A stretch of DNA of 64,000 nucleotides from assembly GCA_022708025.1 (NCBI GenBank), contig JAKIZM010000001.1, positions 62,001-126,000 on the forward strand, written 5' to 3'. The translations under genes and the position numbers were made by a program. Positions 1 through 64,000 of the stretch are shown here, piece by piece (the first letter of the stretch is position 1; each line of letters begins with the position of its first letter). Under the pieces are notes generated by a model that was given only the letters and a program-made list of their open reading frames with translations, was not told the origin of the DNA and did not search any database. Origin of the DNA: Bacteroidota bacterium (GTDB taxonomy: Bacteria > Bacteroidota > Ignavibacteria > Ignavibacteriales > Ignavibacteriaceae).

Positions 1-206
1 AGCAAATTTTTGATAATGGTAAAAAAATATTTAAGATAAAATTTAAATGTCTTGGTCCATGGATTATGTTATATAATGATAATAAACTTTTTGAATCGTA
101 TCTTAGTAATAATTTTATAAAAGGTAAATTTGGTTTTTTTGCTGATTCAAATGTTCAGGTTGAATTTAGTAATTTAGTAATAAATTCAGCATTCGAGAAA
201 AAATAA
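1..206 (+). CDS. 3' end of a gene with a concanavalin-like/LamG-type C-terminus (partial)
   Basis: An open frame runs in from the left edge and stops at the TAA at 204-206. The last residues include GKFGFFADSNVQVEFSNLVI. This resembles the final strands of LamG/concanavalin-like and 3-keto-disaccharide hydrolase-type domains, which usually end in G-x-h-G-h-x-x-x-x-x-x-x-h-F-x-N. Only about 67 codons are visible, so the full protein and its role are unknown. It ends 28 bp before the kinase gene and may share its transcript. Confidence 0.5.
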   Translation, partial: QIFDNGKKIFKIKFKCLGPWIMLYNDNKLFESYLSNNFIKGKFGFFADSNVQVEFSNLVINSAFEKK

Positions 207-234
207 ATATAGTATTATACTTTCGGTATTGTAA

Positions 235-2601
235 ATGGATTCATTAATTGGTAAAACCATAGATAGCTATCGCATCCTTGAAGTGATAGGAAGAGGAGGT
301 ATGGGCGTAGTATTCAAAGCGCTTGATACTAATCTTGAAAAAGTTGTTGCTTTGAAAATGATTGATCCTTTTCTAGCAAGGGATGAGAATTTCGTAAGAA
401 GATTCAAGACAGAAGCAAAAGCGTTAGCAAAACTTGAAAATCCAAACATCGTTGGTGTTTATGCACTTAGAGAAACAGATGCCGGTTTCTTTATGGTAAT
501 GGAATATGTTGAATCAATACCATTATCACAATACCTTCAGGAAAATGGTCCGTTCAATATTTCTGATGCAATATCAATAACAAAGCAGCTTCTTAATGCA
601 ATAGGTCATGCACACAAAGTCGGTGTAATACATCGCGATATTAAACCAAGCAATATTCTTTTATCCGGTAAAAGTAAAGTAAAAGTAACAGATTTCGGTC
701 TGGCAAAAGTAGTTGAACAAAAAGGACCTGCAAGCACTGTAACACAAGCAAGAGCAGGAACTTTATATTATATGTCGCCCGAACAGGTTAAAGGATTAAA
801 AAATGTTGATCTGCGCAGTGACTTATATTCTTTAGGAATGACTGTTTATGAAATGATTGCCGGACGGGTTCCGTTTGATAAAACAGATTCTGATTTTACC
901 ATTCAAAAGATTATTGTTGACGGAGAAATCCCATCACCTGTAAAATTTAACTCTGATATTCCTAAAAAATTCACAAAAATAATTTCCAAGTCAATCAACA
1001 AGGAACCTGAAAAGCGCTATCAGACAGCAGATGAAATGCTGGATGATATATTAAATTTTGAAAAAGAATATCAGCCTGAAAAAAGTAAAGGCAAAGCACA
1101 GGATGTTACCGTTATTGATCGTGTGGTAAAAGAATCTCCTGTTAAACAAAGCAGTAAATTTGATTTTAAAAAACCAATAATTTTATTTCCAGTAATAGCA
1201 GTTTTAGTGTTATTAGCTGCTTCGTTGTTTTTGTTTTTACCCGGAGGAGATTCATCAGATGAAACATTTTTATCAATTGCTACTAATCCATCTGATGCGG
1301 ATGTATTATTGAATCAAAAATCAATCGGAACTTCGCCGATTAAAGATTTTAAATTAGAATCGGCGGGACAAATATCTTTAACCATAACTAAAAACGGTTT
1401 TACATCTGTTGATACTATTCTTACTGTTGAAGCGGGGAAGAAAAAAAATCTTTCATTTAATTTAAATCCGGTTGAGAAAGAAAAAATAAGTATTACTACC
1501 GATCCATCAGGAGCAAAATTATTTGTTGATGGAAATCCCCTAAACAATTCACCAGTTGAAAATTATTCAATTAGCTCCGGTAAACATAGGATAAGAATTG
1601 AAAAGGTCGGTTTTAATATAATTGATACAGCAATAAATGTTAATAAAGAAAGCTCAAAACAATTTAGTTTTATGCTTATAAAGGATCCTAATTTCAAAGG
1701 CTTTGGAATTCTTAAAATTGATAGTAATCCGGTTGGTGCTACAGTAATTCTGAATGGTCAAATAGTAGGAAATACTCCTTATCTTAATAATGAACAACCT
1801 GTTGCAGATTATCAATTAGTATTAAGACAAGATGGTTTTGCTGATTATACTGAGTCATTTAAAATTTTGTTAAACAAGACTAAAACTATAAGTAAAAGAT
1901 TAACCGCCGCAACGGAAACATCATCCGGTCAGTTTGGAAGATTAAAAATAACTACAAAACCTTCAGAAGCTTCTGTTTATTTGGATGGAAAATTCGCAGG
2001 ATCAACTCCGTTTAATAGCACCAAAACAGCTGCAGGTAAATATAATTTAGTAATAAAGAAAAAAGGTTTTGCTGATTATTCAGAAACGATTGAAGTTGAA
2101 GTTGATAAAACCACCACATTTTCAGCAGAATTAATTCCTTCTTCTGGTTCTTTGGTTAAGGTGGAAATCCTGGTTCGACCTTATGGAAGTATTTATATTA
2201 ATGATGAACTAAAAGCACAGGATACTAACTCGCCTTATAATGCTGAATTGCCTGCTGGCAGGTACAGAATAAAATTAACTCATCCTACATTAGGTTCAAC
2301 ACCTAATATGACCATTAATGTAACAGGCAGTTCTCAAAAGCTTGTTTATGATTTAAGCAGAATAGCTAAGCTTACTTTAATTTCAAATCCGCCATATTGT
2401 GAAATATTTTTAAATGGAACTTCAACCGGAAAATATACTCCCGCTCAGCTTCAGTTGAAACCGGGTTCATATAAAATTGTTCTAAAAAAAGATGGTTTTG
2501 AAAATTCAAAAGAAGAGAAATATGAAGTTCCTTACAGCTTATATGGGGAACCAAATGACCGTGAAGACAGGAGGGAATTTGAATTAACTAAATCAAAATA
2601 A
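235..2601 (+). CDS. Membrane Ser/Thr protein kinase with six PEGA repeats
   Basis: Hanks-type kinase of 788 residues. The kinase domain covers about residues 12-276, with a glycine loop (GRGGMG, 19-24), the ATP-binding Lys41 in VVALK, the catalytic loop HRDIKPSN near 133-140 and a DFG motif near 153. A single membrane helix lies near 316-338. Outside it follow six tandem PEGA domains (about 345-780), each with the P-x-x-A-x-h-x-h-x-G and TP core. PEGA domains are usually extracytoplasmic surface or binding modules, so the protein probably senses something in the periplasm and phosphorylates Ser/Thr inside the cell. The ATG at 235 has no clear Shine-Dalgarno sequence, which is common in Bacteroidota. 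The next genes (TPR/IPT protein, T9SS protein) are also envelope proteins. The target is unknown. Confidence 0.9.
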   Translation: MDSLIGKTIDSYRILEVIGRGGMGVVFKALDTNLEKVVALKMIDPFLARDENFVRRFKTEAKALAKLENPNIVGVYALRETDAGFFMVMEYVESIPLSQYLQENGPFNISDAISITKQLLNAIGHAHKVGVIHRDIKPSNILLSGKSKVKVTDFGLAKVVEQKGPASTVTQARAGTLYYMSPEQVKGLKNVDLRSDLYSLGMTVYEMIAGRVPFDKTDSDFTIQKIIVDGEIPSPVKFNSDIPKKFTKIISKSINKEPEKRYQTADEMLDDILNFEKEYQPEKSKGKAQDVTVIDRVVKESPVKQSSKFDFKKPIILFPVIAVLVLLAASLFLFLPGGDSSDETFLSIATNPSDADVLLNQKSIGTSPIKDFKLESAGQISLTITKNGFTSVDTILTVEAGKKKNLSFNLNPVEKEKISITTDPSGAKLFVDGNPLNNSPVENYSISSGKHRIRIEKVGFNIIDTAINVNKESSKQFSFMLIKDPNFKGFGILKIDSNPVGATVILNGQIVGNTPYLNNEQPVADYQLVLRQDGFADYTESFKILLNKTKTISKRLTAATETSSGQFGRLKITTKPSEASVYLDGKFAGSTPFNSTKTAAGKYNLVIKKKGFADYSETIEVEVDKTTTFSAELIPSSGSLVKVEILVRPYGSIYINDELKAQDTNSPYNAELPAGRYRIKLTHPTLGSTPNMTINVTGSSQKLVYDLSRIAKLTLISNPPYCEIFLNGTSTGKYTPAQLQLKPGSYKIVLKKDGFENSKEEKYEVPYSLYGEPNDREDRREFELTKSK

Positions 2602-2681
2602 ATTTGGTTCAAGAATCTGTCTATGAAATAAATTGATTAATTAAATAAAGATTTTAAAATAATATTTCCAAGGAGGCTCTA

Positions 2682-3503
2682 ATGAAAAAAATAATTAACA
2701 GCATAACGTTGATTATAGCAATTATAATTATTGGTCCTATTCTGACATTTAATACTGATTCGGTTAAATTAAATGTTCTTCAGGCACAAACAAAAGATCA
2801 ATGTACTGAACAGCTTGATAAGGCAGAAGAAGAATATCAGGCAGGGAAATGGACTGAAGCAATCGAATTAATTGATCAGTGTTTAAAGAAAGAAAATGTA
2901 GGTGAGCTTGAAAAAGGAAGAGCCTACAGAATTTTAGGTTTGGTTTATATTGCGATTCAATTAGAAAAAGAAGCAAACGATGCTGTAAAGAATCTTTTAA
3001 TAATGGTTCCGAATTATAAAGTTGATCCTGTTAAAGATCCGCCATCGTTGCAAAAGATAATTGATAATATGGCTATGACACTGAATCCTAAAATTTCAAG
3101 CATCTCTCCGAATAATGTTGATCAGGGTGAAAAAGGTTTTAAATTAAAAGTTACTGGGTCAAACTTTGTAAATGGGTCTGTTGTAAAATTTAATGGAGTT
3201 TCTAAATCAACTACACATGTAAGTTCAACCGAACTAACTGCAGATGTTTTAACAAGTGATCTTGCAAAAACCGGTGAATATGATGTAACTGTTTACAGCC
3301 CTATAATGGGTGGTAAAACTTCTGAGGCAGAAAAATTTGTTGTTCAGAAAGCTTCTTCATTTCCCTGGACCTGGATAGCTGTAGGAGGAGGCGTTGTAGC
3401 AGCGGCAGTTGTAGCAGTTCTTACTTTGGGTAGTAAAAAAGATGAGACAACTCCACCTGCAACAATATTAGCTGATCCGCCTACCAGACCTACAAGTCCG
3501 TGA
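2682..3503 (+). CDS. Secreted TPR and IPT/TIG domain protein
   Basis: Protein of 273 residues. A hydrophobic signal segment covers residues 5-22. A short helical repeat region (about 40-120, with YQAGKWTEAIELIDQCL) looks like tetratricopeptide repeats. An IPT/TIG immunoglobulin-like domain starts near residue 136 (ISSISPNNVDQGEKG) and runs to about 222. A glycine- and alanine-rich transmembrane segment follows near 226-248, with a short proline-rich tail. The ATG at 2682 has a strong ribosome site, AGGAGG at 2671-2676. The gene sits 80 bp after the PEGA kinase and is probably co-transcribed with it. TPR plus IPT suggests an envelope scaffold protein; no enzymatic motif is visible. Confidence 0.75.
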   Translation: MKKIINSITLIIAIIIIGPILTFNTDSVKLNVLQAQTKDQCTEQLDKAEEEYQAGKWTEAIELIDQCLKKENVGELEKGRAYRILGLVYIAIQLEKEANDAVKNLLIMVPNYKVDPVKDPPSLQKIIDNMAMTLNPKISSISPNNVDQGEKGFKLKVTGSNFVNGSVVKFNGVSKSTTHVSSTELTADVLTSDLAKTGEYDVTVYSPIMGGKTSEAEKFVVQKASSFPWTWIAVGGGVVAAAVVAVLTLGSKKDETTPPATILADPPTRPTSP

Positions 3504-3572
3504 TTAATATTAAATATTTAAGTAATTCATTAATAAAATAAATTGATTACAAATTTAACGAAGAGATTGAAA

Positions 3573-6074
3573 ATGAAATATACAAGTAAACTTTTAATAA
3601 TATTTTTGCTTTTTTCTTTACAAATATTTTCACAAGAGAAAAGCAGTTATCAGAATGATGGTAATGACGCATTGGTGCAATTTGTAGAAATACTTAAGCA
3701 GACTCTTGCCGATTACGAAATTGCTAAGCTAACAGATTCTTATAATAACTTAAATCAACTAGAAGGTTTAGATTTTATATACTCACTTAATAATAAAACA
3801 TTAAATAAACCATTGGCTGATAAGAAATTTCTACAAACTGATGAAACATATCAATACTGGGATGGTGTCGCCTGGGCTAATAATAGCAAATATTTATATT
3901 CTTATGATAGCAGAGATAATAGAGTTCAATATACCTATCAAAACTGGAATGTTACTGTCTGGAATAATTCCAGCAGGTCTTCATATCTCTATGATTCAAA
4001 AGATAATCAGACTGAGCAAATTTATCAGAATTGGAATGGAAGCGGCTGGGATAATAATTCCAAATACATATATACCTACGATCCAAATAATAATATGTTA
4101 GAAAGTGTAAATCAATCCTGGGGTGGCTCTGCCTGGACAAATAGCAGCAGGAGTGTTTATACATATAACTCTTTTAATAAGATAACTCAAATTGTATATC
4201 AAATCTGGAGTGGTTCTGCCTGGACTAACAGCCAGCAAAATGTATATACTTACGATTCCAACAGAAATTTGACCGAGAATTTGTATCAGACCTGGAATGG
4301 TTCAGCCTGGGCTAACTATTACAAGTATTCAAATACTTATAATTCTAATAATAAAATGACAGAACAGATCAATGCAAATTGGTCTGGTTCTGCCTGGGTA
4401 AATAGCACCAGATACGCATATACCTATGACTCAAATAATAATCAAACAGAATACTTAAGGCAAGTCTGGGATACATCTGTATGGAAAAATACTGATAAAG
4501 TTACATACACTTTTAACGCGCATAATGATATAATTGGTTTGATTTCTCAGAGTTGGGTTAGTAATGCCTGGGTTAATTCTCTTAAATATACTGTAACCTA
4601 TAGTTCAAGCTTTAAGATGACAGAAATATTAGTTCAATCCTGGGATGTTTCAACCTGGAAGGATTATCAGAAGAGCATATTAAATTATGACTCAAATGAC
4701 AATAACACAGAATCAATATCTCAGGAATTTACAGGAGGTTCATGGGTAAATAAAAATAAAAGTATTTTTACATATACCGGCGGTCATTATCCTGCTACAA
4801 TAACGCTTAATACAAGTTATACATTTGCTGATGCTACTCAAACATCAAGTTACAAAATGATTGGATTACCGGGTGCAAATAACTTTCCGATTACTGATAT
4901 TTTGAGTGGTTCATCAGGGGCAAACGGAGATTGGCGTGCTTTCTGGGACCCGGGCACCGGTGCTTATACAGAATTTGACGGTAGTGCTACTTTTAATTTT
5001 ACACCAGGTAAAGCTTTCTGGGTAATAAGCAAAAACACAATAAATATAAATCAGAATGTTAATACTGTTAGAGTTGGAGCTGATAATTCTTATTCTATTC
5101 CGCTTCATAGTGAATGGAACCTGATCTCAGATCCGTTTAATAAAAATATTTCCTGGCTTGCTATTCAGAATCTTAATGCTGTTACACAACCGATTCACTT
5201 TTTCCAGGATGGAAGTTATTCAAATCCTGATAAATTAGAACCTTATAAAGGGTATTACTTTTATAACAGTACGCATTTACCGGTACTTAAAATACCTTAT
5301 ACTTCTGCATCGATTTTACCTAAACAAAATGTGTTAAGCAATAATGATTTGGAGATTGATCTTATTACTAATTCACAGATAAAGGCATCGATAAGTATTG
5401 GAATATCTGATCAGGCTAACGAAGGTGTTGATATGATAGATATTTTTGCACCGCCTTCACAATTTTGTGATGTAAGTATAAATCTGGTTAACAATAAACT
5501 TGAGACTAACTATAAATACTTGCAAAAAGATTACAGACCAATTATTGATGAAGGACAGGAGTTTGAGTTTAATGTTAAAAACTTATCAGATCAATCAATA
5601 GATATGAATATAACAGGAATGGAAAATTTTGCTGATCTCGAAGTCTATCTGTGGGATAAAAGCCTATCCAAACTTTATGATCTGAAGACCTCTTCATCAT
5701 TTAACATAAGAAAAAATGTTCCTTTAAAAAAATTCAGTGTATTGATCGGTTCAAATGAATACATATTACAAAAACAAACCGGAATGATACCAACTGAATT
5801 TAGTTTATCACAGAATTATCCAAATCCTTTTAATCCAAGTACGATGATTAGATTTGCATTACCAAAGCAAAGTAATGTTTCATTAAAAATATTTAATTTG
5901 CTTGGTCAATTGGTTACGGAAGTATTAAATAATAAGACTTTTGAAGCTGGTTATCACGAAATAGAATTTGACGGAAGACAATTAGCTTCGGGTGTTTATT
6001 TATATTCGATTGAAGCTAATACCGTCGGAGGAAAACAATATATTGCAACTAAAAAAATGCTGATGATGAAATAG
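3573..6074 (+). CDS. Secreted repeat protein with type IX secretion sorting domain
   Basis: Protein of 833 residues when read from the ATG at 3573. The frame is open to a TTG at 3543, but the ATG is followed directly by a good signal peptide (hydrophobic core LLIIFLLFSLQIFS). Residues about 90-405 are eleven tandem units of 29 residues with the pattern YQxWxGSAWxNxxKxxYTYDSNNNxTE. A non-repetitive region with aromatic and Ig-like character follows. The last ~95 residues are a typical T9SS type A sorting domain (SLSQNYPNPFNPSTMIRF, then LASGVYLYSIEA, ending in a Lys/Met-rich tail). The protein is therefore exported and attached or released by the type IX system. Its ligand is unknown. A terminator follows at 6108. 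Confidence 0.9.
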   Translation: MKYTSKLLIIFLLFSLQIFSQEKSSYQNDGNDALVQFVEILKQTLADYEIAKLTDSYNNLNQLEGLDFIYSLNNKTLNKPLADKKFLQTDETYQYWDGVAWANNSKYLYSYDSRDNRVQYTYQNWNVTVWNNSSRSSYLYDSKDNQTEQIYQNWNGSGWDNNSKYIYTYDPNNNMLESVNQSWGGSAWTNSSRSVYTYNSFNKITQIVYQIWSGSAWTNSQQNVYTYDSNRNLTENLYQTWNGSAWANYYKYSNTYNSNNKMTEQINANWSGSAWVNSTRYAYTYDSNNNQTEYLRQVWDTSVWKNTDKVTYTFNAHNDIIGLISQSWVSNAWVNSLKYTVTYSSSFKMTEILVQSWDVSTWKDYQKSILNYDSNDNNTESISQEFTGGSWVNKNKSIFTYTGGHYPATITLNTSYTFADATQTSSYKMIGLPGANNFPITDILSGSSGANGDWRAFWDPGTGAYTEFDGSATFNFTPGKAFWVISKNTININQNVNTVRVGADNSYSIPLHSEWNLISDPFNKNISWLAIQNLNAVTQPIHFFQDGSYSNPDKLEPYKGYYFYNSTHLPVLKIPYTSASILPKQNVLSNNDLEIDLITNSQIKASISIGISDQANEGVDMIDIFAPPSQFCDVSINLVNNKLETNYKYLQKDYRPIIDEGQEFEFNVKNLSDQSIDMNITGMENFADLEVYLWDKSLSKLYDLKTSSSFNIRKNVPLKKFSVLIGSNEYILQKQTGMIPTEFSLSQNYPNPFNPSTMIRFALPKQSNVSLKIFNLLGQLVTEVLNNKTFEAGYHEIEFDGRQLASGVYLYSIEANTVGGKQYIATKKMLMMK
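3844..4800 (+). repeat. Eleven in-frame 87-bp tandem repeats
   Basis: Eleven imperfect 87-bp (29-codon) units lie within the T9SS protein. Each begins with a conserved aromatic-Q-x-W block and ends with a Y-D-S-N-N-N-x-T-E block. They are diverged at the DNA level, so this is an old protein repeat rather than a recent expansion. Confidence 0.8.
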
Positions 6075-6107
6075 TATCGAAAAAGATTATCACTTATCTT
6101 TAATAAA

Positions 6108-6140
6108 CCCTGACAAGTTACTGTCAGGGTTTTTTATTTT
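6108..6140 (+). terminator. Intrinsic terminator after the T9SS protein gene
   Basis: Stem CCCTGACA (6108-6115) pairs with TGTCAGGG (6122-6129) around a 6-nt loop and is followed by TTTTTTATTTT. It ends the transcription unit that began with the PEGA kinase. Confidence 0.9.
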
Positions 6141-6311
6141 AAAATTTTGGGAATTAATAAAGGTTACTTTATAAAACTCTGGTTTATAAATTAGTTGCTG
6201 AATATATGTTACTTTAAAAATTACTTTTTTATTTATATTCTGTTTCAGATTCAATTATTTATTTAAAAAACTTTTTTAGAAAAATTGTATTCACTAAGTA
6301 TTAAAACAGAT

Positions 6312-6821
6312 ATGAACACCGTGCAGGCAAATAAAAACTGGCTAGTTCTTTATACTCATCCGCGTGCCGAGTTTAAAGTTGAGCGATCGTTAAAACAAAA
6401 AGGAATAGAAGTCTTTTTACCTGTAAAGAAAACAATTAAACAATGGAGCGATAGAAAGAAGATAATTACCTCTCCGCTGTTCTCAAGTTATGTTTTTATC
6501 TATGCAGATGAGAAAGAAAGATTACTTTCTTTAGAAGATAACTTAGTTGTAAGATGTTTATGTAATGGATCTAAGCCATGCGTTGTTCCGCACTGGCAAA
6601 TTGAGAGCTTGAAAATGATGCTTCAGAAGAATGCAGAACCTAAAGTGTTTGAAGGTTTGGTGCGCGGTGATAAAATTCAAATTACAAATGGTCCATTAAA
6701 AGGTATAAGTGGAATAATAATAGATGCTGATAACAGAACTCAATTAGCCATATCTATCGAACTGATAAACAGAACTGTAATTGTTTACCTTTCAGATGAA
6801 ACATCTTTTATAAAAGTTTGA
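6312..6821 (+). CDS. UpxY-type NusG paralogue (transcription antiterminator)
   Basis: Protein of 170 residues from the ATG at 6312; a TTG at 6285 would add nine residues with no support. The NusG N-terminal domain is plain: NWLVLYTHPRAEFKVERSL near the start, then IEVFLPVKK and SPLFSSYVFIY. A short KOW domain near 114-150 (VRGDKIQITNGPLKGISGII) follows. It lacks the length of housekeeping NusG and matches the UpxY/LoaP type of specialised antiterminators, which act on one operon and usually sit at the head of a capsule or exopolysaccharide cluster. Here the next gene is an SDR and no polysaccharide cluster is present, so its target operon is unclear. Confidence 0.85.
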   Translation: MNTVQANKNWLVLYTHPRAEFKVERSLKQKGIEVFLPVKKTIKQWSDRKKIITSPLFSSYVFIYADEKERLLSLEDNLVVRCLCNGSKPCVVPHWQIESLKMMLQKNAEPKVFEGLVRGDKIQITNGPLKGISGIIIDADNRTQLAISIELINRTVIVYLSDETSFIKV

Positions 6822-6903
6822 TTGATACTGAAGCTATTAGACCTTTAATGATAAATTTTATTTTTTTATTTAAACATTTAGCAAATAATATCAGAGATAT
6901 CAA

Positions 6904-7791
6904 ATGACAGAAAATAAATACAATACTTCAATGCTTAAAAACAATGCATTAGAAGATAAAGTAATTTTAATTACCGGTGGCGGTACCGGTTTGGGTAAAG
7001 CAATGTGTAGATACTTTTCAGAACTTGGTGCAAAAGTTATTATTTCAAGTCGTAAAATTGACGTCCTGAAAAAAACCGCTGAAGAAATATCGTCACAAAC
7101 TAAAAATGAAGTTTTTCCGTTTGCTTGTGATGTTGTTGATTACAAACAAGTTGAAATGTTATTAAAATCTTCTTTAGAGAAATTTGGCAAAGTGGACGCA
7201 TTGGTAAATAATGCTGCAGGAAATTTTATCAGTCCCACTGAGCGTTTATCAAACAGAGCATTTGATGTGATTGTAAATATTGTTCTTAAAGGAACTTATA
7301 ATTGCACACTTGCTTTTGGAAAACACTGGATAGAAAGTAAACATAAAGCTGCTGTACTAAATATTGTAACAACTTATGCCTGGACAGGTTCGGCTTTTGT
7401 TGTTCCTTCAGCGGCGGCTAAAGCCGGCGTTTTAGCAATCACCCGGTCTCTTGCTGTAGAATGGGCTAAATATGGAATCCGTTTTAATGCTATTGCTCCG
7501 GGATTGTTTCCTACAAAGGGCGCGTGGGAAAGACTGCTGCCGGGCAATTTACAAGATCAATTCGACTTTAGTAAAAAAGTTCCTCTTCAACGTGTTGGTG
7601 ATCATCAGGAACTTGCTAATCTGGCAGCGTATCTGATTTCGGACTTCTCTTCATTTATAAATGGTGAGGTAATTACAATTGATGGCGGAGAATGGTTGAA
7701 CGGTGCCGGTCAGTTCAATTTGCTGCAAACAATTTCAAATGAGCAATGGGATGATATTGAAAAAAAGGTGCGGGGTGTTAAAGGAAGTTAA
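6904..7791 (+). CDS. SDR oxidoreductase, 2,4-dienoyl-CoA reductase-like
   Basis: Short-chain dehydrogenase of 295 residues. The cofactor-binding motif TGGGTGLGKAM lies at 24-34 and NNAAG near 102-106. The position of the usual catalytic tyrosine (YxxxK) is serine: VVPSAAAKAG near 166-175. That Ser/Lys arrangement, together with the GGGTGLG motif, is typical of the NADPH-dependent 2,4-dienoyl-CoA reductase (DECR) branch. These enzymes reduce dienoyl-CoA during beta-oxidation of unsaturated fatty acids. A role in fatty acid metabolism is an inference from family resemblance; no other beta-oxidation gene is nearby. The gene stands alone, 82 bp after the NusG paralogue. Confidence 0.8.
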   Translation: MTENKYNTSMLKNNALEDKVILITGGGTGLGKAMCRYFSELGAKVIISSRKIDVLKKTAEEISSQTKNEVFPFACDVVDYKQVEMLLKSSLEKFGKVDALVNNAAGNFISPTERLSNRAFDVIVNIVLKGTYNCTLAFGKHWIESKHKAAVLNIVTTYAWTGSAFVVPSAAAKAGVLAITRSLAVEWAKYGIRFNAIAPGLFPTKGAWERLLPGNLQDQFDFSKKVPLQRVGDHQELANLAAYLISDFSSFINGEVITIDGGEWLNGAGQFNLLQTISNEQWDDIEKKVRGVKGS

Positions 7792-7913
7792 AAATATTTT
7801 TTATAAAAAAGATAAGATGAAAATTGTTTCAGTCTTTTTCTATAAAATTATATTTTAGGTAAACATAAATATTCCGATATTAAAAATAGACTTTAATATC
7901 TTCGTTATTCCTG

Positions 7914-10900
7914 ATGAATATGAATACAACAAACAAAAGATACTTTTTATATATTGCTGCAATAGCCACATTGGGATTAATTATTGGCGGGATTCTGGTT
8001 ATTAGGGAGCTTAGAGATTATCGTATAAAAGAAAGTAAAAAGGAAATTACTTCAGTTGCCAAAGCACGGATTAATTATCTTTATTTCTGGTATAATGATG
8101 AATTACATGATGCAGAAATCATAACATCAAATTCTGCATTATTGAAAAGAATTTCTAAATGGAACTCTGATAAATCATATAAAAATGAAGTCGCTGTTCT
8201 CAACTATTTTGATCAGATCAAAACAGAACATGACTACAGAAATATTTCTTTAATTAACAGTCAGGGTAAAGTATTACTTCCTGATACATACTTATTGCCT
8301 CAGGATACGGTTATTTGCAACTCTGTTCTCAAAGCCATTTATAATAATAACACAGTTTGTACAGATTTGTTTTACAGTCCGTCTGATGGTCAGAGTCACA
8401 TCATATTTATTTCACCGATAAAAGGAACTGATCAATTAATTCTTTTTGAGTTTGAAGCTGATGAAGTAGTATTTGAGCCGATTACTGATTGGCCCACTCC
8501 AACTAAAACCGGAGAAATTTATTTATCGCAAATTGATAAGGATTCAATAACTGTGATAAATAATTTAAGGTTATTTGATACTACAGACTTAAGGTATAAA
8601 TACTCAAGCAAGGATACTAACTTAGTTGCTGTAAAAGCCTCGTTAGGTGTTGTTGGTATTGTAGAAGGCATAGATTATCAAGGTAACAGAGTAATTGCTT
8701 ACGTTGATAAAATAAAAGGGCCTGATTGGTTGTTTGTTGCTCAAATAGATGTTGATGAAATTTTAGGTGTATACAGGATTGAAGCTCTTCTGTTCGCTGT
8801 ATTTTTTATTCTTTTAATCTCATTGATTTGGTTGGGTATTGCACTTTATTATAATAATCGGCAAAAAAGCTTATTCAAAAGTCTGTGGGAGTCTCAGGAA
8901 GAATTTAAAACTACTTTATATAGTATTGGTGATGCAGTTATAACAACTGATATAAAAGGTAAGATTAAGTATCTTAATAAAATTGCTGAAGAGTTAACCG
9001 GCTGGAAAGAATCAAAAGCAAGAGGTAAGTTTTTAACAGAGGTTTTTAATATTATCAATGAAGTAACCAGCCAAAAAGTTGAAAACCCGGTAACTAAAGT
9101 TCTGGAATCAGGTATGATTGTAGATTTATCAAATCATACAATACTGATATCTAAAGATGGAAAAAAAATTCCAATTGCAGATAGCGGAGCACCTATAAAG
9201 GATGAAAGCGGAAATGTTTTTGGCGTCGTTCTTGTGTTCAGAGATCAAAGTAAGGAAAGAGAAAGTCAAAAACTATTAATACAAAGTGAAGAAAGTTTTC
9301 GGGGAATTTTTAATGGTGTTCAGGAGGCAATTTTTTTGGAGGATGAGAAAGGGATCATTATTGATTTGAATGATAGTGCCGCTGAAATGTTTGGATATGA
9401 AAAAAAATTCTTTGTTGGTAAGAACTGGGAATTCTTAAGTGCACCTGGATTAAATGATAATTTAAAAATTACTCAGGCTGTTGCGCAGGCTTTTTCCGGC
9501 ACTCCGCAGCATTTGGAATTTTGGGGTATAAGAAAAAATCAGGAAATCTTTATTAATGATGTAAATGTATATCCGGGAAAATATTTTGATAAAAAAATTG
9601 TTATTGTGCTGGTTCAGGATATAAGTGATAGAAAAAAATCAGAGAAGGAATTAAAGGAAAGAGAAAGAGCCTACTCCGCATTAATTAGTAATTTGCCGGG
9701 ATTTGTTTACAGATGTGCAAATGATGCGGACTGGACTATTTATTTTATCAGCAATGGATGTCATTCGATAACTGGATATTACCCGGAGGAATTTCAGTTA
9801 AATAAAAAAATCAGTTTTAACGATATAATTCATCCTGATTATAGAGATGGAATACACGAAATGTGGAAACGGGTGATTGCTGAAAAAGGATTTTTTGAGA
9901 GTGAATATCCTATCATAACAAAAGATGGTAATACTAGATGGATATGGGAAAGAGGACAAGCTGTTTTTTCAGATGATAGTAAATTACTTTATCTGGAAGG
10001 TTTTATAACTGATATCACTGATAGAAAAGAAGCAGTTGAACAAATAGAAAAATCTGAGAAAAAACTGCGTTCAATTCTCCGGGCTATGCCTGATATCTTT
10101 TTTGTTTTAGATTATGAAGGAAGATATGTAGAGATCGCTCAGGCAAATGAAGAATTATTGATTCGCACTCCAGGTGAATTAACAGGCAAAACCTTACACG
10201 AAGTATTTCCAAAAGAAATGGCTGATAAATTTTTAAGTCTTGTTAGAACAGCTCTTGCAACTGGTAAGCCTACTAATTGGGATTATGAACTTAAAATAGA
10301 TGGTAAACAATTCTGGTTTTACTCAACTACTGTTCCTTTTGAAAAAGATAATACCATGACTATTGTCAGAGATATAACCGATAGAAAAGAATCTGAAGAG
10401 AAGTTGAGAGTTAATGAACAAAGGATGTCAATTATTTCATCATTAACTACAGATTATCTTTTTGCAACCAGCATTGACGAAAGTGGAAATTCAAAACTTG
10501 ATTGGATTGGTGGTGCATTTGAAAAACTTACAGGCTATACTATAGAAGAATATATTGCACGTGGTGGATGGAGAAGCACTATTTATCCGGAAGATATTCA
10601 GATTGATGATGACGCATATATTAAATTATTAAAGAATGAAGATGTGGTTAGTGAATTAAGGACTTTTCATAAAGACGGACAGATTGTATGGTCCAGAAGT
10701 TATGCGCATCCTTTATGGGATAAAGAAAATCAGAGATTAGCCGGTATTGTTGGTGCAGTTAAAGATATAACCGATGAAAGGAAAAATGATTTAATAAAAG
10801 ATATACAGTATAATATTGCACAGGCTCTTGTCAGTAATAAATCAATACAGGAATTGTTTGAAACTGTAAGGAAAGAGCTTTCAACAATTATTAATGTAAA

Positions 10901-13178
10901 GAATTTTCTTATTGCTCTTTATGACGAAACTACAGGTATGTTAAGGTCTGGTATAGATGAAGATGAAATGGATGAAATTACTGAATGGAAAGCTGAAGGA
11001 TCTATGACCGGCTATATTATTAAAATGGGTAAAGCACTTATACTTGGCAAAGCTGAAATTGAAGGATTGATAAAGAAAGGTGTCATACAGCAGGTTGGAA
11101 CTATATCCGAACAATGGCTTGGCGTTCCGTTGAAAATTCAGAGGAAAAGTATAGGTGCTATTGTAGTTCAAAGTTATGATGATCCTAAAAGATATGATGA
11201 TACAGCGCTTGAAATTTTAGAAATAGTAGCTATTCAGTTGAGCTTATATATTGAAAGAAAAAGATTTGTAGATCAAACAATAAAACTTTCAAAAGCAATC
11301 GAACAAAGTCATTCGAGTGTTATTATTACAGATCATGCCGGTAAGATTGAATATGTTAACTCAAAGTTTTCGGAAGTAACCGGCTATAGTTACAAAGAAG
11401 CTATTGGCAACAATCCGCGGATATTAAATTCCGGAATACACGATAAAAGCTTTTATGATTCACTCTGGAAAACAATTCTATCAGGTAAGGATTGGAAGGG
11501 AGAATTTCAGAATAAGAAAAAATCAGGTGAACTTTATTGGGAGGAAGCTCTCATTTCACCAATAATAAATGAGGAAAATGAAATAACTCATTTTATTGCT
11601 ATTAAGGAAGATATCACTGCTAAAAAATTAATGTTTCAGGAAATTACTGAGTCTGAATCGAAATTCAGATCGATTTGGGAAAACTCTTTGGATGGAATGA
11701 GACTCCTTGATGAGAATGCAATTATAGCTGATATAAATGAAGCTTATTGCAAACTTGTTCAAAAGGATGCTGGGCAGCTTAGGAGTAAAATATATAATAC
11801 TGTTTATGAAATAAGAGATTCATCTTCTGAAGCTATACAAAGATTTAAAGAGAGATTCTATAGTAGAACTGTTGATAAGAAAATGGAAGTTGAAACAAGT
11901 CTTTGGAATGGTAAAAAAATATGGCTGGAGCTTTCCAATTCATTTATCGAATTCCCAGGTAAAAAAACTCTTCTGCTGAGTATTTTCAGAGATGTGACTG
12001 ATAAAAAGCAAATGATTAATGATCTTATTGAAGCCAGAGATAAAGCTGAAGAAATGAATAAAGTTAAATCTTTCTTTTTTGCAAATATGAGTCACGAATT
12101 AAGAACTCCGCTTGTAGGTATTCTTGGTTTTTCTGAAGTCCTAAAATCCGAATTAGATAGTTTCCCTGATCTAAGCAGAATGGCAGATTTAATTAATTCT
12201 TCCGGACAGAGGTTAAACGAAACATTAAACCAAATCTTAACTGTATCAAAACTCGAATCAGGAAAACTGGATGTAAAATTATCAGATATTGATATAATTC
12301 CGTTACTTCGCTCTTCATTTGATTTGTTCTCATCATTTGCAGATAAGAAAAAGCTCGACTATAAGTTCTATAGTGATAATCAGAAGATAATTTGCAAAGT
12401 TGATTCCATATTACTTAGAAACATTATTAACAATCTGATTAATAATGCAATTAAGTTTACTGAAAAAGGAAGTGTTTTTCTTAATGTAACTACAGTTAAC
12501 AATAAAGTTTTCATTCAAGTTTCTGATACTGGTATTGGAATTCCGGAAAATCATCAGGCAGTGATCTGGGAAGAATTCAGACAATCAAGCGAAGGTATCA
12601 GCAGAAATTTTGAAGGAACAGGTTTGGGTTTAACAATAGCAAAAAGATACACTGAGTTGATGAATGGCAAAATTTCTTTAACCAGTAAAGTTGGTAAAGG
12701 CAGCACGTTTACAATTGAATTTCCGATAATTGATAAAGGCATCGAAACAGATCAGGTAGTTGATTATAAAACTGTTGAAGTTAAAGAAGACAATGAAGCA
12801 GATACTTCAGATTATAATATATTATTTGTTGAAGATGATGATCAGGCAATTGATTTGGTTACGATTATCTTAAAAAGATTGTATTCTTTGGATGTTATAA
12901 AAGACTCCGAAAAAGCTTTGGAGAAAGTAAAAGCTAAGAAATATAACGCAATCTTAATGGATATTAATTTAAGTAAAGGAATGGATGGAGTTCAGCTTAC
13001 AAAATTAATAAGAGAATTACCTGACTATAAAAATACACCGATAATTGCAGTAACTGCATACGCTATGGAATCGGAAAAGAAAGAATTCTTGTCAAAAGGT
13101 TTTTCCCACTATTTAGCAAAGCCTTTCAGAAAAAAAGAATTGCTCGATTTACTTAGTGATATTTTTAAAAAAACCTAA
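7914..13178 (+). CDS. Multi-PAS/GAF hybrid sensor histidine kinase with receiver domain
   Basis: Protein of 1754 residues. Two membrane helices (about 10-32 and 288-312) bracket an extracytoplasmic sensor region. In the cytoplasm follow PAS domains starting near 322, 456, 582, 712 and 830, a GAF domain near 965-1110, and PAS domains near 1124 and 1246. Next comes a HisKA domain with phospho-accepting His in SHELRTPL near 1393, then a HATPase domain with N box NNLINNAIKF near 1505, DTGIGIPE near 1537 and GTGLGLTIAKR near 1567. A receiver domain begins at ILFVEDDD near 1634, with the acceptor Asp in ILMDINL near 1680. It therefore integrates several signals and passes phosphate to its own receiver. 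No output response regulator lies beside it, so the partner is unknown. Purine synthesis genes follow but show no link. Confidence 0.93.
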   Translation: MNMNTTNKRYFLYIAAIATLGLIIGGILVIRELRDYRIKESKKEITSVAKARINYLYFWYNDELHDAEIITSNSALLKRISKWNSDKSYKNEVAVLNYFDQIKTEHDYRNISLINSQGKVLLPDTYLLPQDTVICNSVLKAIYNNNTVCTDLFYSPSDGQSHIIFISPIKGTDQLILFEFEADEVVFEPITDWPTPTKTGEIYLSQIDKDSITVINNLRLFDTTDLRYKYSSKDTNLVAVKASLGVVGIVEGIDYQGNRVIAYVDKIKGPDWLFVAQIDVDEILGVYRIEALLFAVFFILLISLIWLGIALYYNNRQKSLFKSLWESQEEFKTTLYSIGDAVITTDIKGKIKYLNKIAEELTGWKESKARGKFLTEVFNIINEVTSQKVENPVTKVLESGMIVDLSNHTILISKDGKKIPIADSGAPIKDESGNVFGVVLVFRDQSKERESQKLLIQSEESFRGIFNGVQEAIFLEDEKGIIIDLNDSAAEMFGYEKKFFVGKNWEFLSAPGLNDNLKITQAVAQAFSGTPQHLEFWGIRKNQEIFINDVNVYPGKYFDKKIVIVLVQDISDRKKSEKELKERERAYSALISNLPGFVYRCANDADWTIYFISNGCHSITGYYPEEFQLNKKISFNDIIHPDYRDGIHEMWKRVIAEKGFFESEYPIITKDGNTRWIWERGQAVFSDDSKLLYLEGFITDITDRKEAVEQIEKSEKKLRSILRAMPDIFFVLDYEGRYVEIAQANEELLIRTPGELTGKTLHEVFPKEMADKFLSLVRTALATGKPTNWDYELKIDGKQFWFYSTTVPFEKDNTMTIVRDITDRKESEEKLRVNEQRMSIISSLTTDYLFATSIDESGNSKLDWIGGAFEKLTGYTIEEYIARGGWRSTIYPEDIQIDDDAYIKLLKNEDVVSELRTFHKDGQIVWSRSYAHPLWDKENQRLAGIVGAVKDITDERKNDLIKDIQYNIAQALVSNKSIQELFETVRKELSTIINVKNFLIALYDETTGMLRSGIDEDEMDEITEWKAEGSMTGYIIKMGKALILGKAEIEGLIKKGVIQQVGTISEQWLGVPLKIQRKSIGAIVVQSYDDPKRYDDTALEILEIVAIQLSLYIERKRFVDQTIKLSKAIEQSHSSVIITDHAGKIEYVNSKFSEVTGYSYKEAIGNNPRILNSGIHDKSFYDSLWKTILSGKDWKGEFQNKKKSGELYWEEALISPIINEENEITHFIAIKEDITAKKLMFQEITESESKFRSIWENSLDGMRLLDENAIIADINEAYCKLVQKDAGQLRSKIYNTVYEIRDSSSEAIQRFKERFYSRTVDKKMEVETSLWNGKKIWLELSNSFIEFPGKKTLLLSIFRDVTDKKQMINDLIEARDKAEEMNKVKSFFFANMSHELRTPLVGILGFSEVLKSELDSFPDLSRMADLINSSGQRLNETLNQILTVSKLESGKLDVKLSDIDIIPLLRSSFDLFSSFADKKKLDYKFYSDNQKIICKVDSILLRNIINNLINNAIKFTEKGSVFLNVTTVNNKVFIQVSDTGIGIPENHQAVIWEEFRQSSEGISRNFEGTGLGLTIAKRYTELMNGKISLTSKVGKGSTFTIEFPIIDKGIETDQVVDYKTVEVKEDNEADTSDYNILFVEDDDQAIDLVTIILKRLYSLDVIKDSEKALEKVKAKKYNAILMDINLSKGMDGVQLTKLIRELPDYKNTPIIAVTAYAMESEKKEFLSKGFSHYLAKPFRKKELLDLLSDIFKKT

Positions 13179-13308
13179 TTTTTATTTTCTAGGCATAGAA
13201 CATAATTCCTATTGATTTCAAAGGGCCTTTTGCGAAAATTTTTAACAGACTTTCCCGTATATTTCACATAAAGATTTTCAAACTATTTTAAATCCAGATA
13301 AAAGCCTG

Positions 13309-15537
13309 ATGAAAGAGCCAGAAGTTACATTTGAACTTGCAGAAGAGCACGGTTTAATTAAAGAAGAATGGGAAAAGATTTTAAAGATTCTTGGTCGAAC
13401 GCCAACCTTTACCGAACTCGGAATTTTTTCTGTGATGTGGAGTGAACATTGCAGTTATAAAAATTCCATCGCTCAATTAAAAACTTTGCCACGCAGCGGC
13501 GGAAGATTACTTGTTGAAGCAGGTGAAGAGAATGCCGGACTTATTGATATCGGCGATGATCTTGCGGTTGCGTTTAAAATTGAAAGTCATAATCATCCAT
13601 CAGCAGTTGAGCCGTATCAAGGTGCTGCTACCGGTGTTGGCGGAATTATGCGCGATATTTTTACAATGGGTGCCCGCCCGATTGCTTCATTAAATTCACT
13701 TCGTTTTGGTTCTTTAAAAGATGCACGGACAAGGTTTTTGTTTGATGGTGTTGTTCGCGGCATCGGTGATTACGGAAATAGTTTTGGCGTTCCAACAGTT
13801 GCCGGTGACGTTTATTTTGATGAATCATATCAGGGTAATCCGCTTGTTAATGCAATGGCAGTTGGAATTGTAAACAAAAAACATGTTGCCTCTGCAGTTG
13901 CAAAAGGAGTTAGTAATCCAGTAATGATTGTCGGATCATCAACCGGCAGAGATGGAATACACGGTGCAACTTTTGCATCTGAAGAAATTTCTGAAAAGTC
14001 TGAGGCTAAACGACCTTCTGTTCAGGTGGGAGATCCGTTTACAGAGAAACTTCTGCTTGAAGCTACTTTGGAAATTATTAAAAATGATTGGCTGATCGGA
14101 ATTCAGGATATGGGTGCAGCGGGAATTTCTTGCTCAACAAGTGAAATGAGTGCAAAAGGAAATTCCGGAATGAAAATTAATCTTGATAAAGTTCCTTTAC
14201 GCGAAAGCGGAATGACTGCTTATGAAATAATGCTTAGTGAAAGCCAGGAAAGAATGTTGTGTTGTGTTAAAAAAGGTTATGAAGATCGTGTTAAAGGAGT
14301 TTTTGAAAAATGGGATTTACACTGCGAAATAATCGGTGTAGTTACTGATGATGGCTTGCTTCACATCGATTATGAAGGTGAACGAAAAGCAACAATGCCT
14401 GCTTTTGAATTAGTGCTTGGCGGCGGTGCTCCGGTTTATATCCGTGAACAAAAAGAACCCGAGTATTTAAAAGAAACCAGAAAATTTGATCAGAATACTT
14501 TACCCGAGCCAAAAGATCTTAAAGAGACATTTTTAAAAGTTTTTTCATCACCAAATATTGTTTCGAAGCAATGGGTTTATCAGCAATATGATTCGATGGT
14601 GAGAACAAATACAATTGTTGGTCCCGGTTGCGATGCAGCAGTTATTTTAATCAAAGGAACAAACAAAGCACTTGCGATGAAAACTGATTGCAATTCGCGA
14701 TATGTTTATTTAAATCCAAAAGAGGGAACTAGGATTGCTGTTGCGGAATCAGCAAGAAATGTAGTTTGCTCAGGCGGCATTCCGCTTGGTGTAACAAATT
14801 GTTTGAACTTTGGTAATCCATACAAACCCGAAGTTTACTGGCAGTTTGCGCAAGCAATTGCTGGAATGGGAGAAGCATGCAGAAAATTTGATACTCCTGT
14901 TACCGGAGGCAATGTTAGTTTTTACAATGAATCACCGGAAGCTGCTGTTTATCCGACACCTACAATCGGAATGGTTGGATTAGTTGAAGATCTTAAACAT
15001 ATAACTACATCTTACTTTAAAGATGAAGGCGATGTAATTTATTTACTTGGCGAAGATAAAGAAGAACTTGGCGGAAGTGAATATTTAAAAGTTATTTATA
15101 ATAAAGCTGCCGGTGATTCACCGACAATCAATCTTGATGAAGAAAAGAAATTGCAGGATGCGTTGCTGAATCTTATCAGAAAAGGATTTATAAAATCAGC
15201 ACACGATATTTCAGAAGGCGGGATTATTTCTGCATTAGCTGAATGTTGTATCATCAATCAGGAAAAACAGCTTGGCTGTGAAGTTGAAATACCAATTAAA
15301 TCAAGAAAAGATTTTTCACTTTTTTCAGAATCGCAATCAAGAATAATTGTTTCTGTTTCAAAGGACAAAGTAACAGAGTTTGAGAATGAACTTCAAATTG
15401 CAAAGCTGAAATTTCAGAAACTGGGTTTTGTTAATGGTTCTTTATTAAAAGTAAAAAATATTTTTGATATTACAATCAAAGAAATTTCCGATATTTATTA
15501 CAATACAATTCCGGCTATAATGTCTGGTGATGAATAA
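13309..15537 (+). CDS. purL: Phosphoribosylformylglycinamidine synthase subunit PurL
   Basis: Protein of 742 residues, the usual length of the small-type PurL that works with separate PurQ and PurS. It converts FGAR to FGAM with ATP and glutamine-derived ammonia in de novo purine synthesis. Visible hallmarks are SEHCSYK near 45-51, the ATP-binding segment [16 protein letters not shown] near 101-116, [18 protein letters not shown] near 266-283 and [18 protein letters not shown] in the second half. There is no glutamine amidotransferase domain. purQ and purS are not in the window. The gene overlaps the next reading frame by eight bases, so the two are translationally linked. Confidence 0.96.
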
Positions 15538-16519
15538 GTTAAAAGAAAAATACAAAAGCTCAATTTTTTTCAAATACTTCCGAAAGCTTAGATATCTGTA
15601 TCATCGCCGTCCTCACTGGCAAAAGACATATAAATTCATTAAACATTATTTCGGCGGCTTGTATGATAGAATAGATCGTCATAATGTTTTTTTACTTTCG
15701 GGCGGACTGGCATTTTCTCTTTTCACATGTATTATTCCTTTAGTATTGATAATGTTCTGGGTGCTTGGAAATTTTTTAAGTTCAGAAGAAATGGAATTAC
15801 AAATTATAACTTTGATAAACACTGTGATACCTTATGGTGAATATGCAGAATTTGTTAAAGATATTATTTTTACAAGAGTGGAAGAAGTAATTGAATTAAA
15901 AAATATTGCCGGTATTGTTGGTTTCAGCGGATTATTTTTTGCAGCAAGCGGATTTTTCAGCAGTATGCGCACTGTATTAAACAAGATTAATGGTACCGAA
16001 ATAGATATCAACTATTTTCTTGGTAAACTCAGAGATTTTTTAGTTATACTTGTTGCAATATTATTATTCTTCGCTTCAATACTTGCTCTGCCGTTATTAG
16101 AACTATTTAAATCAATTGCCAAATCATCAGATTATTTACAGATATTTAACCTCGCTATCTTCCAACAGCTTTTTACAATTCTGGTTTCGATATTTATAAT
16201 GTTTTTACTGATGTATTTGTTTTATAGCTTTATTCCAACTACTAAAATCAAACATCGTTCAGCTATGGTTGGAGCATTATGGTCGTCATTATTGTGGGTT
16301 GGAATGAAGGTTCTTTTCGGATATTATCTAGCAAACTTTCAAACCTGGGGAAAGATATACGGAACCTATGCTTTATTAATTGTAATTGCTTTCTGGATTT
16401 ATTATACTGCCGCTGTGTTTATAATCGGAGCAGAGATTGCTAAACTTTTTGATGAAAGATTGAAAGAATCAATTGCACAAAAAAAAGCATCTGCTCAAAA
16501 CATTCCCCCGATTGAGTAA
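15530..16519 (+). CDS. YihY/BrkB-family inner membrane protein
   Basis: Membrane protein of about 330 residues. A GTG at 15527 and an ATG at 15530 are both possible; the ATG is preferred and overlaps the end of purL by eight bases. Several hydrophobic helices are visible (for example [20 protein letters not shown] and [20 protein letters not shown]). The pattern [14 protein letters not shown], near the first helix, and the final [20 protein letters not shown] are typical of the YihY/BrkB family. Members were once labelled ribonuclease BN in error; their function is not settled. Overlap with purL is probably an economy of gene packing. Confidence 0.85.
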
Positions 16520-16521
16520 TT

Positions 16522-17223
16522 ATGTTTATGGTTACCAAAGATCAAAAACCAAAAGAAACTTTGCGGGATATTCCTCTTTTCTCAGAATTGAGTATTGAGC
16601 AGCTAAGAAAGATTTCTGTATTCAGCAAAGTAAAAAAGTTTTCAAAGAATGAAATTATTTTTAATGAAGATGATACATATCTCGGTTTTTATATTCTGTT
16701 AAAAGGTACAGTAAAAGTTTTTAAAGTTTCATCAAGAGGTAAAGAATCAGTTGTCCATATAATTAAACCGCTGAATACATTTGCGGATATTCCATTATTT
16801 GAAGGCGGCAACTATCCTGTAAGCGCAGTATCACTTGATGAAACTGTAGCGTTGTTAATTTCAAAAGATAGTTTTCTGGAATTAATTAAAACTGAACCTG
16901 AAATATCTTTAAAAATGCTGGCGGGTTTTGCAAAAAGATTAAAATCGCTGATAAACCAGCTTGAAGATGTTTCCTCTAAAGAAGTTCCGGGACGACTTGC
17001 AAAATATATACTTGGTGAAATTAAATCAGCAGGTACATATAATTTACCGGAACCATTTGTTAAACTGACAATTCCTAAATCAACTATTGCTGCTTATCTT
17101 GGTACTATTACTGAAACACTCTCTCGAGCATTCAAAAAATTACAGAATGAAGAAATAATCAGGGTTAGTGGAAAAACTGTTTTTGTAACTGACTTAGTGA
17201 GATTAGAAGAGCTGGCAAAATAA
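16522..17223 (+). CDS. Crp/Fnr-family regulator, DNR/NNR-like
   Basis: Regulator of 233 residues. It has an N-terminal cyclic-nucleotide-binding-type beta-barrel (about 15-130, FSKNEIIFNEDDTYLGFYIL), a long dimer helix and a C-terminal winged helix with recognition helix in STIAAYLGTITETLSRAFKKL (about 187-207). Glu198, Ser201 and Arg202 match the E..SR residues with which FNR and DNR read TTGA half-sites. The N-terminal cysteines that hold the FNR [4Fe-4S] cluster are absent, so it is more like DNR/NNR regulators that sense NO through haem. Four TGACTTAAGTCA palindromes in this window have the half-site such a helix should read. The link is inference. The gene follows the YihY gene by two bases. 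Confidence 0.85.
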   Translation: MFMVTKDQKPKETLRDIPLFSELSIEQLRKISVFSKVKKFSKNEIIFNEDDTYLGFYILLKGTVKVFKVSSRGKESVVHIIKPLNTFADIPLFEGGNYPVSAVSLDETVALLISKDSFLELIKTEPEISLKMLAGFAKRLKSLINQLEDVSSKEVPGRLAKYILGEIKSAGTYNLPEPFVKLTIPKSTIAAYLGTITETLSRAFKKLQNEEIIRVSGKTVFVTDLVRLEELAK

Positions 17224-17249
17224 ATAATCCTATCTATCTGAAAGACTTT

Positions 17250-18293
17250 CTAGATAAATAATGAATTTATTTTGCTGTTGTCTTTTTTACGTTCTATTGT
17301 CAGAGTTTCATTTAATGAATGAATTATTATTGGAAAAGCAATTGTAGCATCGCAATAACATTGGATAAAATTATCAATATTTTCTTCTTTACCCCAGGAA
17401 ATTGCTTCTTCAAATGTGCATCCTGATAATCCGCCCCATTGAGGTGAATCGGTTGTAATTTGCACAGCATATTTATGAGGATAATAAGTTTCGTCAACAC
17501 CATCTCTTTCTGCGAAATTATTTCTTTCAGGAATTTTTCTGTCTTCATACATTAAATCTGCTGTTACAGAAAATAATTGAATAAAATCTTTTGGAACTCC
17601 TCCACCCAAATAGATTACTCCGGTTTGTTTTACTCCTTCTGCTAAAGACATAAATTCAATGTAATCTTTTACATTATCTATCAGAAGTTTAAACCCCTTA
17701 CTATAAGCTATAAGGGAAGCATCGCCGTAAGGACTATCAACAATTGCAGGGCAATAAACCGGAACTTTATTTTTTGCTGCAGCAGTAATGATACTATTTA
17801 TATTGTGCTTTTGTAACCAACAACCGAATTCATATAAAAACTCTCTGGAAGAATAAGAATAGTCAGCTTGTAATGTAAGAATGAACTCAGCAATCATTTC
17901 TGTCATTTGTATATAATCAGATTCTTTTCCTAAAACATTGTAATATCTGTTGTAGCCGCTTTTGAACAATTCGGTATCATCATATTTAGGAGGGCACTGA
18001 TAATAATAATTTCCCATTGCTTCGATTAAATCTTCCGAAATATTTGCGCCGGTTGAAACGATAATATCAACAAAGTTATTTTCGATTAACCATTTCACCA
18101 ATTTCCATTGCCCTGTAGTTGAAAGAGAACCAGCATAACCAAGTATAATTGTTAACTCAGGTTCCTCAATCATTTTCTTAATTAATTCATAAGCCATAGC
18201 AAGGTTTCTGCCCTGAAATCCTGTATCTCTCATATCCGATAACAAATCGGAAATTGATTTGTTATCAACTTCAATTGGTTTGGTCTTTTTCAT
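17250..18293 (-). CDS. Deoxyhypusine synthase-like protein
   Basis: Protein of 347 residues from the deoxyhypusine synthase family. Seen directly are DMRDTGFQGRNLAMAYELI near the start, the NAD-binding region VDIIVSTGANISEDL, GVIYLGGGVPKDFI, and PQWGGLSGCTFEEAISWGK, whose lysine (residue 302) corresponds to the catalytic imine-forming lysine. Bacteria lack eIF5A, and several bacterial members of this family use spermidine and putrescine to make homospermidine. A polyamine role is therefore the best guess. The gene is convergent with the Crp/Fnr gene and divergent from the DUF2249 operon. Confidence 0.85.
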   Translation of the reverse strand: MKKTKPIEVDNKSISDLLSDMRDTGFQGRNLAMAYELIKKMIEEPELTIILGYAGSLSTTGQWKLVKWLIENNFVDIIVSTGANISEDLIEAMGNYYYQCPPKYDDTELFKSGYNRYYNVLGKESDYIQMTEMIAEFILTLQADYSYSSREFLYEFGCWLQKHNINSIITAAAKNKVPVYCPAIVDSPYGDASLIAYSKGFKLLIDNVKDYIEFMSLAEGVKQTGVIYLGGGVPKDFIQLFSVTADLMYEDRKIPERNNFAERDGVDETYYPHKYAVQITTDSPQWGGLSGCTFEEAISWGKEENIDNFIQCYCDATIAFPIIIHSLNETLTIERKKDNSKINSLFI

Positions 18294-18656
18294 TTTAACC
18301 GGGGAAATTGATTTGAAGATAACTCTATTATTTGAACGCGTTTAACCATCTTTTTCTGATGAATATACGTAATAGCAATTATTTAAAAACAATATAACCA
18401 AAAACGAATTTTATATCAATCATTAGCTTAAATTTCAAAAGCAGAATTATTATCTGAATACAAAAAAGAATTTGTGCTTACTAAAAAATTCACATAAGAA
18501 TCTTTTTATATTTTACTTTAAGTGAGTAGAATGAAATTGTTCTTTTAGCACATTTGTTTGCTTGCTAGATATAACTTATCAATTCTGACTTAAGTCAAGG
18601 AAATCCATTAGCTAACTGTTTAATTTTGATTCGAATTTCAAAAAAAAGGAGTAAAA
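18294..18656. other. Divergent promoter region before the DUF2249 operon
   Basis: 363 bp without a gene. It is strongly AT-rich and holds the palindrome and -10 element listed separately on its right side. On the left it must contain the promoter of the minus-strand deoxyhypusine synthase-like gene, which I could not place. Confidence 0.7.
18586..18628 (+). promoter_or_regulatory. Crp/Fnr-type palindrome plus -10 element, DUF2249 operon
   Basis: The perfect palindrome TGACTTAAGTCA (18586-18597) resembles an FNR/DNR box (TTGAt-N4-aTCAA). After exactly 23 bp comes TAATTTTG (18621-18628), a full match to the Bacteroidota -10 consensus TAnnTTTG. Transcription should then start near 18634, which puts the palindrome centre close to -41.5, the class II activator position. 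The ATG at 18657 lies about 65 bp after the palindrome centre. Confidence 0.75.
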
Positions 18657-18884
18657 ATGGAAACTAAACAACTTGATATTCGTCCAGTTCCACCAAGAGA
18701 AAAACACCCGACAATATTTAAAACTTTTGATGAACTGAATAATGGGGAATCATTTCAATTAATTAATGATCACGACCCGATGCCGTTGTATTATCAGTTT
18801 AATGCTGAAAGACCAAATCAGTTTGGCTGGGAATATGTTGAGCGCGGTCCTCAGGTGTGGAAAGTTAATATATCTAAAGTATAA
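18657..18884 (+). CDS. Small DUF2249 domain protein
   Basis: Protein of 75 residues consisting of one DUF2249 domain: LDIRPVPPREKHPTIFKTF, then GESFQLINDHDPMPLYY and a final VWKVNI strand. DUF2249 proteins resemble the small TusA-like fold and often occur beside denitrification, NO-response and hemerythrin genes, but no reaction is established. The ribosome site AAAGGAG at 18646-18652 supports the ATG at 18657. It is the first gene after the palindromic promoter and is followed within 12 bp by a larger protein with two more DUF2249 domains. Confidence 0.85.
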   Translation: METKQLDIRPVPPREKHPTIFKTFDELNNGESFQLINDHDPMPLYYQFNAERPNQFGWEYVERGPQVWKVNISKV

Positions 18885-18896
18885 AATTTTAACACA

Positions 18897-19700
18897 ATGA
18901 TTACTAAGGATACTAAAATATCAAAAATGCTGGCGCAGTATCCGCAAACACTTGAAGTGTTGATAAATTACAGTCCGAACTTTTCAAAACTCAATAACAA
19001 GATTTTGAGAAAGACTTTAGCAAGCAGGGTAAATGTTGAGCAGGCAGCAGGAATAGCAGGAGTAAATCTCATCCTGCTGCTAAATGAATTAAATAAGTCG
19101 ATAAATTCTGATGATGCTGTAACTGTTGACCAGGGAATTGCAGAAGAAGAAATGATAAATACTGATAAACCTGAAATACTTAAAAATGCAAATCCTGAAA
19201 AAATTCAGAAGTTTGATGTAAGACCGATAATTGATTCAGGTAAAGACCCGTTCCTGGAAATAATGGCTAAGATAAAATCCCTTGATGCTGATGAAGTTTT
19301 ACATCTGATAAATTCATTCGAACCAATTCCGCTTTATAGTGTTCTTGAAAAAAAAGGATATGATCACTGGACAGAAAAAGAAGGTAATGTATATAATGTC
19401 TTTTTCTTTAAGACTGCTGATGTTGATGAACAACAGAAAGAGGAAATCGAAACTCAGCAAGCTGAAGATGTTGAATATGAAAATATGATTGAACTTGATG
19501 TGCGACAGTTAGTTCCGCCTGAACCAATGATGAAGATTCTTGAGAACATTTCAAAAGTTGATGATAAAACTGTTATGATTGTTCATCATCACCGTGAACC
19601 AATGATGCTTTATCCCAAATTGGAAGAAAGAGGATATAAAGCAGTTACAAATAAAATTGAAGATAACTATTATAAAGTAGTTATTACAAAAAAAAGGTAA
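18897..19700 (+). CDS. DUF1858-DUF2249-DUF2249 protein
   Basis: Protein of 267 residues with three parts. Residues 1-68 match the DUF1858/ScdA-N-like helical domain (ITKDTKISKMLAQYPQTLEVL). A charged linker follows. A first DUF2249 unit covers about 102-175 (KFDVRPIIDSGKDPFLEI, LINSFEPIPLYSVLEKKGY). A second covers about 198-267 (LDVRQLVPPEPMMKILENI, VHHHREPMMLYPKLEERGY). The invariant Asp-Pro of the loop NDHDPMPL in the small paralogue is changed to SFEPIPL and HHREPMML here. Its position between a small DUF2249 protein and a haem-copper-oxidase-like protein suggests a sulfur- or metal-handling accessory role. This is unproven. Confidence 0.8.
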   Translation: MITKDTKISKMLAQYPQTLEVLINYSPNFSKLNNKILRKTLASRVNVEQAAGIAGVNLILLLNELNKSINSDDAVTVDQGIAEEEMINTDKPEILKNANPEKIQKFDVRPIIDSGKDPFLEIMAKIKSLDADEVLHLINSFEPIPLYSVLEKKGYDHWTEKEGNVYNVFFFKTADVDEQQKEEIETQQAEDVEYENMIELDVRQLVPPEPMMKILENISKVDDKTVMIVHHHREPMMLYPKLEERGYKAVTNKIEDNYYKVVITKKR

Positions 19701-19706
19701 CTGTAA

Positions 19707-20972
19707 ATGAGCGAGCCAACCTCAATAGTGTCTGCATATTCTCCTCCGTTCAGAATTGTATCAAAGTATTTTATTGCAGCGATAAGTTCATTTGTTCTTC
19801 TTAATCTTTTTTTGTTGCTTAATCATTCTTTTATTGCGGGTCATCATTTTAGCCCTAAAATACTGGCAATAACACACATTGCAACTCTTGGATGGGTAAC
19901 GATGATTATCTTTGGTGCATTATTTCAGTTAATACCGGTTGTGCTTGAAGTTAAGTTGTTCAGTGAAACACTTGCAGAAATTCAGTTCTGGATTTATATA
20001 GTTGGTGCGATAGGACTGGTTTACTGCTTTTGGACATTTACAACTGGAATGTATATGGACATTTCAGCCATTTTGTTAAATCTTGTTATGTATATTTTTT
20101 CATTTAATATAATTATGACTTTTACCAGAGTTAAAAACTGGAATATAACGGGATTATATCTTGGCGGCGCTATCTTCTATTTGATTGTTACTGCTATTGC
20201 CGGACTCTTACTTGCAATAAATCTCGGCACGCCGTATATCAAAATTGATCATCTTCAGTATTTAAGCCTTCACGCTCACGTTGCTATTATCGGCTGGGTT
20301 TCTATGGTTATAATGGGTGTTACTTACAAGCTGATTCCGATGTTTACTCTTTCACATGGATTTAAATTAACTTTTGCAAAGTGGGCTTTCTGGTTGATCA
20401 ATATCGGACTTCTTGGAATCAATACTATTTTTCATTATAAGGATACTACATTTTTATATTACGTTTTTATACCAATGATTGCACTTGGTATTTTATTTTT
20501 TCTTATTCAGGTTTATATGATTTTTCAAAAAAGAATGAGAAGAAAATTAGATATAGGATTAAAGTTTTCTTCTTATGCATATCTTATGTTAGCATTAACA
20601 ACTATCCTTGGATCTTTTATAGCATTTGTTGATTATGAAAACATTACCAATCTTACAATTATTTATGGTTATATGATAATCTTTGGATACTTGTCAATGC
20701 TGATTGTAGGACAAATGTATAAAGTAGTTCCGTTTCTTGTGTGGTATCATAAATACAGCAGCAAAGTAGGTCTGGAAAAAGTTCCGCTATTAAAAGAAAT
20801 GTTTAACGAAAAAATTGCATTATATGGTTTTTACTTTATGATGACAGCATTATTTGGTTCGCTTTTTTCACTTACATTCAGAAATGAAATCGGATTGGTT
20901 ATTTCTTTTTCATTAATGTTTTTAAGTTCACTGATCTTTTCATTTAACATGGTTACAATATTCAAAAGGTAA
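19707..20972 (+). CDS. Haem-copper-oxidase/NnrS-like polytopic membrane protein
   Basis: Protein of 421 residues, almost entirely hydrophobic helices (about 12). A motif recurs three times: H57 in ITHIATLGWVTMIIFGALF, H189-x-H191 in LSLHAHVAIIGWVSMVIMG, and a histidine-free copy IIFGYLSMLIVGQMYKVVP near 330. The H-x-H helix resembles the haem-ligand helix of NorB and cbb3 oxidase subunit I. I see no HPE or HH pair that would bind CuB or FeB, so it may bind haem without being a classical oxygen or NO reductase. NnrS, a haem and copper membrane protein of NO tolerance, is the other likely relative. It lies 6 bp after the DUF1858/DUF2249 gene. Role: probable membrane redox or NO-related protein, uncertain. 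Confidence 0.65.
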   Translation: MSEPTSIVSAYSPPFRIVSKYFIAAISSFVLLNLFLLLNHSFIAGHHFSPKILAITHIATLGWVTMIIFGALFQLIPVVLEVKLFSETLAEIQFWIYIVGAIGLVYCFWTFTTGMYMDISAILLNLVMYIFSFNIIMTFTRVKNWNITGLYLGGAIFYLIVTAIAGLLLAINLGTPYIKIDHLQYLSLHAHVAIIGWVSMVIMGVTYKLIPMFTLSHGFKLTFAKWAFWLINIGLLGINTIFHYKDTTFLYYVFIPMIALGILFFLIQVYMIFQKRMRRKLDIGLKFSSYAYLMLALTTILGSFIAFVDYENITNLTIIYGYMIIFGYLSMLIVGQMYKVVPFLVWYHKYSSKVGLEKVPLLKEMFNEKIALYGFYFMMTALFGSLFSLTFRNEIGLVISFSLMFLSSLIFSFNMVTIFKR

Positions 20973-20976
20973 AACT

Positions 20977-21279
20977 ATGAAAAGTAAAGAAGAAATTTTA
21001 AAAGTACTTAAAAATGTCATCGATCCGGAAGTTGGAATAAACATTGTTGATCTTGGTTTGGTTTATGAGATTGAATCAACTGAAGATTATAATAAGATAA
21101 CAATGACTTTGACAACTCCCGGCTGCCCGATGCATAGCAGTATAACAAACTGGGTAGAAACTGCTGTTAGGCAGATAGATCCTGAAAAGAATGTTATAGT
21201 AAATTTAGTTTGGCAGCCGCCATGGACTCCCGATAAAATGAGTCCTGAGGCAAAACAAGAATTATTTGAAAGGAATTAA
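20977..21279 (+). CDS. MIP18/SufT-like (DUF59) iron-sulfur assembly protein
   Basis: Protein of 100 residues with the DUF59 signature DPEVGINIVDLGLVYEI near 17-33 and TTPGCPMHSSI near 46-56, with the conserved cysteine. Family members (SufT, PaaD, MIP18) help load Fe-S clusters into client proteins. The gene sits 4 bp after the oxidase-like gene and 3 bp before a second membrane protein, so it is probably a maturation factor for a metalloprotein of this operon, perhaps the ferredoxin two genes on. Confidence 0.88.
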   Translation: MKSKEEILKVLKNVIDPEVGINIVDLGLVYEIESTEDYNKITMTLTTPGCPMHSSITNWVETAVRQIDPEKNVIVNLVWQPPWTPDKMSPEAKQELFERN

Positions 21280-21282
21280 ATA

Positions 21283-21738
21283 GTGTTCACAACAGTCAGA
21301 TATTTTGTTAAAACAAGTTTGGCTTTTCTTGTGATTGGCATATTGGCAGGATTACATATGTCAATCTCAAAGTACGTTTCAGAAATCGGATATACACAGG
21401 AATTTGTTTCAGCACATACTCACATTATTCTTGTCGGATCAGTAATGATGATGATTATGGGCGTTGCGCTGTGGTTTTTTCCGAGAGCTGAAAAAAGTGA
21501 TAAAAAATATAATCCCGATTTAATCTGGGTTACTTATTGGATGATCACAATTGCAACGGCTCTTAGATTTGTAATGCAAATTATTGCATCTTACTTTTAT
21601 ATCTCATGGGTAAATATTGCGGTAGCAGTATTTTCATCCTTCCAGGTTTTAGCAATGATATTATTCTTCTATTCAATGTGGGGAAGAATAAGAGCTGTTG
21701 GAAGCCAGCATCGTGAAGCGAAAGGAGAAAGATTTTAA
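21283..21738 (+). CDS. Small haem-copper-oxidase-like four-helix membrane protein
   Basis: Protein of 151 residues starting at GTG 21283, with GAAAGGAA upstream. Four membrane helices are visible. H25 lies in the first helix and H45-x-H47 in SAHTHIILVGSVMMMIMGV, followed by ALWFFPRAEK. The H-x-H-x4-G pattern repeats that of the 421-residue protein two genes upstream and resembles a fragment of cbb3 or NO reductase subunit I. The two may assemble together in the membrane and bind haem. It overlaps the ferredoxin gene by one base, which indicates tight co-translation. No catalytic assignment is justified. Confidence 0.65.
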   Translation: MFTTVRYFVKTSLAFLVIGILAGLHMSISKYVSEIGYTQEFVSAHTHIILVGSVMMMIMGVALWFFPRAEKSDKKYNPDLIWVTYWMITIATALRFVMQIIASYFYISWVNIAVAVFSSFQVLAMILFFYSMWGRIRAVGSQHREAKGERF

Positions 21739-21980
21739 TGTCAATGTTAATTAATGATGATTGTATTAACTGTGCTGCGTGTGCCGCTGAATGTCCGGAA
21801 TCGGCAATATTTATTGCACAGGGTAACGGACAATTTTATAATTATGGATTTCAACCGTTATCAACAGAACATTACTTTATTTTACCGGAGATTTGTAATG
21901 AGTGTGCAGATTTAGATGAAGTAAAATGTATCTCTGTTTGTCCAATGGATGCAATTGAAATAAATAATAATCTTATTTGA
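21738..21980 (+). CDS. 2[4Fe-4S] ferredoxin-type protein
   Basis: Protein of 80 residues with two cluster motifs: CINCAACAAECP (C-x2-C-x2-C-x3-C-P) and CNECADLDEVKCISVCP (C-x2-C-x7-C-x3-C-P). The longer second spacing is typical of Alvin-type ferredoxins. It should carry two [4Fe-4S] clusters and pass electrons at low potential, plausibly between the flavoprotein downstream and the membrane proteins upstream. The start codon overlaps the preceding stop. Confidence 0.9.
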   Translation: MSMLINDDCINCAACAAECPESAIFIAQGNGQFYNYGFQPLSTEHYFILPEICNECADLDEVKCISVCPMDAIEINNNLI

Positions 21981-21993
21981 ACTTTGATTTGAA

Positions 21994-23400
21994 ATGACAG
22001 GTTTATTGGAAGAAAATATTGATAAGATTTTAGATGGTTTTATGGCAATCGAATATAAAGATCATAATGATATCTTTGCCAGAGAGCACTATAAAGAAAT
22101 ATTTACAAAAATATTTCCTTTACATGATGATGGATTGAAAAATAAAACATTATTATCTGAATCAAGCGCTGTTACTTCCGAACAACTGAAAAAGAATATT
22201 GTTGTAATAGGTGCTGGTTATGGCGGGCTTACTGCAGCACTAAGACTGGAAAAATTATTCAGAAAGTCTTTTGATTATAAAATTCATCTTATAGATAAAA
22301 ACCCCTATCATACCCTGAAAACAAGACTGCACGAAGCTGCTGTTCGTAATACTGAAGTTACAATTCCTTTGGACAGAATATTAAAAAATAAGGATATAAC
22401 ATTTTATCTCGGTGAAGTTAATTTTATAGATGTGGAGAACAGAATTGTTCACATTTCAGATGATATTGAAGAGAAAAGGCTGTTATTTGACTTTTTGGTA
22501 ATTGCTATCGGCAGTAAAATTAATTTTTACAACATAGCAGGTATGAAAGAAAATTCATTTCCTCTTCAGACTATTCTGGATGCGGATTTGATTTATGAAC
22601 ACATTTCCAAAATTTGTGCATCAACAGCTTCAGAAAGTAATGAAGACAGAAGAAAACAGAATTTAAGATTTGTAATTGGTGGCGGAGGTTTATCAGGAGT
22701 TGAGTTTGCGGGTGAATTGGCTGATCATGCGGCTAAATGTATTACTAACTATGGACTTAATAAAAATGAGATTGAAATAATAATAATTGAAGCTGCTGAG
22801 CGTTTGGTTCCTTTTATGGATAAAGAATTTTCTGAACGGGTAGAAAAAAAACTGATTGAAAAAGGTATAAAAATTCTAAAGGGATCAAAAATTATTGAGC
22901 GCACAAATGATCAAATAATATTATCAGATGGAACTGTTATTCAATCTGGAAATTTTATCTGGACTGGCGGGATACGAATATCGGACTTATTAAAAAACAG
23001 CGGGTTGCAAACAGGTCCGGCCGGTAAAGTAATGGTCAACAAGTTTTTGCAATCGGAAGATGATAAACAGATTTATGCAATTGGTGATAGTGCGAATGCG
23101 ATAAATCCGGTTACTAATAAACCGGTTCCTGCTGCTGCACAATTTGCTCTGCAGCAAGGCAGATTGGTTGCAAAGAATATTTTTTCAGAGGTAACGAAAA
23201 AAAATATGGAACAATATCAACCCAAAGTAATGGGTGAAGTTGTAAGTTTGGGCAGACATCTGGCTGTTGGCTGGCTGGCATTGCCTTTTATAAAGAAAGT
23301 TACCTTTGTGGGTTTTTTGGCAAATCTTCTTAAGGCTGCGATTAAAGAAAAACATGTTTTACTTTTGAGGAAAGAAAGTCGTAATTGGATAAGATACTAA
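21994..23400 (+). CDS. NDH-2-like NAD(P)H:acceptor flavoprotein
   Basis: Protein of 468 residues. The FAD-binding motif GAGYGG is at 73-78 (IVVIGAGYGGLTAALRL), the NAD(P)H-binding motif GGGGLSGVEFAGEL near 229-242 and the second FAD contact IYAIGDSANA near 356-365. The body matches type II NADH dehydrogenases, which oxidise NADH at the membrane surface without pumping protons. An extra 65-residue N-terminal helical segment precedes the FAD domain. The C-terminus (VTFVGFLANLLKAAIKEKH) is amphipathic and may be the membrane anchor. It is the last gene of the operon and could feed electrons to the ferredoxin or the oxidase-like proteins. Confidence 0.88.
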   Translation: MTGLLEENIDKILDGFMAIEYKDHNDIFAREHYKEIFTKIFPLHDDGLKNKTLLSESSAVTSEQLKKNIVVIGAGYGGLTAALRLEKLFRKSFDYKIHLIDKNPYHTLKTRLHEAAVRNTEVTIPLDRILKNKDITFYLGEVNFIDVENRIVHISDDIEEKRLLFDFLVIAIGSKINFYNIAGMKENSFPLQTILDADLIYEHISKICASTASESNEDRRKQNLRFVIGGGGLSGVEFAGELADHAAKCITNYGLNKNEIEIIIIEAAERLVPFMDKEFSERVEKKLIEKGIKILKGSKIIERTNDQIILSDGTVIQSGNFIWTGGIRISDLLKNSGLQTGPAGKVMVNKFLQSEDDKQIYAIGDSANAINPVTNKPVPAAAQFALQQGRLVAKNIFSEVTKKNMEQYQPKVMGEVVSLGRHLAVGWLALPFIKKVTFVGFLANLLKAAIKEKHVLLLRKESRNWIRY

Positions 23401-23528
23401 GTGATAAAAAAATAAACTCTGAATAGATTTATAATTTTGATCGCAGCTTTGCTTATTAATTTATGCAAGCATAGTAGCTTAAATTAAGAAAACATAAAAT
23501 CATTTATAAAAATAAATAATGAGATAAA

Positions 23529-23834
23529 ATGGATACAATACAGGAAAAGATATTACCTAAACTATTGCTTTTGGATAAGAAAGATCAGCATAAAGTATTA
23601 AGGGTTACTGGTGAAGCGGGAATGAGTATGCCTGAACATATCAGCACGAAGGAAGCAGTTGTAATTATTCAGGAAGGTGAAGCAACTTTTGAAATTGATC
23701 ATAAGAATTACAACTTAAAAAAAGATGATGTGTTTATAATTCCTGCTGGTGCAAAGCATAAGCTGGATATTCAAAGCAATTTTCAAGCTGTTGTTATTAT
23801 GGATATTGATTCACAAATTGAATTTATTAATTAA
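23529..23834 (+). CDS. Small cupin protein
   Basis: Protein of 101 residues with a single cupin barrel: VVIIQEGEATFEI and DVFIIPAGAKHKLDI. The metal-ligand set is incomplete: the first motif lacks the H-x-H pair and only one histidine follows PAGA. It lies 12 bp before the RIC gene and is probably co-transcribed. Such small cupins often sit beside denitrification genes; their function is unknown. Confidence 0.75.
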   Translation: MDTIQEKILPKLLLLDKKDQHKVLRVTGEAGMSMPEHISTKEAVVIIQEGEATFEIDHKNYNLKKDDVFIIPAGAKHKLDIQSNFQAVVIMDIDSQIEFIN

Positions 23835-23846
23835 AAAGGAAGCATA

Positions 23847-24578
23847 ATGAATAATTACTTATCAAAATCTATCGGTAGTATTGTTGCGGATGATTTTCGA
23901 ACTGCAACTATTTTTAATAAATATAAAATTGATTTCTGTTGTAATGGACATAAAAACTTTGGTGAAGTTTGTGAAGCTAAAAAAATTGATATTGATGCGC
24001 TTACAAATGAACTGGACTCTGTGATAAATTCAACCCAGAAAGCAAATGTTGATTTTCAATCCTGGCCATTGGATTTACTTGCAGATTATATCGAAAAGAA
24101 ACATCATCGTTATATTGAACAGCGATCACCGGAAATAAAAGCATATCTTGATAAACTTTGCAAGGTTCACGGAAATAATCATCCTGAACTTTTTAAGATT
24201 AACGAATTGTTTAGTGAAGGTGCTGGTGAACTAGCACAACATATGAAAAAGGAAGAATTAATGTTGTTTCCTAAGATTAAAGGGCTTGTAAAGTTAGTTG
24301 AAAAAAATGACTCGGAAGCAAATAAAAAACCAGGTTCTGTTTCTACAATAGTGCAGGCAATGATTGCTGAACATGAAAATGAAGGTGTACGTTTTAAGCA
24401 AATAGCTCAATTAACAGATAATTATTCTGTACCTGCTGATGGCTGCAGTACATACAATGTAACTTTTTCTTTATTAAAAGAATTTGAAGAAGATCTGTAT
24501 ATGCACATTCATTTGGAAAACAATATTCTTTTCCCGGGCACAATTGAACTTGAAAAGAAAGTTAATCAAGCTGTTTGA
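23847..24578 (+). CDS. ric: RIC/ScdA/YtfE di-iron Fe-S cluster repair protein
   Basis: Protein of 243 residues. The N-terminal ScdA-type domain ends with DFCCNGH (Cys31-Cys32). The C-terminal hemerythrin-like four-helix domain shows spaced His/Glu residues (KKHHRYIEQ, GAGELAQHMKKEELMLFP, IAEHENEG, YMHIHLENNILFP). Family members hold a di-iron centre and restore Fe-S clusters damaged by NO or oxidants. It follows a cupin and stands next to the DUF2249 operon, which fits a nitrosative stress role. AAAGGAAGC precedes the ATG. Confidence 0.95.
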   Translation: MNNYLSKSIGSIVADDFRTATIFNKYKIDFCCNGHKNFGEVCEAKKIDIDALTNELDSVINSTQKANVDFQSWPLDLLADYIEKKHHRYIEQRSPEIKAYLDKLCKVHGNNHPELFKINELFSEGAGELAQHMKKEELMLFPKIKGLVKLVEKNDSEANKKPGSVSTIVQAMIAEHENEGVRFKQIAQLTDNYSVPADGCSTYNVTFSLLKEFEEDLYMHIHLENNILFPGTIELEKKVNQAV

Positions 24579-24608
24579 TTAATGGAATTGAATTACTGAG
24601 TTAGATTA

Positions 24609-24634
24609 GTATAATTTCAGTAAAAATATTATAC
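24609..24634. promoter_or_regulatory. Inverted repeat before the first AhpD-like gene
   Basis: GTATAAT (24609-24615) and ATTATAC (24628-24634) form a perfect 7-bp dyad with a 12-bp spacer, 12 bp before the ATG at 24646. It could be an operator, or chance in AT-rich DNA. Confidence 0.3.
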
Positions 24635-24645
24635 ATAAAAAAGAG

Positions 24646-25110
24646 ATGAGAATTAATTGGTATAAAACATCGCCTGAAGGCTATAAAGCTATGCTTGAAC
24701 TGGAAAAAGTTGTTCATAAAAGCAGTCTTGATCCGAAGTTATTGGAGCTTATAAAAACCAGGGCATCGCAAATAAATGGTTGTGCACATTGTCTGGAAAT
24801 GCACACCAAAGATGCAATCGCAATTGGTGAAAGCGAACAAAGATTATTTGTGGTTGCTGCGTGGAGAGAAGCGCCATCATTTTATTCTGAAAAGGAAAGG
24901 GTTGCTTTAGCGTGGTGTGAATCTCTGACTAATATTTCATCAAAAGGTGCCCCGGAAAATCTTTATAAAGAACTGCAAAAACATTTTACTGATAAAGAAA
25001 TTGTAGAATTAACTCTTGCAATTATTGCAATTAATGGCTGGAACAGATTAGCAGTCTCTTTCCATTCTGAAGTAGGGAATTATGTTTCGAATCGAAGTAA
25101 GACTAAGTGA
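24646..25110 (+). CDS. AhpD-like/carboxymuconolactone decarboxylase family protein (copy 1)
   Basis: Protein of 154 residues with the AhpD-type redox motif INGCAHCLEMHTKDA (Cys46, Cys49, His53) and the helix REAPSFYSEKERVALAWCE. Family members with this C-x2-C-x3-H motif use it as a redox-active dithiol, for example as peroxidase partners. The closest relatives are general alkylhydroperoxidase-like proteins. A second copy at 25786-26247 is roughly three-quarters identical by eye, so the pair arose by duplication. It lies downstream of the RIC gene with its own short leader. Confidence 0.88.
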   Translation: MRINWYKTSPEGYKAMLELEKVVHKSSLDPKLLELIKTRASQINGCAHCLEMHTKDAIAIGESEQRLFVVAAWREAPSFYSEKERVALAWCESLTNISSKGAPENLYKELQKHFTDKEIVELTLAIIAINGWNRLAVSFHSEVGNYVSNRSKTK

Positions 25111-25224
25111 CTTTTACAACTTGCTGCATCGTTAAGCGTTCGTTTTGTGACTCAACTCAATAAAGATTTAACACTTTAGAATTAGTTTACATTACAATAA
25201 TTAATCAATCACAGGGAATAAAAA

Positions 25225-25605
25225 ATGGCTGCACACAAAAGACCATCGTTAAAAGAAAGGGCTTTGACAGGTCCTTTATTATTTTTCTCACTTGATAAAG
25301 AAATCAAGAAACTAAAAGCTGAGTCAAAGTTAGAAAAAGGTGACCGCAATGCAATCACTCTTCAGAAGAGTTCAGAAATGAGGGTTGTATTAATATCAAT
25401 GCGTAAAGGTGCTTCATTGAATAAACATAAAGTTGAAGGACCAATAACATTGTTTGTATTATCCGGAAAGATACAGTTTATTGCCGGCGAGAGCAGCATA
25501 AATTTAAGTAAAAACGGTTATATCGTTCTTGAAGAAACGATTAAGCATGATGTAGTTGCAAAAGAAGATGCACTATTTTTGCTGACTATAATTCAGCCGA
25601 AATAA
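25225..25605 (+). CDS. Cupin domain protein
   Basis: Protein of 126 residues. A basic N-terminal segment (residues 1-35) precedes a single cupin barrel with LNKHKVEGPITLFVLSGKIQF and GYIVLEETIKHDVVAKE. One histidine is present in each motif, so metal binding is possible but weak. It stands between two AhpD-like genes. No function can be named beyond the fold. Confidence 0.75.
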   Translation: MAAHKRPSLKERALTGPLLFFSLDKEIKKLKAESKLEKGDRNAITLQKSSEMRVVLISMRKGASLNKHKVEGPITLFVLSGKIQFIAGESSINLSKNGYIVLEETIKHDVVAKEDALFLLTIIQPK

Positions 25606-25736
25606 TAGATTATAAATAGTAATTAGCTTTTTTGAATGACCAAAGATTGAGTTTTTTTTTGTTTCGACAAAGAGTGTAATAATAATTATCAATCTTTGAT
25701 ATAAAATTATTCATTCAAAAAATTAGAAAGTAAAAT

Positions 25737-25756
25737 TGTGATAATATTTTATCACA
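25737..25756. promoter_or_regulatory. Operator-like palindrome TGTGATAA-TATT-TTATCACA
   Basis: A perfect 8-bp inverted repeat with a 4-bp spacer, centred 40 bp before the ATG at 25786. It resembles a regulator site with CRP-like half-sites (TGTGA/TCACA) but wider spacing than the E. coli CRP site (N10 instead of N6). An Rrf2-type or Crp-type protein might bind it. Confidence 0.55.
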
Positions 25757-25785
25757 TATAATATTTGTTTGAAAGGAGATTAAAG

Positions 25786-26247
25786 ATGAGATTAGATTGG
25801 GCAAAGGTTTCGCCGGATGCATTAAAAGCTATGATGGCAGTACAAGGATTTACTGATAAAAGCTCTCTTGATCATAAATTAATAGAACTGATAAAGATCA
25901 GATCTTCACAAATAAACGGATGTGCTTATTGTCTGGATATGCATACAAAAGATGCAATCGCAATAGGTGAAAGTGAACAAAGATTACATGTTGTTGCCGC
26001 TTGGAGAGAAGCTCCCTTTTACTCAGAACAGGAAAGAGTTGCTTTAGGTTGGTGTGAATCACTAACAGAGATTTCTTCAAAGGGTGCACCTGAAAATCTT
26101 TTTAAGGAATTACAGAAACATTTTACTGATGAACAGATCGTCGAATTAACCCTTGCTATTATTGTAATCAATGGCTGGAATCGTTTGGCAGTAGGTTTTG
26201 AATCTGAAGTCGGAGGTTATGTTTCTAACCGTAAACCCGGTAAATAA
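25786..26247 (+). CDS. AhpD-like/carboxymuconolactone decarboxylase family protein (copy 2)
   Basis: Protein of 153 residues, read from the ATG at 25786 because AAGGAGA at 25773-25779 is well placed; a TTG at 25765 lies before that site. The motif INGCAYCLDMHTKDA (Cys46, Cys49, His53) matches copy 1 exactly in position, and the two proteins align almost end to end with one single-residue gap. The conserved dithiol suggests a redox or peroxidase-linked function. It is followed 47 bp later by an FAD/NAD(P)H reductase that could reduce it. Confidence 0.88.
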   Translation: MRLDWAKVSPDALKAMMAVQGFTDKSSLDHKLIELIKIRSSQINGCAYCLDMHTKDAIAIGESEQRLHVVAAWREAPFYSEQERVALGWCESLTEISSKGAPENLFKELQKHFTDEQIVELTLAIIVINGWNRLAVGFESEVGGYVSNRKPGK

Positions 26248-26294
26248 AAAACTTAAAATAATATTTTAAACAGTTTAATTATCAGGGAGAAAAA

Positions 26295-26966
26295 ATGGCA
26301 GATTATAAATTAAAAATATTAAAGATAACCAAACTAACACACGATGTAAGATCATATCGTTTTGAAAAACCGGCAGGATTTAAATTTATTCCCGGACAAG
26401 CTGCTGATGTTTCTATCAATAAGCCGGGGTATGTTGATCAGAAAAGATCTTTTACATTTACAGCATTAAATGATTGGGATTATCTTGAGTTTACAATTAA
26501 GAGTTATACTGATCACGATGGTGTAACAAAAGAAATTGGAAAATTAACTGAGGGCGATGAATTGATAGTAAGCGATCCTTGGGGCGCAATAAGTTATAAA
26601 GGTGAAGGAGTATTTCTTGCCGGCGGTGCAGGAGTAACTCCGTTTATTGCAATATTAAGAGATCTTAAAAACAAAGGGATGATAGGAAATAATAAACTTA
26701 TCTTTGCGAATAAAACCGAATCAGATATAATTCATAAAGATGAGTTCGAACAGCTTCTAGGAAAAAACTTTATAAATATTCTTTCAGATGATAAGAGCGG
26801 AAAATATGCTTCAGGCTTTATTACAGAACAATTTTTAAAATCTAATATTGATGATTTTAATAAGATGTTTTATCTCTGCGGACCGCCGCCAATGATGAAT
26901 GCAGTTGAAAAAATATTAGCTAATCTTAAAGTTGATAAAAGTAGAATAGTAATAGAAGCTTTATAG
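26295..26966 (+). CDS. FAD/NAD(P)H-binding oxidoreductase (ferredoxin-reductase type)
   Basis: Protein of 223 residues. It has an FAD-binding barrel with KRSFTF (Arg51-Ser52, the R-x-Y/F-S/T flavin motif) and a nucleotide-binding domain with AGGAGVTPFIAIL near 108-120 and the terminal CGPPPMMNAVE near 194-204. The length fits a free-standing flavin/ferredoxin reductase module without a [2Fe-2S] domain. It should move electrons from NAD(P)H through FAD to a partner, possibly the AhpD-like protein just upstream. A paralogue with damaged motifs lies at 33259-33966. AGGGAG precedes the ATG. Confidence 0.9.
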   Translation: MADYKLKILKITKLTHDVRSYRFEKPAGFKFIPGQAADVSINKPGYVDQKRSFTFTALNDWDYLEFTIKSYTDHDGVTKEIGKLTEGDELIVSDPWGAISYKGEGVFLAGGAGVTPFIAILRDLKNKGMIGNNKLIFANKTESDIIHKDEFEQLLGKNFINILSDDKSGKYASGFITEQFLKSNIDDFNKMFYLCGPPPMMNAVEKILANLKVDKSRIVIEAL

Positions 26967-27002
26967 ACTGATCAGAATTTCAATTATTATTTGGAGTTCT
27001 AA

Positions 27003-27359
27003 ATGATACAAATAAAAAGAGCTTATGAAAAGCCAGCCAAAGCTGATGGTTACAGAATTTTAATTGACAGGCTTTGGCCAAGAGGTGTTGCAAAATCAGA
27101 AGCAAAGCTTGATCTCTGGCTTAAAGAAATTGCGCCAAGCACTGAACTGCGAAAATGGTTTCATCAGAATCCCGATGAATGGGATACTTTCAGAAAAAAA
27201 TTTCTTGATGAAATAAAAAGTAAAAAGGAATTACTTACTCAGATAAAAAATCTTGAAAAAGAAAAAGGTACTGTAACTCTGGTTTATTCTTATAAAGACA
27301 CTGAAAGAAATAATGCAGTTATATTGCAGAAGGTTCTTTCTTCGGGTAAGTTTAAATAA
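27003..27359 (+). CDS. DUF488 family protein
   Basis: Protein of 118 residues with the DUF488 core [20 protein letters not shown] near 18-37, [15 protein letters not shown], and [16 protein letters not shown] near the end. The family is widespread and uncharacterised; members occur near redox and stress genes. The ATG at 27003 follows GGAG at 26994-26997. It ends the plus-strand group 24646-27359 and faces the minus-strand lipoprotein gene. Confidence 0.85.
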
Positions 27360-27423
27360 TTTTGAGATGGAATAGAGACATTAACATAACATTAACGCCC
27401 CCACTATCTATTCCGCCTCAAAA
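27360..27423. terminator. Long inverted repeat between convergent genes
   Basis: TTTTGAG-AT-GGAATAGA (27360-27376) pairs with TCTATTCC-GC-CTCAAAA (27407-27423). The loop is about 30 nt. It lies between the stops of two convergent genes and probably acts as a weak bidirectional terminator. Confidence 0.5.
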
Positions 27424-27448
27424 TAAATCTGCAATATCTCAGAGCAGA

Positions 27449-29257
27449 CTATTTACTATACTTTTTAGCTTTCAATACTGTTGGATAATATAATGCATCC
27501 TCACTTGATTTTAATCCATACACAAAATGTATATCATTATTAAGCGCCTGAACTGAACTGGAATTTTTACGAAAAGAAGTTCCTGAATAATCATCATTAA
27601 TCGTTTTCCATTCTAAGCTTTCATACACCCAAACTTCCTGATGTATATCATTAAGTGAAGTTCCCGTTATACAGGAAATAATAATATTCCCTGAAGCATC
27701 TGAAGTAATTGATTTAGGCGAAAATAATCCGTTAACACCATCTACAAGATTTGTTGCACTTGTATTTGAGGTAACCTTGCAGACATTGCCTTCAGTACCT
27801 GATATATCATATTTAAAATAAAGAACATTTCCTACTTTTATCAGGTCGAAGTTTTGTGATGCATCTTTTGACCATTCAAAATTATTAATCCACGAACTGC
27901 CTTCAAGATGTTTTATGTGCAGTGTTGTACTTGATGATCCATTTATATTAGCTTCATACCAGATATATAATTTGCCATCAAGATTTTTGAGTTTAGTGTT
28001 TGTATTAAAACCTGTTGCAACATTACTACCTATTTGTGTCCAATCAGTTACACCATATTTAAAGACTTTTATATCATCATCCTGTTGTATTGTCAGATAT
28101 AATTCATTGTTTAATACTGCAATGTTCAGATAATTAGGTTTTGAAATTCCCCATAACACAGATGTTGATAAATTTTGAGACCAGGCGCCATTATATTTAT
28201 AAACATAAAGATCTTCTGAACCCAAAGCTGCCAGATAAATAACATTTGAGGCAACAGTAAAATCAAACTCTTCAATTGAATTATCAGTATTTAATTCAGA
28301 AGGTAAAGAGCTGAATGCGTTTTGCCAGTTTGCTCCGTCATTTTTCATAATAACAGGTTTACCGATGCTAGCAAGTGCTGAGTAATTATCAAAGTATCCT
28401 AAATAAACTGTTGAGCCATCTGAACACATAATTGTTCCGTCTTTAGCGTTAGTGGCTGATGAATTAATTTCTCCGTAATCAGTTACATTGTATTCTACTG
28501 TTCCGCCGCCTGGTTCGGTTATATCATTTCCATTTATTACTGAAGATTCCTTAGTGTATTGACCGGTGGTTTCGTGAACCATTACACCGTTATTATATCT
28601 GTAATAATCATAATCATATCTTAATATTAATTTATAGTAATAAGTCTTATTAGGGTTATAATCATAATCATATGTTGTTCCGGCAATTATCGAATCTTTT
28701 GTTTCTGGTGAAAATTCCGTTGATAAAATCTGTTCTTTTGAAATAAAATTTATCGACTCTGAACGCCATAATTCAATATGTCTTCTCTGCAGGTTATGTA
28801 ATACTTTTGGAAGTTTATCACTGATTAAATACTCAAGTTTATAGGAATAATCATTAGGATTTTCTTTGTAATAGTTCAGATATTTTAATTTTGGTGAAGG
28901 TGAAAAAATATATCCTGTTGTTACTTCACTCCAATCATTATAACCCCCGTCATTTTTATGTGCTCTTGCTCTGTACTCATAAACCTGACCTTCAATTAGT
29001 CCATTATCTAATCCCCATCCGTCATCCTGAATAAAGTGGCTGCTTCCCCAATGAATTTCTTCCCACTCATTTGTGACGGGGTTTCTTCGTTGTATATTGT
29101 AGTTTTCTGCGTCTGCTACTTGTTCAATTGCAAGATGGATTCTGGCAACGTAGGTTCCCTTTGATGCTGTAAAGCTTTGAATCGGAGTAAGTGGATTCTC
29201 ACACGATGTAACGATTGCAAGAGTTAATATCAGCAATAAAAAAGTAAATTTTTTCAT
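27449..29257 (-). CDS. Lipoprotein with fibronectin type III-like and beta-propeller-like regions
   Basis: Protein of 602 residues. A lipoprotein signal is clear: a hydrophobic stretch, then the lipobox VTSC with Cys19. After it comes a fibronectin III-like segment (VADAENYNIQRRN, GQVYEYRARAHKNDGGYNDWSEV), a second one near 110-230, and from about 260 a series of beta-rich repeats with the form NxxxLYLxxxxDxxIxVxKY, as in beta-propeller or sialidase-like proteins. No catalytic motif is seen. It is 17 bp downstream of the OmpA-type gene on the same strand, so the two form an envelope operon. Confidence 0.7.
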   Translation of the reverse strand: MKKFTFLLLILTLAIVTSCENPLTPIQSFTASKGTYVARIHLAIEQVADAENYNIQRRNPVTNEWEEIHWGSSHFIQDDGWGLDNGLIEGQVYEYRARAHKNDGGYNDWSEVTTGYIFSPSPKLKYLNYYKENPNDYSYKLEYLISDKLPKVLHNLQRRHIELWRSESINFISKEQILSTEFSPETKDSIIAGTTYDYDYNPNKTYYYKLILRYDYDYYRYNNGVMVHETTGQYTKESSVINGNDITEPGGGTVEYNVTDYGEINSSATNAKDGTIMCSDGSTVYLGYFDNYSALASIGKPVIMKNDGANWQNAFSSLPSELNTDNSIEEFDFTVASNVIYLAALGSEDLYVYKYNGAWSQNLSTSVLWGISKPNYLNIAVLNNELYLTIQQDDDIKVFKYGVTDWTQIGSNVATGFNTNTKLKNLDGKLYIWYEANINGSSSTTLHIKHLEGSSWINNFEWSKDASQNFDLIKVGNVLYFKYDISGTEGNVCKVTSNTSATNLVDGVNGLFSPKSITSDASGNIIISCITGTSLNDIHQEVWVYESLEWKTINDDYSGTSFRKNSSSVQALNNDIHFVYGLKSSEDALYYPTVLKAKKYSK

Positions 29258-29274
29258 AACTATTTCCTTTACTT

Positions 29275-30264
29275 TTATTGTTCAACTATTTCAACTCTGC
29301 GGTTTTTGGCTCTTCCTTCTTCTGAAGAATTGCTTGAGACTGGTACTAAAGAAGCAACACCATAAGCACTTAACTGTGTCTTATCAACATTGTATTTACT
29401 TACAAGTTCATTTATTACAGACTTTGCTCTGTTTTCCGCTAGAGTTTTATTATCTTCAAAATTTCCGGTATTGTCAGTATGTCCAACAATAAAATATTTT
29501 TTAGAAGGATTCGATTTTATAAACTCGGCTATTATTTGAAAAATATCTGACGATCCTTGTTTTATTTCAGATTTTCCTGTATCAAAAAGAATATCATATA
29601 TAGCAATGTGTCCATCTGTTGTTATACCTTTTAATATTTCTTCAGCAGTTACAAGTCCGGTTTCTGCTGCTTCAACTTCAATTACATCCTGAGCAATTAT
29701 ATTATATTTTTCGTCCGCAACTATATACACGGCTACATAAATATCTTTGCCGGCTTTATTTCCTTTAACTGCAATAAAGCAGTGTTCCTTTTTCCAGGTT
29801 GGAAATTCCAGCCCTTTACCAAATTTGCCGTTATTCAAACCTTTATAAAAATCATCTGCATCATAATATTTGTTTATCCAGGTATGCGGTCGCTCACTGA
29901 ATCCAAGTTCTTCAGCGGCAATTGCAGTCAGAAGAGTATAACCAGAATTACTAAAGGCTTTCTTGTAATTTTGCAAGATGAATTCCGGATTATAGTCGGT
30001 AGATGTGGTGTATTGAATTCGTATAACTTTGCCTTCAAGAATTAGGGGATTATCCCAATCAATATTTCCTTTCGAACCCACAGGTAATTTATAGCTGCCC
30101 CATTTTGTTTCTTTATAAAATTCAATGACTGACTTATCAAATCTGCTGATTAAAGGATGATCCTGACTGTTTTCAATGTCGGTAGTTCGTTGAGCAAACA
30201 AACTTGTTGAAAATATTGTTGCAGTAAAAATTGAAAGGAACATTATTTTAGTTTTGATATTCAT
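29275..30264 (-). CDS. OmpA-family outer membrane protein
   Basis: Protein of 329 residues with a signal peptide (cleavage after SLFA near residue 24). The C-terminal OmpA domain binds peptidoglycan: ILFDTGKSEIK near 225, FIVGHTDNTGNFEDN near 258-272, LAENRAKSVINEL and RAKNRRVEIVE at the end. The N-terminal half (about 30-200) is unlike a beta-barrel; it reads as a globular domain of unknown type. It probably anchors an envelope complex to the cell wall. AAAGGTG precedes the ATG on the minus strand. Confidence 0.9.
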   Translation of the reverse strand: MNIKTKIMFLSIFTATIFSTSLFAQRTTDIENSQDHPLISRFDKSVIEFYKETKWGSYKLPVGSKGNIDWDNPLILEGKVIRIQYTTSTDYNPEFILQNYKKAFSNSGYTLLTAIAAEELGFSERPHTWINKYYDADDFYKGLNNGKFGKGLEFPTWKKEHCFIAVKGNKAGKDIYVAVYIVADEKYNIIAQDVIEVEAAETGLVTAEEILKGITTDGHIAIYDILFDTGKSEIKQGSSDIFQIIAEFIKSNPSKKYFIVGHTDNTGNFEDNKTLAENRAKSVINELVSKYNVDKTQLSAYGVASLVPVSSNSSEEGRAKNRRVEIVEQ

Positions 30265-30333
30265 AATATCACCTTTGTATTAATATTTTTGAAAAACACT
30301 TTTATATTATCCTCATATTTAATTAATAAAAGA

Positions 30334-30367
30334 TTCAGCAGGCTGAAAAACTTACCAACCTGCTGAA
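30334..30367 (-). terminator. Hairpin downstream of the lipoprotein gene (minus strand)
   Basis: TTCAGCAGG (30334-30342) and CCTGCTGAA (30359-30367) form a 9-bp stem with a 16-nt loop. On the minus strand a T-rich tract follows. It would end the 30520-31320 transcript before the OmpA gene. Confidence 0.6.
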
Positions 30368-30399
30368 AGAGTTTATTGCAAAATCAAATATTATTGTTA

Positions 30400-30419
30400 C
30401 ACTCAGTTTGTCGAAGTGT
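30400..30419. repeat. Short intergenic repeat of the CTCAG...GTCGAAG type
   Basis: The sequence ACTCAGTTTGTCGAAGTG lies between the OmpA gene and the lipoprotein gene. It carries the same CTCAG and GTCGAAG words as the repeat between narG and narH. Such elements are probably dispersed genome-wide. Confidence 0.45.
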
Positions 30420-30519
30420 GATATATTTTTGATTATGCTATTTGCGATAAACAAAAACTTTTGCAGAAAATCGAAAGCAGTTTCAGTTTATCAACTACAT
30501 ATTTTATTATTTATAATCT

Positions 30520-31320
30520 TTATTCATATTCAACAACAAAATCCCACATATATACTACAGAAGGCGGACAATCTATTTTCACTTCATCAATGCCACAATC
30601 CCATTGACGATTACCATTTTTATCAATCAGATAATTGATACAAGGCTCTGTTGCTCCAGCGCCAAGTCTCCAATATACTTTTGCTAATTTTCCTTCCTTA
30701 ATTGTAAATCCATCTACCTTTTCTCCGGCTGATGCTAAATGAAATTTTCCATCTTCTCCTAAGCTGAAATTACCTCCAGGTGCAAAGTAGTTTGGTTTTA
30801 TCCAGGTAGTATCATTTGGATCACAAGGATCAGAACTGCTTCCCATTGTCTCCAGCAGCTCATAAACGACCGTAGGATCAGAAACTAATTTAACCTGTCT
30901 GTACCAAATATTTCTAAAAGTTATTTTAATACTTTTATATGTGCCTGCAGGGAGTTCTTTAGCAGGGAAGGAATAATCTTCAAATAGTTTCAGTGTAGTA
31001 TTCGTAACATCTGTTAATCTGATCCATTCCAGATTGTCCGTTCCACCGGCTCTTACTTCTCCTTGTGATATCCAAACATCACCAATGGTCATTATCAAAC
31101 TGGTATTAATTGTTACTGTTGTATCACCCACTAATGGAGGATTAGCTGATATTTTTGCATTAGAATTTAAATTTTTAAGTAGTGATACCATTGGATTAAT
31201 ACATTTAAATTCGAGTACTCCCTTAGTGTCAGAAACGGGATCTGTTACAGTCTCTTTTGTACAACTAACAAAAAGAACAGTTGAAAGAATAATTATAATT
31301 AATATTCTCATTATTTTCAT
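30520..31320 (-). CDS. Lipoprotein of unknown function
   Basis: Protein of 266 residues with a lipoprotein signal: hydrophobic ILIIIILSTVLFVSC, with the lipobox cysteine near residue 20. The rest is beta-rich with segments LPAGTYKSIKITFRNIWYR and a C-terminal acidic stretch DKNGNRQWDCGIDEVKID, which resembles a calcium-binding EF-hand-like loop. Carboxypeptidase-like or DUF4382-like beta domains in Bacteroidota lipoproteins look similar, but I cannot assign a family firmly. It is upstream of the OmpA-lipoprotein pair and separated from it by a hairpin. Confidence 0.7.
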   Translation of the reverse strand: MKIMRILIIIILSTVLFVSCTKETVTDPVSDTKGVLEFKCINPMVSLLKNLNSNAKISANPPLVGDTTVTINTSLIMTIGDVWISQGEVRAGGTDNLEWIRLTDVTNTTLKLFEDYSFPAKELPAGTYKSIKITFRNIWYRQVKLVSDPTVVYELLETMGSSSDPCDPNDTTWIKPNYFAPGGNFSLGEDGKFHLASAGEKVDGFTIKEGKLAKVYWRLGAGATEPCINYLIDKNGNRQWDCGIDEVKIDCPPSVVYMWDFVVEYE

Positions 31321-32149
31321 TTTAACACCTTATTATTTTGATGGAAATATTTTTTATAATTTTTTGTCATTTGTTAATTAAAATTTTTTGATTGTTGTAA
31401 GAACTGCTGTTCTTTATGTCAGTGGTCACATCTTTTATGCCAATCATTAAAAAGTAAGAACATCAAAAATTATTTTCTGACGATAGTCAAGTAATAAAGG
31501 AAAAATACTTTTTAAAAAGAATAACTATTTATAAGAATAAAAGATTGCGTATAAGCAGATATGTTTGTTTGTTTAATAAAGAATAAGTGATATACAGGTT
31601 ATATTTATTTCATAAAATAAGTTTCAATGTTTAATAACTGAGCTGTAAAAGAAGATTTTAGAATGTTTAATGTAAGTTATTTTTTTAATACTATTACTTT
31701 AATTTCTTATTGTAATGACTTTTTAATTTAATGTGTATAAAATTCTAATTCATTTGATGCTTCGACAAGAAAAATCCAATTTCAATTATTAAAAATAAAT
31801 TTTCAATTCCTGTTTGAATAAAAAACTATTTCAATTTTTTTTTCTTAAATGAAATTCTTTGTAACGGTAAAAATGTTCTCTTTTTTTTCTGAATTCAGTA
31901 AAAAAGTAAAAATAAAATCGGCAATAATTAAGTATGATAGTGATTAATTTATTATTGTTTTATGATTAATTATTAATCCAATCTTACAATACAGAACACA
32001 TTTTCTTGCATTTCATTACATAAATGAGCAATTCTGACTTAAGTCAAGGAAAACATTTCTAATGAGGGATATTTTTTAATCATTCTATTTCATAATTGTT
32101 TATCAGAAACATTTTTATGTTTTTCCAATAAGAGGGAATGTTAAAAGAT
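31321..32149. other. Long AT-rich intergenic region with one regulatory site
   Basis: 829 bp between divergent genes. It has no convincing reading frame. The left part must hold the promoter of the minus-strand lipoprotein gene. The right part holds the Crp/Fnr-type palindrome at 32035-32046 and its -10 element. The middle (31500-31950) is very AT-rich with homopolymer runs, and I see no repeat or RNA structure in it. Confidence 0.7.
32035..32077 (+). promoter_or_regulatory. Crp/Fnr-type palindrome plus -10 element, CopD-like gene
   Basis: The palindrome TGACTTAAGTCA is at 32035-32046. Exactly 23 bp later comes TATTTTTT (32070-32077), which fits TAnnTTT. The flanks CAATTC before and AGGAAA after are identical to the site at 18586. 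The start codon is about 100 bp further on, so the transcript would have a leader of about 65 nt. Confidence 0.72.
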
Positions 32150-32635
32150 ATGTCCGAAGCATACACTATAATTCGAGCAATTCACTTGCTGGCTGCTGCG
32201 CTCTGGTTTGGGTTAGTAATGGTTATCAATTTTGTTATCCAGCCGGTTTTAATCAGCCTTAAAGGTGAATTAAGAGGGCAGATTGTAAAATCAGTATTTC
32301 CAAGAATATTTAAACTTGCTTCAATATTTTCTGCTACAGTTGTTATTACAGGTTTATATATGGTTTATTATTTGACAAATGGCAACTTAGAAGCACTACT
32401 GCACGGCAGATGGGGGATATCAATTTTAATTGGCAGTTCACTTGGGATTTTATTAACACTTTTTCATTTTTTTCTGGAAGAAAAATTGTCAAAAAAGATT
32501 ATGCTTGGTAAACAAGGTGACAATCAGAAATTAGAAGAAGTACATTTAAAGATGAAAATTGTTCCGAGGGTCGGATTAACTATTCTGACAATAATCTTTC
32601 TTTTAATGATTAATGCTGCTCACGGAATTATTTAA
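32150..32635 (+). CDS. CopD-like small membrane protein
   Basis: Four-helix membrane protein of about 161 residues. The first helix carries AIHLLAAALWFGLVM, where a histidine near the helix start followed by a W-x-G motif is typical of CopD-like and related haem- or copper-binding membrane proteins. A second helix (SIFSATVVITGLYMVYYL), a third (WGISILIGSSLGILLTLFHFF) and a fourth at the C-terminus follow. An ATG at 32138 is in frame, but GAGGG at 32132-32136 lies too close to it, so the ATG at 32150 is preferred, with some doubt. It begins the unit preceded by the palindrome and is followed by an AhpD-like gene. Confidence 0.7.
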   Translation: MSEAYTIIRAIHLLAAALWFGLVMVINFVIQPVLISLKGELRGQIVKSVFPRIFKLASIFSATVVITGLYMVYYLTNGNLEALLHGRWGISILIGSSLGILLTLFHFFLEEKLSKKIMLGKQGDNQKLEEVHLKMKIVPRVGLTILTIIFLLMINAAHGII

Positions 32636-32674
32636 TGTTTAATGAATAAAAAATAATTTTATAAAGGTAAAATC

Positions 32675-33019
32675 ATGGATGATAAAAATTTATATCCGTT
32701 AGCAACACAAGAACTGGCTAACAAAAAAGCTGCTTATGCAACTAAGAATCTTGAAGCCTGGCGAAACTTCAGTAAAACAGTTTTTGAAGAAGGTGCTCTT
32801 TCAGAAAAAACCAAACAGCTTATTGCAGTTGCAGTTGCACACGTAACGCAATGTCCGTATTGTATCCGGTCACACAGCAGACAAGCAATAAGAAAGGGTG
32901 CAACAAAAGAAGAAATTATGGAAGCAATTTGGGTAGCCGCTGAAATGCGATCAGGAGCTGCTTATGCACATGCTAATATTGCAATGGATGAGATGGAAAA
33001 AATTCCGGACGCAAAATAA
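32675..33019 (+). CDS. Carboxymuconolactone decarboxylase family protein
   Basis: Protein of 114 residues, the usual length of single-domain family members. The redox motif CPYCIRSHSRQA (Cys60, Cys63, His67) is intact, preceded by TKQLIAVAVAHVTQ and followed by ATKEEIMEAIWVAAEMR. It is likely a thiol-based peroxidase or reductase-like protein. It is only distantly similar to the two 153-154-residue AhpD-like proteins at 24646 and 25786. It follows the CopD-like gene by 39 bp and probably shares its promoter. Confidence 0.88.
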   Translation: MDDKNLYPLATQELANKKAAYATKNLEAWRNFSKTVFEEGALSEKTKQLIAVAVAHVTQCPYCIRSHSRQAIRKGATKEEIMEAIWVAAEMRSGAAYAHANIAMDEMEKIPDAK

Positions 33020-33258
33020 TTTTTTGAATTTTGATTCTGTAAAATTCATCTGCGTTGATTTTCAAAATGAATATTGACAGAATTATTAAAGTAAATTAAA
33101 AAAAATCTTTTAGTTGTTGTGCCTTTGCACTCGACAATTTCTTGTGAGCATTACTATCCCGATAGAAAAAATGTAAAAATTAAGTCCAATAAATTTGATC
33201 AAAAAATTGGCGGGTATTTTTGTTGAAATCCGGAATCGAAAAAATCTGGTATGCTGAT

Positions 33259-33966
33259 ATGAGTTATTACGAAGTTAAGATTATTGATATTAAAAATATT
33301 GCATTAAATACTTATTGCATTCGAGTAGAAAAACCTGAAGGATATTCTTTTATTCCCGGGCAATTTACAAATCTATTGTTCGATGAAACTAATCCGATTA
33401 ATAAAAAAGCCTTATTCTGTTTTACAGGTCTGACTAATGCTGATTATCTGGAGTTCATAGTCAAATATAATAACAATGGCAACTTACTTGTAAATCGAAT
33501 TGTTAATTCAGCAGTTGATGACAAAATAAAAATCGGAAAACCACAGGGCACTTTCAGATATAAAGGAAAAGGAATTTTTATTGTGGCAGGAACTGGCATT
33601 ACTCCGGTTCTTTCCATATTCAGAAACTTATGGCTTGAAAATAATCTTGCCGGCAACAAATTAATTTATTCAAGTAAAACGATGGATGATGTAATTCAGC
33701 ATAACGAATTATCTGAAATGTTAAATACGGATTACATAAATCTTTTTACTAAGCAGCGATATAAAGGTTTTTATTTCGGAAGGATTGATGATAACTTTTT
33801 AAGAATGCATATAACTGATATTGCTCAGTACTTTTATATTAATGGCTCATCGCACTTTGTGCAGAGTATATGTTCAATATTAAAAGGACTTAATGTGCAC
33901 GATGAATCTGTAATCATTGAAGAAGAAATATTTAAACAAAATCAATTAACAAAAATCTTACAATAG
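33259..33966 (+). CDS. FAD/NAD(P)H oxidoreductase-like protein with altered binding motifs
   Basis: Protein of 236 residues from the ATG at 33259; a TTG at 33220 adds 13 residues not matched by the paralogue at 26295. The two align from the first residue (MSYYEVKII against MADYKLKIL). The flavin motif KRSFTF of the paralogue is replaced by KKALFCF. The nucleotide domain keeps AGTGITPVLSI near 108-118. The terminal CGPPPM, which positions the nicotinamide, is replaced by INGSSHF. Flavin and NAD(P)H binding may therefore be lost or changed. It may be a regulatory or redox-inactive paralogue. Confidence 0.75.
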   Translation: MSYYEVKIIDIKNIALNTYCIRVEKPEGYSFIPGQFTNLLFDETNPINKKALFCFTGLTNADYLEFIVKYNNNGNLLVNRIVNSAVDDKIKIGKPQGTFRYKGKGIFIVAGTGITPVLSIFRNLWLENNLAGNKLIYSSKTMDDVIQHNELSEMLNTDYINLFTKQRYKGFYFGRIDDNFLRMHITDIAQYFYINGSSHFVQSICSILKGLNVHDESVIIEEEIFKQNQLTKILQ

Positions 33967-33986
33967 AAATAACAGATAAATAAATT

Positions 33987-34772
33987 ATGAGTAATAGAAC
34001 ATTAGACTTTGATCAGGGGCATTGGATTTTGGCTAAGATGGGGAAAAGAGTACTGCGTCCAGGCGGTAAAGAACTAACTATGAAATTAATTGAAAACATG
34101 AATATTCAATCAACAGATGAGATTGTTGAATTTGCTCCCGGCTTAGGATATACTGCATCAGTTGCATTACAGCGTAATCCAAAATCTTATACTGGTGTGG
34201 AACTAAATGAAGAAGCAGCTTCAATTTTAAGTAAGGCAATAATTGGCAAAAATGGTTACGATAGAAGAATAGTTATTGCAAATGCAGCAAACTCTACACT
34301 GAGTGGAAATTCTTATGATAAAGTTTATGGTGAAGCAATGCTTACAATTCAGGCTGATCACAGAAAATCTGAAATAATAAAAGAAGCTTACCGTATTCTT
34401 AAACCAGGTGCTTTGTACGGCATACACGAGCTTGGCTTAACTCCGGATAATCTTAATGAAGATACAAAAGCAATTATCCAGCGTGAACTTGCTCAGACAA
34501 TAAAAGTAAATGCACGACCTTTAACAATCAGTGAGTGGACCAAACTTCTGGAAAACGAAGGATTCAAAGTTGTAAAGATAGAAACTAATTCAATGAGTTT
34601 ACTTGAACTTAAACGTATGATTGATGACGAGGGATTGCTAAGGACTCTGAAAATTACATTTAATATTCTTATACATTCCAAAGAGAGAAAAAGAATATTA
34701 GCAATGCGCGAAACATTCAGAAAATATAAAGATAGTATGAATGCTGTTGTGATAATTGCTCAGAAAAATTAA
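33987..34772 (+). CDS. Class I SAM-dependent methyltransferase
   Basis: Protein of 261 residues. The SAM-binding motif I is VEFAPGLGYTA near 47-57, the acidic residue after strand 2 is in YTGVELNEEAA near 71-81, and motif IV-like KVYGEAMLTI follows near 112. The substrate is unknown; the sequence resembles general ubiquinone/menaquinone-type methyltransferases. It begins 20 bp after the reductase paralogue, so it probably belongs to the same transcript as the CopD-like gene. Confidence 0.8.
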   Translation: MSNRTLDFDQGHWILAKMGKRVLRPGGKELTMKLIENMNIQSTDEIVEFAPGLGYTASVALQRNPKSYTGVELNEEAASILSKAIIGKNGYDRRIVIANAANSTLSGNSYDKVYGEAMLTIQADHRKSEIIKEAYRILKPGALYGIHELGLTPDNLNEDTKAIIQRELAQTIKVNARPLTISEWTKLLENEGFKVVKIETNSMSLLELKRMIDDEGLLRTLKITFNILIHSKERKRILAMRETFRKYKDSMNAVVIIAQKN

Positions 34773-34846
34773 ACCAGATTGTATCAGCTTCAACTAATTG
34801 AAAAAAGATTTTTACTGATATTATCAGAGAGGGTAGAATAAAAATT

Positions 34847-34877
34847 AAGGGATTATTTTTTTGTTAAATAATCCCTT
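34847..34877 (-). terminator. Strong hairpin between convergent genes
   Basis: AAGGGATTATTT (34847-34858) and AAATAATCCCTT (34866-34877) form a perfect 12-bp stem with a 7-nt loop. On the minus strand it is followed by AATTTTTATT. It probably ends the nitroreductase transcript and may also stop the methyltransferase transcript. Confidence 0.75.
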
Positions 34878-34929
34878 TGCAATAATGAAAGGGGAGAAAT
34901 GAATATAAGTTAAATCTGCTTACTTTAAT

Positions 34930-35502
34930 CTATGGTAATCTGTGTAATTTATCTTTTGCACTAATCCGTGGCTGAACAGGCGGTATAGCTTTAACTTCAG
35001 GAAAACCCATCGCCAATAATCCGGCAATTTTTCCATTCTCAGGAATTTTAAGTAATTCCTCCACTTTCCGATTCATACCAAAGGAAAGCCACACACCGGC
35101 AATTTGTTTTTCCCATGCAGCAAGAAAAATATTTTGAATCGCTGCTGCAGTTGCCAATGGAAAATCATATTGTTCAAGATTTGTTTTAGGCGGTGCATAA
35201 GTAACTGCTAATAAAACCGGAGCATCGCCAAAATTTTGAGCAAAGTTCCTCATTGATTGTTTTCTTTCTTCAGGTAAATCAGGATTCTTTAAAGGTCCAT
35301 CTTCCATATAGTTTAAATACATTTCGGCTAATTTTTTTCGGGTTTGAGGACCTATTAAAAAAAATTCCCATGGCTGATTATTTCCGTGAGAAGGTGCCCA
35401 GGTACCTGCATCTAAAATATCTAAAATTGTTTCTTCTGTTACTGATTGTTGTGAAAATCTTCTGACAGTTCTCCTGTTTAATATGGCGTCTTTTAGTTCC
35501 AT
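34930..35502 (-). CDS. Nitroreductase family protein
   Basis: Protein of 190 residues of the FMN-dependent nitroreductase family. The N-terminal FMN-phosphate motif RRTVRRFSQQSV is at 9-20. GTWAPSHGNNQPWEF near 33-47 and the dimer-interface segment LAAWEKQIAGVWLSFGM near 127-143 are also typical, as is the late GLLAMGFPEVK. It uses NAD(P)H to reduce nitro, quinone or related compounds; the natural substrate is unknown. It stands alone on the minus strand. Confidence 0.9.
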   Translation of the reverse strand: MELKDAILNRRTVRRFSQQSVTEETILDILDAGTWAPSHGNNQPWEFFLIGPQTRKKLAEMYLNYMEDGPLKNPDLPEERKQSMRNFAQNFGDAPVLLAVTYAPPKTNLEQYDFPLATAAAIQNIFLAAWEKQIAGVWLSFGMNRKVEELLKIPENGKIAGLLAMGFPEVKAIPPVQPRISAKDKLHRLP

Positions 35503-35738
35503 GATTCAAATATTTTTTTGTGAATGAATAATTGTTGTTTCAAATATAATTCAAAGGTTGTTAAGTCTGGTCATTGATTAGCGATTCATTTTCATAATTG
35601 TTTCTGAATGTTAGATGTAATATTCACTTAATGAATATCTATTTTTACTAAATGTTACAATAGCAACAACAAGTTCGAAATAAAATAATATTTTTCAAAT
35701 CTTATTATAATCTATCACAATAAAATTTTATTCTCAGA

Positions 35739-37367
35739 CTACAATTCACCTTGACCATCGCGTTCTTGTTTCAGTCTGTATTTTTCTAATTTTTCTTTTT
35801 GAATTGTTTTCAGCCACGATTCAGGATAACCAATTTCCTGCGGTCGTCCTTTTTCATTCTGTATATAACCATCGTTATACTTTGTTATAAGAAAATCTCC
35901 AAGGTCCCACCATTTTTGAATTCCCGTTTCAGCACTTTCAACACAATAATTGGTAAGATATTTTTCAACTTCAGCAGGATTTTCTTTTAATAGTTTTCTT
36001 GCTTCAGTTTCAACTTCTTTTTGTTTGCTGAATAAATCATCTTCTATTTCTGTCTGAACTTTTTGAATATCCTGAATCATATAACTCCATCTCAGGTTAG
36101 CATAATTAGCAACAAAGTTAAAAGCCCACCACGCTGACTCATGCGTAAACTTATTCAACTTTCCAACCGTATAAGATTTTGGTAGAGATGAAATAGAAGT
36201 ATAAAACGGTGCAAAGAAATTTGTATAAGGATTATCCAATCCATACCAGTAAATTCCGCCAATTTCATCGGGTAAATCTGCACGTGGTTCAGCAACAAAA
36301 ACGAAAGCTGCTTGTTGAGTAGCAATTGGTCTTTCCCATGCATATCTCTTTCCATCTACTTCCCATTTTATCGGACGCCATTTATCAGGTGCACCGAACG
36401 GACCGGCAGCTAAATCTTTTGTCATATCAAATTCAGTTCCTTCATAATGGTCTCTGTGTAATGCAATTACATCGCGAACATCGAGTTTGCGATCTGCTTT
36501 AATATAAAGAGGATAAGGTAACGCATCTTCTTCATAAGAGCTGTAAGCTGGACTAAGATTTAAAGATGGTGAAACTCTTCTGAAAATACTCCATACTCTT
36601 CTTGCTGAATAACGCACTTGTTCTTCTGTCGGTGGATTGTAAGCATCGGAATAACTAAACGGTTTTCCTTTTGAAGGATCGTAATAACCTTTTTCAATTG
36701 CAAATGAAATTACATTTTTTGAATAGATGCAGTTTTCAGGATCGTTAAGAGGAAATTCGTGTATGCGTGACATATTTGCATGCGCAGATACATATCCATC
36801 AGGAATTCTTATCGCAACCCAGATTGCTCCTTTTCCACCTTCACCTGGTCCTATCATTTCCATTATCCAGGCTTCTTCCTTATCAGCAATTGAAAATGAT
36901 TCACCGGTACTTGCATAACCATATTCATCAACAAGTGAAGTCATAACATCTATTGCTTCCCGTGCAGTTTTTGAGCGCTGAAGAGCAATCAACATTAAAG
37001 TGTAATAATCAAAATATCCTTTTGTGTTTTCAAGTTCCGGTCTTCCATCCCATGTTGATTCACCAATTGCTACCTGATGTTCATTCATCAAACCAACAAC
37101 TCTGTAAGTATGTTCAACTTGGGTTATGTAATATTTTTGACCATACCAGTTTGATAGTTCAAGCATTTCACCCGGTTTATAATCAGCAGCAGGGAATAAT
37201 CTGAGAATCGGATGAAACTCTCCATCGCACGAATAAGTAATAATCGGTGAGCCTGTTTTTGATGCTCCTTTACTTACAAGAATAGAAGTGCAGGCAAAAT
37301 TTATTGAAGGAAGAGATAAAGAAATTATTATGATAGCAAAAAGCAGTTTGATGAAAGCAGTTTTCAT
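35739..37367 (-). CDS. Secreted C69-family dipeptidase
   Basis: Protein of 542 residues. A signal peptide (about 1-25) ends just before Cys26 in FACTSILVSKGASKTG, the N-terminal nucleophile of the C69 (PepD-type) peptidases after processing. Also typical are YKPGEMLELSNWYGQKYYI, HQVAIGESTWDGRPEL and the region EAWIMEMIGPGEGGKGAIWVA (split by a few residues from SIADKE). These enzymes hydrolyse dipeptides, here in the periplasm. The gene is single and has no obvious link to its neighbours. Confidence 0.9.
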   Translation of the reverse strand: MKTAFIKLLFAIIIISLSLPSINFACTSILVSKGASKTGSPIITYSCDGEFHPILRLFPAADYKPGEMLELSNWYGQKYYITQVEHTYRVVGLMNEHQVAIGESTWDGRPELENTKGYFDYYTLMLIALQRSKTAREAIDVMTSLVDEYGYASTGESFSIADKEEAWIMEMIGPGEGGKGAIWVAIRIPDGYVSAHANMSRIHEFPLNDPENCIYSKNVISFAIEKGYYDPSKGKPFSYSDAYNPPTEEQVRYSARRVWSIFRRVSPSLNLSPAYSSYEEDALPYPLYIKADRKLDVRDVIALHRDHYEGTEFDMTKDLAAGPFGAPDKWRPIKWEVDGKRYAWERPIATQQAAFVFVAEPRADLPDEIGGIYWYGLDNPYTNFFAPFYTSISSLPKSYTVGKLNKFTHESAWWAFNFVANYANLRWSYMIQDIQKVQTEIEDDLFSKQKEVETEARKLLKENPAEVEKYLTNYCVESAETGIQKWWDLGDFLITKYNDGYIQNEKGRPQEIGYPESWLKTIQKEKLEKYRLKQERDGQGEL

Positions 37368-37500
37368 TTTACAAAGTCTTTCAATAATTGTGAGATTGTT
37401 TTTACAAAACTAAAAAATATCTGATAAAATATAAGAGTCAGAGTAAAAATATAAAGGATTCAATTCAGCGCACGATTTCTGAATTCAACTAAAAATAATA

Positions 37501-37535
37501 AAACAAAAAGGGATATCTTAAATGGGATATCCCTT
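37501..37535 (-). terminator. Intrinsic terminator of the 37611-38510 gene
   Basis: GATATCCCTT (37526-37535) and AAGGGATATC (37508-37517) form a 10-bp stem with an 8-nt loop. On the minus strand the stem is followed by TTTTGTTT (37507 downwards). It stands 76 bp after the stop of the gene. Confidence 0.8.
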
Positions 37536-37610
37536 GTAAAAATATAAATATATTTGAATCGTTTTAGGTTGATGATTTCATAAATTCATCAAATTAAATA
37601 TTAAACATCT

Positions 37611-38510
37611 TTATTTAACAGCATTACAATTAAATTGCTCATTCATTAATCCGATTCCAAATACTTCAGTTGAACCATATTTATTATTTCCACGATAAGG
37701 TCTTTCAAAAGAAATATCTGTCAATCTGCAATTACCATCGTTCTTTTTCAGAACAACATTTGTATTTATCTCTTTACGAAGAATATTTCCCAGTGCATCA
37801 CGGATTATTCGCCAGTCTTCTTCGATAATTACTACTTTTATCGGAGACTCATTTTGCCAGCCTAGTTTTTTTATTGCAGCAATCATTTCATTTTCCAGTG
37901 CGGAATCTTTTTTCTTTGCATCAGGTAATTTGTCCAGCTTTTTTGTTACCATCTCACCGGTTTTGTTTAAAGTAAAAGAACCTTCAGCAACTTTTAAAAG
38001 ACAGGATTTCATTTCACCGCCATAAAATTCAAATTTACATTGATGTTCGCCGTTTGGTAATCCTTTGACTAAATCAGCCCATTTTTCGGGAATGCCTCTG
38101 TTTATATTATCAGCTTTGTCTCCAGCTGAAAGATGAAGATTTATCTGTGCAGTTGTCCAGGCTTCTCCGCCATAAAAATAAGCTTCATTTATATATCCCT
38201 TGTCTTCACCGTTGATGTAAACTTTTAGTTTAAAGTTAGCATAAGGATTTCTACAATCTGCTCCCTGATCTTCAGCAAAACGGGGCAGACTTTTTTCTAA
38301 AAATATCCTTCCATAAAGAGGATCAGATACATCAAACACAGTATCATATTTGGTTTGGTCCTGTTTATTTAATTGAATTCTTTCTTTTGCCCAAAGAATT
38401 TTTCCGATGTTCTTTTTGTGAGTTTCACCGGTCATTCCCTGATCTTGTGAAAATGTAAGTGAGGTTAGCAAGAAACAGAAAATTGGTACAAACAATAATA
38501 ATTTTTTCAT
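37611..38510 (-). CDS. Secreted protein of unknown function
   Basis: Protein of 299 residues with a signal peptide (hydrophobic LLLFVPIFCFLLTSLTF, cleavage after SQ near 21). I do not recognise a family. The sequence has a region FKLKVYINGEDKGYINEAYF near 95-114, a GGEMKSCLLKV segment near 168 and a C-terminal half with INTNVVLKKNDGNC. Five cysteines are present (in CRN, CKF, CLL, CRL and CNA), so disulfides are possible after export. It is preceded by AGGAGAG on the minus strand and stands alone. Confidence 0.65.
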   Translation of the reverse strand: MKKLLLFVPIFCFLLTSLTFSQDQGMTGETHKKNIGKILWAKERIQLNKQDQTKYDTVFDVSDPLYGRIFLEKSLPRFAEDQGADCRNPYANFKLKVYINGEDKGYINEAYFYGGEAWTTAQINLHLSAGDKADNINRGIPEKWADLVKGLPNGEHQCKFEFYGGEMKSCLLKVAEGSFTLNKTGEMVTKKLDKLPDAKKKDSALENEMIAAIKKLGWQNESPIKVVIIEEDWRIIRDALGNILRKEINTNVVLKKNDGNCRLTDISFERPYRGNNKYGSTEVFGIGLMNEQFNCNAVK

Positions 38511-39069
38511 AGCCTCTCCTGATTTTTTGTGTATGAATGTTAAAAAAATGATTATTAATCTGTTCGATTATGTTTTGTTTAGATAGGCACCTTTTTAAAA
38601 ATGAAATTGAATTTGTTAATACAAAGGTAGCATTAATATCTGATATAAATACTTTTTATGGGATGATTATCTCACAAGGATATTCTTTTTAACAGTTTTC
38701 TGTTTTAATAGAATTGCTGCACAGCAATTTTTGAGAAAGCAAAAATGATATTTATTACAAAACAGCAGCAAAAGTCAGATTTAATTTAAGATTGCGTTAA
38801 TTAGTTTTTTTTATGTACTAAATATTAAATCGAATTAATAGCTTTATTGCAAATCTATACTCAGCATGGTTTAAAAAAAGATTTATTTAATGATTATAAT
38901 TTTTATGATATTTGTAATAGTAATTTTAAACAATTTTTCTTTCGTGTAATGTATTGTAGTAATTTAAATCATCCATCAAAAATTAGACTAAATGAACAGA
39001 TACATTTGAAAAGCAATTGTTTTTTAGATCTAATCATCAGTGCTATCATCAAATTATAAGGGAGTAATT
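38511..39069. other. Intergenic region before formate-tetrahydrofolate ligase
   Basis: 559 bp between divergent genes. The reading frame at 38847-39059 has the composition of non-coding DNA. An 18-bp palindrome-like element AATTGCTG-CA-CAGCAATT lies at 38712-38729 and may be an operator. Nothing else stands out. Confidence 0.6.
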
Positions 39070-40752
39070 ATGCTTACAGATCTGGAAATATCACGTCAAG
39101 TAAAACTAAAAACTGCAAAAGAATTAATTGATCAATTAGGAATATCTGAGGATGATTTTGATTATTATGGTAAATACACCGGCAAAATCAAACTTAGTGT
39201 TCTTGATAAGCTAAAAGATAAACCCGATGGTAAACTCATTTTAGTTACTGCAATGAGTCCTACAAATTTTGGAGAGGGCAAAACATTAACAACTATCGGA
39301 TTAGGTCAGGCATTAAATCAGTTGGGTAAAAAAGGAATAATTGCAATTCGTGAACCCTCTGTTGGACCGGTTTTCGGTATGAAAGGCGGTGCTGCTGGCG
39401 GAGGACATTCACAGGTATTGCCAATGGAAATGATAAATCTCCATTTCAATGGTGACTTTGGCGCAATTACCGCTGCTCATAATCTGCTTGCTGCAATGCT
39501 TGATAATCATATTCTTAAAGGCAACGATCTCGGCATTGATGTTACCAATATACTTTGGAACAGAACGATGGATATGAATGACAGAGCACTGCGTCAGATA
39601 GTTATTGGATTAGGCGGTCGTGTTAATGGAGTGCCGAGAGAAACCGGATTTGTTATTACCGCTGCTTCGGAAGTGATGGCTATTCTCGCATTATCAGAAT
39701 CACGATCAGATTTAAAAAGACGGCTTGGCGAAATTGCTATTGGTTATAATTATAACGGGGAAATAGTCCATGCAAAAGATATTCAGGCTAATAGTGCAAT
39801 GGCAGTTTTATTAAATGATGCTATTATGCCTAATCTTGTACAGACTAATGAAAACACCCCGGCTTTGGTTCATGCAGGACCGTTTGCAAACATCGCTCAC
39901 GGTACAAACAGCGTTCTTGCTGATAAAATTGCACTGAAACTTGGTGATTATGTTGTAACCGAATGCGGTTTTGGTTCTGATTTAGGAGCTGAAAAATTCT
40001 TTGATATTGTCTGCCGCAAAAATCCGTTTTGGCCTTCAGCAGTAGTAATTGTTGCAACCTGCAGGGCAATGAAATATCACGGTGGTGTAAAACCTAAACC
40101 TGAATCTTTATTATATGAAGAAAATCCTGAAGCATTTAAAAAAGGATTAGGCAATCTTGAAGTTCACATAAAGAATATGAAAAAGTTTGGAGTGCCGGTT
40201 ATTGTTGCAATCAACAGATTTCCAAAAGATACTCCGGGCGAAATAAAGATGATCACTGAATTATGTGAAAAACTTGATGTTGAGGTTGCTTCCCACGAAG
40301 CTTATGCTAAAGGCGGAAAAGGAACAATTGAATTAGCAGAAAAGACAATCAAGCTAGTTGAAGCAAATAAAAATCCTCAAAAGAAATTTATGTATGAACT
40401 CGATATGACTGTTGAAGATAAGATACGTGCGCTTTCTACAAATATTTATGGTGCCAAAGAAGTTTACTTTGAAAAACGCGCAAAAGCTAAAATAGAAAAA
40501 TTTGTCAAGTCAGGTTTTGGCAATTTACCGATTTGTATTGCTAAGACACAGATGTCATTATCTGATAACCCGAAAGCAATCGGTGTTCCGGAAGACTGGG
40601 TTTTAACTGTAACTGATGTTAACCTTTCTGCTGGGGCGGGATTTTTAGTAGTTGTATGCGGTGATATGATGTTGATGCCGGGATTACCAAAGGTACCAGC
40701 GGCTGCAAAAATGGATGTAACTGATGACGGAGAGATAATCGGATTGTTCTAA
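39070..40752 (+). CDS. fhs: Formate-tetrahydrofolate ligase
   Basis: Protein of 560 residues from the ATG at 39070, which has a good ribosome site AAGGGAG at 39058-39064. It joins formate to tetrahydrofolate with ATP to make 10-formyl-THF for purine synthesis and one-carbon metabolism. The P-loop PTNFGEGKT lies near 64-72. Also characteristic are GPVFGMKGGAAGGGHSQVLP near 101-120, HFNGDFGAITAAHNLLAAM, EKFFDIVCR and SAGAGFLVVVCGDMMLMPGL near the end. The length is that of standard bacterial Fhs. It is a single-gene unit with its own terminator. Confidence 0.97.
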   Translation: MLTDLEISRQVKLKTAKELIDQLGISEDDFDYYGKYTGKIKLSVLDKLKDKPDGKLILVTAMSPTNFGEGKTLTTIGLGQALNQLGKKGIIAIREPSVGPVFGMKGGAAGGGHSQVLPMEMINLHFNGDFGAITAAHNLLAAMLDNHILKGNDLGIDVTNILWNRTMDMNDRALRQIVIGLGGRVNGVPRETGFVITAASEVMAILALSESRSDLKRRLGEIAIGYNYNGEIVHAKDIQANSAMAVLLNDAIMPNLVQTNENTPALVHAGPFANIAHGTNSVLADKIALKLGDYVVTECGFGSDLGAEKFFDIVCRKNPFWPSAVVIVATCRAMKYHGGVKPKPESLLYEENPEAFKKGLGNLEVHIKNMKKFGVPVIVAINRFPKDTPGEIKMITELCEKLDVEVASHEAYAKGGKGTIELAEKTIKLVEANKNPQKKFMYELDMTVEDKIRALSTNIYGAKEVYFEKRAKAKIEKFVKSGFGNLPICIAKTQMSLSDNPKAIGVPEDWVLTVTDVNLSAGAGFLVVVCGDMMLMPGLPKVPAAAKMDVTDDGEIIGLF

Positions 40753-40779
40753 AGAGATAAATTACTTTATGATTTGTAA

Positions 40780-40829
40780 GTGCTGCTTAACGGATTTTAT
40801 TTAATGTACTGTATAGCAGCACTTTTTTT
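40780..40829 (+). terminator. Terminator of fhs
   Basis: GTGCTGCT (40780-40787) pairs with AGCAGCAC (40815-40822) and is followed by TTTTTTTG. The loop is 27 nt and may fold further. It also lies just past the stop of the convergent 40844 gene. Confidence 0.75.
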
Positions 40830-40843
40830 GTTTTCTTCAAATA

Positions 40844-41380
40844 TTAATTACTCTTCACATTATTATAGTAATCTTTTTTAAAAGTATTCATTTCGTGTAA
40901 ATTTTTTATCTGAATATAAAAACATTTATAACCCCCGCTATCCGATAATTTAGAGCCAAAATCTTTTTTTGGTGCTGAATCAATTTCTTTTGCAGTTGCC
41001 CAGCCAGCAATATAAGCTTTAGTATCTTTTTCAATTTTATCAGCTTTGTTACTGTTTACGTCAATAATTATCTGAACATAAAATGGTGGTTTTCTTTTCT
41101 TAGCATAATCTTCTCTGACTAACAAATTCAATGATTCGCTGAAAGGAAAAGCTGAAGCTTTAATTTCAATATCTTTGAAATTCACATCGCCTTTATTTTC
41201 TCCGACTCTGTTTTTTTTCCAATCATTGTACATATACTGAGCAAAAGCAAATTCACCAAGAATCCCTGTAAGTGTATCTATTTTTGATGCAATTGTTCTG
41301 TTAACTTTTACTTTATCAATTAGTTTGTTTGCTTCATCTATCATTTCCTGTGTGATTACTATGTATTCATAATTTTTCAT
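40844..41380 (-). CDS. Probable type II restriction endonuclease
   Basis: Protein of 178 residues with no family that I can name. It has a likely PD-(D/E)xK nuclease core: a helix with LTGILGEFAFAQYMY near 37-51, then Asp65 in KGDVNF and Glu72-x-Lys74 in IEIKASAF, which is the expected D...ExK spacing. It lies 17 bp after an m4C/m6A-type methyltransferase on the same strand, the standard arrangement of a type II restriction-modification system. The recognition sequence is unknown. Confidence 0.7.
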   Translation of the reverse strand: MKNYEYIVITQEMIDEANKLIDKVKVNRTIASKIDTLTGILGEFAFAQYMYNDWKKNRVGENKGDVNFKDIEIKASAFPFSESLNLLVREDYAKKRKPPFYVQIIIDVNSNKADKIEKDTKAYIAGWATAKEIDSAPKKDFGSKLSDSGGYKCFYIQIKNLHEMNTFKKDYYNNVKSN

Positions 41381-41397
41381 AGATGATTTTTATTCTA

Positions 41398-42633
41398 TCA
41401 TTTTTTAAACAACACAATTCTGTTTGTGTTAGTTCCTTTTTTATTATTATTTATTCCCCAGATATTCGCTGTCTTAGTAAACACTTGTTCATTAATGATA
41501 ATTGCGACGGCATCAAATCCTGCTTTTACTCCTAAAGGTAAAACATATTCATCCAGGTTTACCTTGCCATTTTTAACTTCTCCTACTTCAAAAGCAACAT
41601 ATCCGCCTTGTTTAGTAATCCTGAATAACTCGTTAAAAACTGCCTGCATAACGGTTTGCCATTGTTCAAGAGTTTTTGACATTGTAATTCTTTTTTCAAT
41701 CTCATTCACATCTATTCCATTAAACCAGCAGCGCAGCCAGTTATCCTGAGCATAATGAACTACATCTAAAAAAGGAGGTGATGTAACAGTTAGTTGAACA
41801 AATTCATCCGGAATAATATTAGTTGAGCGTGCATCCATATTTATTAATAATGCAGTCTTGTAAATTTCTGCTAATCTTTTTTTATCGGATGGTGTTATAT
41901 CCTTTATCAGGTTTTTTGTTTTATTAAGAAGAATTTCTTTTACGTTTCTGTATTCCGGTTTTTGATTATACTTTTCATTTATTCTTATTTGTCTCTCCGA
42001 AGAAACAGCCTGATTAGGCGGCATTGTATAAACCGAGAAGAAACCTTTTGAATGACCGGTCAGTCTGTTTGTAGCAACCATTCTTATCCATTTATCAAAA
42101 TCATTTAAACTATCAGAAAGAGATTTTTCTAAAAGATAATTTTTTAATGAAACAATTTCACTTTCAGTATCATTATGGTAGAACATTGATAAATCAATTT
42201 CAGTTTTAAGATTTTTATAAACCGGAATATTTTCCAGATATTTTTTTAACTCATTAAGATCAGGGACCAGGAATCTTGGTTCACTTAAAATTATGCTTAA
42301 TGGATTTATATCATTACCAATAACTTTTCTGTTTAAGAGTCCTGCTTCAATTATAGTTGTGCCTCGCCCCAGAAAAGGATCATAAACATAATCCGTCTCT
42401 TGAGTTAACTTGTTGATAAAAAACCGCGGCAGTTGAGGCTTGAAACAAGCGCGGTAGGAAATTTCGTGGATACTGTTTGCTTGTCTTTGTTTTGAAGTCC
42501 AGAACTCATTTGTATATCTGGTAATTTCAATATCATTTATACAGATATTTTCTGTAAGAGTTTTTGTTTTATTTACTTCTTTAAAAAGCTTTCCGTTATC
42601 AGTTTTAAATTCTTTTAAATATTCCGTAAACAT
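41398..42633 (-). CDS. DNA methyltransferase (probable N4-cytosine type)
   Basis: Protein of 411 residues. The SAM-binding motif I is YDPFLGRGTTIIEA near 84-97, followed by the acidic NDINP near 107-111. The catalytic motif IV is TSPPFLD near 284-290; TSPP-h is typical of N4-cytosine methyltransferases, though some N6-adenine enzymes share it. Between the two lies a long target-recognition region. A late VAFEVGEVKNGKVNLDEY segment matches motif VI-VIII positions. It precedes the probable endonuclease and should protect its target. Confidence 0.85.
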   Translation of the reverse strand: MFTEYLKEFKTDNGKLFKEVNKTKTLTENICINDIEITRYTNEFWTSKQRQANSIHEISYRACFKPQLPRFFINKLTQETDYVYDPFLGRGTTIIEAGLLNRKVIGNDINPLSIILSEPRFLVPDLNELKKYLENIPVYKNLKTEIDLSMFYHNDTESEIVSLKNYLLEKSLSDSLNDFDKWIRMVATNRLTGHSKGFFSVYTMPPNQAVSSERQIRINEKYNQKPEYRNVKEILLNKTKNLIKDITPSDKKRLAEIYKTALLINMDARSTNIIPDEFVQLTVTSPPFLDVVHYAQDNWLRCWFNGIDVNEIEKRITMSKTLEQWQTVMQAVFNELFRITKQGGYVAFEVGEVKNGKVNLDEYVLPLGVKAGFDAVAIIINEQVFTKTANIWGINNNKKGTNTNRIVLFKK

Positions 42634-43086
42634 ATTTTCAATTATTATTTTCAGTTGTGATTCTTAAATGATTACACAACAGCATTTATATCTGATATCA
42701 AAATAATTAAAAGCATTTCTATTCTCAACAACTTTTAGTTCATTTTATATATGAGGAAGTGATATTTTAAATACAAAATCAGATGATTAAATAATAATTT
42801 ACGATATAATGTTGGAGTAATTTTTTATCTGATAAAAGAATCTATCATTCATGACTTAAGTCAAGGAATTGGTCTTAGCTGATGGATATCTTTTAAGTGT
42901 TTATTATGAAAATTATATAAAAACACCCTTTTCTTAATAAAAAGATAGGAAGAAAAATCATAAGTAAGATAAAAATAATGTAAAGGTAAAGGGGATTAGC
43001 TTTTCATAATATTTGATATTTCTTCAACATAATGATTAATTCAATAATCATTATCTTTGCCTTGTCTATTTTAAAAAGGAAAAATA
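42634..43086. other. Intergenic region between the R-M genes and the cupin-GAF unit
   Basis: 453 bp. It contains the palindrome at 42852-42863 with its -10 element and the start of the cupin unit on the right. The left half should contain the promoter of the minus-strand methyltransferase, not located. No other structure seen. Confidence 0.65.
42852..42894 (+). promoter_or_regulatory. Crp/Fnr-type palindrome plus -10 element, cupin-GAF unit
   Basis: TGACTTAAGTCA (42852-42863), then 23 bp, then TATCTTTT (42887-42894), a TAnnTTT match. The palindrome is followed by AGGAA as at 18586 and 32035. The first gene starts about 190 bp later, which would give a long leader. Confidence 0.7.
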
Positions 43087-43388
43087 ATGCCCGAAACAAT
43101 TAAACATGAAAGATTAATTGATGCAGTTAACTAATTGTAAGCAAGCAGATAATTAAAAAGCCAAACGGAAATATTACGTTGTTTGCTTTTGGTAAAGATG
43201 AATCATTAACTGAACATACATCTCCGTTTGAAGCAGTAGTTTATGTAATTGATGGTGAAATGGAAATTACAATCGGAGGGAATCCGCATAACATAAAAGC
43301 AGGCGAGTATCTTATTATGCCTGCAAATGTATCGCATGGATTAAGAGCGATAGCAAATTCCAAAATGCTATTAACTATGATCAAGTAA
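43087..43388 (+). pseudogene. Cupin gene disrupted near its 5' end
   Basis: An ATG at 43087, preceded by AAAAGGA, starts a frame reading MPETIKHERLIDAVN and then hits TAA at 43132. The rest of the cupin (IVSKQIIKKPNGNITLFAFG onwards, from 43134) continues in another frame to the stop at 43386, with an in-frame TAA at 43128 just before it. The two pieces read as one small cupin of about 100 residues with a few nucleotides lost between them. The cupin motifs TEHTSPFEAVVYVIDGEMEI and MPANVSHGL are intact. A shortened product from the TTG at 43179 is conceivable. A sequencing or assembly error is possible. Confidence 0.75.
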
Positions 43389-43400
43389 AAAAACAGGATA

Positions 43401-43907
43401 ATGGAAGAGAATAAATACGCAAAGATAATATCTGATATGTCTGAGTGGGGGAATACGATTTCAGCATTATTGTTTTTTCAAAGAGAAGTCTGCAGGTTGA
43501 ATGACTGGAGCTATTCTGAAATATGGCAGTTGGATAAATCAGAAAAGTTTATGGTTTGGGCCGGCTATTGGAGTAACAACGATAGTCATTTTGAAAGATT
43601 CTCTAAGTATAGTTCTTATTTTAAATTTGCAGTTGGGATTGGAATCATTGGAAAAGCCTGGAAAGAAAAGCAGCCTATAGTGTTTGAAGATTTAGTGAAT
43701 GAACGGACATTTCTAAGAAATGATATTTTAATAAAGGCTGGTTTAAATTCTTCAATTAGTATCCCGATTATTCAGGGTGAGAAAATAACAAATGTAATAT
43801 GTGTTTATTTTAATAAAATTAAAGATACAGATAGAAAAGAATGCGAAATTATATTTAATTCATTGAGAGAAATATCTTTTAATGAAAATCTTAATAAAAC
43901 CGGATAA
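43401..43907 (+). CDS. GAF domain protein
   Basis: Protein of 168 residues that is almost entirely one GAF domain. Typical segments are WSYSEIWQLDKSEKFMVWAG, GIGIIGKAWKEKQPIVFEDL and AGLNSSISIPIIQGEKITNVI. GAF domains bind small ligands or haem. With no output domain it may act as a free sensor, perhaps for the regulators around it. It starts 12 bp after the broken cupin gene and lies in a unit headed by the Crp/Fnr-type palindrome, just before the nos genes. Confidence 0.8.
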   Translation: MEENKYAKIISDMSEWGNTISALLFFQREVCRLNDWSYSEIWQLDKSEKFMVWAGYWSNNDSHFERFSKYSSYFKFAVGIGIIGKAWKEKQPIVFEDLVNERTFLRNDILIKAGLNSSISIPIIQGEKITNVICVYFNKIKDTDRKECEIIFNSLREISFNENLNKTG

Positions 43908-43943
43908 AACGAATTTGATTAATTTAAAATAAACTCATAATTT

Positions 43944-43977
43944 AATCGGATTAAAAAATCCGATTATATTTTTTTTG
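43944..43977 (+). terminator. Terminator between the GAF gene and the nos cluster
   Basis: AATCGGATT (43944-43952) and AATCCGATT (43957-43965) form a 9-bp stem with a 4-nt loop, followed by ATATTTTTTTT. It separates the cupin-GAF transcript from the nos operon, which therefore needs its own promoter in 43978-44048. Confidence 0.85.
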
Positions 43978-44048
43978 ATAAAAAATATGATCGTCCCTTA
44001 AACTTACAATTATAGAAAAAATCTTATATAAACTTAAAAGGAGTATTT

Positions 44049-44537
44049 ATGTTCGTGTTTTCATTTAAAGAAAAATTTTTATTTACCTTGCTGCTGTTTT
44101 TGGGATTAGTTGTGTTCACATCTTGTGGTGATAATACAAGTAAAGAACCTTCTAAAACTGATAAAACAGAAAATACAAGCGGACTTACAGCTTTTGAACT
44201 TGAAAATGGAATTGGTCCGGTTAAGAAAAAATTGGAATTAGGTCCTATTGATCCGGTTCTTGTAAAAAAAGGGCAGGAGATATTTGACTCAAAATGTGCA
44301 GCTTGTCATAAATTGGATGAACGATATGTTGGTCCTGCACAAAGAGATATAATCAAAAGAAGAACACCGGAATACATAATAAACTATATGTTAAATCCGG
44401 ATGAAAACCTGCAGAGGCATCCTGAAGCAAAAAAATTACTTGCTGAATATATGACCCCGATGCCAAATCAAAATCTTACTATAGATGATGCAAAAGCATT
44501 GCTTGATTATTTTAGAAAAGTAGCTGAAGAAAAATAA
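44049..44537 (+). CDS. Monohaem cytochrome c lipoprotein of the nos cluster
   Basis: Protein of 162 residues. A lipoprotein signal with lipobox FTSC (Cys near 26) is followed by a linker, then a class I cytochrome c domain with CAACH near 83-87 and an axial methionine probably in MTPMPNQNL near 137-145. It is anchored to a membrane and probably carries electrons to NosZ, the next gene 20 bp on. Small cytochromes of this type take the place of the NosC proteins in other clade II clusters. AAAAGGAG precedes the ATG. Confidence 0.9.
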   Translation: MFVFSFKEKFLFTLLLFLGLVVFTSCGDNTSKEPSKTDKTENTSGLTAFELENGIGPVKKKLELGPIDPVLVKKGQEIFDSKCAACHKLDERYVGPAQRDIIKRRTPEYIINYMLNPDENLQRHPEAKKLLAEYMTPMPNQNLTIDDAKALLDYFRKVAEEK

Positions 44538-44557
44538 CTAATTAAAAAGGATCGCTT

Positions 44558-46516
44558 ATGAAAAACATTTCAAAAAAATTTCTATTTGTTGCACTCGGAA
44601 CTTTATTTGTGGTTGTTCTGGCTTATGTCGGATGTAATCAGTCTAAAAGTTCTTTATCAGGTAACGAAGCTGAAAGAGTTTATGTTGCCCCTGGTAACTA
44701 TGATGAGTTTTATTTATTTACTTCCGGAGGGTTTAACGGACAGATGGGAGTAATGGGACTTCCATCAGGAAGACATTTTAAAACCATCTCAGTTTTTTCA
44801 CAAAATCCGGAAACAGGTTACGGATATTCTGAAGAAACAAAGGCAATGTTAAATACAACTTACGGATTTATTCCCTGGGACGATGCACATCATCCTGAAC
44901 TTTCAATGACTGATGGCGTGCCTGATGGAAGATTTATTTTTATAAACGGAAATAATACTCCGAGAGTTGCAAGAATTGATCTTAAAGAATTTGAAACGAA
45001 AGAAATTATTGAGATACCAAATTCAGCAGGTAATCACGGTTCTCCTTTCGTAACTGAAAATACGGAGTATATTGTTGCTTCTACAAGATTCAGTGTTCCG
45101 ATTCCGCAAAGTGATGTTCCGATTTCATCATATAAAGAAAATTTTAAAGGAACTATCAGTTTTATTAAGCTTGATCCGCAAACAGAAAAAATGAATCTGG
45201 AATTTCAAATAATTGTTCCGGGTTTTGATTACGATCTTGCTCATGCAGGTAAAGGTCCCTCACACGATTGGGCTTTCTTTACAAGTTATAATTCTGAGCA
45301 GGCGAATACACTGTTAGAAATTAACGCTTCAAAAAATGATAAAGATTTTATTGCAGCTGTTAATTGGAAAAAAGCTGAACAATATCTGAAAGAAGGTAAA
45401 GCTAAAACTGTTGACGCTGAGTATTACAGAAATTATATCGATGATAAAACTCATACAGCAGTAAGTCAGCTTAATAAACAGGTAAAAGTTCTTGATCCTA
45501 AAGATTGTCCGGGAATGATTTATTATCTGCCTACTCCAAAATCACCTCACGGAGTAGATGTTGATCCAACAGGTCAATATATTGTTGCCGGCGGTAAATT
45601 AGCTACTGTTATTCCTGTTCATTCATTTGATAAAATGATCAAGGCTATTGAAGGCAAACAATTTGATGGTGAAGTTAACGGAATTCCTATTCTTAAATAT
45701 GATGCAGTTGTTGCCGGTGAAGTGTCAAATCCGGGACTTGGTCCTTTGCACACAGAATTTGATGGTAATGGATATGCATATACCTCATCATTTATTTCAT
45801 CTGAAATTGTTAAATGGAAATTAGGAACCTGGGAGGTTGTTGACAGAATCCCCACTTATTATTCAATCGGGCACTTATGTATTCCGGGTGGTGACAGTAA
45901 AAAACCCTGGGGTAAATATGTTGTAGCTCTTAACAAAATTACTAAAGACAGATATCTTCCAACCGGTCCTGAACTTACACAATCAGCACAACTGATAGAT
46001 ATTACCGGTGATAAGATGAAACTGCTTCTTGATTTTCCGACAATAGGCGAGCCGCATTATGCACAGGCTATTCCTGCTGAAATTTTAATGAAAAATTCTC
46101 AGAAGATTTACAAGATTGAAGAGAACGGAAATCCTTATGCAGTTAAATCTGAGAAAGATACCCGTGTTGAGAGAAAAGGAAATGAAGTGCATGTATATAT
46201 GTCTGCAATAAGAAGTCACTTTTCACCAGATAATATTGAAGGTATAAAAGTAGGTGATGTGGTTTATTTCCACGTTACAAACTTGGAACAAGATTGGGAT
46301 ATACCGCACGGTTTTGCAATGAAAGGGATGAACAATGCCGAGTTATTGATAATGCCCGGTCAGACACTTTCAATTAAGTGGGAACCCAAGAAAGTTGGAG
46401 TATTTCCGTTCTACTGTTCAGATTTCTGTTCAGCATTACATCAGGAAATGCAGGGATATATCAGAGTATCACCTGCTAATTCAAATGTTCAGCTATCTTA
46501 TAGTTTAGGAAAATAA
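44558..46516 (+). CDS. nosZ: Nitrous oxide reductase, clade II (Sec-dependent)
   Basis: Protein of 652 residues that reduces N2O to N2 in the periplasm. The N-terminus is a Sec or lipoprotein signal (FLFVALGTLFVVVLAYVGC) with no twin-arginine motif, a mark of clade II. Ligands for the CuZ cluster include the histidines in DDAHHPELSMTDG and SAGNHGSPF and later ones in the beta-propeller. The CuA site is at the C-terminus: FYCSDFCSALHQEMQGYI near 617-634, with the C-x3-C-x3-H-x2-M pattern. It is followed by a strong terminator and then by the maturation genes. Confidence 0.97.
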   Translation: MKNISKKFLFVALGTLFVVVLAYVGCNQSKSSLSGNEAERVYVAPGNYDEFYLFTSGGFNGQMGVMGLPSGRHFKTISVFSQNPETGYGYSEETKAMLNTTYGFIPWDDAHHPELSMTDGVPDGRFIFINGNNTPRVARIDLKEFETKEIIEIPNSAGNHGSPFVTENTEYIVASTRFSVPIPQSDVPISSYKENFKGTISFIKLDPQTEKMNLEFQIIVPGFDYDLAHAGKGPSHDWAFFTSYNSEQANTLLEINASKNDKDFIAAVNWKKAEQYLKEGKAKTVDAEYYRNYIDDKTHTAVSQLNKQVKVLDPKDCPGMIYYLPTPKSPHGVDVDPTGQYIVAGGKLATVIPVHSFDKMIKAIEGKQFDGEVNGIPILKYDAVVAGEVSNPGLGPLHTEFDGNGYAYTSSFISSEIVKWKLGTWEVVDRIPTYYSIGHLCIPGGDSKKPWGKYVVALNKITKDRYLPTGPELTQSAQLIDITGDKMKLLLDFPTIGEPHYAQAIPAEILMKNSQKIYKIEENGNPYAVKSEKDTRVERKGNEVHVYMSAIRSHFSPDNIEGIKVGDVVYFHVTNLEQDWDIPHGFAMKGMNNAELLIMPGQTLSIKWEPKKVGVFPFYCSDFCSALHQEMQGYIRVSPANSNVQLSYSLGK

Positions 46517-46528
46517 TAAGTTGTTAAA

Positions 46529-46561
46529 GAGGAACTGGAAAACAGTTCCTCTTCTTTTTTG
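46529..46561 (+). terminator. Intrinsic terminator or attenuator inside the nos cluster
   Basis: GAGGAACTG (46529-46537) and CAGTTCCTC (46543-46551) form a perfect 9-bp stem with a 5-nt loop, then TTCTTTTTTG. It stands between nosZ and the maturation genes and would keep their expression well below that of nosZ, unless bypassed. Confidence 0.88.
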
Positions 46562-46569
46562 AGGAAAAT

Positions 46570-47148
46570 ATGAAAACTAAATCGGCTGTTTTAATTGCTA
46601 TTGGTGCGTTAATACTTATTCTTACCTTTTTTTTCCCGTTGTGGACAATAGATCTTGATGCACCGCAATATCCGGAAGGACTTGGTTTGAGAATCTGGCT
46701 TAATGAAATTTCAGGACTAAGACCAAACGATCTTCAGAATATTAACGGACTTAATCATTACATCGGAATGAAGGTAATTGAACCGGATGCAATTCCTGAG
46801 ATGGATATAATGCCGTACATAATGGTCTTTATGATTTTATTCGGTTTATTAAATGCATATCTCAGAAACAAAAATCTTATTTACATCTGGCTGATACTTT
46901 TTGTTATCCTTGGTGCAATCGGTATATATGATTTTTATATGTGGGCTTACGATTACGGACATAATTTAAATCCAAATGCACCGATTAAAGTTCCTGGAAT
47001 GACATATATGCCTCCGATATTAGGTTCGAAACAGTTATTAAATATTAGTGCGCAATCATATCCATCAGTTGCAACATTTATAATCTTGATTTCAATTCTC
47101 TTAAATGTTGCGGCATTATATATAGGCAGGGAAAAGAAAAATGCATAA
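46570..47148 (+). CDS. Membrane protein of the nos cluster (NosB position)
   Basis: Protein of 192 residues with four probable membrane helices (LIAIGALILILTFFFPLWTI near 8-27, MPYIMVFMILFGLLNAYL, IYIWLILFVILGAIGIYDF, and a C-terminal one near 165-185). Between helices 1 and 2 lies a soluble loop with GLNHYIGMKVIEPDAIPEMD. A membrane protein of unknown function at this position, between nosZ and the nosL/nosD genes, is called NosB in clade II clusters; whether this is a true homologue cannot be settled by eye. It overlaps nosL by 8 bp. Confidence 0.7.
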   Translation: MKTKSAVLIAIGALILILTFFFPLWTIDLDAPQYPEGLGLRIWLNEISGLRPNDLQNINGLNHYIGMKVIEPDAIPEMDIMPYIMVFMILFGLLNAYLRNKNLIYIWLILFVILGAIGIYDFYMWAYDYGHNLNPNAPIKVPGMTYMPPILGSKQLLNISAQSYPSVATFIILISILLNVAALYIGREKKNA

Positions 47149-47590
47149 TAAAATTCAATACTATCTTTTATCGTTGATACTAATTTTGTTTGTTGGATGC
47201 AGTAAAGAACCTAAACCGATAAACTATGGTGAAGATGAATGTGAGTTTTGTAAGATGCTTGTTATGGATAAGCGATATGGAGCAGAAATGGTTACTGCAA
47301 AAGGGAAAATTTATTTTTTTGATTCAATAGAATGCCTTGTTGGTTATATCGAAAATCAGAAAATGTCAAAAGATGATTATCATTCACTTTGGGTAAGCAA
47401 TTATTCTGATCCGGGAAATATCATAGATGCACAAAATGCAGTTTATCTTAAAAATGATTCGCTTAGAAGTCCGATGGGTCTTAATGTATTAGCTGTTGAA
47501 AATGAAGCACAGCTAAGTCCGATTATGCAGGAATTTGGCGGTACACAATTAAAGTTTGAAGATCTTTTCGAACTTGTAAGAGAAATGTAA
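47141..47590 (+). CDS. nosL: NosL copper-delivery lipoprotein
   Basis: Protein of 149 residues. A lipoprotein signal with Cys20 (LFVGC) is followed by the NosL copper motif DECEFCKMLVMDKRYGAEM (Cys34, Cys37, Met39, Met42). NosL binds Cu(I) and delivers it to NosZ during assembly of the CuZ site. The start overlaps the previous gene by eight bases and its stop is directly followed by the TTG of nosD. Confidence 0.94.
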   Translation: MHNKIQYYLLSLILILFVGCSKEPKPINYGEDECEFCKMLVMDKRYGAEMVTAKGKIYFFDSIECLVGYIENQKMSKDDYHSLWVSNYSDPGNIIDAQNAVYLKNDSLRSPMGLNVLAVENEAQLSPIMQEFGGTQLKFEDLFELVREM

Positions 47591-48835
47591 TTGAGAGTTA
47601 ATTTTAGCATATCGTGTATAATTTTTTTTCTGCTGGCAATTCAAATAAAGACTTATGCTGATAAAATAATTGTAGATAAAAACACCGCTATTAATTCAAT
47701 CTCCAAAGCAATTGAAATTGCAAATCCCTACGACGAAGTAATTATTAAATCAGGTCATTACAAAGAAGGCAATATTATTATCACTAAGCCATTAAAATTT
47801 ATTGGTGAAAACAATCCGGTTATTGATGGCGAAAATCAGAATGAAATATTTACTGTTCATGCAGATGACGTTTCAATTTCCGGGATTACATTTAAAAATG
47901 CCGGAGTAAGTTTTCTGAAGGAAAATGCAGCAGTTAGATTTGAAAACACAAAAAACGGAATCGTATCTGATTGCAAATTTTATGGAAACTTCTTTGGTGT
48001 TTATTTGGCAAAATCGAAAAACTGCAAGGTGCTTAATAACTATTTTGAAGCTTACGGTAAAAAGGAAACTTCGTCCGGTAATGGCATTCATTTATGGTAT
48101 TGCCGCGACAGCGAAATATCCGGTAATAAAATAAAAGGTCATCGCGACGGTATTTATCTGGAATTTGTTAAGCAAACAACCATCAGCAAAAATTATGGCT
48201 CTAATAATCTAAGATACGGTTTACACTTTATGTTTTCTGATAGCTGCAGATATTATACAAATCATTTTGAAAAAAACAGCGCCGGTGTTGCAGTAATGTA
48301 TTCGCGATATGTTGATATGGAAGGAAATATGTTTAATAATAATTGGGGTCCGGCATCGTATGGATTGCTGCTTAAAGATATTTCCAGAAGCAAAATTGAA
48401 AGAAATTATTTTATTGAGAATACAACAGGAATATTTATAGAAGGATGTGACGGATCTGAATTTTTAAATAACCAGTTTGAAAAAAACGGCTGGGCAATAA
48501 AACTAATGGCAAACTCGATGGAAAATATTTTCATCTCAAATAATTTTATTGCAAATACATTTGATCTTTCTACAAACAGCAGACAGAATTTTAATAAGTT
48601 CAATGCAAATTACTGGAGCAAATATGATGGTTATGATCTGAATAAAGATGGTATCGGAGATGTTCCATACAGACCGGTTAAACTCTATTCAATTATGGCT
48701 CAGCAAAATGAACCATCATTGATTTTATTGAACAGTTTATTTATTGATTTATTAAATATAGCTGAAAGTGTTTTCCCTTCACTTACGCCTGAAACATTAG
48801 TTGATGAATCGCCTATGATGAGGAAATTAAATTGA
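47591..48835 (+). CDS. nosD: NosD periplasmic copper-processing protein
   Basis: Protein of 414 residues with a signal peptide and a right-handed parallel beta-helix of NosD/CASH repeats (many N-x-h-x-x-N-x-h turns, e.g. GVYLAKSKNCKVLNNYF, GIFIEGCDGSEFLNNQF). NosD works with the NosFY ABC transporter to supply copper to NosL and NosZ. The start codon is a TTG at 47591, immediately after the nosL stop. Translational coupling is likely. It overlaps nosF by four bases. Confidence 0.94.
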   Translation: MRVNFSISCIIFFLLAIQIKTYADKIIVDKNTAINSISKAIEIANPYDEVIIKSGHYKEGNIIITKPLKFIGENNPVIDGENQNEIFTVHADDVSISGITFKNAGVSFLKENAAVRFENTKNGIVSDCKFYGNFFGVYLAKSKNCKVLNNYFEAYGKKETSSGNGIHLWYCRDSEISGNKIKGHRDGIYLEFVKQTTISKNYGSNNLRYGLHFMFSDSCRYYTNHFEKNSAGVAVMYSRYVDMEGNMFNNNWGPASYGLLLKDISRSKIERNYFIENTTGIFIEGCDGSEFLNNQFEKNGWAIKLMANSMENIFISNNFIANTFDLSTNSRQNFNKFNANYWSKYDGYDLNKDGIGDVPYRPVKLYSIMAQQNEPSLILLNSLFIDLLNIAESVFPSLTPETLVDESPMMRKLN

Positions 48836-49548
48836 TTGAACTTAAAAACATAGAAAAGTCATTTGGCAAGTATCAGGTTTTAAAAGATATTTCATTAAAT
48901 ATTGAACCGGGTAAAATTACTGCAATAGTTGGTCCGAACGGATCGGGTAAAACAACAATTATAAAATCAATTCTTGGTTTGGTAAAACCTGATAAAGGCG
49001 AGATACTTATCAATAATAAATCTGTAATTAAAGAACATCTTTACAGAAAAGATATCGGATATATGCCTCAAGTTGCAAGCTTTCCTGATAATCTTACTGT
49101 TACTGAAGTTTTTAATATGATAAGTGATTTGAGAAAACAGTCTGTAAATGGAAATGCTAACTTAATTAATATACTTCAGCTTGAATCTGAAATGAATAAG
49201 AAAATTAAAACTCTTTCAGGCGGCAATAAACAAAAAGTTAGTGCTTGCATTGCTTTAATGTTTGATCCGAAAATAATTATACTTGATGAGCCTACTGCAG
49301 GACTTGATCCTGTTGCATCGGCAAATCTTAAAAAGAAAATAATTGAACAAAGAGATGCAGGAAAAACTATAATTCTTACTTCTCATATTATGACTGAAAT
49401 TGAAGAACTATCAGATAACATTCTTTTCCTGATTGAAGGGAAAATTGTTTTTGACGGAACACTTAAAAATCTTGTTGAGTTGAGCGGACAGGCAAAACTT
49501 GAAAACGCAATTGCAGCAATGATGGACAAGGATTTTAAATGGAACTGA
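48832..49548 (+). CDS. nosF: NosF ABC transporter ATPase
   Basis: ATP-binding protein of 238 residues. Walker A is GPNGSGKTT at 34-42, the ABC signature LSGGNKQKVSACIALMF near 127-143 and Walker B IIILDEPTAGLDPVA near 147-161. It energises NosY and, through it, NosD. The start is TTG at 48832, overlapping the nosD stop by four bases (TTGA). Confidence 0.95.
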   Translation: MIELKNIEKSFGKYQVLKDISLNIEPGKITAIVGPNGSGKTTIIKSILGLVKPDKGEILINNKSVIKEHLYRKDIGYMPQVASFPDNLTVTEVFNMISDLRKQSVNGNANLINILQLESEMNKKIKTLSGGNKQKVSACIALMFDPKIIILDEPTAGLDPVASANLKKKIIEQRDAGKTIILTSHIMTEIEELSDNILFLIEGKIVFDGTLKNLVELSGQAKLENAIAAMMDKDFKWN

Positions 49549-50327
49549 TTTTTAAAATTATAAAATTTGAGTTCAGTAATGCACTGAGAAGTAAATGGAT
49601 ATTATTTTACTTTTCATTCTTTTTAATTCTATCCTTTTTGATGTTCAATTTTGAAGATGAAACAGGAAAAGCAGTATTAAGCTTGATGAACATTGTGTTG
49701 ATAGTTATTCCGTTAGTAAGTATTATTTTCGGAACAATGTATGTTTATAATTCAAATGATTATATACAAATGGTTCTCTGTCAACCTCTCGACAGAAAAT
49801 CTCTATACTTTGGTTTATATCTTGGGAATGCTATTCCATTAGCATTAAGTTTTGTTGTTGGGATACTTGCCGGATTTATATTTACAGGTGCAAATACTGA
49901 AGGAATTGCTCCGATTTTAATTCTTACTATAAATGGTTTTGCCCTTACACTTATATTTACTTCAATTGCATTTTTAACCGCGATAAAATTTTCCTATAAA
50001 GCAAAAGGTTTAGGTGCTTCGATTCTTATTTGGTTAATGCTGGCAGTAATTTATGATGGCTTGATTTTATTTGTAACATACTTCTTCAGAGATTATCCTA
50101 TTGAAAATATTATTCTCGGAATCAGTTTAATAAATCCGATTGATCTTGCAAGAATATTTTTCATACTTGATTTTAACATCTCAGCTTTAATGGGATATAC
50201 AGGTGCACTGTTCAATAAGTTTTTCGGAACTTCACTCGGTGTTTTGGTTTCATCAGGTTTGTTGATTCTGTGGTTTGTCATTCCATTTCTTTTCGGATTA
50301 CGAAGTTTTAATAAAAAAGATTTTTAA
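49539..50327 (+). CDS. nosY: NosY ABC transporter membrane subunit
   Basis: Membrane protein of 262 residues with six probable helices, starting with IIKFEFSNALRSKWILFYF and ending with SSGLLILWFVIPFLFGLRSF. It is the permease of the NosFY complex. The start overlaps nosF by ten bases. The Rrf2 gene follows 12 bp later. Confidence 0.93.
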   Translation: MELIFKIIKFEFSNALRSKWILFYFSFFLILSFLMFNFEDETGKAVLSLMNIVLIVIPLVSIIFGTMYVYNSNDYIQMVLCQPLDRKSLYFGLYLGNAIPLALSFVVGILAGFIFTGANTEGIAPILILTINGFALTLIFTSIAFLTAIKFSYKAKGLGASILIWLMLAVIYDGLILFVTYFFRDYPIENIILGISLINPIDLARIFFILDFNISALMGYTGALFNKFFGTSLGVLVSSGLLILWFVIPFLFGLRSFNKKDF

Positions 50328-50339
50328 ACGAGTTATTTT

Positions 50340-50759
50340 ATGGCATCATTCTTCTCAAAAAGATGTGAGTATGGGCTGCAGGCTGTAATTTATTTAGCCT
50401 CAAAGGAGAATAATGCATTATGCTCTGCAAAAGAAATTTCAGAAGAACTGAGCATTCCAAAAGAATTCATTTCAAAAATATTACAGGACTTAACTGAAAA
50501 AGGGATAATCTTTTCGCGAAAGGGAAGAGATGGCGGTTTTAAACTTGCAGTCAATGCAAATGAAATAAAGCTTATTGATGTAGTTGAAGCAGTTGATGGA
50601 CTTGATATTTTTAATAGCTGCATTCTGGGATTTCATAATTGTAAGAAGTACAAAAAATGTTTTCTTAAAGATGAATGGCGCGATATATTAAATCAAACTT
50701 ACCTGATGCTTAGTAAAGAGACTGTAAGTAATTTTAAAGAAAAGATACTGCATACATAA
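50340..50759 (+). CDS. Rrf2-family Fe-S regulator (NsrR/IscR-like)
   Basis: Regulator of 139 residues. The winged helix is EYGLQAVIYLASKENNALCSAKEISEELSIP with recognition helix KEFISKILQDL, then the wing RGDGGF-type segment KGRDGGFKLA near 61-70. Three cysteines, Cys94, Cys101 and Cys107 (C-x6-C-x5-C), match the cluster-binding loop of NsrR/IscR. Such proteins sense NO or iron-sulfur status. Its place at the end of the nos operon suggests it controls nos or NO-response genes. The palindrome before the AhpD-like gene at 25737 is a possible target, unproven. Confidence 0.9.
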   Translation: MASFFSKRCEYGLQAVIYLASKENNALCSAKEISEELSIPKEFISKILQDLTEKGIIFSRKGRDGGFKLAVNANEIKLIDVVEAVDGLDIFNSCILGFHNCKKYKKCFLKDEWRDILNQTYLMLSKETVSNFKEKILHT

Positions 50760-50876
50760 CCTCACAAATACAATAAAGTATTAATCTTTACAATCACGTT
50801 TCAGCACTACTGTTGATTTAAAAAACTAAAGTATGGTTAAACATAAAAGTATAATAGAACCTCGTCACCCCCACTT

Positions 50877-51015
50877 TTAGCAACGTCTGACCAGCTTTGC
50901 CGCTGTGGCGGATTTTTACCGGCAAACTTCAATCGAAGAGCGAACTTTTTAATCACCGAAAATGTTCAATCGAAGCCGTTTACCCGCCATTGCAGCAAAC
51001 CCTTGTTATAGGCAG
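50877..51015 (-). repeat. attC-like inverted repeat (minus orientation)
   Basis: A GC-richer hairpin region in AT-rich DNA. TTTGCCGCTGTGGCGG (50896-50911) pairs with CCGCCATTGCAGCAAA (50984-50999), 13 of 16 positions. The ends on the minus strand read GCCTATAAC and CGTTGC, with the AAC/GTT triplets of integron attC sites. TTCAATCGAAG occurs twice inside, at 50928 and 50965. It directly follows the stop of the 51016-51630 gene on the minus strand, as an attC follows its cassette gene. The R-box consensus is not matched exactly. Confidence 0.45.
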
Positions 51016-51630
51016 TTATTTATTTCCGTAATCATTAATAATTTTATTTACAACGTCTGTCGAGTATTTAATTAGTAAGATACTATCGTCATAAAGCTCC
51101 TTAAGTTCTTTAAAATTGATTACATCATCTTTATCTTCGACACCCTTGTTATCAAAATTCGGTGTAATTCCGTCATTTTTTACTGGATAACGAAAAGCGT
51201 AAGACAACTCATCTAACTTGTGAATTTGCTTTTTTAAAGTAGTTAATTTAGAGTTTAAGTTATTGTATTGTTTAACAATATTCTTATCTGCTTTAAATTT
51301 TTCGAAAATTGCTTTCATCTGAATATCAAACTCGCGATGTAAATCATCTATTCTATGAGCTGATTTTCCTTTATATTCAATTTTTGCTTTTATCTCGGAT
51401 ACTTTTTCTAATTCTATTAGGTTCATTTTGTATCCAAGTTCCAATGTGTGCCTTATTAAAAAAGCAAGCGGTAATGATATAACTGTTATTTCGCCACCTG
51501 TTATTGATTTAAATAACATATCTACAGAGTATTGATATTCACCGAAATATCTCCACCATTCAGATTTATACGTAAGCTTTTGGTCGTAGTTAAGTTCTAT
51601 GCTGTTTATTAAATTCACTAGTCCTGTCAA
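51016..51630 (-). CDS. HEPN-like protein of unknown function
   Basis: Protein of 204 residues, all-helical in appearance. The motif LAFLIRHTLELGYKMNL near 56-72 has the Arg and His spacing seen in HEPN-type proteins (here Arg-His adjacent rather than the classical R-x4-6-H). RIDDLHREFD and YAFRYPVKNDG also recur in that loose family. HEPN proteins are often toxins or defence RNases, but the catalytic motif is not certain here. Its stop stands right at the attC-like repeat, so it may be an integron cassette gene. Confidence 0.5.
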   Translation of the reverse strand: MTGLVNLINSIELNYDQKLTYKSEWWRYFGEYQYSVDMLFKSITGGEITVISLPLAFLIRHTLELGYKMNLIELEKVSEIKAKIEYKGKSAHRIDDLHREFDIQMKAIFEKFKADKNIVKQYNNLNSKLTTLKKQIHKLDELSYAFRYPVKNDGITPNFDNKGVEDKDDVINFKELKELYDDSILLIKYSTDVVNKIINDYGNK

Positions 51631-51646
51631 GTATTAGTTCATTGAT

Positions 51647-52018
51647 TTATTTTCCAAGTCCGTATTTATCAACTTCGGATTGTCCCCAAATGTTGTCTTT
51701 AACTCTGTAAACAGTTTCGCAGTCTGTTAACTGTTCGCATATTGCATCTACTTGCCCCCAAGCGTAATTGCAAGTTCCGATTTGTTTTCCGTCTTTATCG
51801 TAAACAATGCTACCAGCGTCATAAGCATTTAGTTCCGCACAATAAACTGTCTGTCCATTGTATTTACATTCATCAATTGAACCATTTTTGTATGTCTTAT
51901 AAAGTTTTTTTAACGTGCTTGCATTTTCAAAGTCGTCTTTTTTACAACTTGTCATACCAAGTGTCAACATTGTTGTCAAGGTCAAAATGAATAGATGTTT
52001 GATGTTTATACTTTTCAT
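51647..52018 (-). CDS. Small lipoprotein, unknown function
   Basis: Protein of 123 residues with a lipoprotein signal (FILTLTTMLTLGMTSC, Cys at 25). The mature part is polar with several cysteines (ECKYNGQTVYCAELN, TCNYAWGQVDAICEQLTDCETVY), so disulfide bonds are likely. I do not recognise a family. It is 16 bp upstream of the HEPN-like gene on the minus strand and seems to belong to the same inserted segment. Confidence 0.6.
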   Translation of the reverse strand: MKSINIKHLFILTLTTMLTLGMTSCKKDDFENASTLKKLYKTYKNGSIDECKYNGQTVYCAELNAYDAGSIVYDKDGKQIGTCNYAWGQVDAICEQLTDCETVYRVKDNIWGQSEVDKYGLGK

Positions 52019-52120
52019 CGTCTTGTTGTTTTAAATGTTATTTAAATTTCTATTGAAGTAAATTTTATTTATCGTCACTCGTCTTTGTCGTGTGTAGCTT
52101 ATTTCGGTCTATTCTAAAAT

Positions 52121-52267
52121 AGCCTATATCGGTTTGCGGCTTTGCGTTCGGGCGGGACTTTTGAAAACGAATTTATAAACTTAAAACAGAATTTTATATG
52201 GAACAAAAAACATCATTAAATCACCAAACCCCGCCTGCGGCAAAACCGCTGTTAGCGGCTGGCGTGG
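52121..52267 (+). repeat. attC-like inverted repeat (plus orientation)
   Basis: The left arm near 52133-52156 (TTTGCGGCTTTGCG then GGGCGGG) pairs with the right arm near 52229-52249 (CCCCGCC then GCAAAACCGC), and a TGTTAGCGGCTGGCG end follows at 52250-52264. The left end reads GCCTATATCGG, close to GCCTATAAC of the repeat at 50877. The two copies point in opposite directions and enclose the two minus-strand genes. It may be a degenerate attC site. Confidence 0.42.
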
Positions 52268-52482
52268 TGTCGGAAATTGCCGACAAATACGAAGAACAAG
52301 TTCGGCTTGAGAAAATTGATCAGAAAGATAAAAGACAAAAGATTAAAGAACTTGAACAACTAATTAGTAATTCAATGAACAAGCCTATTTACAAAATGCT
52401 TTACAAGCCTGAATATGGTGATTATAGGCAATTTGTCGAGGATGTTGCAGCGGAGTTGAGGCGAAGGAACGCTTGCTGCTAA
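52198..52482 (+). CDS. Small hypothetical protein overlapping the attC-like repeat
   Basis: Reading frame of 94 residues from an ATG at 52198. The first 25 residues (including PPAAKPLLAAGVVS) are encoded by the attC-like repeat. The rest is a charged, probably coiled-coil helix, EEQVRLEKIDQKDKRQKIKEL, ending in RRRNACC. Expression as a protein is uncertain; a shorter form starting inside the repeat is also possible. No family is recognised. Confidence 0.35.
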   Translation: MEQKTSLNHQTPPAAKPLLAAGVVSEIADKYEEQVRLEKIDQKDKRQKIKELEQLISNSMNKPIYKMLYKPEYGDYRQFVEDVAAELRRRNACC

Positions 52483-52854
52483 CTCACTATTTCCCGCATT
52501 ACATTTAACCATCTGATTTAGCTTGATATACGCAATAGCTGTCATTTATTTAAACCTAAAATAGCAAAAACAATTTTTCTTCTCAAACTATAATTCACCT
52601 TTACTGTAGTGTTATTATTTCATTTTGTTTTATAATATCAGATCAAAATTACTTTTCTTAAACAATTTATAGTGGAAATTATTTTATTGATAATGTTAAC
52701 TAATTAAAAATAAATTTTGCGGGTTTTTTTATTGCAATTTAAGTTTATAATAATTATCTATGCCCAACCCAAGATTGATTTTTTGACTTAAGTCAAATTT
52801 GTAGTCCGTTAATTATTAAAAATTTATTATTCATTCCTATTTGGAAGGTAAAAG
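52483..52854. other. Promoter region of the nitrate reductase operon
   Basis: 372 bp. The left part still belongs to the inserted segment and is AT-rich thereafter. The palindrome at 52784-52795 is the only clear signal. No terminator or second promoter is evident. Confidence 0.65.
52784..52826 (+). promoter_or_regulatory. Crp/Fnr-type palindrome before the nar operon
   Basis: The 12-bp core TGACTTAAGTCA is extended here to the 16-bp palindrome TTTGACTTAAGTCAAA (52782-52797). At the spacing seen at the other sites (23 bp) lies AAAATTTA, only a partial TAnnTTT match. The ATG at 52855 is about 65 bp after the palindrome centre, the same distance as at 18657. Confidence 0.7.
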
Positions 52855-53739
52855 ATGCTTGATACTTCTTTTAGAAACTACAAAGAAAAATTACTCACCT
52901 TTATAATTTCATTAATTCTAATATTCAGCCTGTCATCATTTGTGTATTCACAATCGCCGGGTGAGACGACTTTCATAGGCATTTGTCAGGCTTGTCATAC
53001 AATAGGCAAAGGAAAATTGGTCGGTCCTGATTTAATAAATATTCAGGATTTAAGACCGGAGAGCTGGCTGATAAAATTTATAAAATCATCACAAAGTATG
53101 GTTAACAGCGGTGACTCTGATGCGGTAGCAATTTTCAATGAATATAATAAAACAATAATGCCGGATCAGAACTTATCTGATGCAGAGATAAAAGATGTTT
53201 TGAGTTATATAAAACAACAATCAACAGGCGTAGTTGTAACAGAAGCCCAGCCAATCGTTTTAAGTACAGGTTTAACACTTGAAGAAGCCAAGAGCAATGA
53301 ATTTAATATAGGTAGAAATTTATTTTCAGGAGATCAAGGATTAACTAATGGCGGACCGGCTTGTATTTCCTGTCATAATGTTGTAAATGACGAAGTAATG
53401 AGCGGCGGACTTTTAGCACTTGATTTAACACAGGCAGTTACTCGTCTTGGTGTAAATGGAGTTCATTCTATTATTGCAACTCCACCATTTCCTGTTATGA
53501 AAGCTGCTTATATAAATCATCAGATTACACAAGATGAAGCATTTTATCTTACAGCATTTTTAAAGAATGCTGATTTTGTAGCTTCATTGCAAGAACCTGC
53601 TACACCTCAAGAACGGTTTTTATATGCAGGAATTATAGGCGGAGTAATTCTTTTCGGTATATACGGTGGTATCTGGTGGAACCGGAAAAGAAAAAGTGTT
53701 AATGATTCAATATTTAAAAGACAGTTAAAATCAATTTAA
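52855..53739 (+). CDS. Dihaem cytochrome c of the nitrate reductase operon
   Basis: Protein of 294 residues. A signal peptide (hydrophobic FIISLILIFSLSSFVYS) is followed by two cytochrome c domains with CQACH near 44-48 and CISCH near 171-175, and a C-terminal membrane helix AGIIGGVILFGIYGGIWW near 262-279. It is anchored in the membrane facing outward. In Thermus-type nar operons a similar dihaem protein, NarC, precedes narG and exchanges electrons with NarI or the quinone pool. The gene is 27 bp before narG. The palindromic promoter is directly upstream. Confidence 0.88.
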   Translation: MLDTSFRNYKEKLLTFIISLILIFSLSSFVYSQSPGETTFIGICQACHTIGKGKLVGPDLINIQDLRPESWLIKFIKSSQSMVNSGDSDAVAIFNEYNKTIMPDQNLSDAEIKDVLSYIKQQSTGVVVTEAQPIVLSTGLTLEEAKSNEFNIGRNLFSGDQGLTNGGPACISCHNVVNDEVMSGGLLALDLTQAVTRLGVNGVHSIIATPPFPVMKAAYINHQITQDEAFYLTAFLKNADFVASLQEPATPQERFLYAGIIGGVILFGIYGGIWWNRKRKSVNDSIFKRQLKSI

Positions 53740-53766
53740 AATTTATCTAACAGTGAGAAGTTTTCT

Positions 53767-56700
53767 ATGAGTTGGATTAAGGATTTAATATCACCTCAAA
53801 CCCGTCAGTGGGAAGAGTTTTACAGAAACCGTTTTCAGCATGATCGTATCGTTAGGAGCACACACGGTGTAAATTGCACAGGCGGATGTTCCTGGCAGGT
53901 TCATGTTAAAGATGGAATAGTCGTTTGGGAAACACAGCAGATTGATTATCCGTTGCTTGAAGGTTCGCTGCCACCTTATGAACCACGCGGATGTCAGAGA
54001 GGTATTTCTTTTTCTTGGTATTTATACAGTCCGCTAAGAATAAAATATCCTCTTATCCGTGGCGCATTATTAGATGCTTTCAGAGAAGAAAAATTAAAAA
54101 CGGGAGACGCACTTACTGCCTGGGAAAATCTTCAGAACAATAAAGAGAAGAGAAAAGCTTATCAGACAGCTCGAGGCAAAGGCGGATTCAGAAGAGCTTC
54201 TTGGGATGAAGTGCTTGAAGTGATTGCTGCTGCTAATATTTATACTGCAAAAAAATATGGACCTGATAGAGTTATAGGATTTTCACCGATTCCGGCAATG
54301 TCAATGTTAAGTTATGCAGCCGGAAGCAGATTTCTTCAGTTGTTCGGTGGTGTAAATCTTAGTTTTTATGATTGGTATTGTGATCTTCCGAATGCTTTTC
54401 CTGAAATATGGGGAGAGCAAACCGATGTTTGTGAAAGTGCCGATTGGTATAATTCCAAAATGATTGCTGTAATGGGTGCAAACCTTAATATGACAAGAAC
54501 ACCCGATGTTCACTTCTTTGCTGAAAGCAGACATAACGGAACTAAAACTATTGTATTCTCACCGGACTTCAGTCAGGTAGCAAAATTTTCTGATCAGTGG
54601 TTTCCTCTTCATGCAGGAAGTGATGGTGCTTTCTGGATGGCAGTTACACATGTTGTTCTTAAAGAATATCATCACGAAAAAAAATCACCATATTTTATTA
54701 ACTATGTAAAAAAATATACCGACTCTCCGTTTCTTGTTGAACTTGAAGAAGATAAAGGAAAGTTTAAACCCGGTAAACTTCTTCGAGCAAACAGAGTATC
54801 TGAGTTTAAAGATATAACTAACGGAGACTGGAAATTTTTAAATCTTGATTCTACTACCGGAAAACTTGTAGTTCCAAAAGGAACAGTTGGTCATAGGTGG
54901 GATTCGAAACAAGGCAACTGGAATCTGAAATATGAAAATGAAACTGATAACAAAGCTTACGATCCTGTATTAAGCTTTGTTGATTCCAACGATAAAATCT
55001 TACAGGTAGAATTCGTTGAGTTTGGATTGGATAAAAAGCGACTGCGCGGAGTGCCTGTAAAATATATTGAAACGAATGATGGAAAGAAAGTTCCTGTTAC
55101 AACAGTTTATGATTTAATAATGGCTCAATATGGAGTTGACAGAGGATTAGGCGGAGATTATCCAAAGGATTATTCTGATAAAGATTCCTCCTATACACCA
55201 GCCTGGCAGGAAGTTTTTACAGGTGCTGATTCTAAATCAGTTTTAAGTTTTGCAAGAGAATGGGCTGAAACTGCAATTAACACCGAAGGTAAATGTATGA
55301 TTATCATCGGTGCAGGTGTTAATCATTGGTTCCATCAGAATCTGATTTATCGTGCCGGTGCAATGGCGTTGATGATGTGCGGATGTGTTGGTAAAAATGG
55401 CGGCGGTTTAAATCATTATGTTGGTCAGGAAAAATTAGCTCCTACAGATTCCTGGGCAAATATTGCTTTTGCAAGGGATTGGGTTGATGCTGTAAGATTA
55501 CAACAAACTCCTCTTTGGCATTACATTAATACCTGCCAATACAGATATGATGGTATTAATTCAAGATATAATGCTTCACCTGATAATGAGTTGGCAAACA
55601 AACATATGGCTGATATGATTTTCAAATCAGTGCGAATGGGATGGATGCCTTTTTATCCGCAGTTTAATAAAAACACTCTTAAGCTTGCTGAAGAATATAA
55701 TTCAACTGCACCGGATGAATTAAAGAAAATTGTTTTGGAAAAAATTAAGAATAAAGAAATTGAATTTTCCATTGCAAATCCGGATCAGGATACAAACTTC
55801 CCAAGAGTATGGTTTATCTGGCGGGGTAATGCAATTGCCGGAAGTATGAAAGGACACGAGTATGCATTGAATCATTATCTTGGAACTCATACAAATATTA
55901 TTGCAAAAGACAATGAAGAAAGACCGGAAGAAGTCAAATGGCACGATGTTGCACCTGTTGGTAAAATGGATTTAGTCGTTGATCTGAATTTCAGAATGGA
56001 TTCATCTGCGCTTTATTCTGATATAGTTTTACCGGCAGCTTCGTGGTATGAAAAAGATGATTTAAACAGCACAGATATGCATTCATTTATTCATCCGTTA
56101 TCTGCGGCTGTGCCTCCTGTATGGGAAGCAAGATCAGATTGGGGAATTTTTAAAAGTATCGCATTTGCAACAAGTGAGATGGCGAAAAAGCATCTTAACA
56201 AACCACAGATAGATGTTGTTACAAGTCCTCTTTCACACGATTCACCTGATGAGATTACTCAGCCAACTATGAAGGATTGGTATTTAGGCGAGTGTGATAT
56301 TGTTCCGGGAAAAACCACACAGAAAATTTCTGTAATTGAAAGAGACTATACCAAACTATATGATAAATATATTACGCTGGGACCCAATATAAAAACAAAA
56401 GGTTTGGGTGCCCACGGCAATCATTATAAATGTGATGACTTTTATGATGATATGATAAATTCTTATCATTTCCCGGTAGAAAAAATTGATGGTAAACTTT
56501 ATCCATCAATAAAAGAAGATGCTGCTGCTGCAAATGCTGTATTGTATTTATCTTCTTTAACAAACGGTGAATTGACTTACAGAGCTTATAAATATATGGA
56601 AGAGAAAACCGGTTTGACTCTTGCCGATCTTGCAGAAGGTAGTCGCGATGTAAGACTTACATTTAAAGATTTGCAGGCACAGCCAAGAAGATATAATACT

Positions 56701-57375
56701 TCACCTGTTTGGTCCGGTTTGATGAATAACGGAAGAGCTTATTCGGCTTATACATATAATGTTGAACGCCTTGTTCCGTGGAGAACATTAACCGGAAGAC
56801 AGCACTTTTATATGGATCACGAAATGTACCTTGCTTTTGGTGAAAATCTGCCGACTTATAAACCGTCACCAAGACACGAAGCTTATGGCGATTTAAAAGA
56901 AACTTTGAAGAACGGTGAAGCTAAAGTATTGAACTGTTTAACACCGCATGGAAAATGGCATATACACTCAACATATATGGATAATATAAGAATGTTAACT
57001 CTTTCAAGAGGTATGGAACCCTGCTGGCTTAATGAAGAAGATGCCAAAGAGCTTTCAATAAATGATAATGATTGGGTAGAAGTTTACAACGATCACGGAG
57101 TTTACAGCACAAGAGCTGTTGTTAGCACAAGAATACCAAAAGGAGTTTGTATAGTTTATCATACTGTTGAAAGAACTATATCAATTCCTAAATCACAGGT
57201 GCGTGGAAATAAAAGAGCCGGTATGAATAACAGTATAACCAGAGTTCATCTGAAACCAAATTTACTCTCAGGTGGATATGGTCAGTTTTCATATCACTTT
57301 AACTATTGGGGACCATCTGCACCAAACAGGGATACGCACGTTGTTGTTAAGAAAATGGATAAAGTGGTGTTTTGA
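53767..57375 (+). CDS. narG: Respiratory nitrate reductase catalytic subunit
   Basis: Protein of 1202 residues that reduces nitrate to nitrite at a molybdenum bis-MGD centre. The N-terminus has the FS0 ligands His33, Cys37, Cys41 and Cys76 ([13 protein letters not shown]). The molybdenum ligand is Asp206 in [19 protein letters not shown] near 203-221. Further typical blocks are [16 protein letters not shown] and [19 protein letters not shown]. No cleavable Tat signal is seen, so the active site is expected on the cytoplasmic side. A few inserted segments (near 285-330 and 420) are of normal size for this family. Confidence 0.97.
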
Positions 57376-57382
57376 TTAATTT

Positions 57383-57471
57383 GTCAGTCTGAGCTGCTTG
57401 CCCCGCTGTGCGGTGGTCGAAGATGGTATTTTAGTAATACATTTACCCTTCGACTTCACTCAGTGTGACGG
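57383..57471. repeat. Inverted intergenic repeat between narG and narH
   Basis: The left arm at 57383-57424 starts GTCAGTCTGAGC and ends GGTCGAAGAT. The right arm at 57447-57471 reads CCCTTCGACTTCACTCAGTG then TGACG. CTGAG and GTCGAAG pair with CTTCGAC and CTCAG. Such short CTGAG/GTCGAAG repeats are scattered between genes in many Bacteroidota. The same motif recurs as CACTCAGTTTGTCGAAGTG near 30400. Confidence 0.65.
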
Positions 57472-57595
57472 AAAAAAATATTTTGCGACAGAATTGAAAT
57501 CAGACTATTGAAAAAAGAAAAAAATATTTGAGCTTGGTGAATAATTAGAATTAAACAGAAAACAATTTTCAACAATAAATAATAATTAAAAAGCT

Positions 57596-59146
57596 ATGGA
57601 TGTAAGATCACAAATCTCAATGGTATTTCATTTGGACAAATGTATTGGCTGCCATACTTGTTCGATTGCTTGTAAAAATATCTGGACTGATCGTAAAGGC
57701 GCTGAATATATGTGGTGGAATAATGTTGAAACAAAACCAGGTACCGGTTATCCTTCCAAATGGGAAGATCAGTCAATTTATAGAGGCGGTTGGGAAAAGA
57801 ACAACGGAAGAATTTCTCTGAAAGGTTCCGGTAAGTTCAAAGGACTTGCAAATATTTTTCACAATCCTTATCTGCCGGTAATTGATGATTATTATGAGCC
57901 GTGGACATATAAATATCTTGATTTGATTGAATCACCTCAGCAAGATGATCAACCTGTTGCGCGACCTGTTTCGTTAATAACCGGAAAACCGATTGATATT
58001 AAAGCCGGTCCTAATTGGGATGATGATCTTAGCGGAACTCCTGACTATGCAAGGAATGATCCTAATCTTGAAAATCTTTCACCCGCAGAACAAGAGGCAA
58101 TGTTCCAACTTGAAAAAATGGCAATGTTTTATTTACCAAGAATTTGTAATCATTGTCTTAATCCTGCTTGTGTTGCTTCCTGTCCGTCGGGTGCAATTTA
58201 TAAAAGAGGAGAAGATGGCGTTGTATTGATCAATCAGAAAGTCTGCCGCGCATGGAGAATGTGTGTTACTGCTTGTCCGTATAAAAAATCTTATTATAAC
58301 TGGCATACAGGAAAATCTGAGAAATGTATTTTATGTTATCCAAGACTTGAAGCAGGATTGGCTCCAGCTTGTATGCATTCCTGTGTCGGAAGAATCAGAT
58401 ATTTAGGTGTAATGCTTTATGATGCTGACCGTATTCACGAAGCAGCTTCTGCTAACGATAACAATTTGATTGAAAGTCAGCTTAATATCATTCTTGATCC
58501 GTTTGATGAAAAAGTAATAGAAGCTGCAAAAGCAAATGGTATTGCTGATTCAACAATAAATTCAGCTCAAAATTCCCCGGTTTATAAGTTTGTAAAAGAA
58601 TGGGGATTAGCTTTACCATTGCATCCTGAATTCAGAACTTTACCAATGCTTTTTTATGTTCCGCCATTGTTACCGGTTATGGCATCTTTAAGTGAAGCAA
58701 AAAACGGCGCACAGAACGACAAGCTTAATCCGATTGCTAAAAGATGGGATGATAACTGGTTGTATGATACAAGCACAGAAGAGCTCTGGGGAACAATTGA
58801 TAAAGCAAGATTTCCTTTACAATATATGGCTAATCTTTTTGGTTCCGGTGATACATCAAAGATAAATCCGATACTTAAAAAGATGATGGCAGTCAGAATC
58901 CACAGAAGAAGTGTAACAGTAGGTGATATTTCTGCTGAAAAAGTTAATTCGGCATTAACTGATACAGGGTTAACTGCAGAGCAGGCAGATGCAATCTATA
59001 ATTTAACATCACTTGCAAAATTTGATGAGCGATTTGTTATTCCGCCTGCACATCGTGAACAAGCAATAGAAATGCTTGAAAACACTGGTGATGAAAAAGG
59101 CGCAACCGGATTTGGATTTAAAGAAAGACCGGCTAGAGGATCATAA
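57596..59146 (+). CDS. narH: Respiratory nitrate reductase iron-sulfur subunit
   Basis: Protein of 516 residues. Four cluster motifs are visible: CIGCHTCSIAC at 16-26, CNHCLNPACVASCPSG near 183-198, CRAWRMCVTACPYKK near 216-230 (the [3Fe-4S] site with Trp in place of the second Cys) and CILCYPRLEAGLAPACMHSC near 243-262. It transfers electrons from NarI haems to NarG. It starts 220 bp after narG, a longer gap than usual because the inverted repeat was inserted there. Confidence 0.97.
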   Translation: MDVRSQISMVFHLDKCIGCHTCSIACKNIWTDRKGAEYMWWNNVETKPGTGYPSKWEDQSIYRGGWEKNNGRISLKGSGKFKGLANIFHNPYLPVIDDYYEPWTYKYLDLIESPQQDDQPVARPVSLITGKPIDIKAGPNWDDDLSGTPDYARNDPNLENLSPAEQEAMFQLEKMAMFYLPRICNHCLNPACVASCPSGAIYKRGEDGVVLINQKVCRAWRMCVTACPYKKSYYNWHTGKSEKCILCYPRLEAGLAPACMHSCVGRIRYLGVMLYDADRIHEAASANDNNLIESQLNIILDPFDEKVIEAAKANGIADSTINSAQNSPVYKFVKEWGLALPLHPEFRTLPMLFYVPPLLPVMASLSEAKNGAQNDKLNPIAKRWDDNWLYDTSTEELWGTIDKARFPLQYMANLFGSGDTSKINPILKKMMAVRIHRRSVTVGDISAEKVNSALTDTGLTAEQADAIYNLTSLAKFDERFVIPPAHREQAIEMLENTGDEKGATGFGFKERPARGS

Positions 59147-59193
59147 TTGACTACAAATAATTTGTTATTATCAATTTATAAAGGAGTTGTTAT

Positions 59194-59673
59194 ATGAAAT
59201 TCAAAATAACAAAAAAAATTATTATGGGTATTGTAACTGGGCTTATTATAGTCGTTATTGCAATACAATTTGTAACTGTTGAAAGGACAAATCCACCGGT
59301 AACTGGTGAAATTAATGTAACACCAGAATTAAAATCAGTGTTACAAAAAAGTTGTTATGATTGTCATTCTAATGAAACTGTATGGCCATGGTACAGCAAA
59401 GTTGCTCCGGTTTCATGGCTCGTTTCAAAAGATGTTGTTGAAGGAAGAGAAGAATTAAATTTTTCAGAATGGGACAAATACACAGAGAAAAAACGTGCTA
59501 AAAAAATGAAAGAAATTATAGAAGAAATAGACAAGGGCGATATGCCCATGACTATTTACACTTTTATGCACAATAATGCAGTGTTGACTGAAAAAGAAAA
59601 AGAATTAATTAAAAATTGGGCAAACGAATTTAAAGCACAGGATGATTCTATCTTAAATAATAATCTTGACTAA
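59194..59673 (+). CDS. Small membrane-anchored haem-binding domain protein
   Basis: Protein of 159 residues. A signal-anchor helix (IIMGIVTGLIIVVIAIQFV) is followed by a cytochrome-type site SCYDCHSNETVWPWYSKVAP with Cys54, Cys57 and His58, then a helical domain with EWDKYTEKKRAKKMKEI and GDMPMTIYTFMHNNAVLTE. This is the haem-binding domain found in many Bacteroidota c-type proteins. It lies between narH and narJ, an unusual position. It may serve electron transfer to the nitrate reductase. AAAGGAG precedes the ATG. Confidence 0.85.
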   Translation: MKFKITKKIIMGIVTGLIIVVIAIQFVTVERTNPPVTGEINVTPELKSVLQKSCYDCHSNETVWPWYSKVAPVSWLVSKDVVEGREELNFSEWDKYTEKKRAKKMKEIIEEIDKGDMPMTIYTFMHNNAVLTEKEKELIKNWANEFKAQDDSILNNNLD

Positions 59674-59675
59674 AC

Positions 59676-60335
59676 ATGCATCTAACAAAAAAAGTATATG
59701 AACTTTATGCTTACGCATTAAATTATCCTGATGAGAAAGTCCGGGAGAAAATTACTGAGCTTCATATCTGTTTAGATAAAAATTATCCCGATGCTTCCGG
59801 AATGATGAATGAGTTTTTTGAATTTGCAAAAGAAACATCAATTTGGAAATGGGAAGAAATATATACCCGCACTTTCGATGTGCAGGCTATTTCAACTCTT
59901 GATGCTGGTTATGTTTTATTTGGTGATGATTATAAAAGAGGAGAACTGTTAGCTAATCTGAACAGGGAACACATTAAGTATGAAAATAATTTTTCAACTG
60001 AATTAGCTGATCATCTGCCGAACCTTTTATTATTATTAAGCAAACACGATGATGATGATTTTAAAAATGATCTGGTTGGTCTGATTATTAAACCTGCACT
60101 TAAAAAAATTATTGATGAATTTGAAACTGTCAATATCGAGAAAAAGAATAAAGTTTATCAGAAGCATCATAAAACTATTATTCAGCAGGAAAAGAAATAT
60201 GGAACAGTTTATCAGTCTATATTAAAATCACTTTTAATGATTCTGGATATAAACTATAAAGATGATAATAAAAACTTTTTAAATGAAAAAAGCTTTAACT
60301 CTGAATTTGCAAAAGAAATGGAATTACCCGAATAG
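59676..60335 (+). CDS. narJ: NarJ molybdenum-cofactor assembly chaperone
   Basis: Protein of 219 residues of the TorD/NarJ chaperone family, a helical bundle with YELYAYALNYPDEKVREKI near the start, YTRTFDVQAISTLDAGYVLFG near 62-82 (a family signature region) and ELADHLPNLLLLLSK. NarJ is needed to insert the cofactor into NarG and to attach the complex to NarI. It begins two bases after the haem protein stop. Confidence 0.92.
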   Translation: MHLTKKVYELYAYALNYPDEKVREKITELHICLDKNYPDASGMMNEFFEFAKETSIWKWEEIYTRTFDVQAISTLDAGYVLFGDDYKRGELLANLNREHIKYENNFSTELADHLPNLLLLLSKHDDDDFKNDLVGLIIKPALKKIIDEFETVNIEKKNKVYQKHHKTIIQQEKKYGTVYQSILKSLLMILDINYKDDNKNFLNEKSFNSEFAKEMELPE

Positions 60336-60344
60336 GAAAATATT

Positions 60345-61073
60345 ATGACAATACTAAATAATTTTCTGTTTATAGCGTTACCTTATGTAGCGCTTATCAT
60401 ATTTTTAATTGGTACTATTTACAGATATAAAAGTACGAAGTTTAAATATTCATCGTTATCATCCGAATTTCTTGAAGGAAGAAAATTATTCTGGGGCTCA
60501 GTAGCGTTTCATTATGGAATAGTATTCCTGTTTTTCGGACATTTGACTGCATTTCTTTTTCCTAAAGAAGTTCTGTTATGGAACAGCCATTCTGTAAGAT
60601 TATTAATACTTGAAGTAACTGCCTTTGTTTTTGGTATAACAACACTTGCCGGATTGATTCAACTTTTTATAAGAAGAAAAACTAATCCGAGAATTCAGAT
60701 GGTTAACAGTAAAATGGATTTGATAATTGAAATATTGCTTCTGGCAGAAATATTTTTAGGATTATGGGTGGCTTATGGATATCGTTGGGGCTCTTCGTGG
60801 TTTGCTGCAGTTTTATCACCATATCTGATATCTATCTTTACATTTAATCCGAATATTGAACCAGTTGTAAATATGCCTCTTGTTATACAGTTGCACATTG
60901 CTATTGCATTCTTAATTGTATTGCTTATTCCATTTTCAAGATTAGTTCATTTTCTTGTTTTCCCTTTAAGCTATTTGTGGAGACCGTATCAAAAAGTTAT
61001 ATGGAATTGGAACAGAAAAAAAGTTCGCGATCCGCGATCTGTATGGTCTGTAAATAAACCGACTAATAATTAA
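60345..61073 (+). CDS. narI: NarI cytochrome b subunit of nitrate reductase
   Basis: Protein of 242 residues with five membrane helices. Haem-ligand histidines are in VAFHYGIVFLFFGHLTAF near 53-70 and in LHIAIAFLIVLLIPFSRLVHFL near 186-207 (a few residues apart in sequence blocks). It oxidises quinol and passes electrons through two b haems to NarH. Nine bases separate it from narJ. Confidence 0.95.
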   Translation: MTILNNFLFIALPYVALIIFLIGTIYRYKSTKFKYSSLSSEFLEGRKLFWGSVAFHYGIVFLFFGHLTAFLFPKEVLLWNSHSVRLLILEVTAFVFGITTLAGLIQLFIRRKTNPRIQMVNSKMDLIIEILLLAEIFLGLWVAYGYRWGSSWFAAVLSPYLISIFTFNPNIEPVVNMPLVIQLHIAIAFLIVLLIPFSRLVHFLVFPLSYLWRPYQKVIWNWNRKKVRDPRSVWSVNKPTNN

Positions 61074-61116
61074 TTAACTAACTATTCTTTTTTAGTTACA
61101 GGGTGAGGTTAATTTT

Positions 61117-62598
61117 ATGAATACTGAAAAAGCAGATTTCCGTTCTTATAAAATTTTATTTTTAAACACTCTTGCCTTCTTAATATCATTTGCTGCCTGG
61201 ACAATTAATGGAATTCTGGTAGCATATCTTGTAGATAATAATATTTTTAAATGGAGCAGTGTTGAAGTTGGCTGGCTGCTTGGCATTCCTGTTTTATCAG
61301 GCGCAGTTTTCAGATTCCCAATTGGAATTTTAACTGATAAATTCGGAGGTAAAGTTGTTTTCACCTTGCTTTTACTATTATGTTCTATTCCGATGTATCT
61401 GCTTTCATTTGCTAATGATTATTTGATTTTTGCAATCTTAAGTTTTTGTTTTGGTATTATTGGTTCAAGTTTTGCCTGCGGTGTTGCTTATGTTTCTCTT
61501 TGGTTTCCTAAGCATCAACAGGGAACAGCTTTGGGTATCTTTGGAGTAGGAACCACAGGTACGGCATTTACAGCTTTTTTGGCACCACGATTATTAAATC
61601 TGTTGACTGATCACGGAGCTAATCCGGATGCCTGGAGAAATCTCCCACAAATCTATGCTGCTGTTTTATTTGCAATGGGGATAGTATTCTTTCTTCTTTC
61701 AAATAAAAGATTACCTGAAAAAAAGAAATCATTCAAAGAACTTACTCAGCCGTTAAAGCAAGTTCAGGTTTGGCGGTTTGGTTTATATTATTTTCTTGTT
61801 TTCGGATGCTTTGTTGCTTTTTCACAATGGCTTATTCCTTATTATGTAAATGCATATTATATGTCATTAATTACAGCAGGACTTTTAACTTCAGCATTCA
61901 GTTTACCATCGGGTCTTGTTCGTGCTCTCGGCGGCTGGCTTGCGGATAAATTCGGTCCGCATAAAGTATTGTTCAATGTTTTCAGTGCTTCAATAGTTTT
62001 ATCTTTTCTTTTGATATTTCCGAAGATGGAAATCTATTCTCCCGGTTCAGGTATTATGGCTGATCAAAGCGGCGTAATTACTGCTGTTAATGAAAATGAA
62101 ATAATTCTTGATAACCATAGATATCCCTTGTTAAAAAAGTCTGCAGATTTTGATCCTGAATCTGATGCAACTCTTGTTTTGCCAAGAATTAAATCCTGGA
62201 ATGAGCCTGCAGTTAAAGAAGGTGATCACGTTGAAAAAAGAGAGCTTCTTGCAAAAGGTGTTACAAGAATCTTTTTTCAGGCAAATGTCTGGATTTTTTC
62301 AGTACTTGTATTTTTTATCGGAATTGCCTGGGGACTTGGTATGGGCGCAGTTTATAAATTTATTCCAGAATATTTTCCGAATGAAGTTGGAGTAGTTGGT
62401 GGAATGGTGGGCGTACTTGGCGGCTTAGGTGGATTTATTGCACCAATAATTTTTGGATATGTTCTTAGCTTTTCAGGTGTCTGGACTTCAAGCTGGTTTT
62501 TGATGCTGATTCTTTCTGTAGCTTGTTTAACATGGTTGCATAAATCAGTTACAAAGACTCTGGATCCGAAACTGCTTGAAGGAATGGATAAGAACTGA
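61117..62598 (+). CDS. narK: NarK-type nitrate/nitrite transporter with an inserted domain
   Basis: MFS transporter of 493 residues. GWLLGIPVLSGAVFRFPIGIL near 49-69 and the twelve-helix pattern match NarK proteins. The nitrate signature GxxxGxGxAGFxVQ region appears as FGIIGSSFACGVAYVSLWFP, and GMVGVLGGLGGFIAPIIFG near 428-446 is the second one. Between two helices, about residues 306-384, lies an unusual soluble insert (GVITAVNENEIILDNHRYPL, then EPAVKEGDHVEKRELLAKGV) with the look of a beta-sandwich, barrel-sandwich or biotinyl-lipoyl-like hybrid. It completes the nar operon. Confidence 0.92.
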   Translation: MNTEKADFRSYKILFLNTLAFLISFAAWTINGILVAYLVDNNIFKWSSVEVGWLLGIPVLSGAVFRFPIGILTDKFGGKVVFTLLLLLCSIPMYLLSFANDYLIFAILSFCFGIIGSSFACGVAYVSLWFPKHQQGTALGIFGVGTTGTAFTAFLAPRLLNLLTDHGANPDAWRNLPQIYAAVLFAMGIVFFLLSNKRLPEKKKSFKELTQPLKQVQVWRFGLYYFLVFGCFVAFSQWLIPYYVNAYYMSLITAGLLTSAFSLPSGLVRALGGWLADKFGPHKVLFNVFSASIVLSFLLIFPKMEIYSPGSGIMADQSGVITAVNENEIILDNHRYPLLKKSADFDPESDATLVLPRIKSWNEPAVKEGDHVEKRELLAKGVTRIFFQANVWIFSVLVFFIGIAWGLGMGAVYKFIPEYFPNEVGVVGGMVGVLGGLGGFIAPIIFGYVLSFSGVWTSSWFLMLILSVACLTWLHKSVTKTLDPKLLEGMDKN

Positions 62599-62754
62599 TA
62601 ATCGTTAATTCGATTATTTAATTATTTGAAAGAATTCTGAAAAAAAATCAGATACTTATCTTAACTGAGCAGGTTACTAAAAAATTATTATATAATTTAC
62701 TTTTTAAAGATTTTATTCAAATAAAAGAAGAATACACTCTTAATAATTATTTTG

Positions 62755-63807
62755 TTAAGCAGTGTTTTTATTTGTCATCCAATTAAATCTATTTAAGAAT
62801 GATCTGATAAATCCGATAAATGCTGCAAGCCATGCTGTTAACGCAAAGTAAATAAAATACTCCGGTATTTTAACAAGAAAATAAATATCCATTGCGTGAG
62901 CCATACGGAATGTGCAGGCTGTATACATTCCAAGAGGGAACACAGCACCCCAATACAACGGGTCATATTTAAGCGGAAACCTTTTATAAACATGCCGCCA
63001 AATTGCGAGTATAATAAGCATCGGAATCCACCATGTGCCGGTTACCCAATAAAAAATTGTAAATCCCTTTATAAATGGTAACAGAGATTGAACAAATGGT
63101 GCGTTATCTGTTTCCATAATCAAAAGTGAACCGGCAAGAGTAGAGATTGCCATTGCACCCATATTAATCCAATAAGGCGGTGAAAGATCTCCCGGAACAA
63201 ACCTGAAAAAAGTATAACGATAAAAAATAAGTGAGATCATCCAGATGTAAAGCATTCCGCCCCAAAGCCACATACACAATGCTAAAAAATTCATTTGCAA
63301 TTTAAATGGCTGTTCCAAATGAGAAGCTAACAAGATACTTAATACTGCAATTGATTGTGTTGCAACTACTGCAAGAAGCCACGCACCTGTAATACCTTCA
63401 TCTAATGATGGTTTATTTTCTTTGACAGTAAAACCTGTAAAGATTGTGTAATTAAAAATAATCCAGGTGACAAGACCAATTATCCAGAGAATAAAAGAAA
63501 TAAAATAATTATCATAAATAATTATAACCTGACTGCCGAGGATACACGAACCGGCAACAAAGGTAAAAAATCCCGGACCTTTCTGATGATCGATCATATC
63601 AGTTAAAAAGTCCTTGTGAAAAAGAATTAACCTTAACGAAGTCAGTATTAGCAGTGAAATGTAAAACCAGACATTCAGCCAAAAAAGTAAATGAGCCAGC
63701 CAGACTATTTGTAAAAGATAACTCGAAATAGAAATAATTCCGGTTGACATCACCATCGCAAAATAAGCCGGAGGCAGATCTTTTATATGCTCTTTTAGTT
63801 TTGACAT
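62755..63807 (-). CDS. TDT-family (TehA/SLAC1-like) transporter
   Basis: Membrane protein of 350 residues with about ten helices. PPAYFAMVMSTGIISISSYL near 12-31 and LFWLNVWFYISLLILTSLRL near 41-60 are typical of the tellurite-resistance/dicarboxylate transporter family, as is YWGAVFPLGMYTACTFRMA near the end. Relatives include TehA and the plant anion channel SLAC1. It may carry small anions such as nitrite or organic acids, which would suit its place next to the nar operon. It converges with narK. Confidence 0.88.
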   Translation of the reverse strand: MSKLKEHIKDLPPAYFAMVMSTGIISISSYLLQIVWLAHLLFWLNVWFYISLLILTSLRLILFHKDFLTDMIDHQKGPGFFTFVAGSCILGSQVIIIYDNYFISFILWIIGLVTWIIFNYTIFTGFTVKENKPSLDEGITGAWLLAVVATQSIAVLSILLASHLEQPFKLQMNFLALCMWLWGGMLYIWMISLIFYRYTFFRFVPGDLSPPYWINMGAMAISTLAGSLLIMETDNAPFVQSLLPFIKGFTIFYWVTGTWWIPMLIILAIWRHVYKRFPLKYDPLYWGAVFPLGMYTACTFRMAHAMDIYFLVKIPEYFIYFALTAWLAAFIGFIRSFLNRFNWMTNKNTA

Positions 63808-64000
63808 AAGAATTTGACTTTTTTAAAGAACTAATTTATTTAGCTGTAAAATAAATTTAATAAAATCAAAAAAGACTAAGAAACTAAATAATATTTAAAA
63901 ATTCTGATTTACTTAGAAAAAGGATTTTAAGGATTAAGTCAAATTATTAATTTTTTTATTAGGAGTTTATCTTTTTATTCAAATGAATATTTTGTAATTT
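63808..64000. other. Right-end intergenic sequence
   Basis: 193 bp upstream of the transporter gene, continuing past the window. It has a degenerate half of the palindrome (GGATTAAGTCAA, 63931-63942) and a TATCTTTT 26 bp after it (63968-63975), at slightly wider spacing than the other sites. No gene is seen. Confidence 0.4.

Follow-up and report, generated by a model that had tools for sequence, protein, structure and literature searches.

The window analysed here, a stretch of 64,000 nucleotides from an Ignavibacteria-type genome of 3.45 Mb, carries a seven-gene operon on the (+) strand (18657-23400) that we read as a candidate membrane haem module, induced by nitrate respiration or NO and serving to protect or repair iron-sulphur, and perhaps other metal, centres. 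We put the probability of this reading at about 0.45. A core of three genes, for DrpB, a 12-helix heme-copper oxidase (HCO) homologue and a DUF59 protein, is conserved over several phyla; the member families were known before, and the module as a whole appears to be undescribed. The tight spacing of the seven genes behind a palindrome, reported in a preliminary description of this DNA, is confirmed (Table 1), the successive gaps being 12, 6, 4, 3, -1 and 13 bp. A cupin gene lies 128 bp past the seventh gene and a RIC gene 12 bp past the cupin, and the functional unit extends to the latter, ending at 24578; the Crp/Fnr gene ahead of the operon is probably also part of it. The phage records searched gave no match.

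Table 1. Genes and operator copies of the module and its surroundings, in window positions. Gathering score of PF00115 (COX1-like), 34.8; cut-off of TIGR03652, 204.7 bits, which RIC exceeds.
Feature	Position	Strand	Basis
Crp/Fnr-family regulator, DNR-like (recognition helix E-T-L-S-R, no cysteines)	16522-17223	+	sequence
Crp/Fnr-type palindromic operator TGACTTAAGTCA, 5' of the operon	18586-18597		
DrpA, single DUF2249, 75 aa	18657-18884	+	PF10006, 109 bits; architecture as in Thermus DrpA
DrpB, DUF1858 and two DUF2249, TusA-like fold, 267 aa	18897-19700	+	
HCOH3 (name given here), 12-TM heme-copper-oxidase-homology protein, 421 aa	19707-20972	+	PF00115, 45.8 bits
DUF59/SufT-like Fe-S assembly factor, 100 aa, invariant Cys50	20977-21279	+	PF01883, 64.7 bits
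HCOH1, four-helix single-unit HCO homologue, 151 aa	21283-21738	+	PF00115, 38.4 bits
2x[4Fe-4S] ferredoxin, YfhL-like, 80 aa, accessory	21738-21980	+	domain profiles
Type II NADH dehydrogenase-like flavoprotein, 468 aa, accessory	21994-23400	+	domain profiles
Small cupin	23529-23834	+	PF07883
RIC/ScdA iron-sulphur cluster repair di-iron protein	23847-24578	+	TIGR03652, 231.5 bits
Operator copy 103 bp 5' of a 4-TM DUF4149/CopD-like protein (32138-32635)	32035-32046		
Operator copy, intergenic, ahead of the nosZ region (43401 on; nosZ 44558-46516)	42852-42863		
Operator copy 71 bp 5' of narC-narG-narH (52855 on)	52784-52795		

The exact 12-mer TGACTTAAGTCA occurs five times in the genome, against zero for a reversed-pattern control, and four copies are seen in the window, where 0.15 would be expected with up to one mismatch. 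The fifth precedes the gene of an sNOR/CuANOR-like NO reductase that lies on a different contig (C102), and the palindrome is found 70-85 bp 5' of DrpA in 21 related loci. Because this site is common to the operon, nar, nos and the NO reductase (NOR), the seven genes are co-regulated with nitrate respiration, and TGACTTAAGTCA defines a small Ignavibacteria regulon joining nar, NOR, nos and the DrpB-HCOH3-DUF59 module. The earlier suggestion of a link to nitrogen-oxide respiration is thereby upheld, as it is by the presence of NosZ in 14 of the 15 genomes that carry the 421-aa protein and in 71 of the 232 that do not (p = 1.6e-6, kinship ignored). The DNR-like Crp/Fnr protein is the likely reader of the palindrome and would switch the operon on together with these genes. 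The looser pattern TTGACN4GTCAA was also considered as an operator; it occurs at two places in the genome, fewer than its backwards control, and is therefore uninformative.

The 421-aa protein has the three-fold, 12-TM architecture of the heme-copper oxidases in its AlphaFold (AF2) model (pLDDT 92.2), which Foldseek aligned to CcoN (8smr_E) with a TM score of 0.79 and to cNOR (3o0r_B) with one of 0.69. It shares with cbb3 CcoN and cNOR NorB the fold and an HxH-type helix with equal His-to-Pro registry; unlike them, it has no CuB/FeB ligands and no low-spin histidine in helix II, and its histidine pair lies at the interface of the first and second units. The H-x-H-x4-G motif noticed previously is indeed present in both membrane proteins (H189-A-H191-(4)-G196 in the 421-aa and H45-T-H47-(4)-G52 in the 151-aa protein), and the larger one was correctly described as lacking, in sequence, both an HPE and an HH pair. 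Its first motif holds a single histidine, H57. Only H57 and H189 are invariant (69/69 sequences; H191 is found in 50/69), and both are also kept in the Thermus, Sinorhizobium, Haloprofundus and Aliarcobacter versions, so that the 421-aa protein does not have the six metal-binding histidines of HCO/NOR proteins (helix II, helix VI, the HH pair and HxH) needed for a low-spin haem and a binuclear centre. Since there are just two invariant histidines and no CuB/FeB ligands, a single bis-His haem is predicted, from sequence and model, at an interface left empty in the oxidases. The protein would then be a cytochrome b with one low-spin haem, H57-Fe-H189, placed between the first and second four-helix units towards the periplasmic half, and with no catalytic binuclear centre.

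The 421-aa protein fits the definition of the three-unit HCOH family, with 12 TM helices in three units and two conserved histidines; the 151-aa protein may belong to the single-unit family, whose members stand alone with 4 TM helices, resemble a single HCO unit and have H-x-H. The HCOH families, 12-TM and 4-TM proteins homologous to subunit I of HCO/NOR in which few histidines are conserved, were reportedly described by Pei et al. 2014 (Protein Sci 23:1220; cited in PMC11218638) and are said to be often tied to denitrification and NO. That work reportedly deals with families; what is worked out here is the DrpB-HCOH-DUF59 triad with its operator and the fusions to RIC. NnrS (PF05940) is likewise a 12-TM, HCO-related, NO-linked haem protein. 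Membership in it is ruled out on scores: the profile did not match the 421-aa protein at E values up to 1 and gave the 151-aa protein 22.5 bits, below the gathering score of 28. In Sinorhizobium, NnrS and a 421-aa-type protein stand side by side.

The preliminary description had favoured an NADH-driven NO reductase in which the two HCO-like proteins jointly turn NO into N2O. The HCO/NOR fold with its resemblance to cNOR agrees with this, as do the carrier genomes that lack a NOR recognised by motif, and the 4-helix protein, as a trimer, could give further histidine sites. We nevertheless reject the proposal, since the ligands are absent and dedicated NO reductases are co-regulated: an sNOR or qNOR stands behind the same palindrome in the present genome and in two other Ignavibacteria (G074 and G224), an sNOR-type enzyme accompanies the 421-aa protein in G059 and G168, and Sinorhizobium has a nor cluster. 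The operon is probably not the missing NO reductase, and NO reduction by these proteins is highly improbable. That no NO reductase is present holds for the window but not for the genome. The gene on contig C102 encodes H-T-L-A-N, in which Asn replaces the cross-linked Tyr, an HH pair and the subunit II CuA motif CLEYCGMAHQGM, as expected of an sNOR/CuANOR (residue table in PMC8756737). The expected pattern of nosZ without norB holds in a part of the 15 carrier genomes, eight having no NOR recognised by motif, six having one and one being ambiguous. As a source of NO, neither NirK nor NirS was found in the genome studied here; NrfA is encoded outside the window.

The genes of the core are closely linked. 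A DUF1858-DUF2249-DUF2249 gene (DrpB) lies directly 5' of the 421-aa homologue in 77 of 80 genome records and a DUF59 gene directly 3' in 75 of 76, and both neighbours are present in all of 14 further loci. DUF59 also follows the homologue in Aliarcobacter and in Thermus NAR1, where the set stands behind nar-drpAB; in Sinorhizobium, where it lies between norCBQD and nirK, DUF59 is two genes on. Conserved residues of the 421-aa protein cluster right after each second helix, which is the cytoplasmic side by HCO topology, and these loops may dock DrpB and the DUF59 protein as obligatory partners. The AF2 model of DrpB gave weak Foldseek matches to SirA/TusA/TsuB. Sulphur-transfer catalysis by DUF2249 was ruled out, no cysteine being conserved in DrpB. 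The DUF59 protein has TM0487 and TTHB138 as solved homologues and an invariant C50 in the alignment; it scored below the cut-offs of both SufT equivalogs (TIGR02945, 101.6 against 143.4 bits; TIGR03406, 85.4 against 202.6 bits).

A role in Fe-S repair is suggested by the RIC gene in the operon, by the fusion of DUF2249 to RIC in 26 related loci near the module, usually at the place of drpA, and by the invariant DUF59 cysteine. A fusion of DUF2249 to a P-loop NTPase of the Fe-S carrier type is encoded in the nar operon of Haloferax (PMC11218638). In the 12 loci whose sequences were read, the Rrf2 regulators carry C-x6-C-x5-C; these NsrR-like neighbours together with the RIC fusions favour the role in NO protection that had been surmised; cupins occur near the module in 21 loci. 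The complex, with RIC, could reduce or remove NO-iron adducts and so restore clusters in the enzymes of nitrate respiration. RIC/YtfE/ScdA (TIGR03652) has NO-linked Fe-S repair in common with the module but is a soluble di-iron protein with no membrane haem partner, and it counts against the repair reading that most loci do not have RIC next to the module. DUF59 acts in general Fe-S assembly, and its presence could therefore mean maturation instead, with Fe-S clusters or haem given to the NarGHI, NOR and NosZ machinery at assembly and no part in NO damage. Co-regulation with nar, nor and nos would suit such a factor, as would the low nitrate reductase activity of the Thermus drpAB double mutant despite normal NarG, which is also in line with repair (PMC6282519). 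We consider maturation unlikely, given that the RIC and NsrR-like associations indicate NO and that many carriers are not clearly complete denitrifiers.

The closest known system is DrpA/DrpB of Thermus thermophilus NAR1, which resembles our operon in domains, order (DUF2249, then DUF1858-DUF2249-DUF2249) and link to nar, the two DrpB proteins being 35% identical. It was published as a two-gene nitrate sensor, and the passages of PMC6282519 consulted are silent on the HCO homologues and the DUF59 gene, which in that strain lie 3' of a transposase gene. This published interpretation counts against repair and leads to the main rival, a sensor complex in which the membrane haem protein detects NO or nitrate. 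Binding would displace one histidine ligand and the signal would pass to DrpB on the cytoplasmic side; DrpB would in turn control a regulator of the Crp/Fnr or Rrf2 type, and the DUF59 protein would serve the Fe-S regulator. A haem on the periplasmic side with cytoplasmic partners suits a transmembrane sensor as well, the conserved residues are grouped on the cytoplasmic side, and Crp or Rrf2 genes lie near the module (27/94 and 37/94 loci). According to the Thermus report, nar and dnr are constitutively on in drpB mutants, and the dependence on nitrate is gone in drpAB mutants. For a sensor, however, neither an obligate partner of the DUF59 family nor fusions to RIC would be expected, the Crp protein encoded here lacks the cysteines to hold a cluster, and regulators often adjoin NO-detoxification genes too; on balance we think the sensor somewhat unlikely. 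We also regard as rather doubtful the broadest form of the repair reading, by which one phylum-spanning system, Thermus DrpAB included, would combine DrpB, a 12-helix cytochrome b with haem at the interface empty in oxidases and NORs, and a DUF59 carrier, and undo NO damage to Fe-S enzymes with membrane or NADH electrons.

In denitrifying haloarchaea DUF2249 proteins are strongly induced, and in Thermus they alter nitrate respiration; they are seldom named in the literature we searched. Placing them in one conserved set with an Fe-S factor and a membrane haem protein offers a concrete complex for study and a testable alternative to a nitrate sensor. If the repair reading is right, nitrate-respiring bacteria would have a further way to survive their own NO. 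It would also mean an end to labelling the membrane proteins cytochrome oxidases or including them among the NO reductases.

The remaining genes bear on the supply of electrons. By its closest solved sequences, YjlD (2.6e-64) and an S. aureus NADH dehydrogenase-like protein, the 468-aa flavoprotein, of Pyr_redox_2 fold, belongs with the NDH-2-like proteins. The route from NADH through flavoprotein and ferredoxin to a haem protein, as first proposed, is possible in the Ignavibacteria version, where electrons could pass from NADH to the NDH-2-like protein, the ferredoxin and the four-helix HCO homologue. It does not extend to the module in general: ferredoxin (15/94 loci) and NDH-2 (9/94) are accessories, not core, and confinement of this route to a minority of loci weakens the repair reading. 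The two genes, with the single bis-His haem predicted, would also fit a plain cytochrome b carrying electrons from quinol or NADH to a cytoplasmic acceptor, unrelated to NO; this is quite improbable, as it leaves the RIC fusion, DUF59, DUF2249 and the regulon unexplained. For the 151-aa protein, a PDB sequence search gave no match; its helix number is a prediction from hydropathy. H45 and H47 of its H-x-H motif are invariant in 19 sequences, and a lone copy of this type lies inside the regulon of G074.

Gene calls and domain searches confirmed seven closely spaced genes, encoding in order a DUF2249 protein (DrpA, 75 aa), a DUF1858 protein with two DUF2249 domains (DrpB, 267 aa), a COX1-like membrane protein (HCOH3, 421 aa), a DUF59/SufT-like protein (100 aa), a small COX1-like membrane protein (HCOH1, 151 aa), a two-cluster ferredoxin and an NDH-2-like flavoprotein. 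We named HCOH3 and HCOH1 after the 'HCO homology' families reported by Pei et al. (2014; cited in PMC11218638). A cupin gene and then the gene of the Fe-S repair protein RIC (TIGR03652 score over the cut-off) lie 3' of the operon, and a Crp/Fnr regulator gene lies 5'. The genome (3.45 Mb, 117 contigs) has its closest named relatives in the Ignavibacteria. The cupin and AhpD-like pair found after RIC have the same arrangement in a close relative (locus L036).

Coordinates of the operon and of single genes; bare ranges are window positions, prefixed ones refer to loci (L) or contigs (C) of related genomes (G)
Position	Feature	Setting
18657-23400	seven-gene operon	
17250-18293	PF01916 deoxyhypusine-synthase-family gene	opposite strand, between Crp/Fnr gene and operon
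24646-25110	carboxymuconolactone-decarboxylase/AhpD-like gene	after RIC, with cupin
25765-26247	second, similar AhpD-like gene	after RIC, with cupin
32138-32635	DUF4149/CopD-like four-helix protein, 165 aa	
L199:8578-9165	small DUF6448-type protein, signal-peptide-like start	G224, under operator directly before qNOR
L197:3438-4016	small gene, size like the DUF6448-type one	G074, preceding qNOR
L038:2493-3929	CcoN-like HCO	two-haem-c partner
G224:C3:175567-176802	CcoN-like HCO	two-haem-c partner
L094:12180-14907	nadA (Fe-S enzyme) and FAD-dependent oxidoreductase gene	Pontibacter, after module and Rrf2 gene
L139:11167-12006	protoglobin-domain gene	Thermus NAR1, flanked by HCOH1-like and HCOH3 genes
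L141:9851-11230	HCOH3 homologue	haloarchaeal

The conserved core of this operon is a triad. Among 80 named genome records (chiefly from Bacteroidota and Ignavibacteria, plus NC10, one Nitrospirae and one Marinimicrobia bin), drpB lies directly 5' of the HCOH3 gene in 77, and a DUF59 gene directly 3' of it in 75 of the 76 with sequence at that place; all 14 further loci, a few from genomes already among the 80, show the same order. Genes for HCOH1 (23/94 loci), ferredoxin (15/94) and NDH-2 (9/94) near the module are mostly Ignavibacteria additions. Versions also exist outside these phyla. In Thermus NAR1 the order is narGHJI, a pair of transporter genes, drpA, drpB, and genes for a transposase, an HCOH1-like protein, a protoglobin, HCOH3 and DUF59; the protoglobin may be one more partner that binds haem or NO. 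In Sinorhizobium sp. B11 a nor cluster and hemN are followed by DUF2249-HCOH3-DUF2249-DUF59 and next by NnrS and nirK, with a Crp/Fnr gene and NnrU also nearby; in Haloprofundus the set is nirK, three DUF2249 genes and HCOH3, and Aliarcobacter carries HCOH3-DUF59 on a plasmid.

The AlphaFold2 model of HCOH3 (mean pLDDT 92.2) gave significant Foldseek matches to subunits of the heme-copper oxidase (HCO) superfamily only (TM 0.79 with CcoN, 0.69 with cNOR). In HCOs, whose ligand roles are known, each site combines the second position of one four-helix unit with the first of the next: the low-spin haem lies between units 3 and 1, the binuclear centre between units 2 and 3, and the place between units 1 and 2 stays empty. 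We placed the metal-binding histidines on the second helix of each unit by counting back from the helix-end Pro, the first position being 22 and the second 20 residues ahead of it. A relative's cbb3 CcoN (L154) has H63 at the unit-1 first, H210 at the unit-2 second and H348/H350 at both unit-3 positions. In HCOH3, H57 (unit-1 second) and H189 (unit-2 first) are invariant (69/69), while H191 is kept in 50/69 and Y320, at the unit-3 first position, in 65/69. Under the interface rule, H57 and H189 predict a single bis-His haem between units 1 and 2. Their equivalents are H53/H180 in Thermus, H51/H192 in Sinorhizobium, H52/H181 in Aliarcobacter and H55/H189 in Haloprofundus, whose extra pair H53/H324 falls at the unit 3/unit 1 site, a match that the rule predicts. 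Since both its His pairs obey the rule, the haloarchaeal HCOH3 may hold two haems. Both positions are invariant in HCOH1 (H45 and H47), so that a trimer of it could hold haems.

The palindrome 5' of the operon proved real: the genome has exactly five copies of TGACTTAAGTCA and none of its reversed control. Four of the copies precede the seven-gene operon, the 4-TM DUF4149/CopD-like gene (by 103 bp), narC-narG-narH (by 71 bp) and a subunit II/subunit I/SCO-like cluster on contig C102 (by 129 bp); the fifth lies in the intergenic stretch ahead of the nosZ region. The identical 12-mer stands 70-85 bp 5' of drpA in 21 related loci. It precedes both the module operon and a DUF6448-qNOR-cupin operon in G224; in G074 it precedes the module operon and a cluster ending in qNOR and cupin, with a further copy in the gap that separates narC-narG from a lone HCOH1 gene. 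The Crp/Fnr protein near the operon has the recognition sequence E-T-L-S-R (FNR/DNR type) and no cysteines, thereby resembling DNR, and we infer that it reads this site. The DUF4149/CopD-like protein, whose homologues in G132 and G124 are under the same operator, is possibly a further nitrate/NO-linked membrane protein. In G124 this operator also stands at a gene that looks related to the DUF6448-type gene.

The lack of a canonical NO reductase, noted for the window in the preliminary description, does not extend to the whole genome, as C102 appears to encode a dedicated sNOR/CuANOR-type enzyme. Subunit I has the HxH motif, an HH pair and H-T-L-A-N in place of the oxidases' H-P-x-V-Y, and its partner subunit II a CuA motif; Asn at that position marks sNOR/CuANOR (residue table, PMC8756737). 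Of the 15 genomes with HCOH3, 14 have NosZ, compared with 71 of the 232 without it (p = 1.6e-6, ignoring kinship). The suggested pattern of nosZ without norB holds for some of the 15 only: NOR was recognised in 6/15 (sNOR type here and in G132, G059 and G168; qNOR in G074 and G224) and not in 8/15, G148 having an unclassified HCO. With NrfA present and neither NirK nor NirS found in it, the source genome looks like that of a nitrate ammonifier reducing NO and N2O, in which NO would be a by-product. The CcoN-like HCO, encoded in G074 at a distance of a few genes from the module, has H-M-G-V-G at the helix-VI position and fits no type in the residue table.

DUF2249-RIC fusions lie near the module in 26 loci (Pontibacter, Adhaeribacter, flavobacteria, one NC10 bin and others), usually 5' of DrpB, the place of drpA in Ignavibacteria. 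An Rrf2 regulator is nearby in 37/94 loci; the 12 loci read have C-x6-C-x5-C, as do Fe-S Rrf2 regulators such as NsrR. The DUF59 protein has a conserved Cys. A Haloferax nar operon encodes a fusion of DUF2249 with an Fe-S carrier P-loop NTPase (PMC11218638), and a Thermus drpAB double mutant had normal NarG but little active enzyme (PMC6282519). The Pontibacter oxidoreductase gene beside nadA looks like nadB.

The evidence best fits a nitrate/NO-induced membrane module that would act together with RIC to protect or rebuild Fe-S centres. As to the earlier proposal of an NADH-driven system reducing NO or protecting against it, the operator shared with nar, nos and NOR supports a link to nitrogen-oxide respiration, and the RIC fusions and NsrR-like neighbours support protection against NO; NO reduction by the operon is unlikely, given the missing CuB/FeB ligands of HCOH3 and the dedicated NOR. 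The main rival is that the module acts as a sensor, the function put forward for Thermus; much of the same evidence is compatible with it. In the protective reading, the cytochrome-b-like HCOH3 would anchor DrpB and the DUF59 factor, which together with RIC would protect or rebuild Fe-S centres. The HCOH proteins, DrpA/B, DUF59 and RIC are families already known; in the open literature, to which our search was confined, we found no description of triad, operator or RIC fusions as one system. Conserved HCOH3 residues group just past each second helix, on the cytoplasmic side by HCO topology, and DrpB could dock there. Its DUF2249 domains have a TusA-like fold that resembles TsuB (weak E-values), whose complex partner TsuA is a membrane protein; however, DrpB lacks the TusA Cys, making sulphur transfer unlikely.
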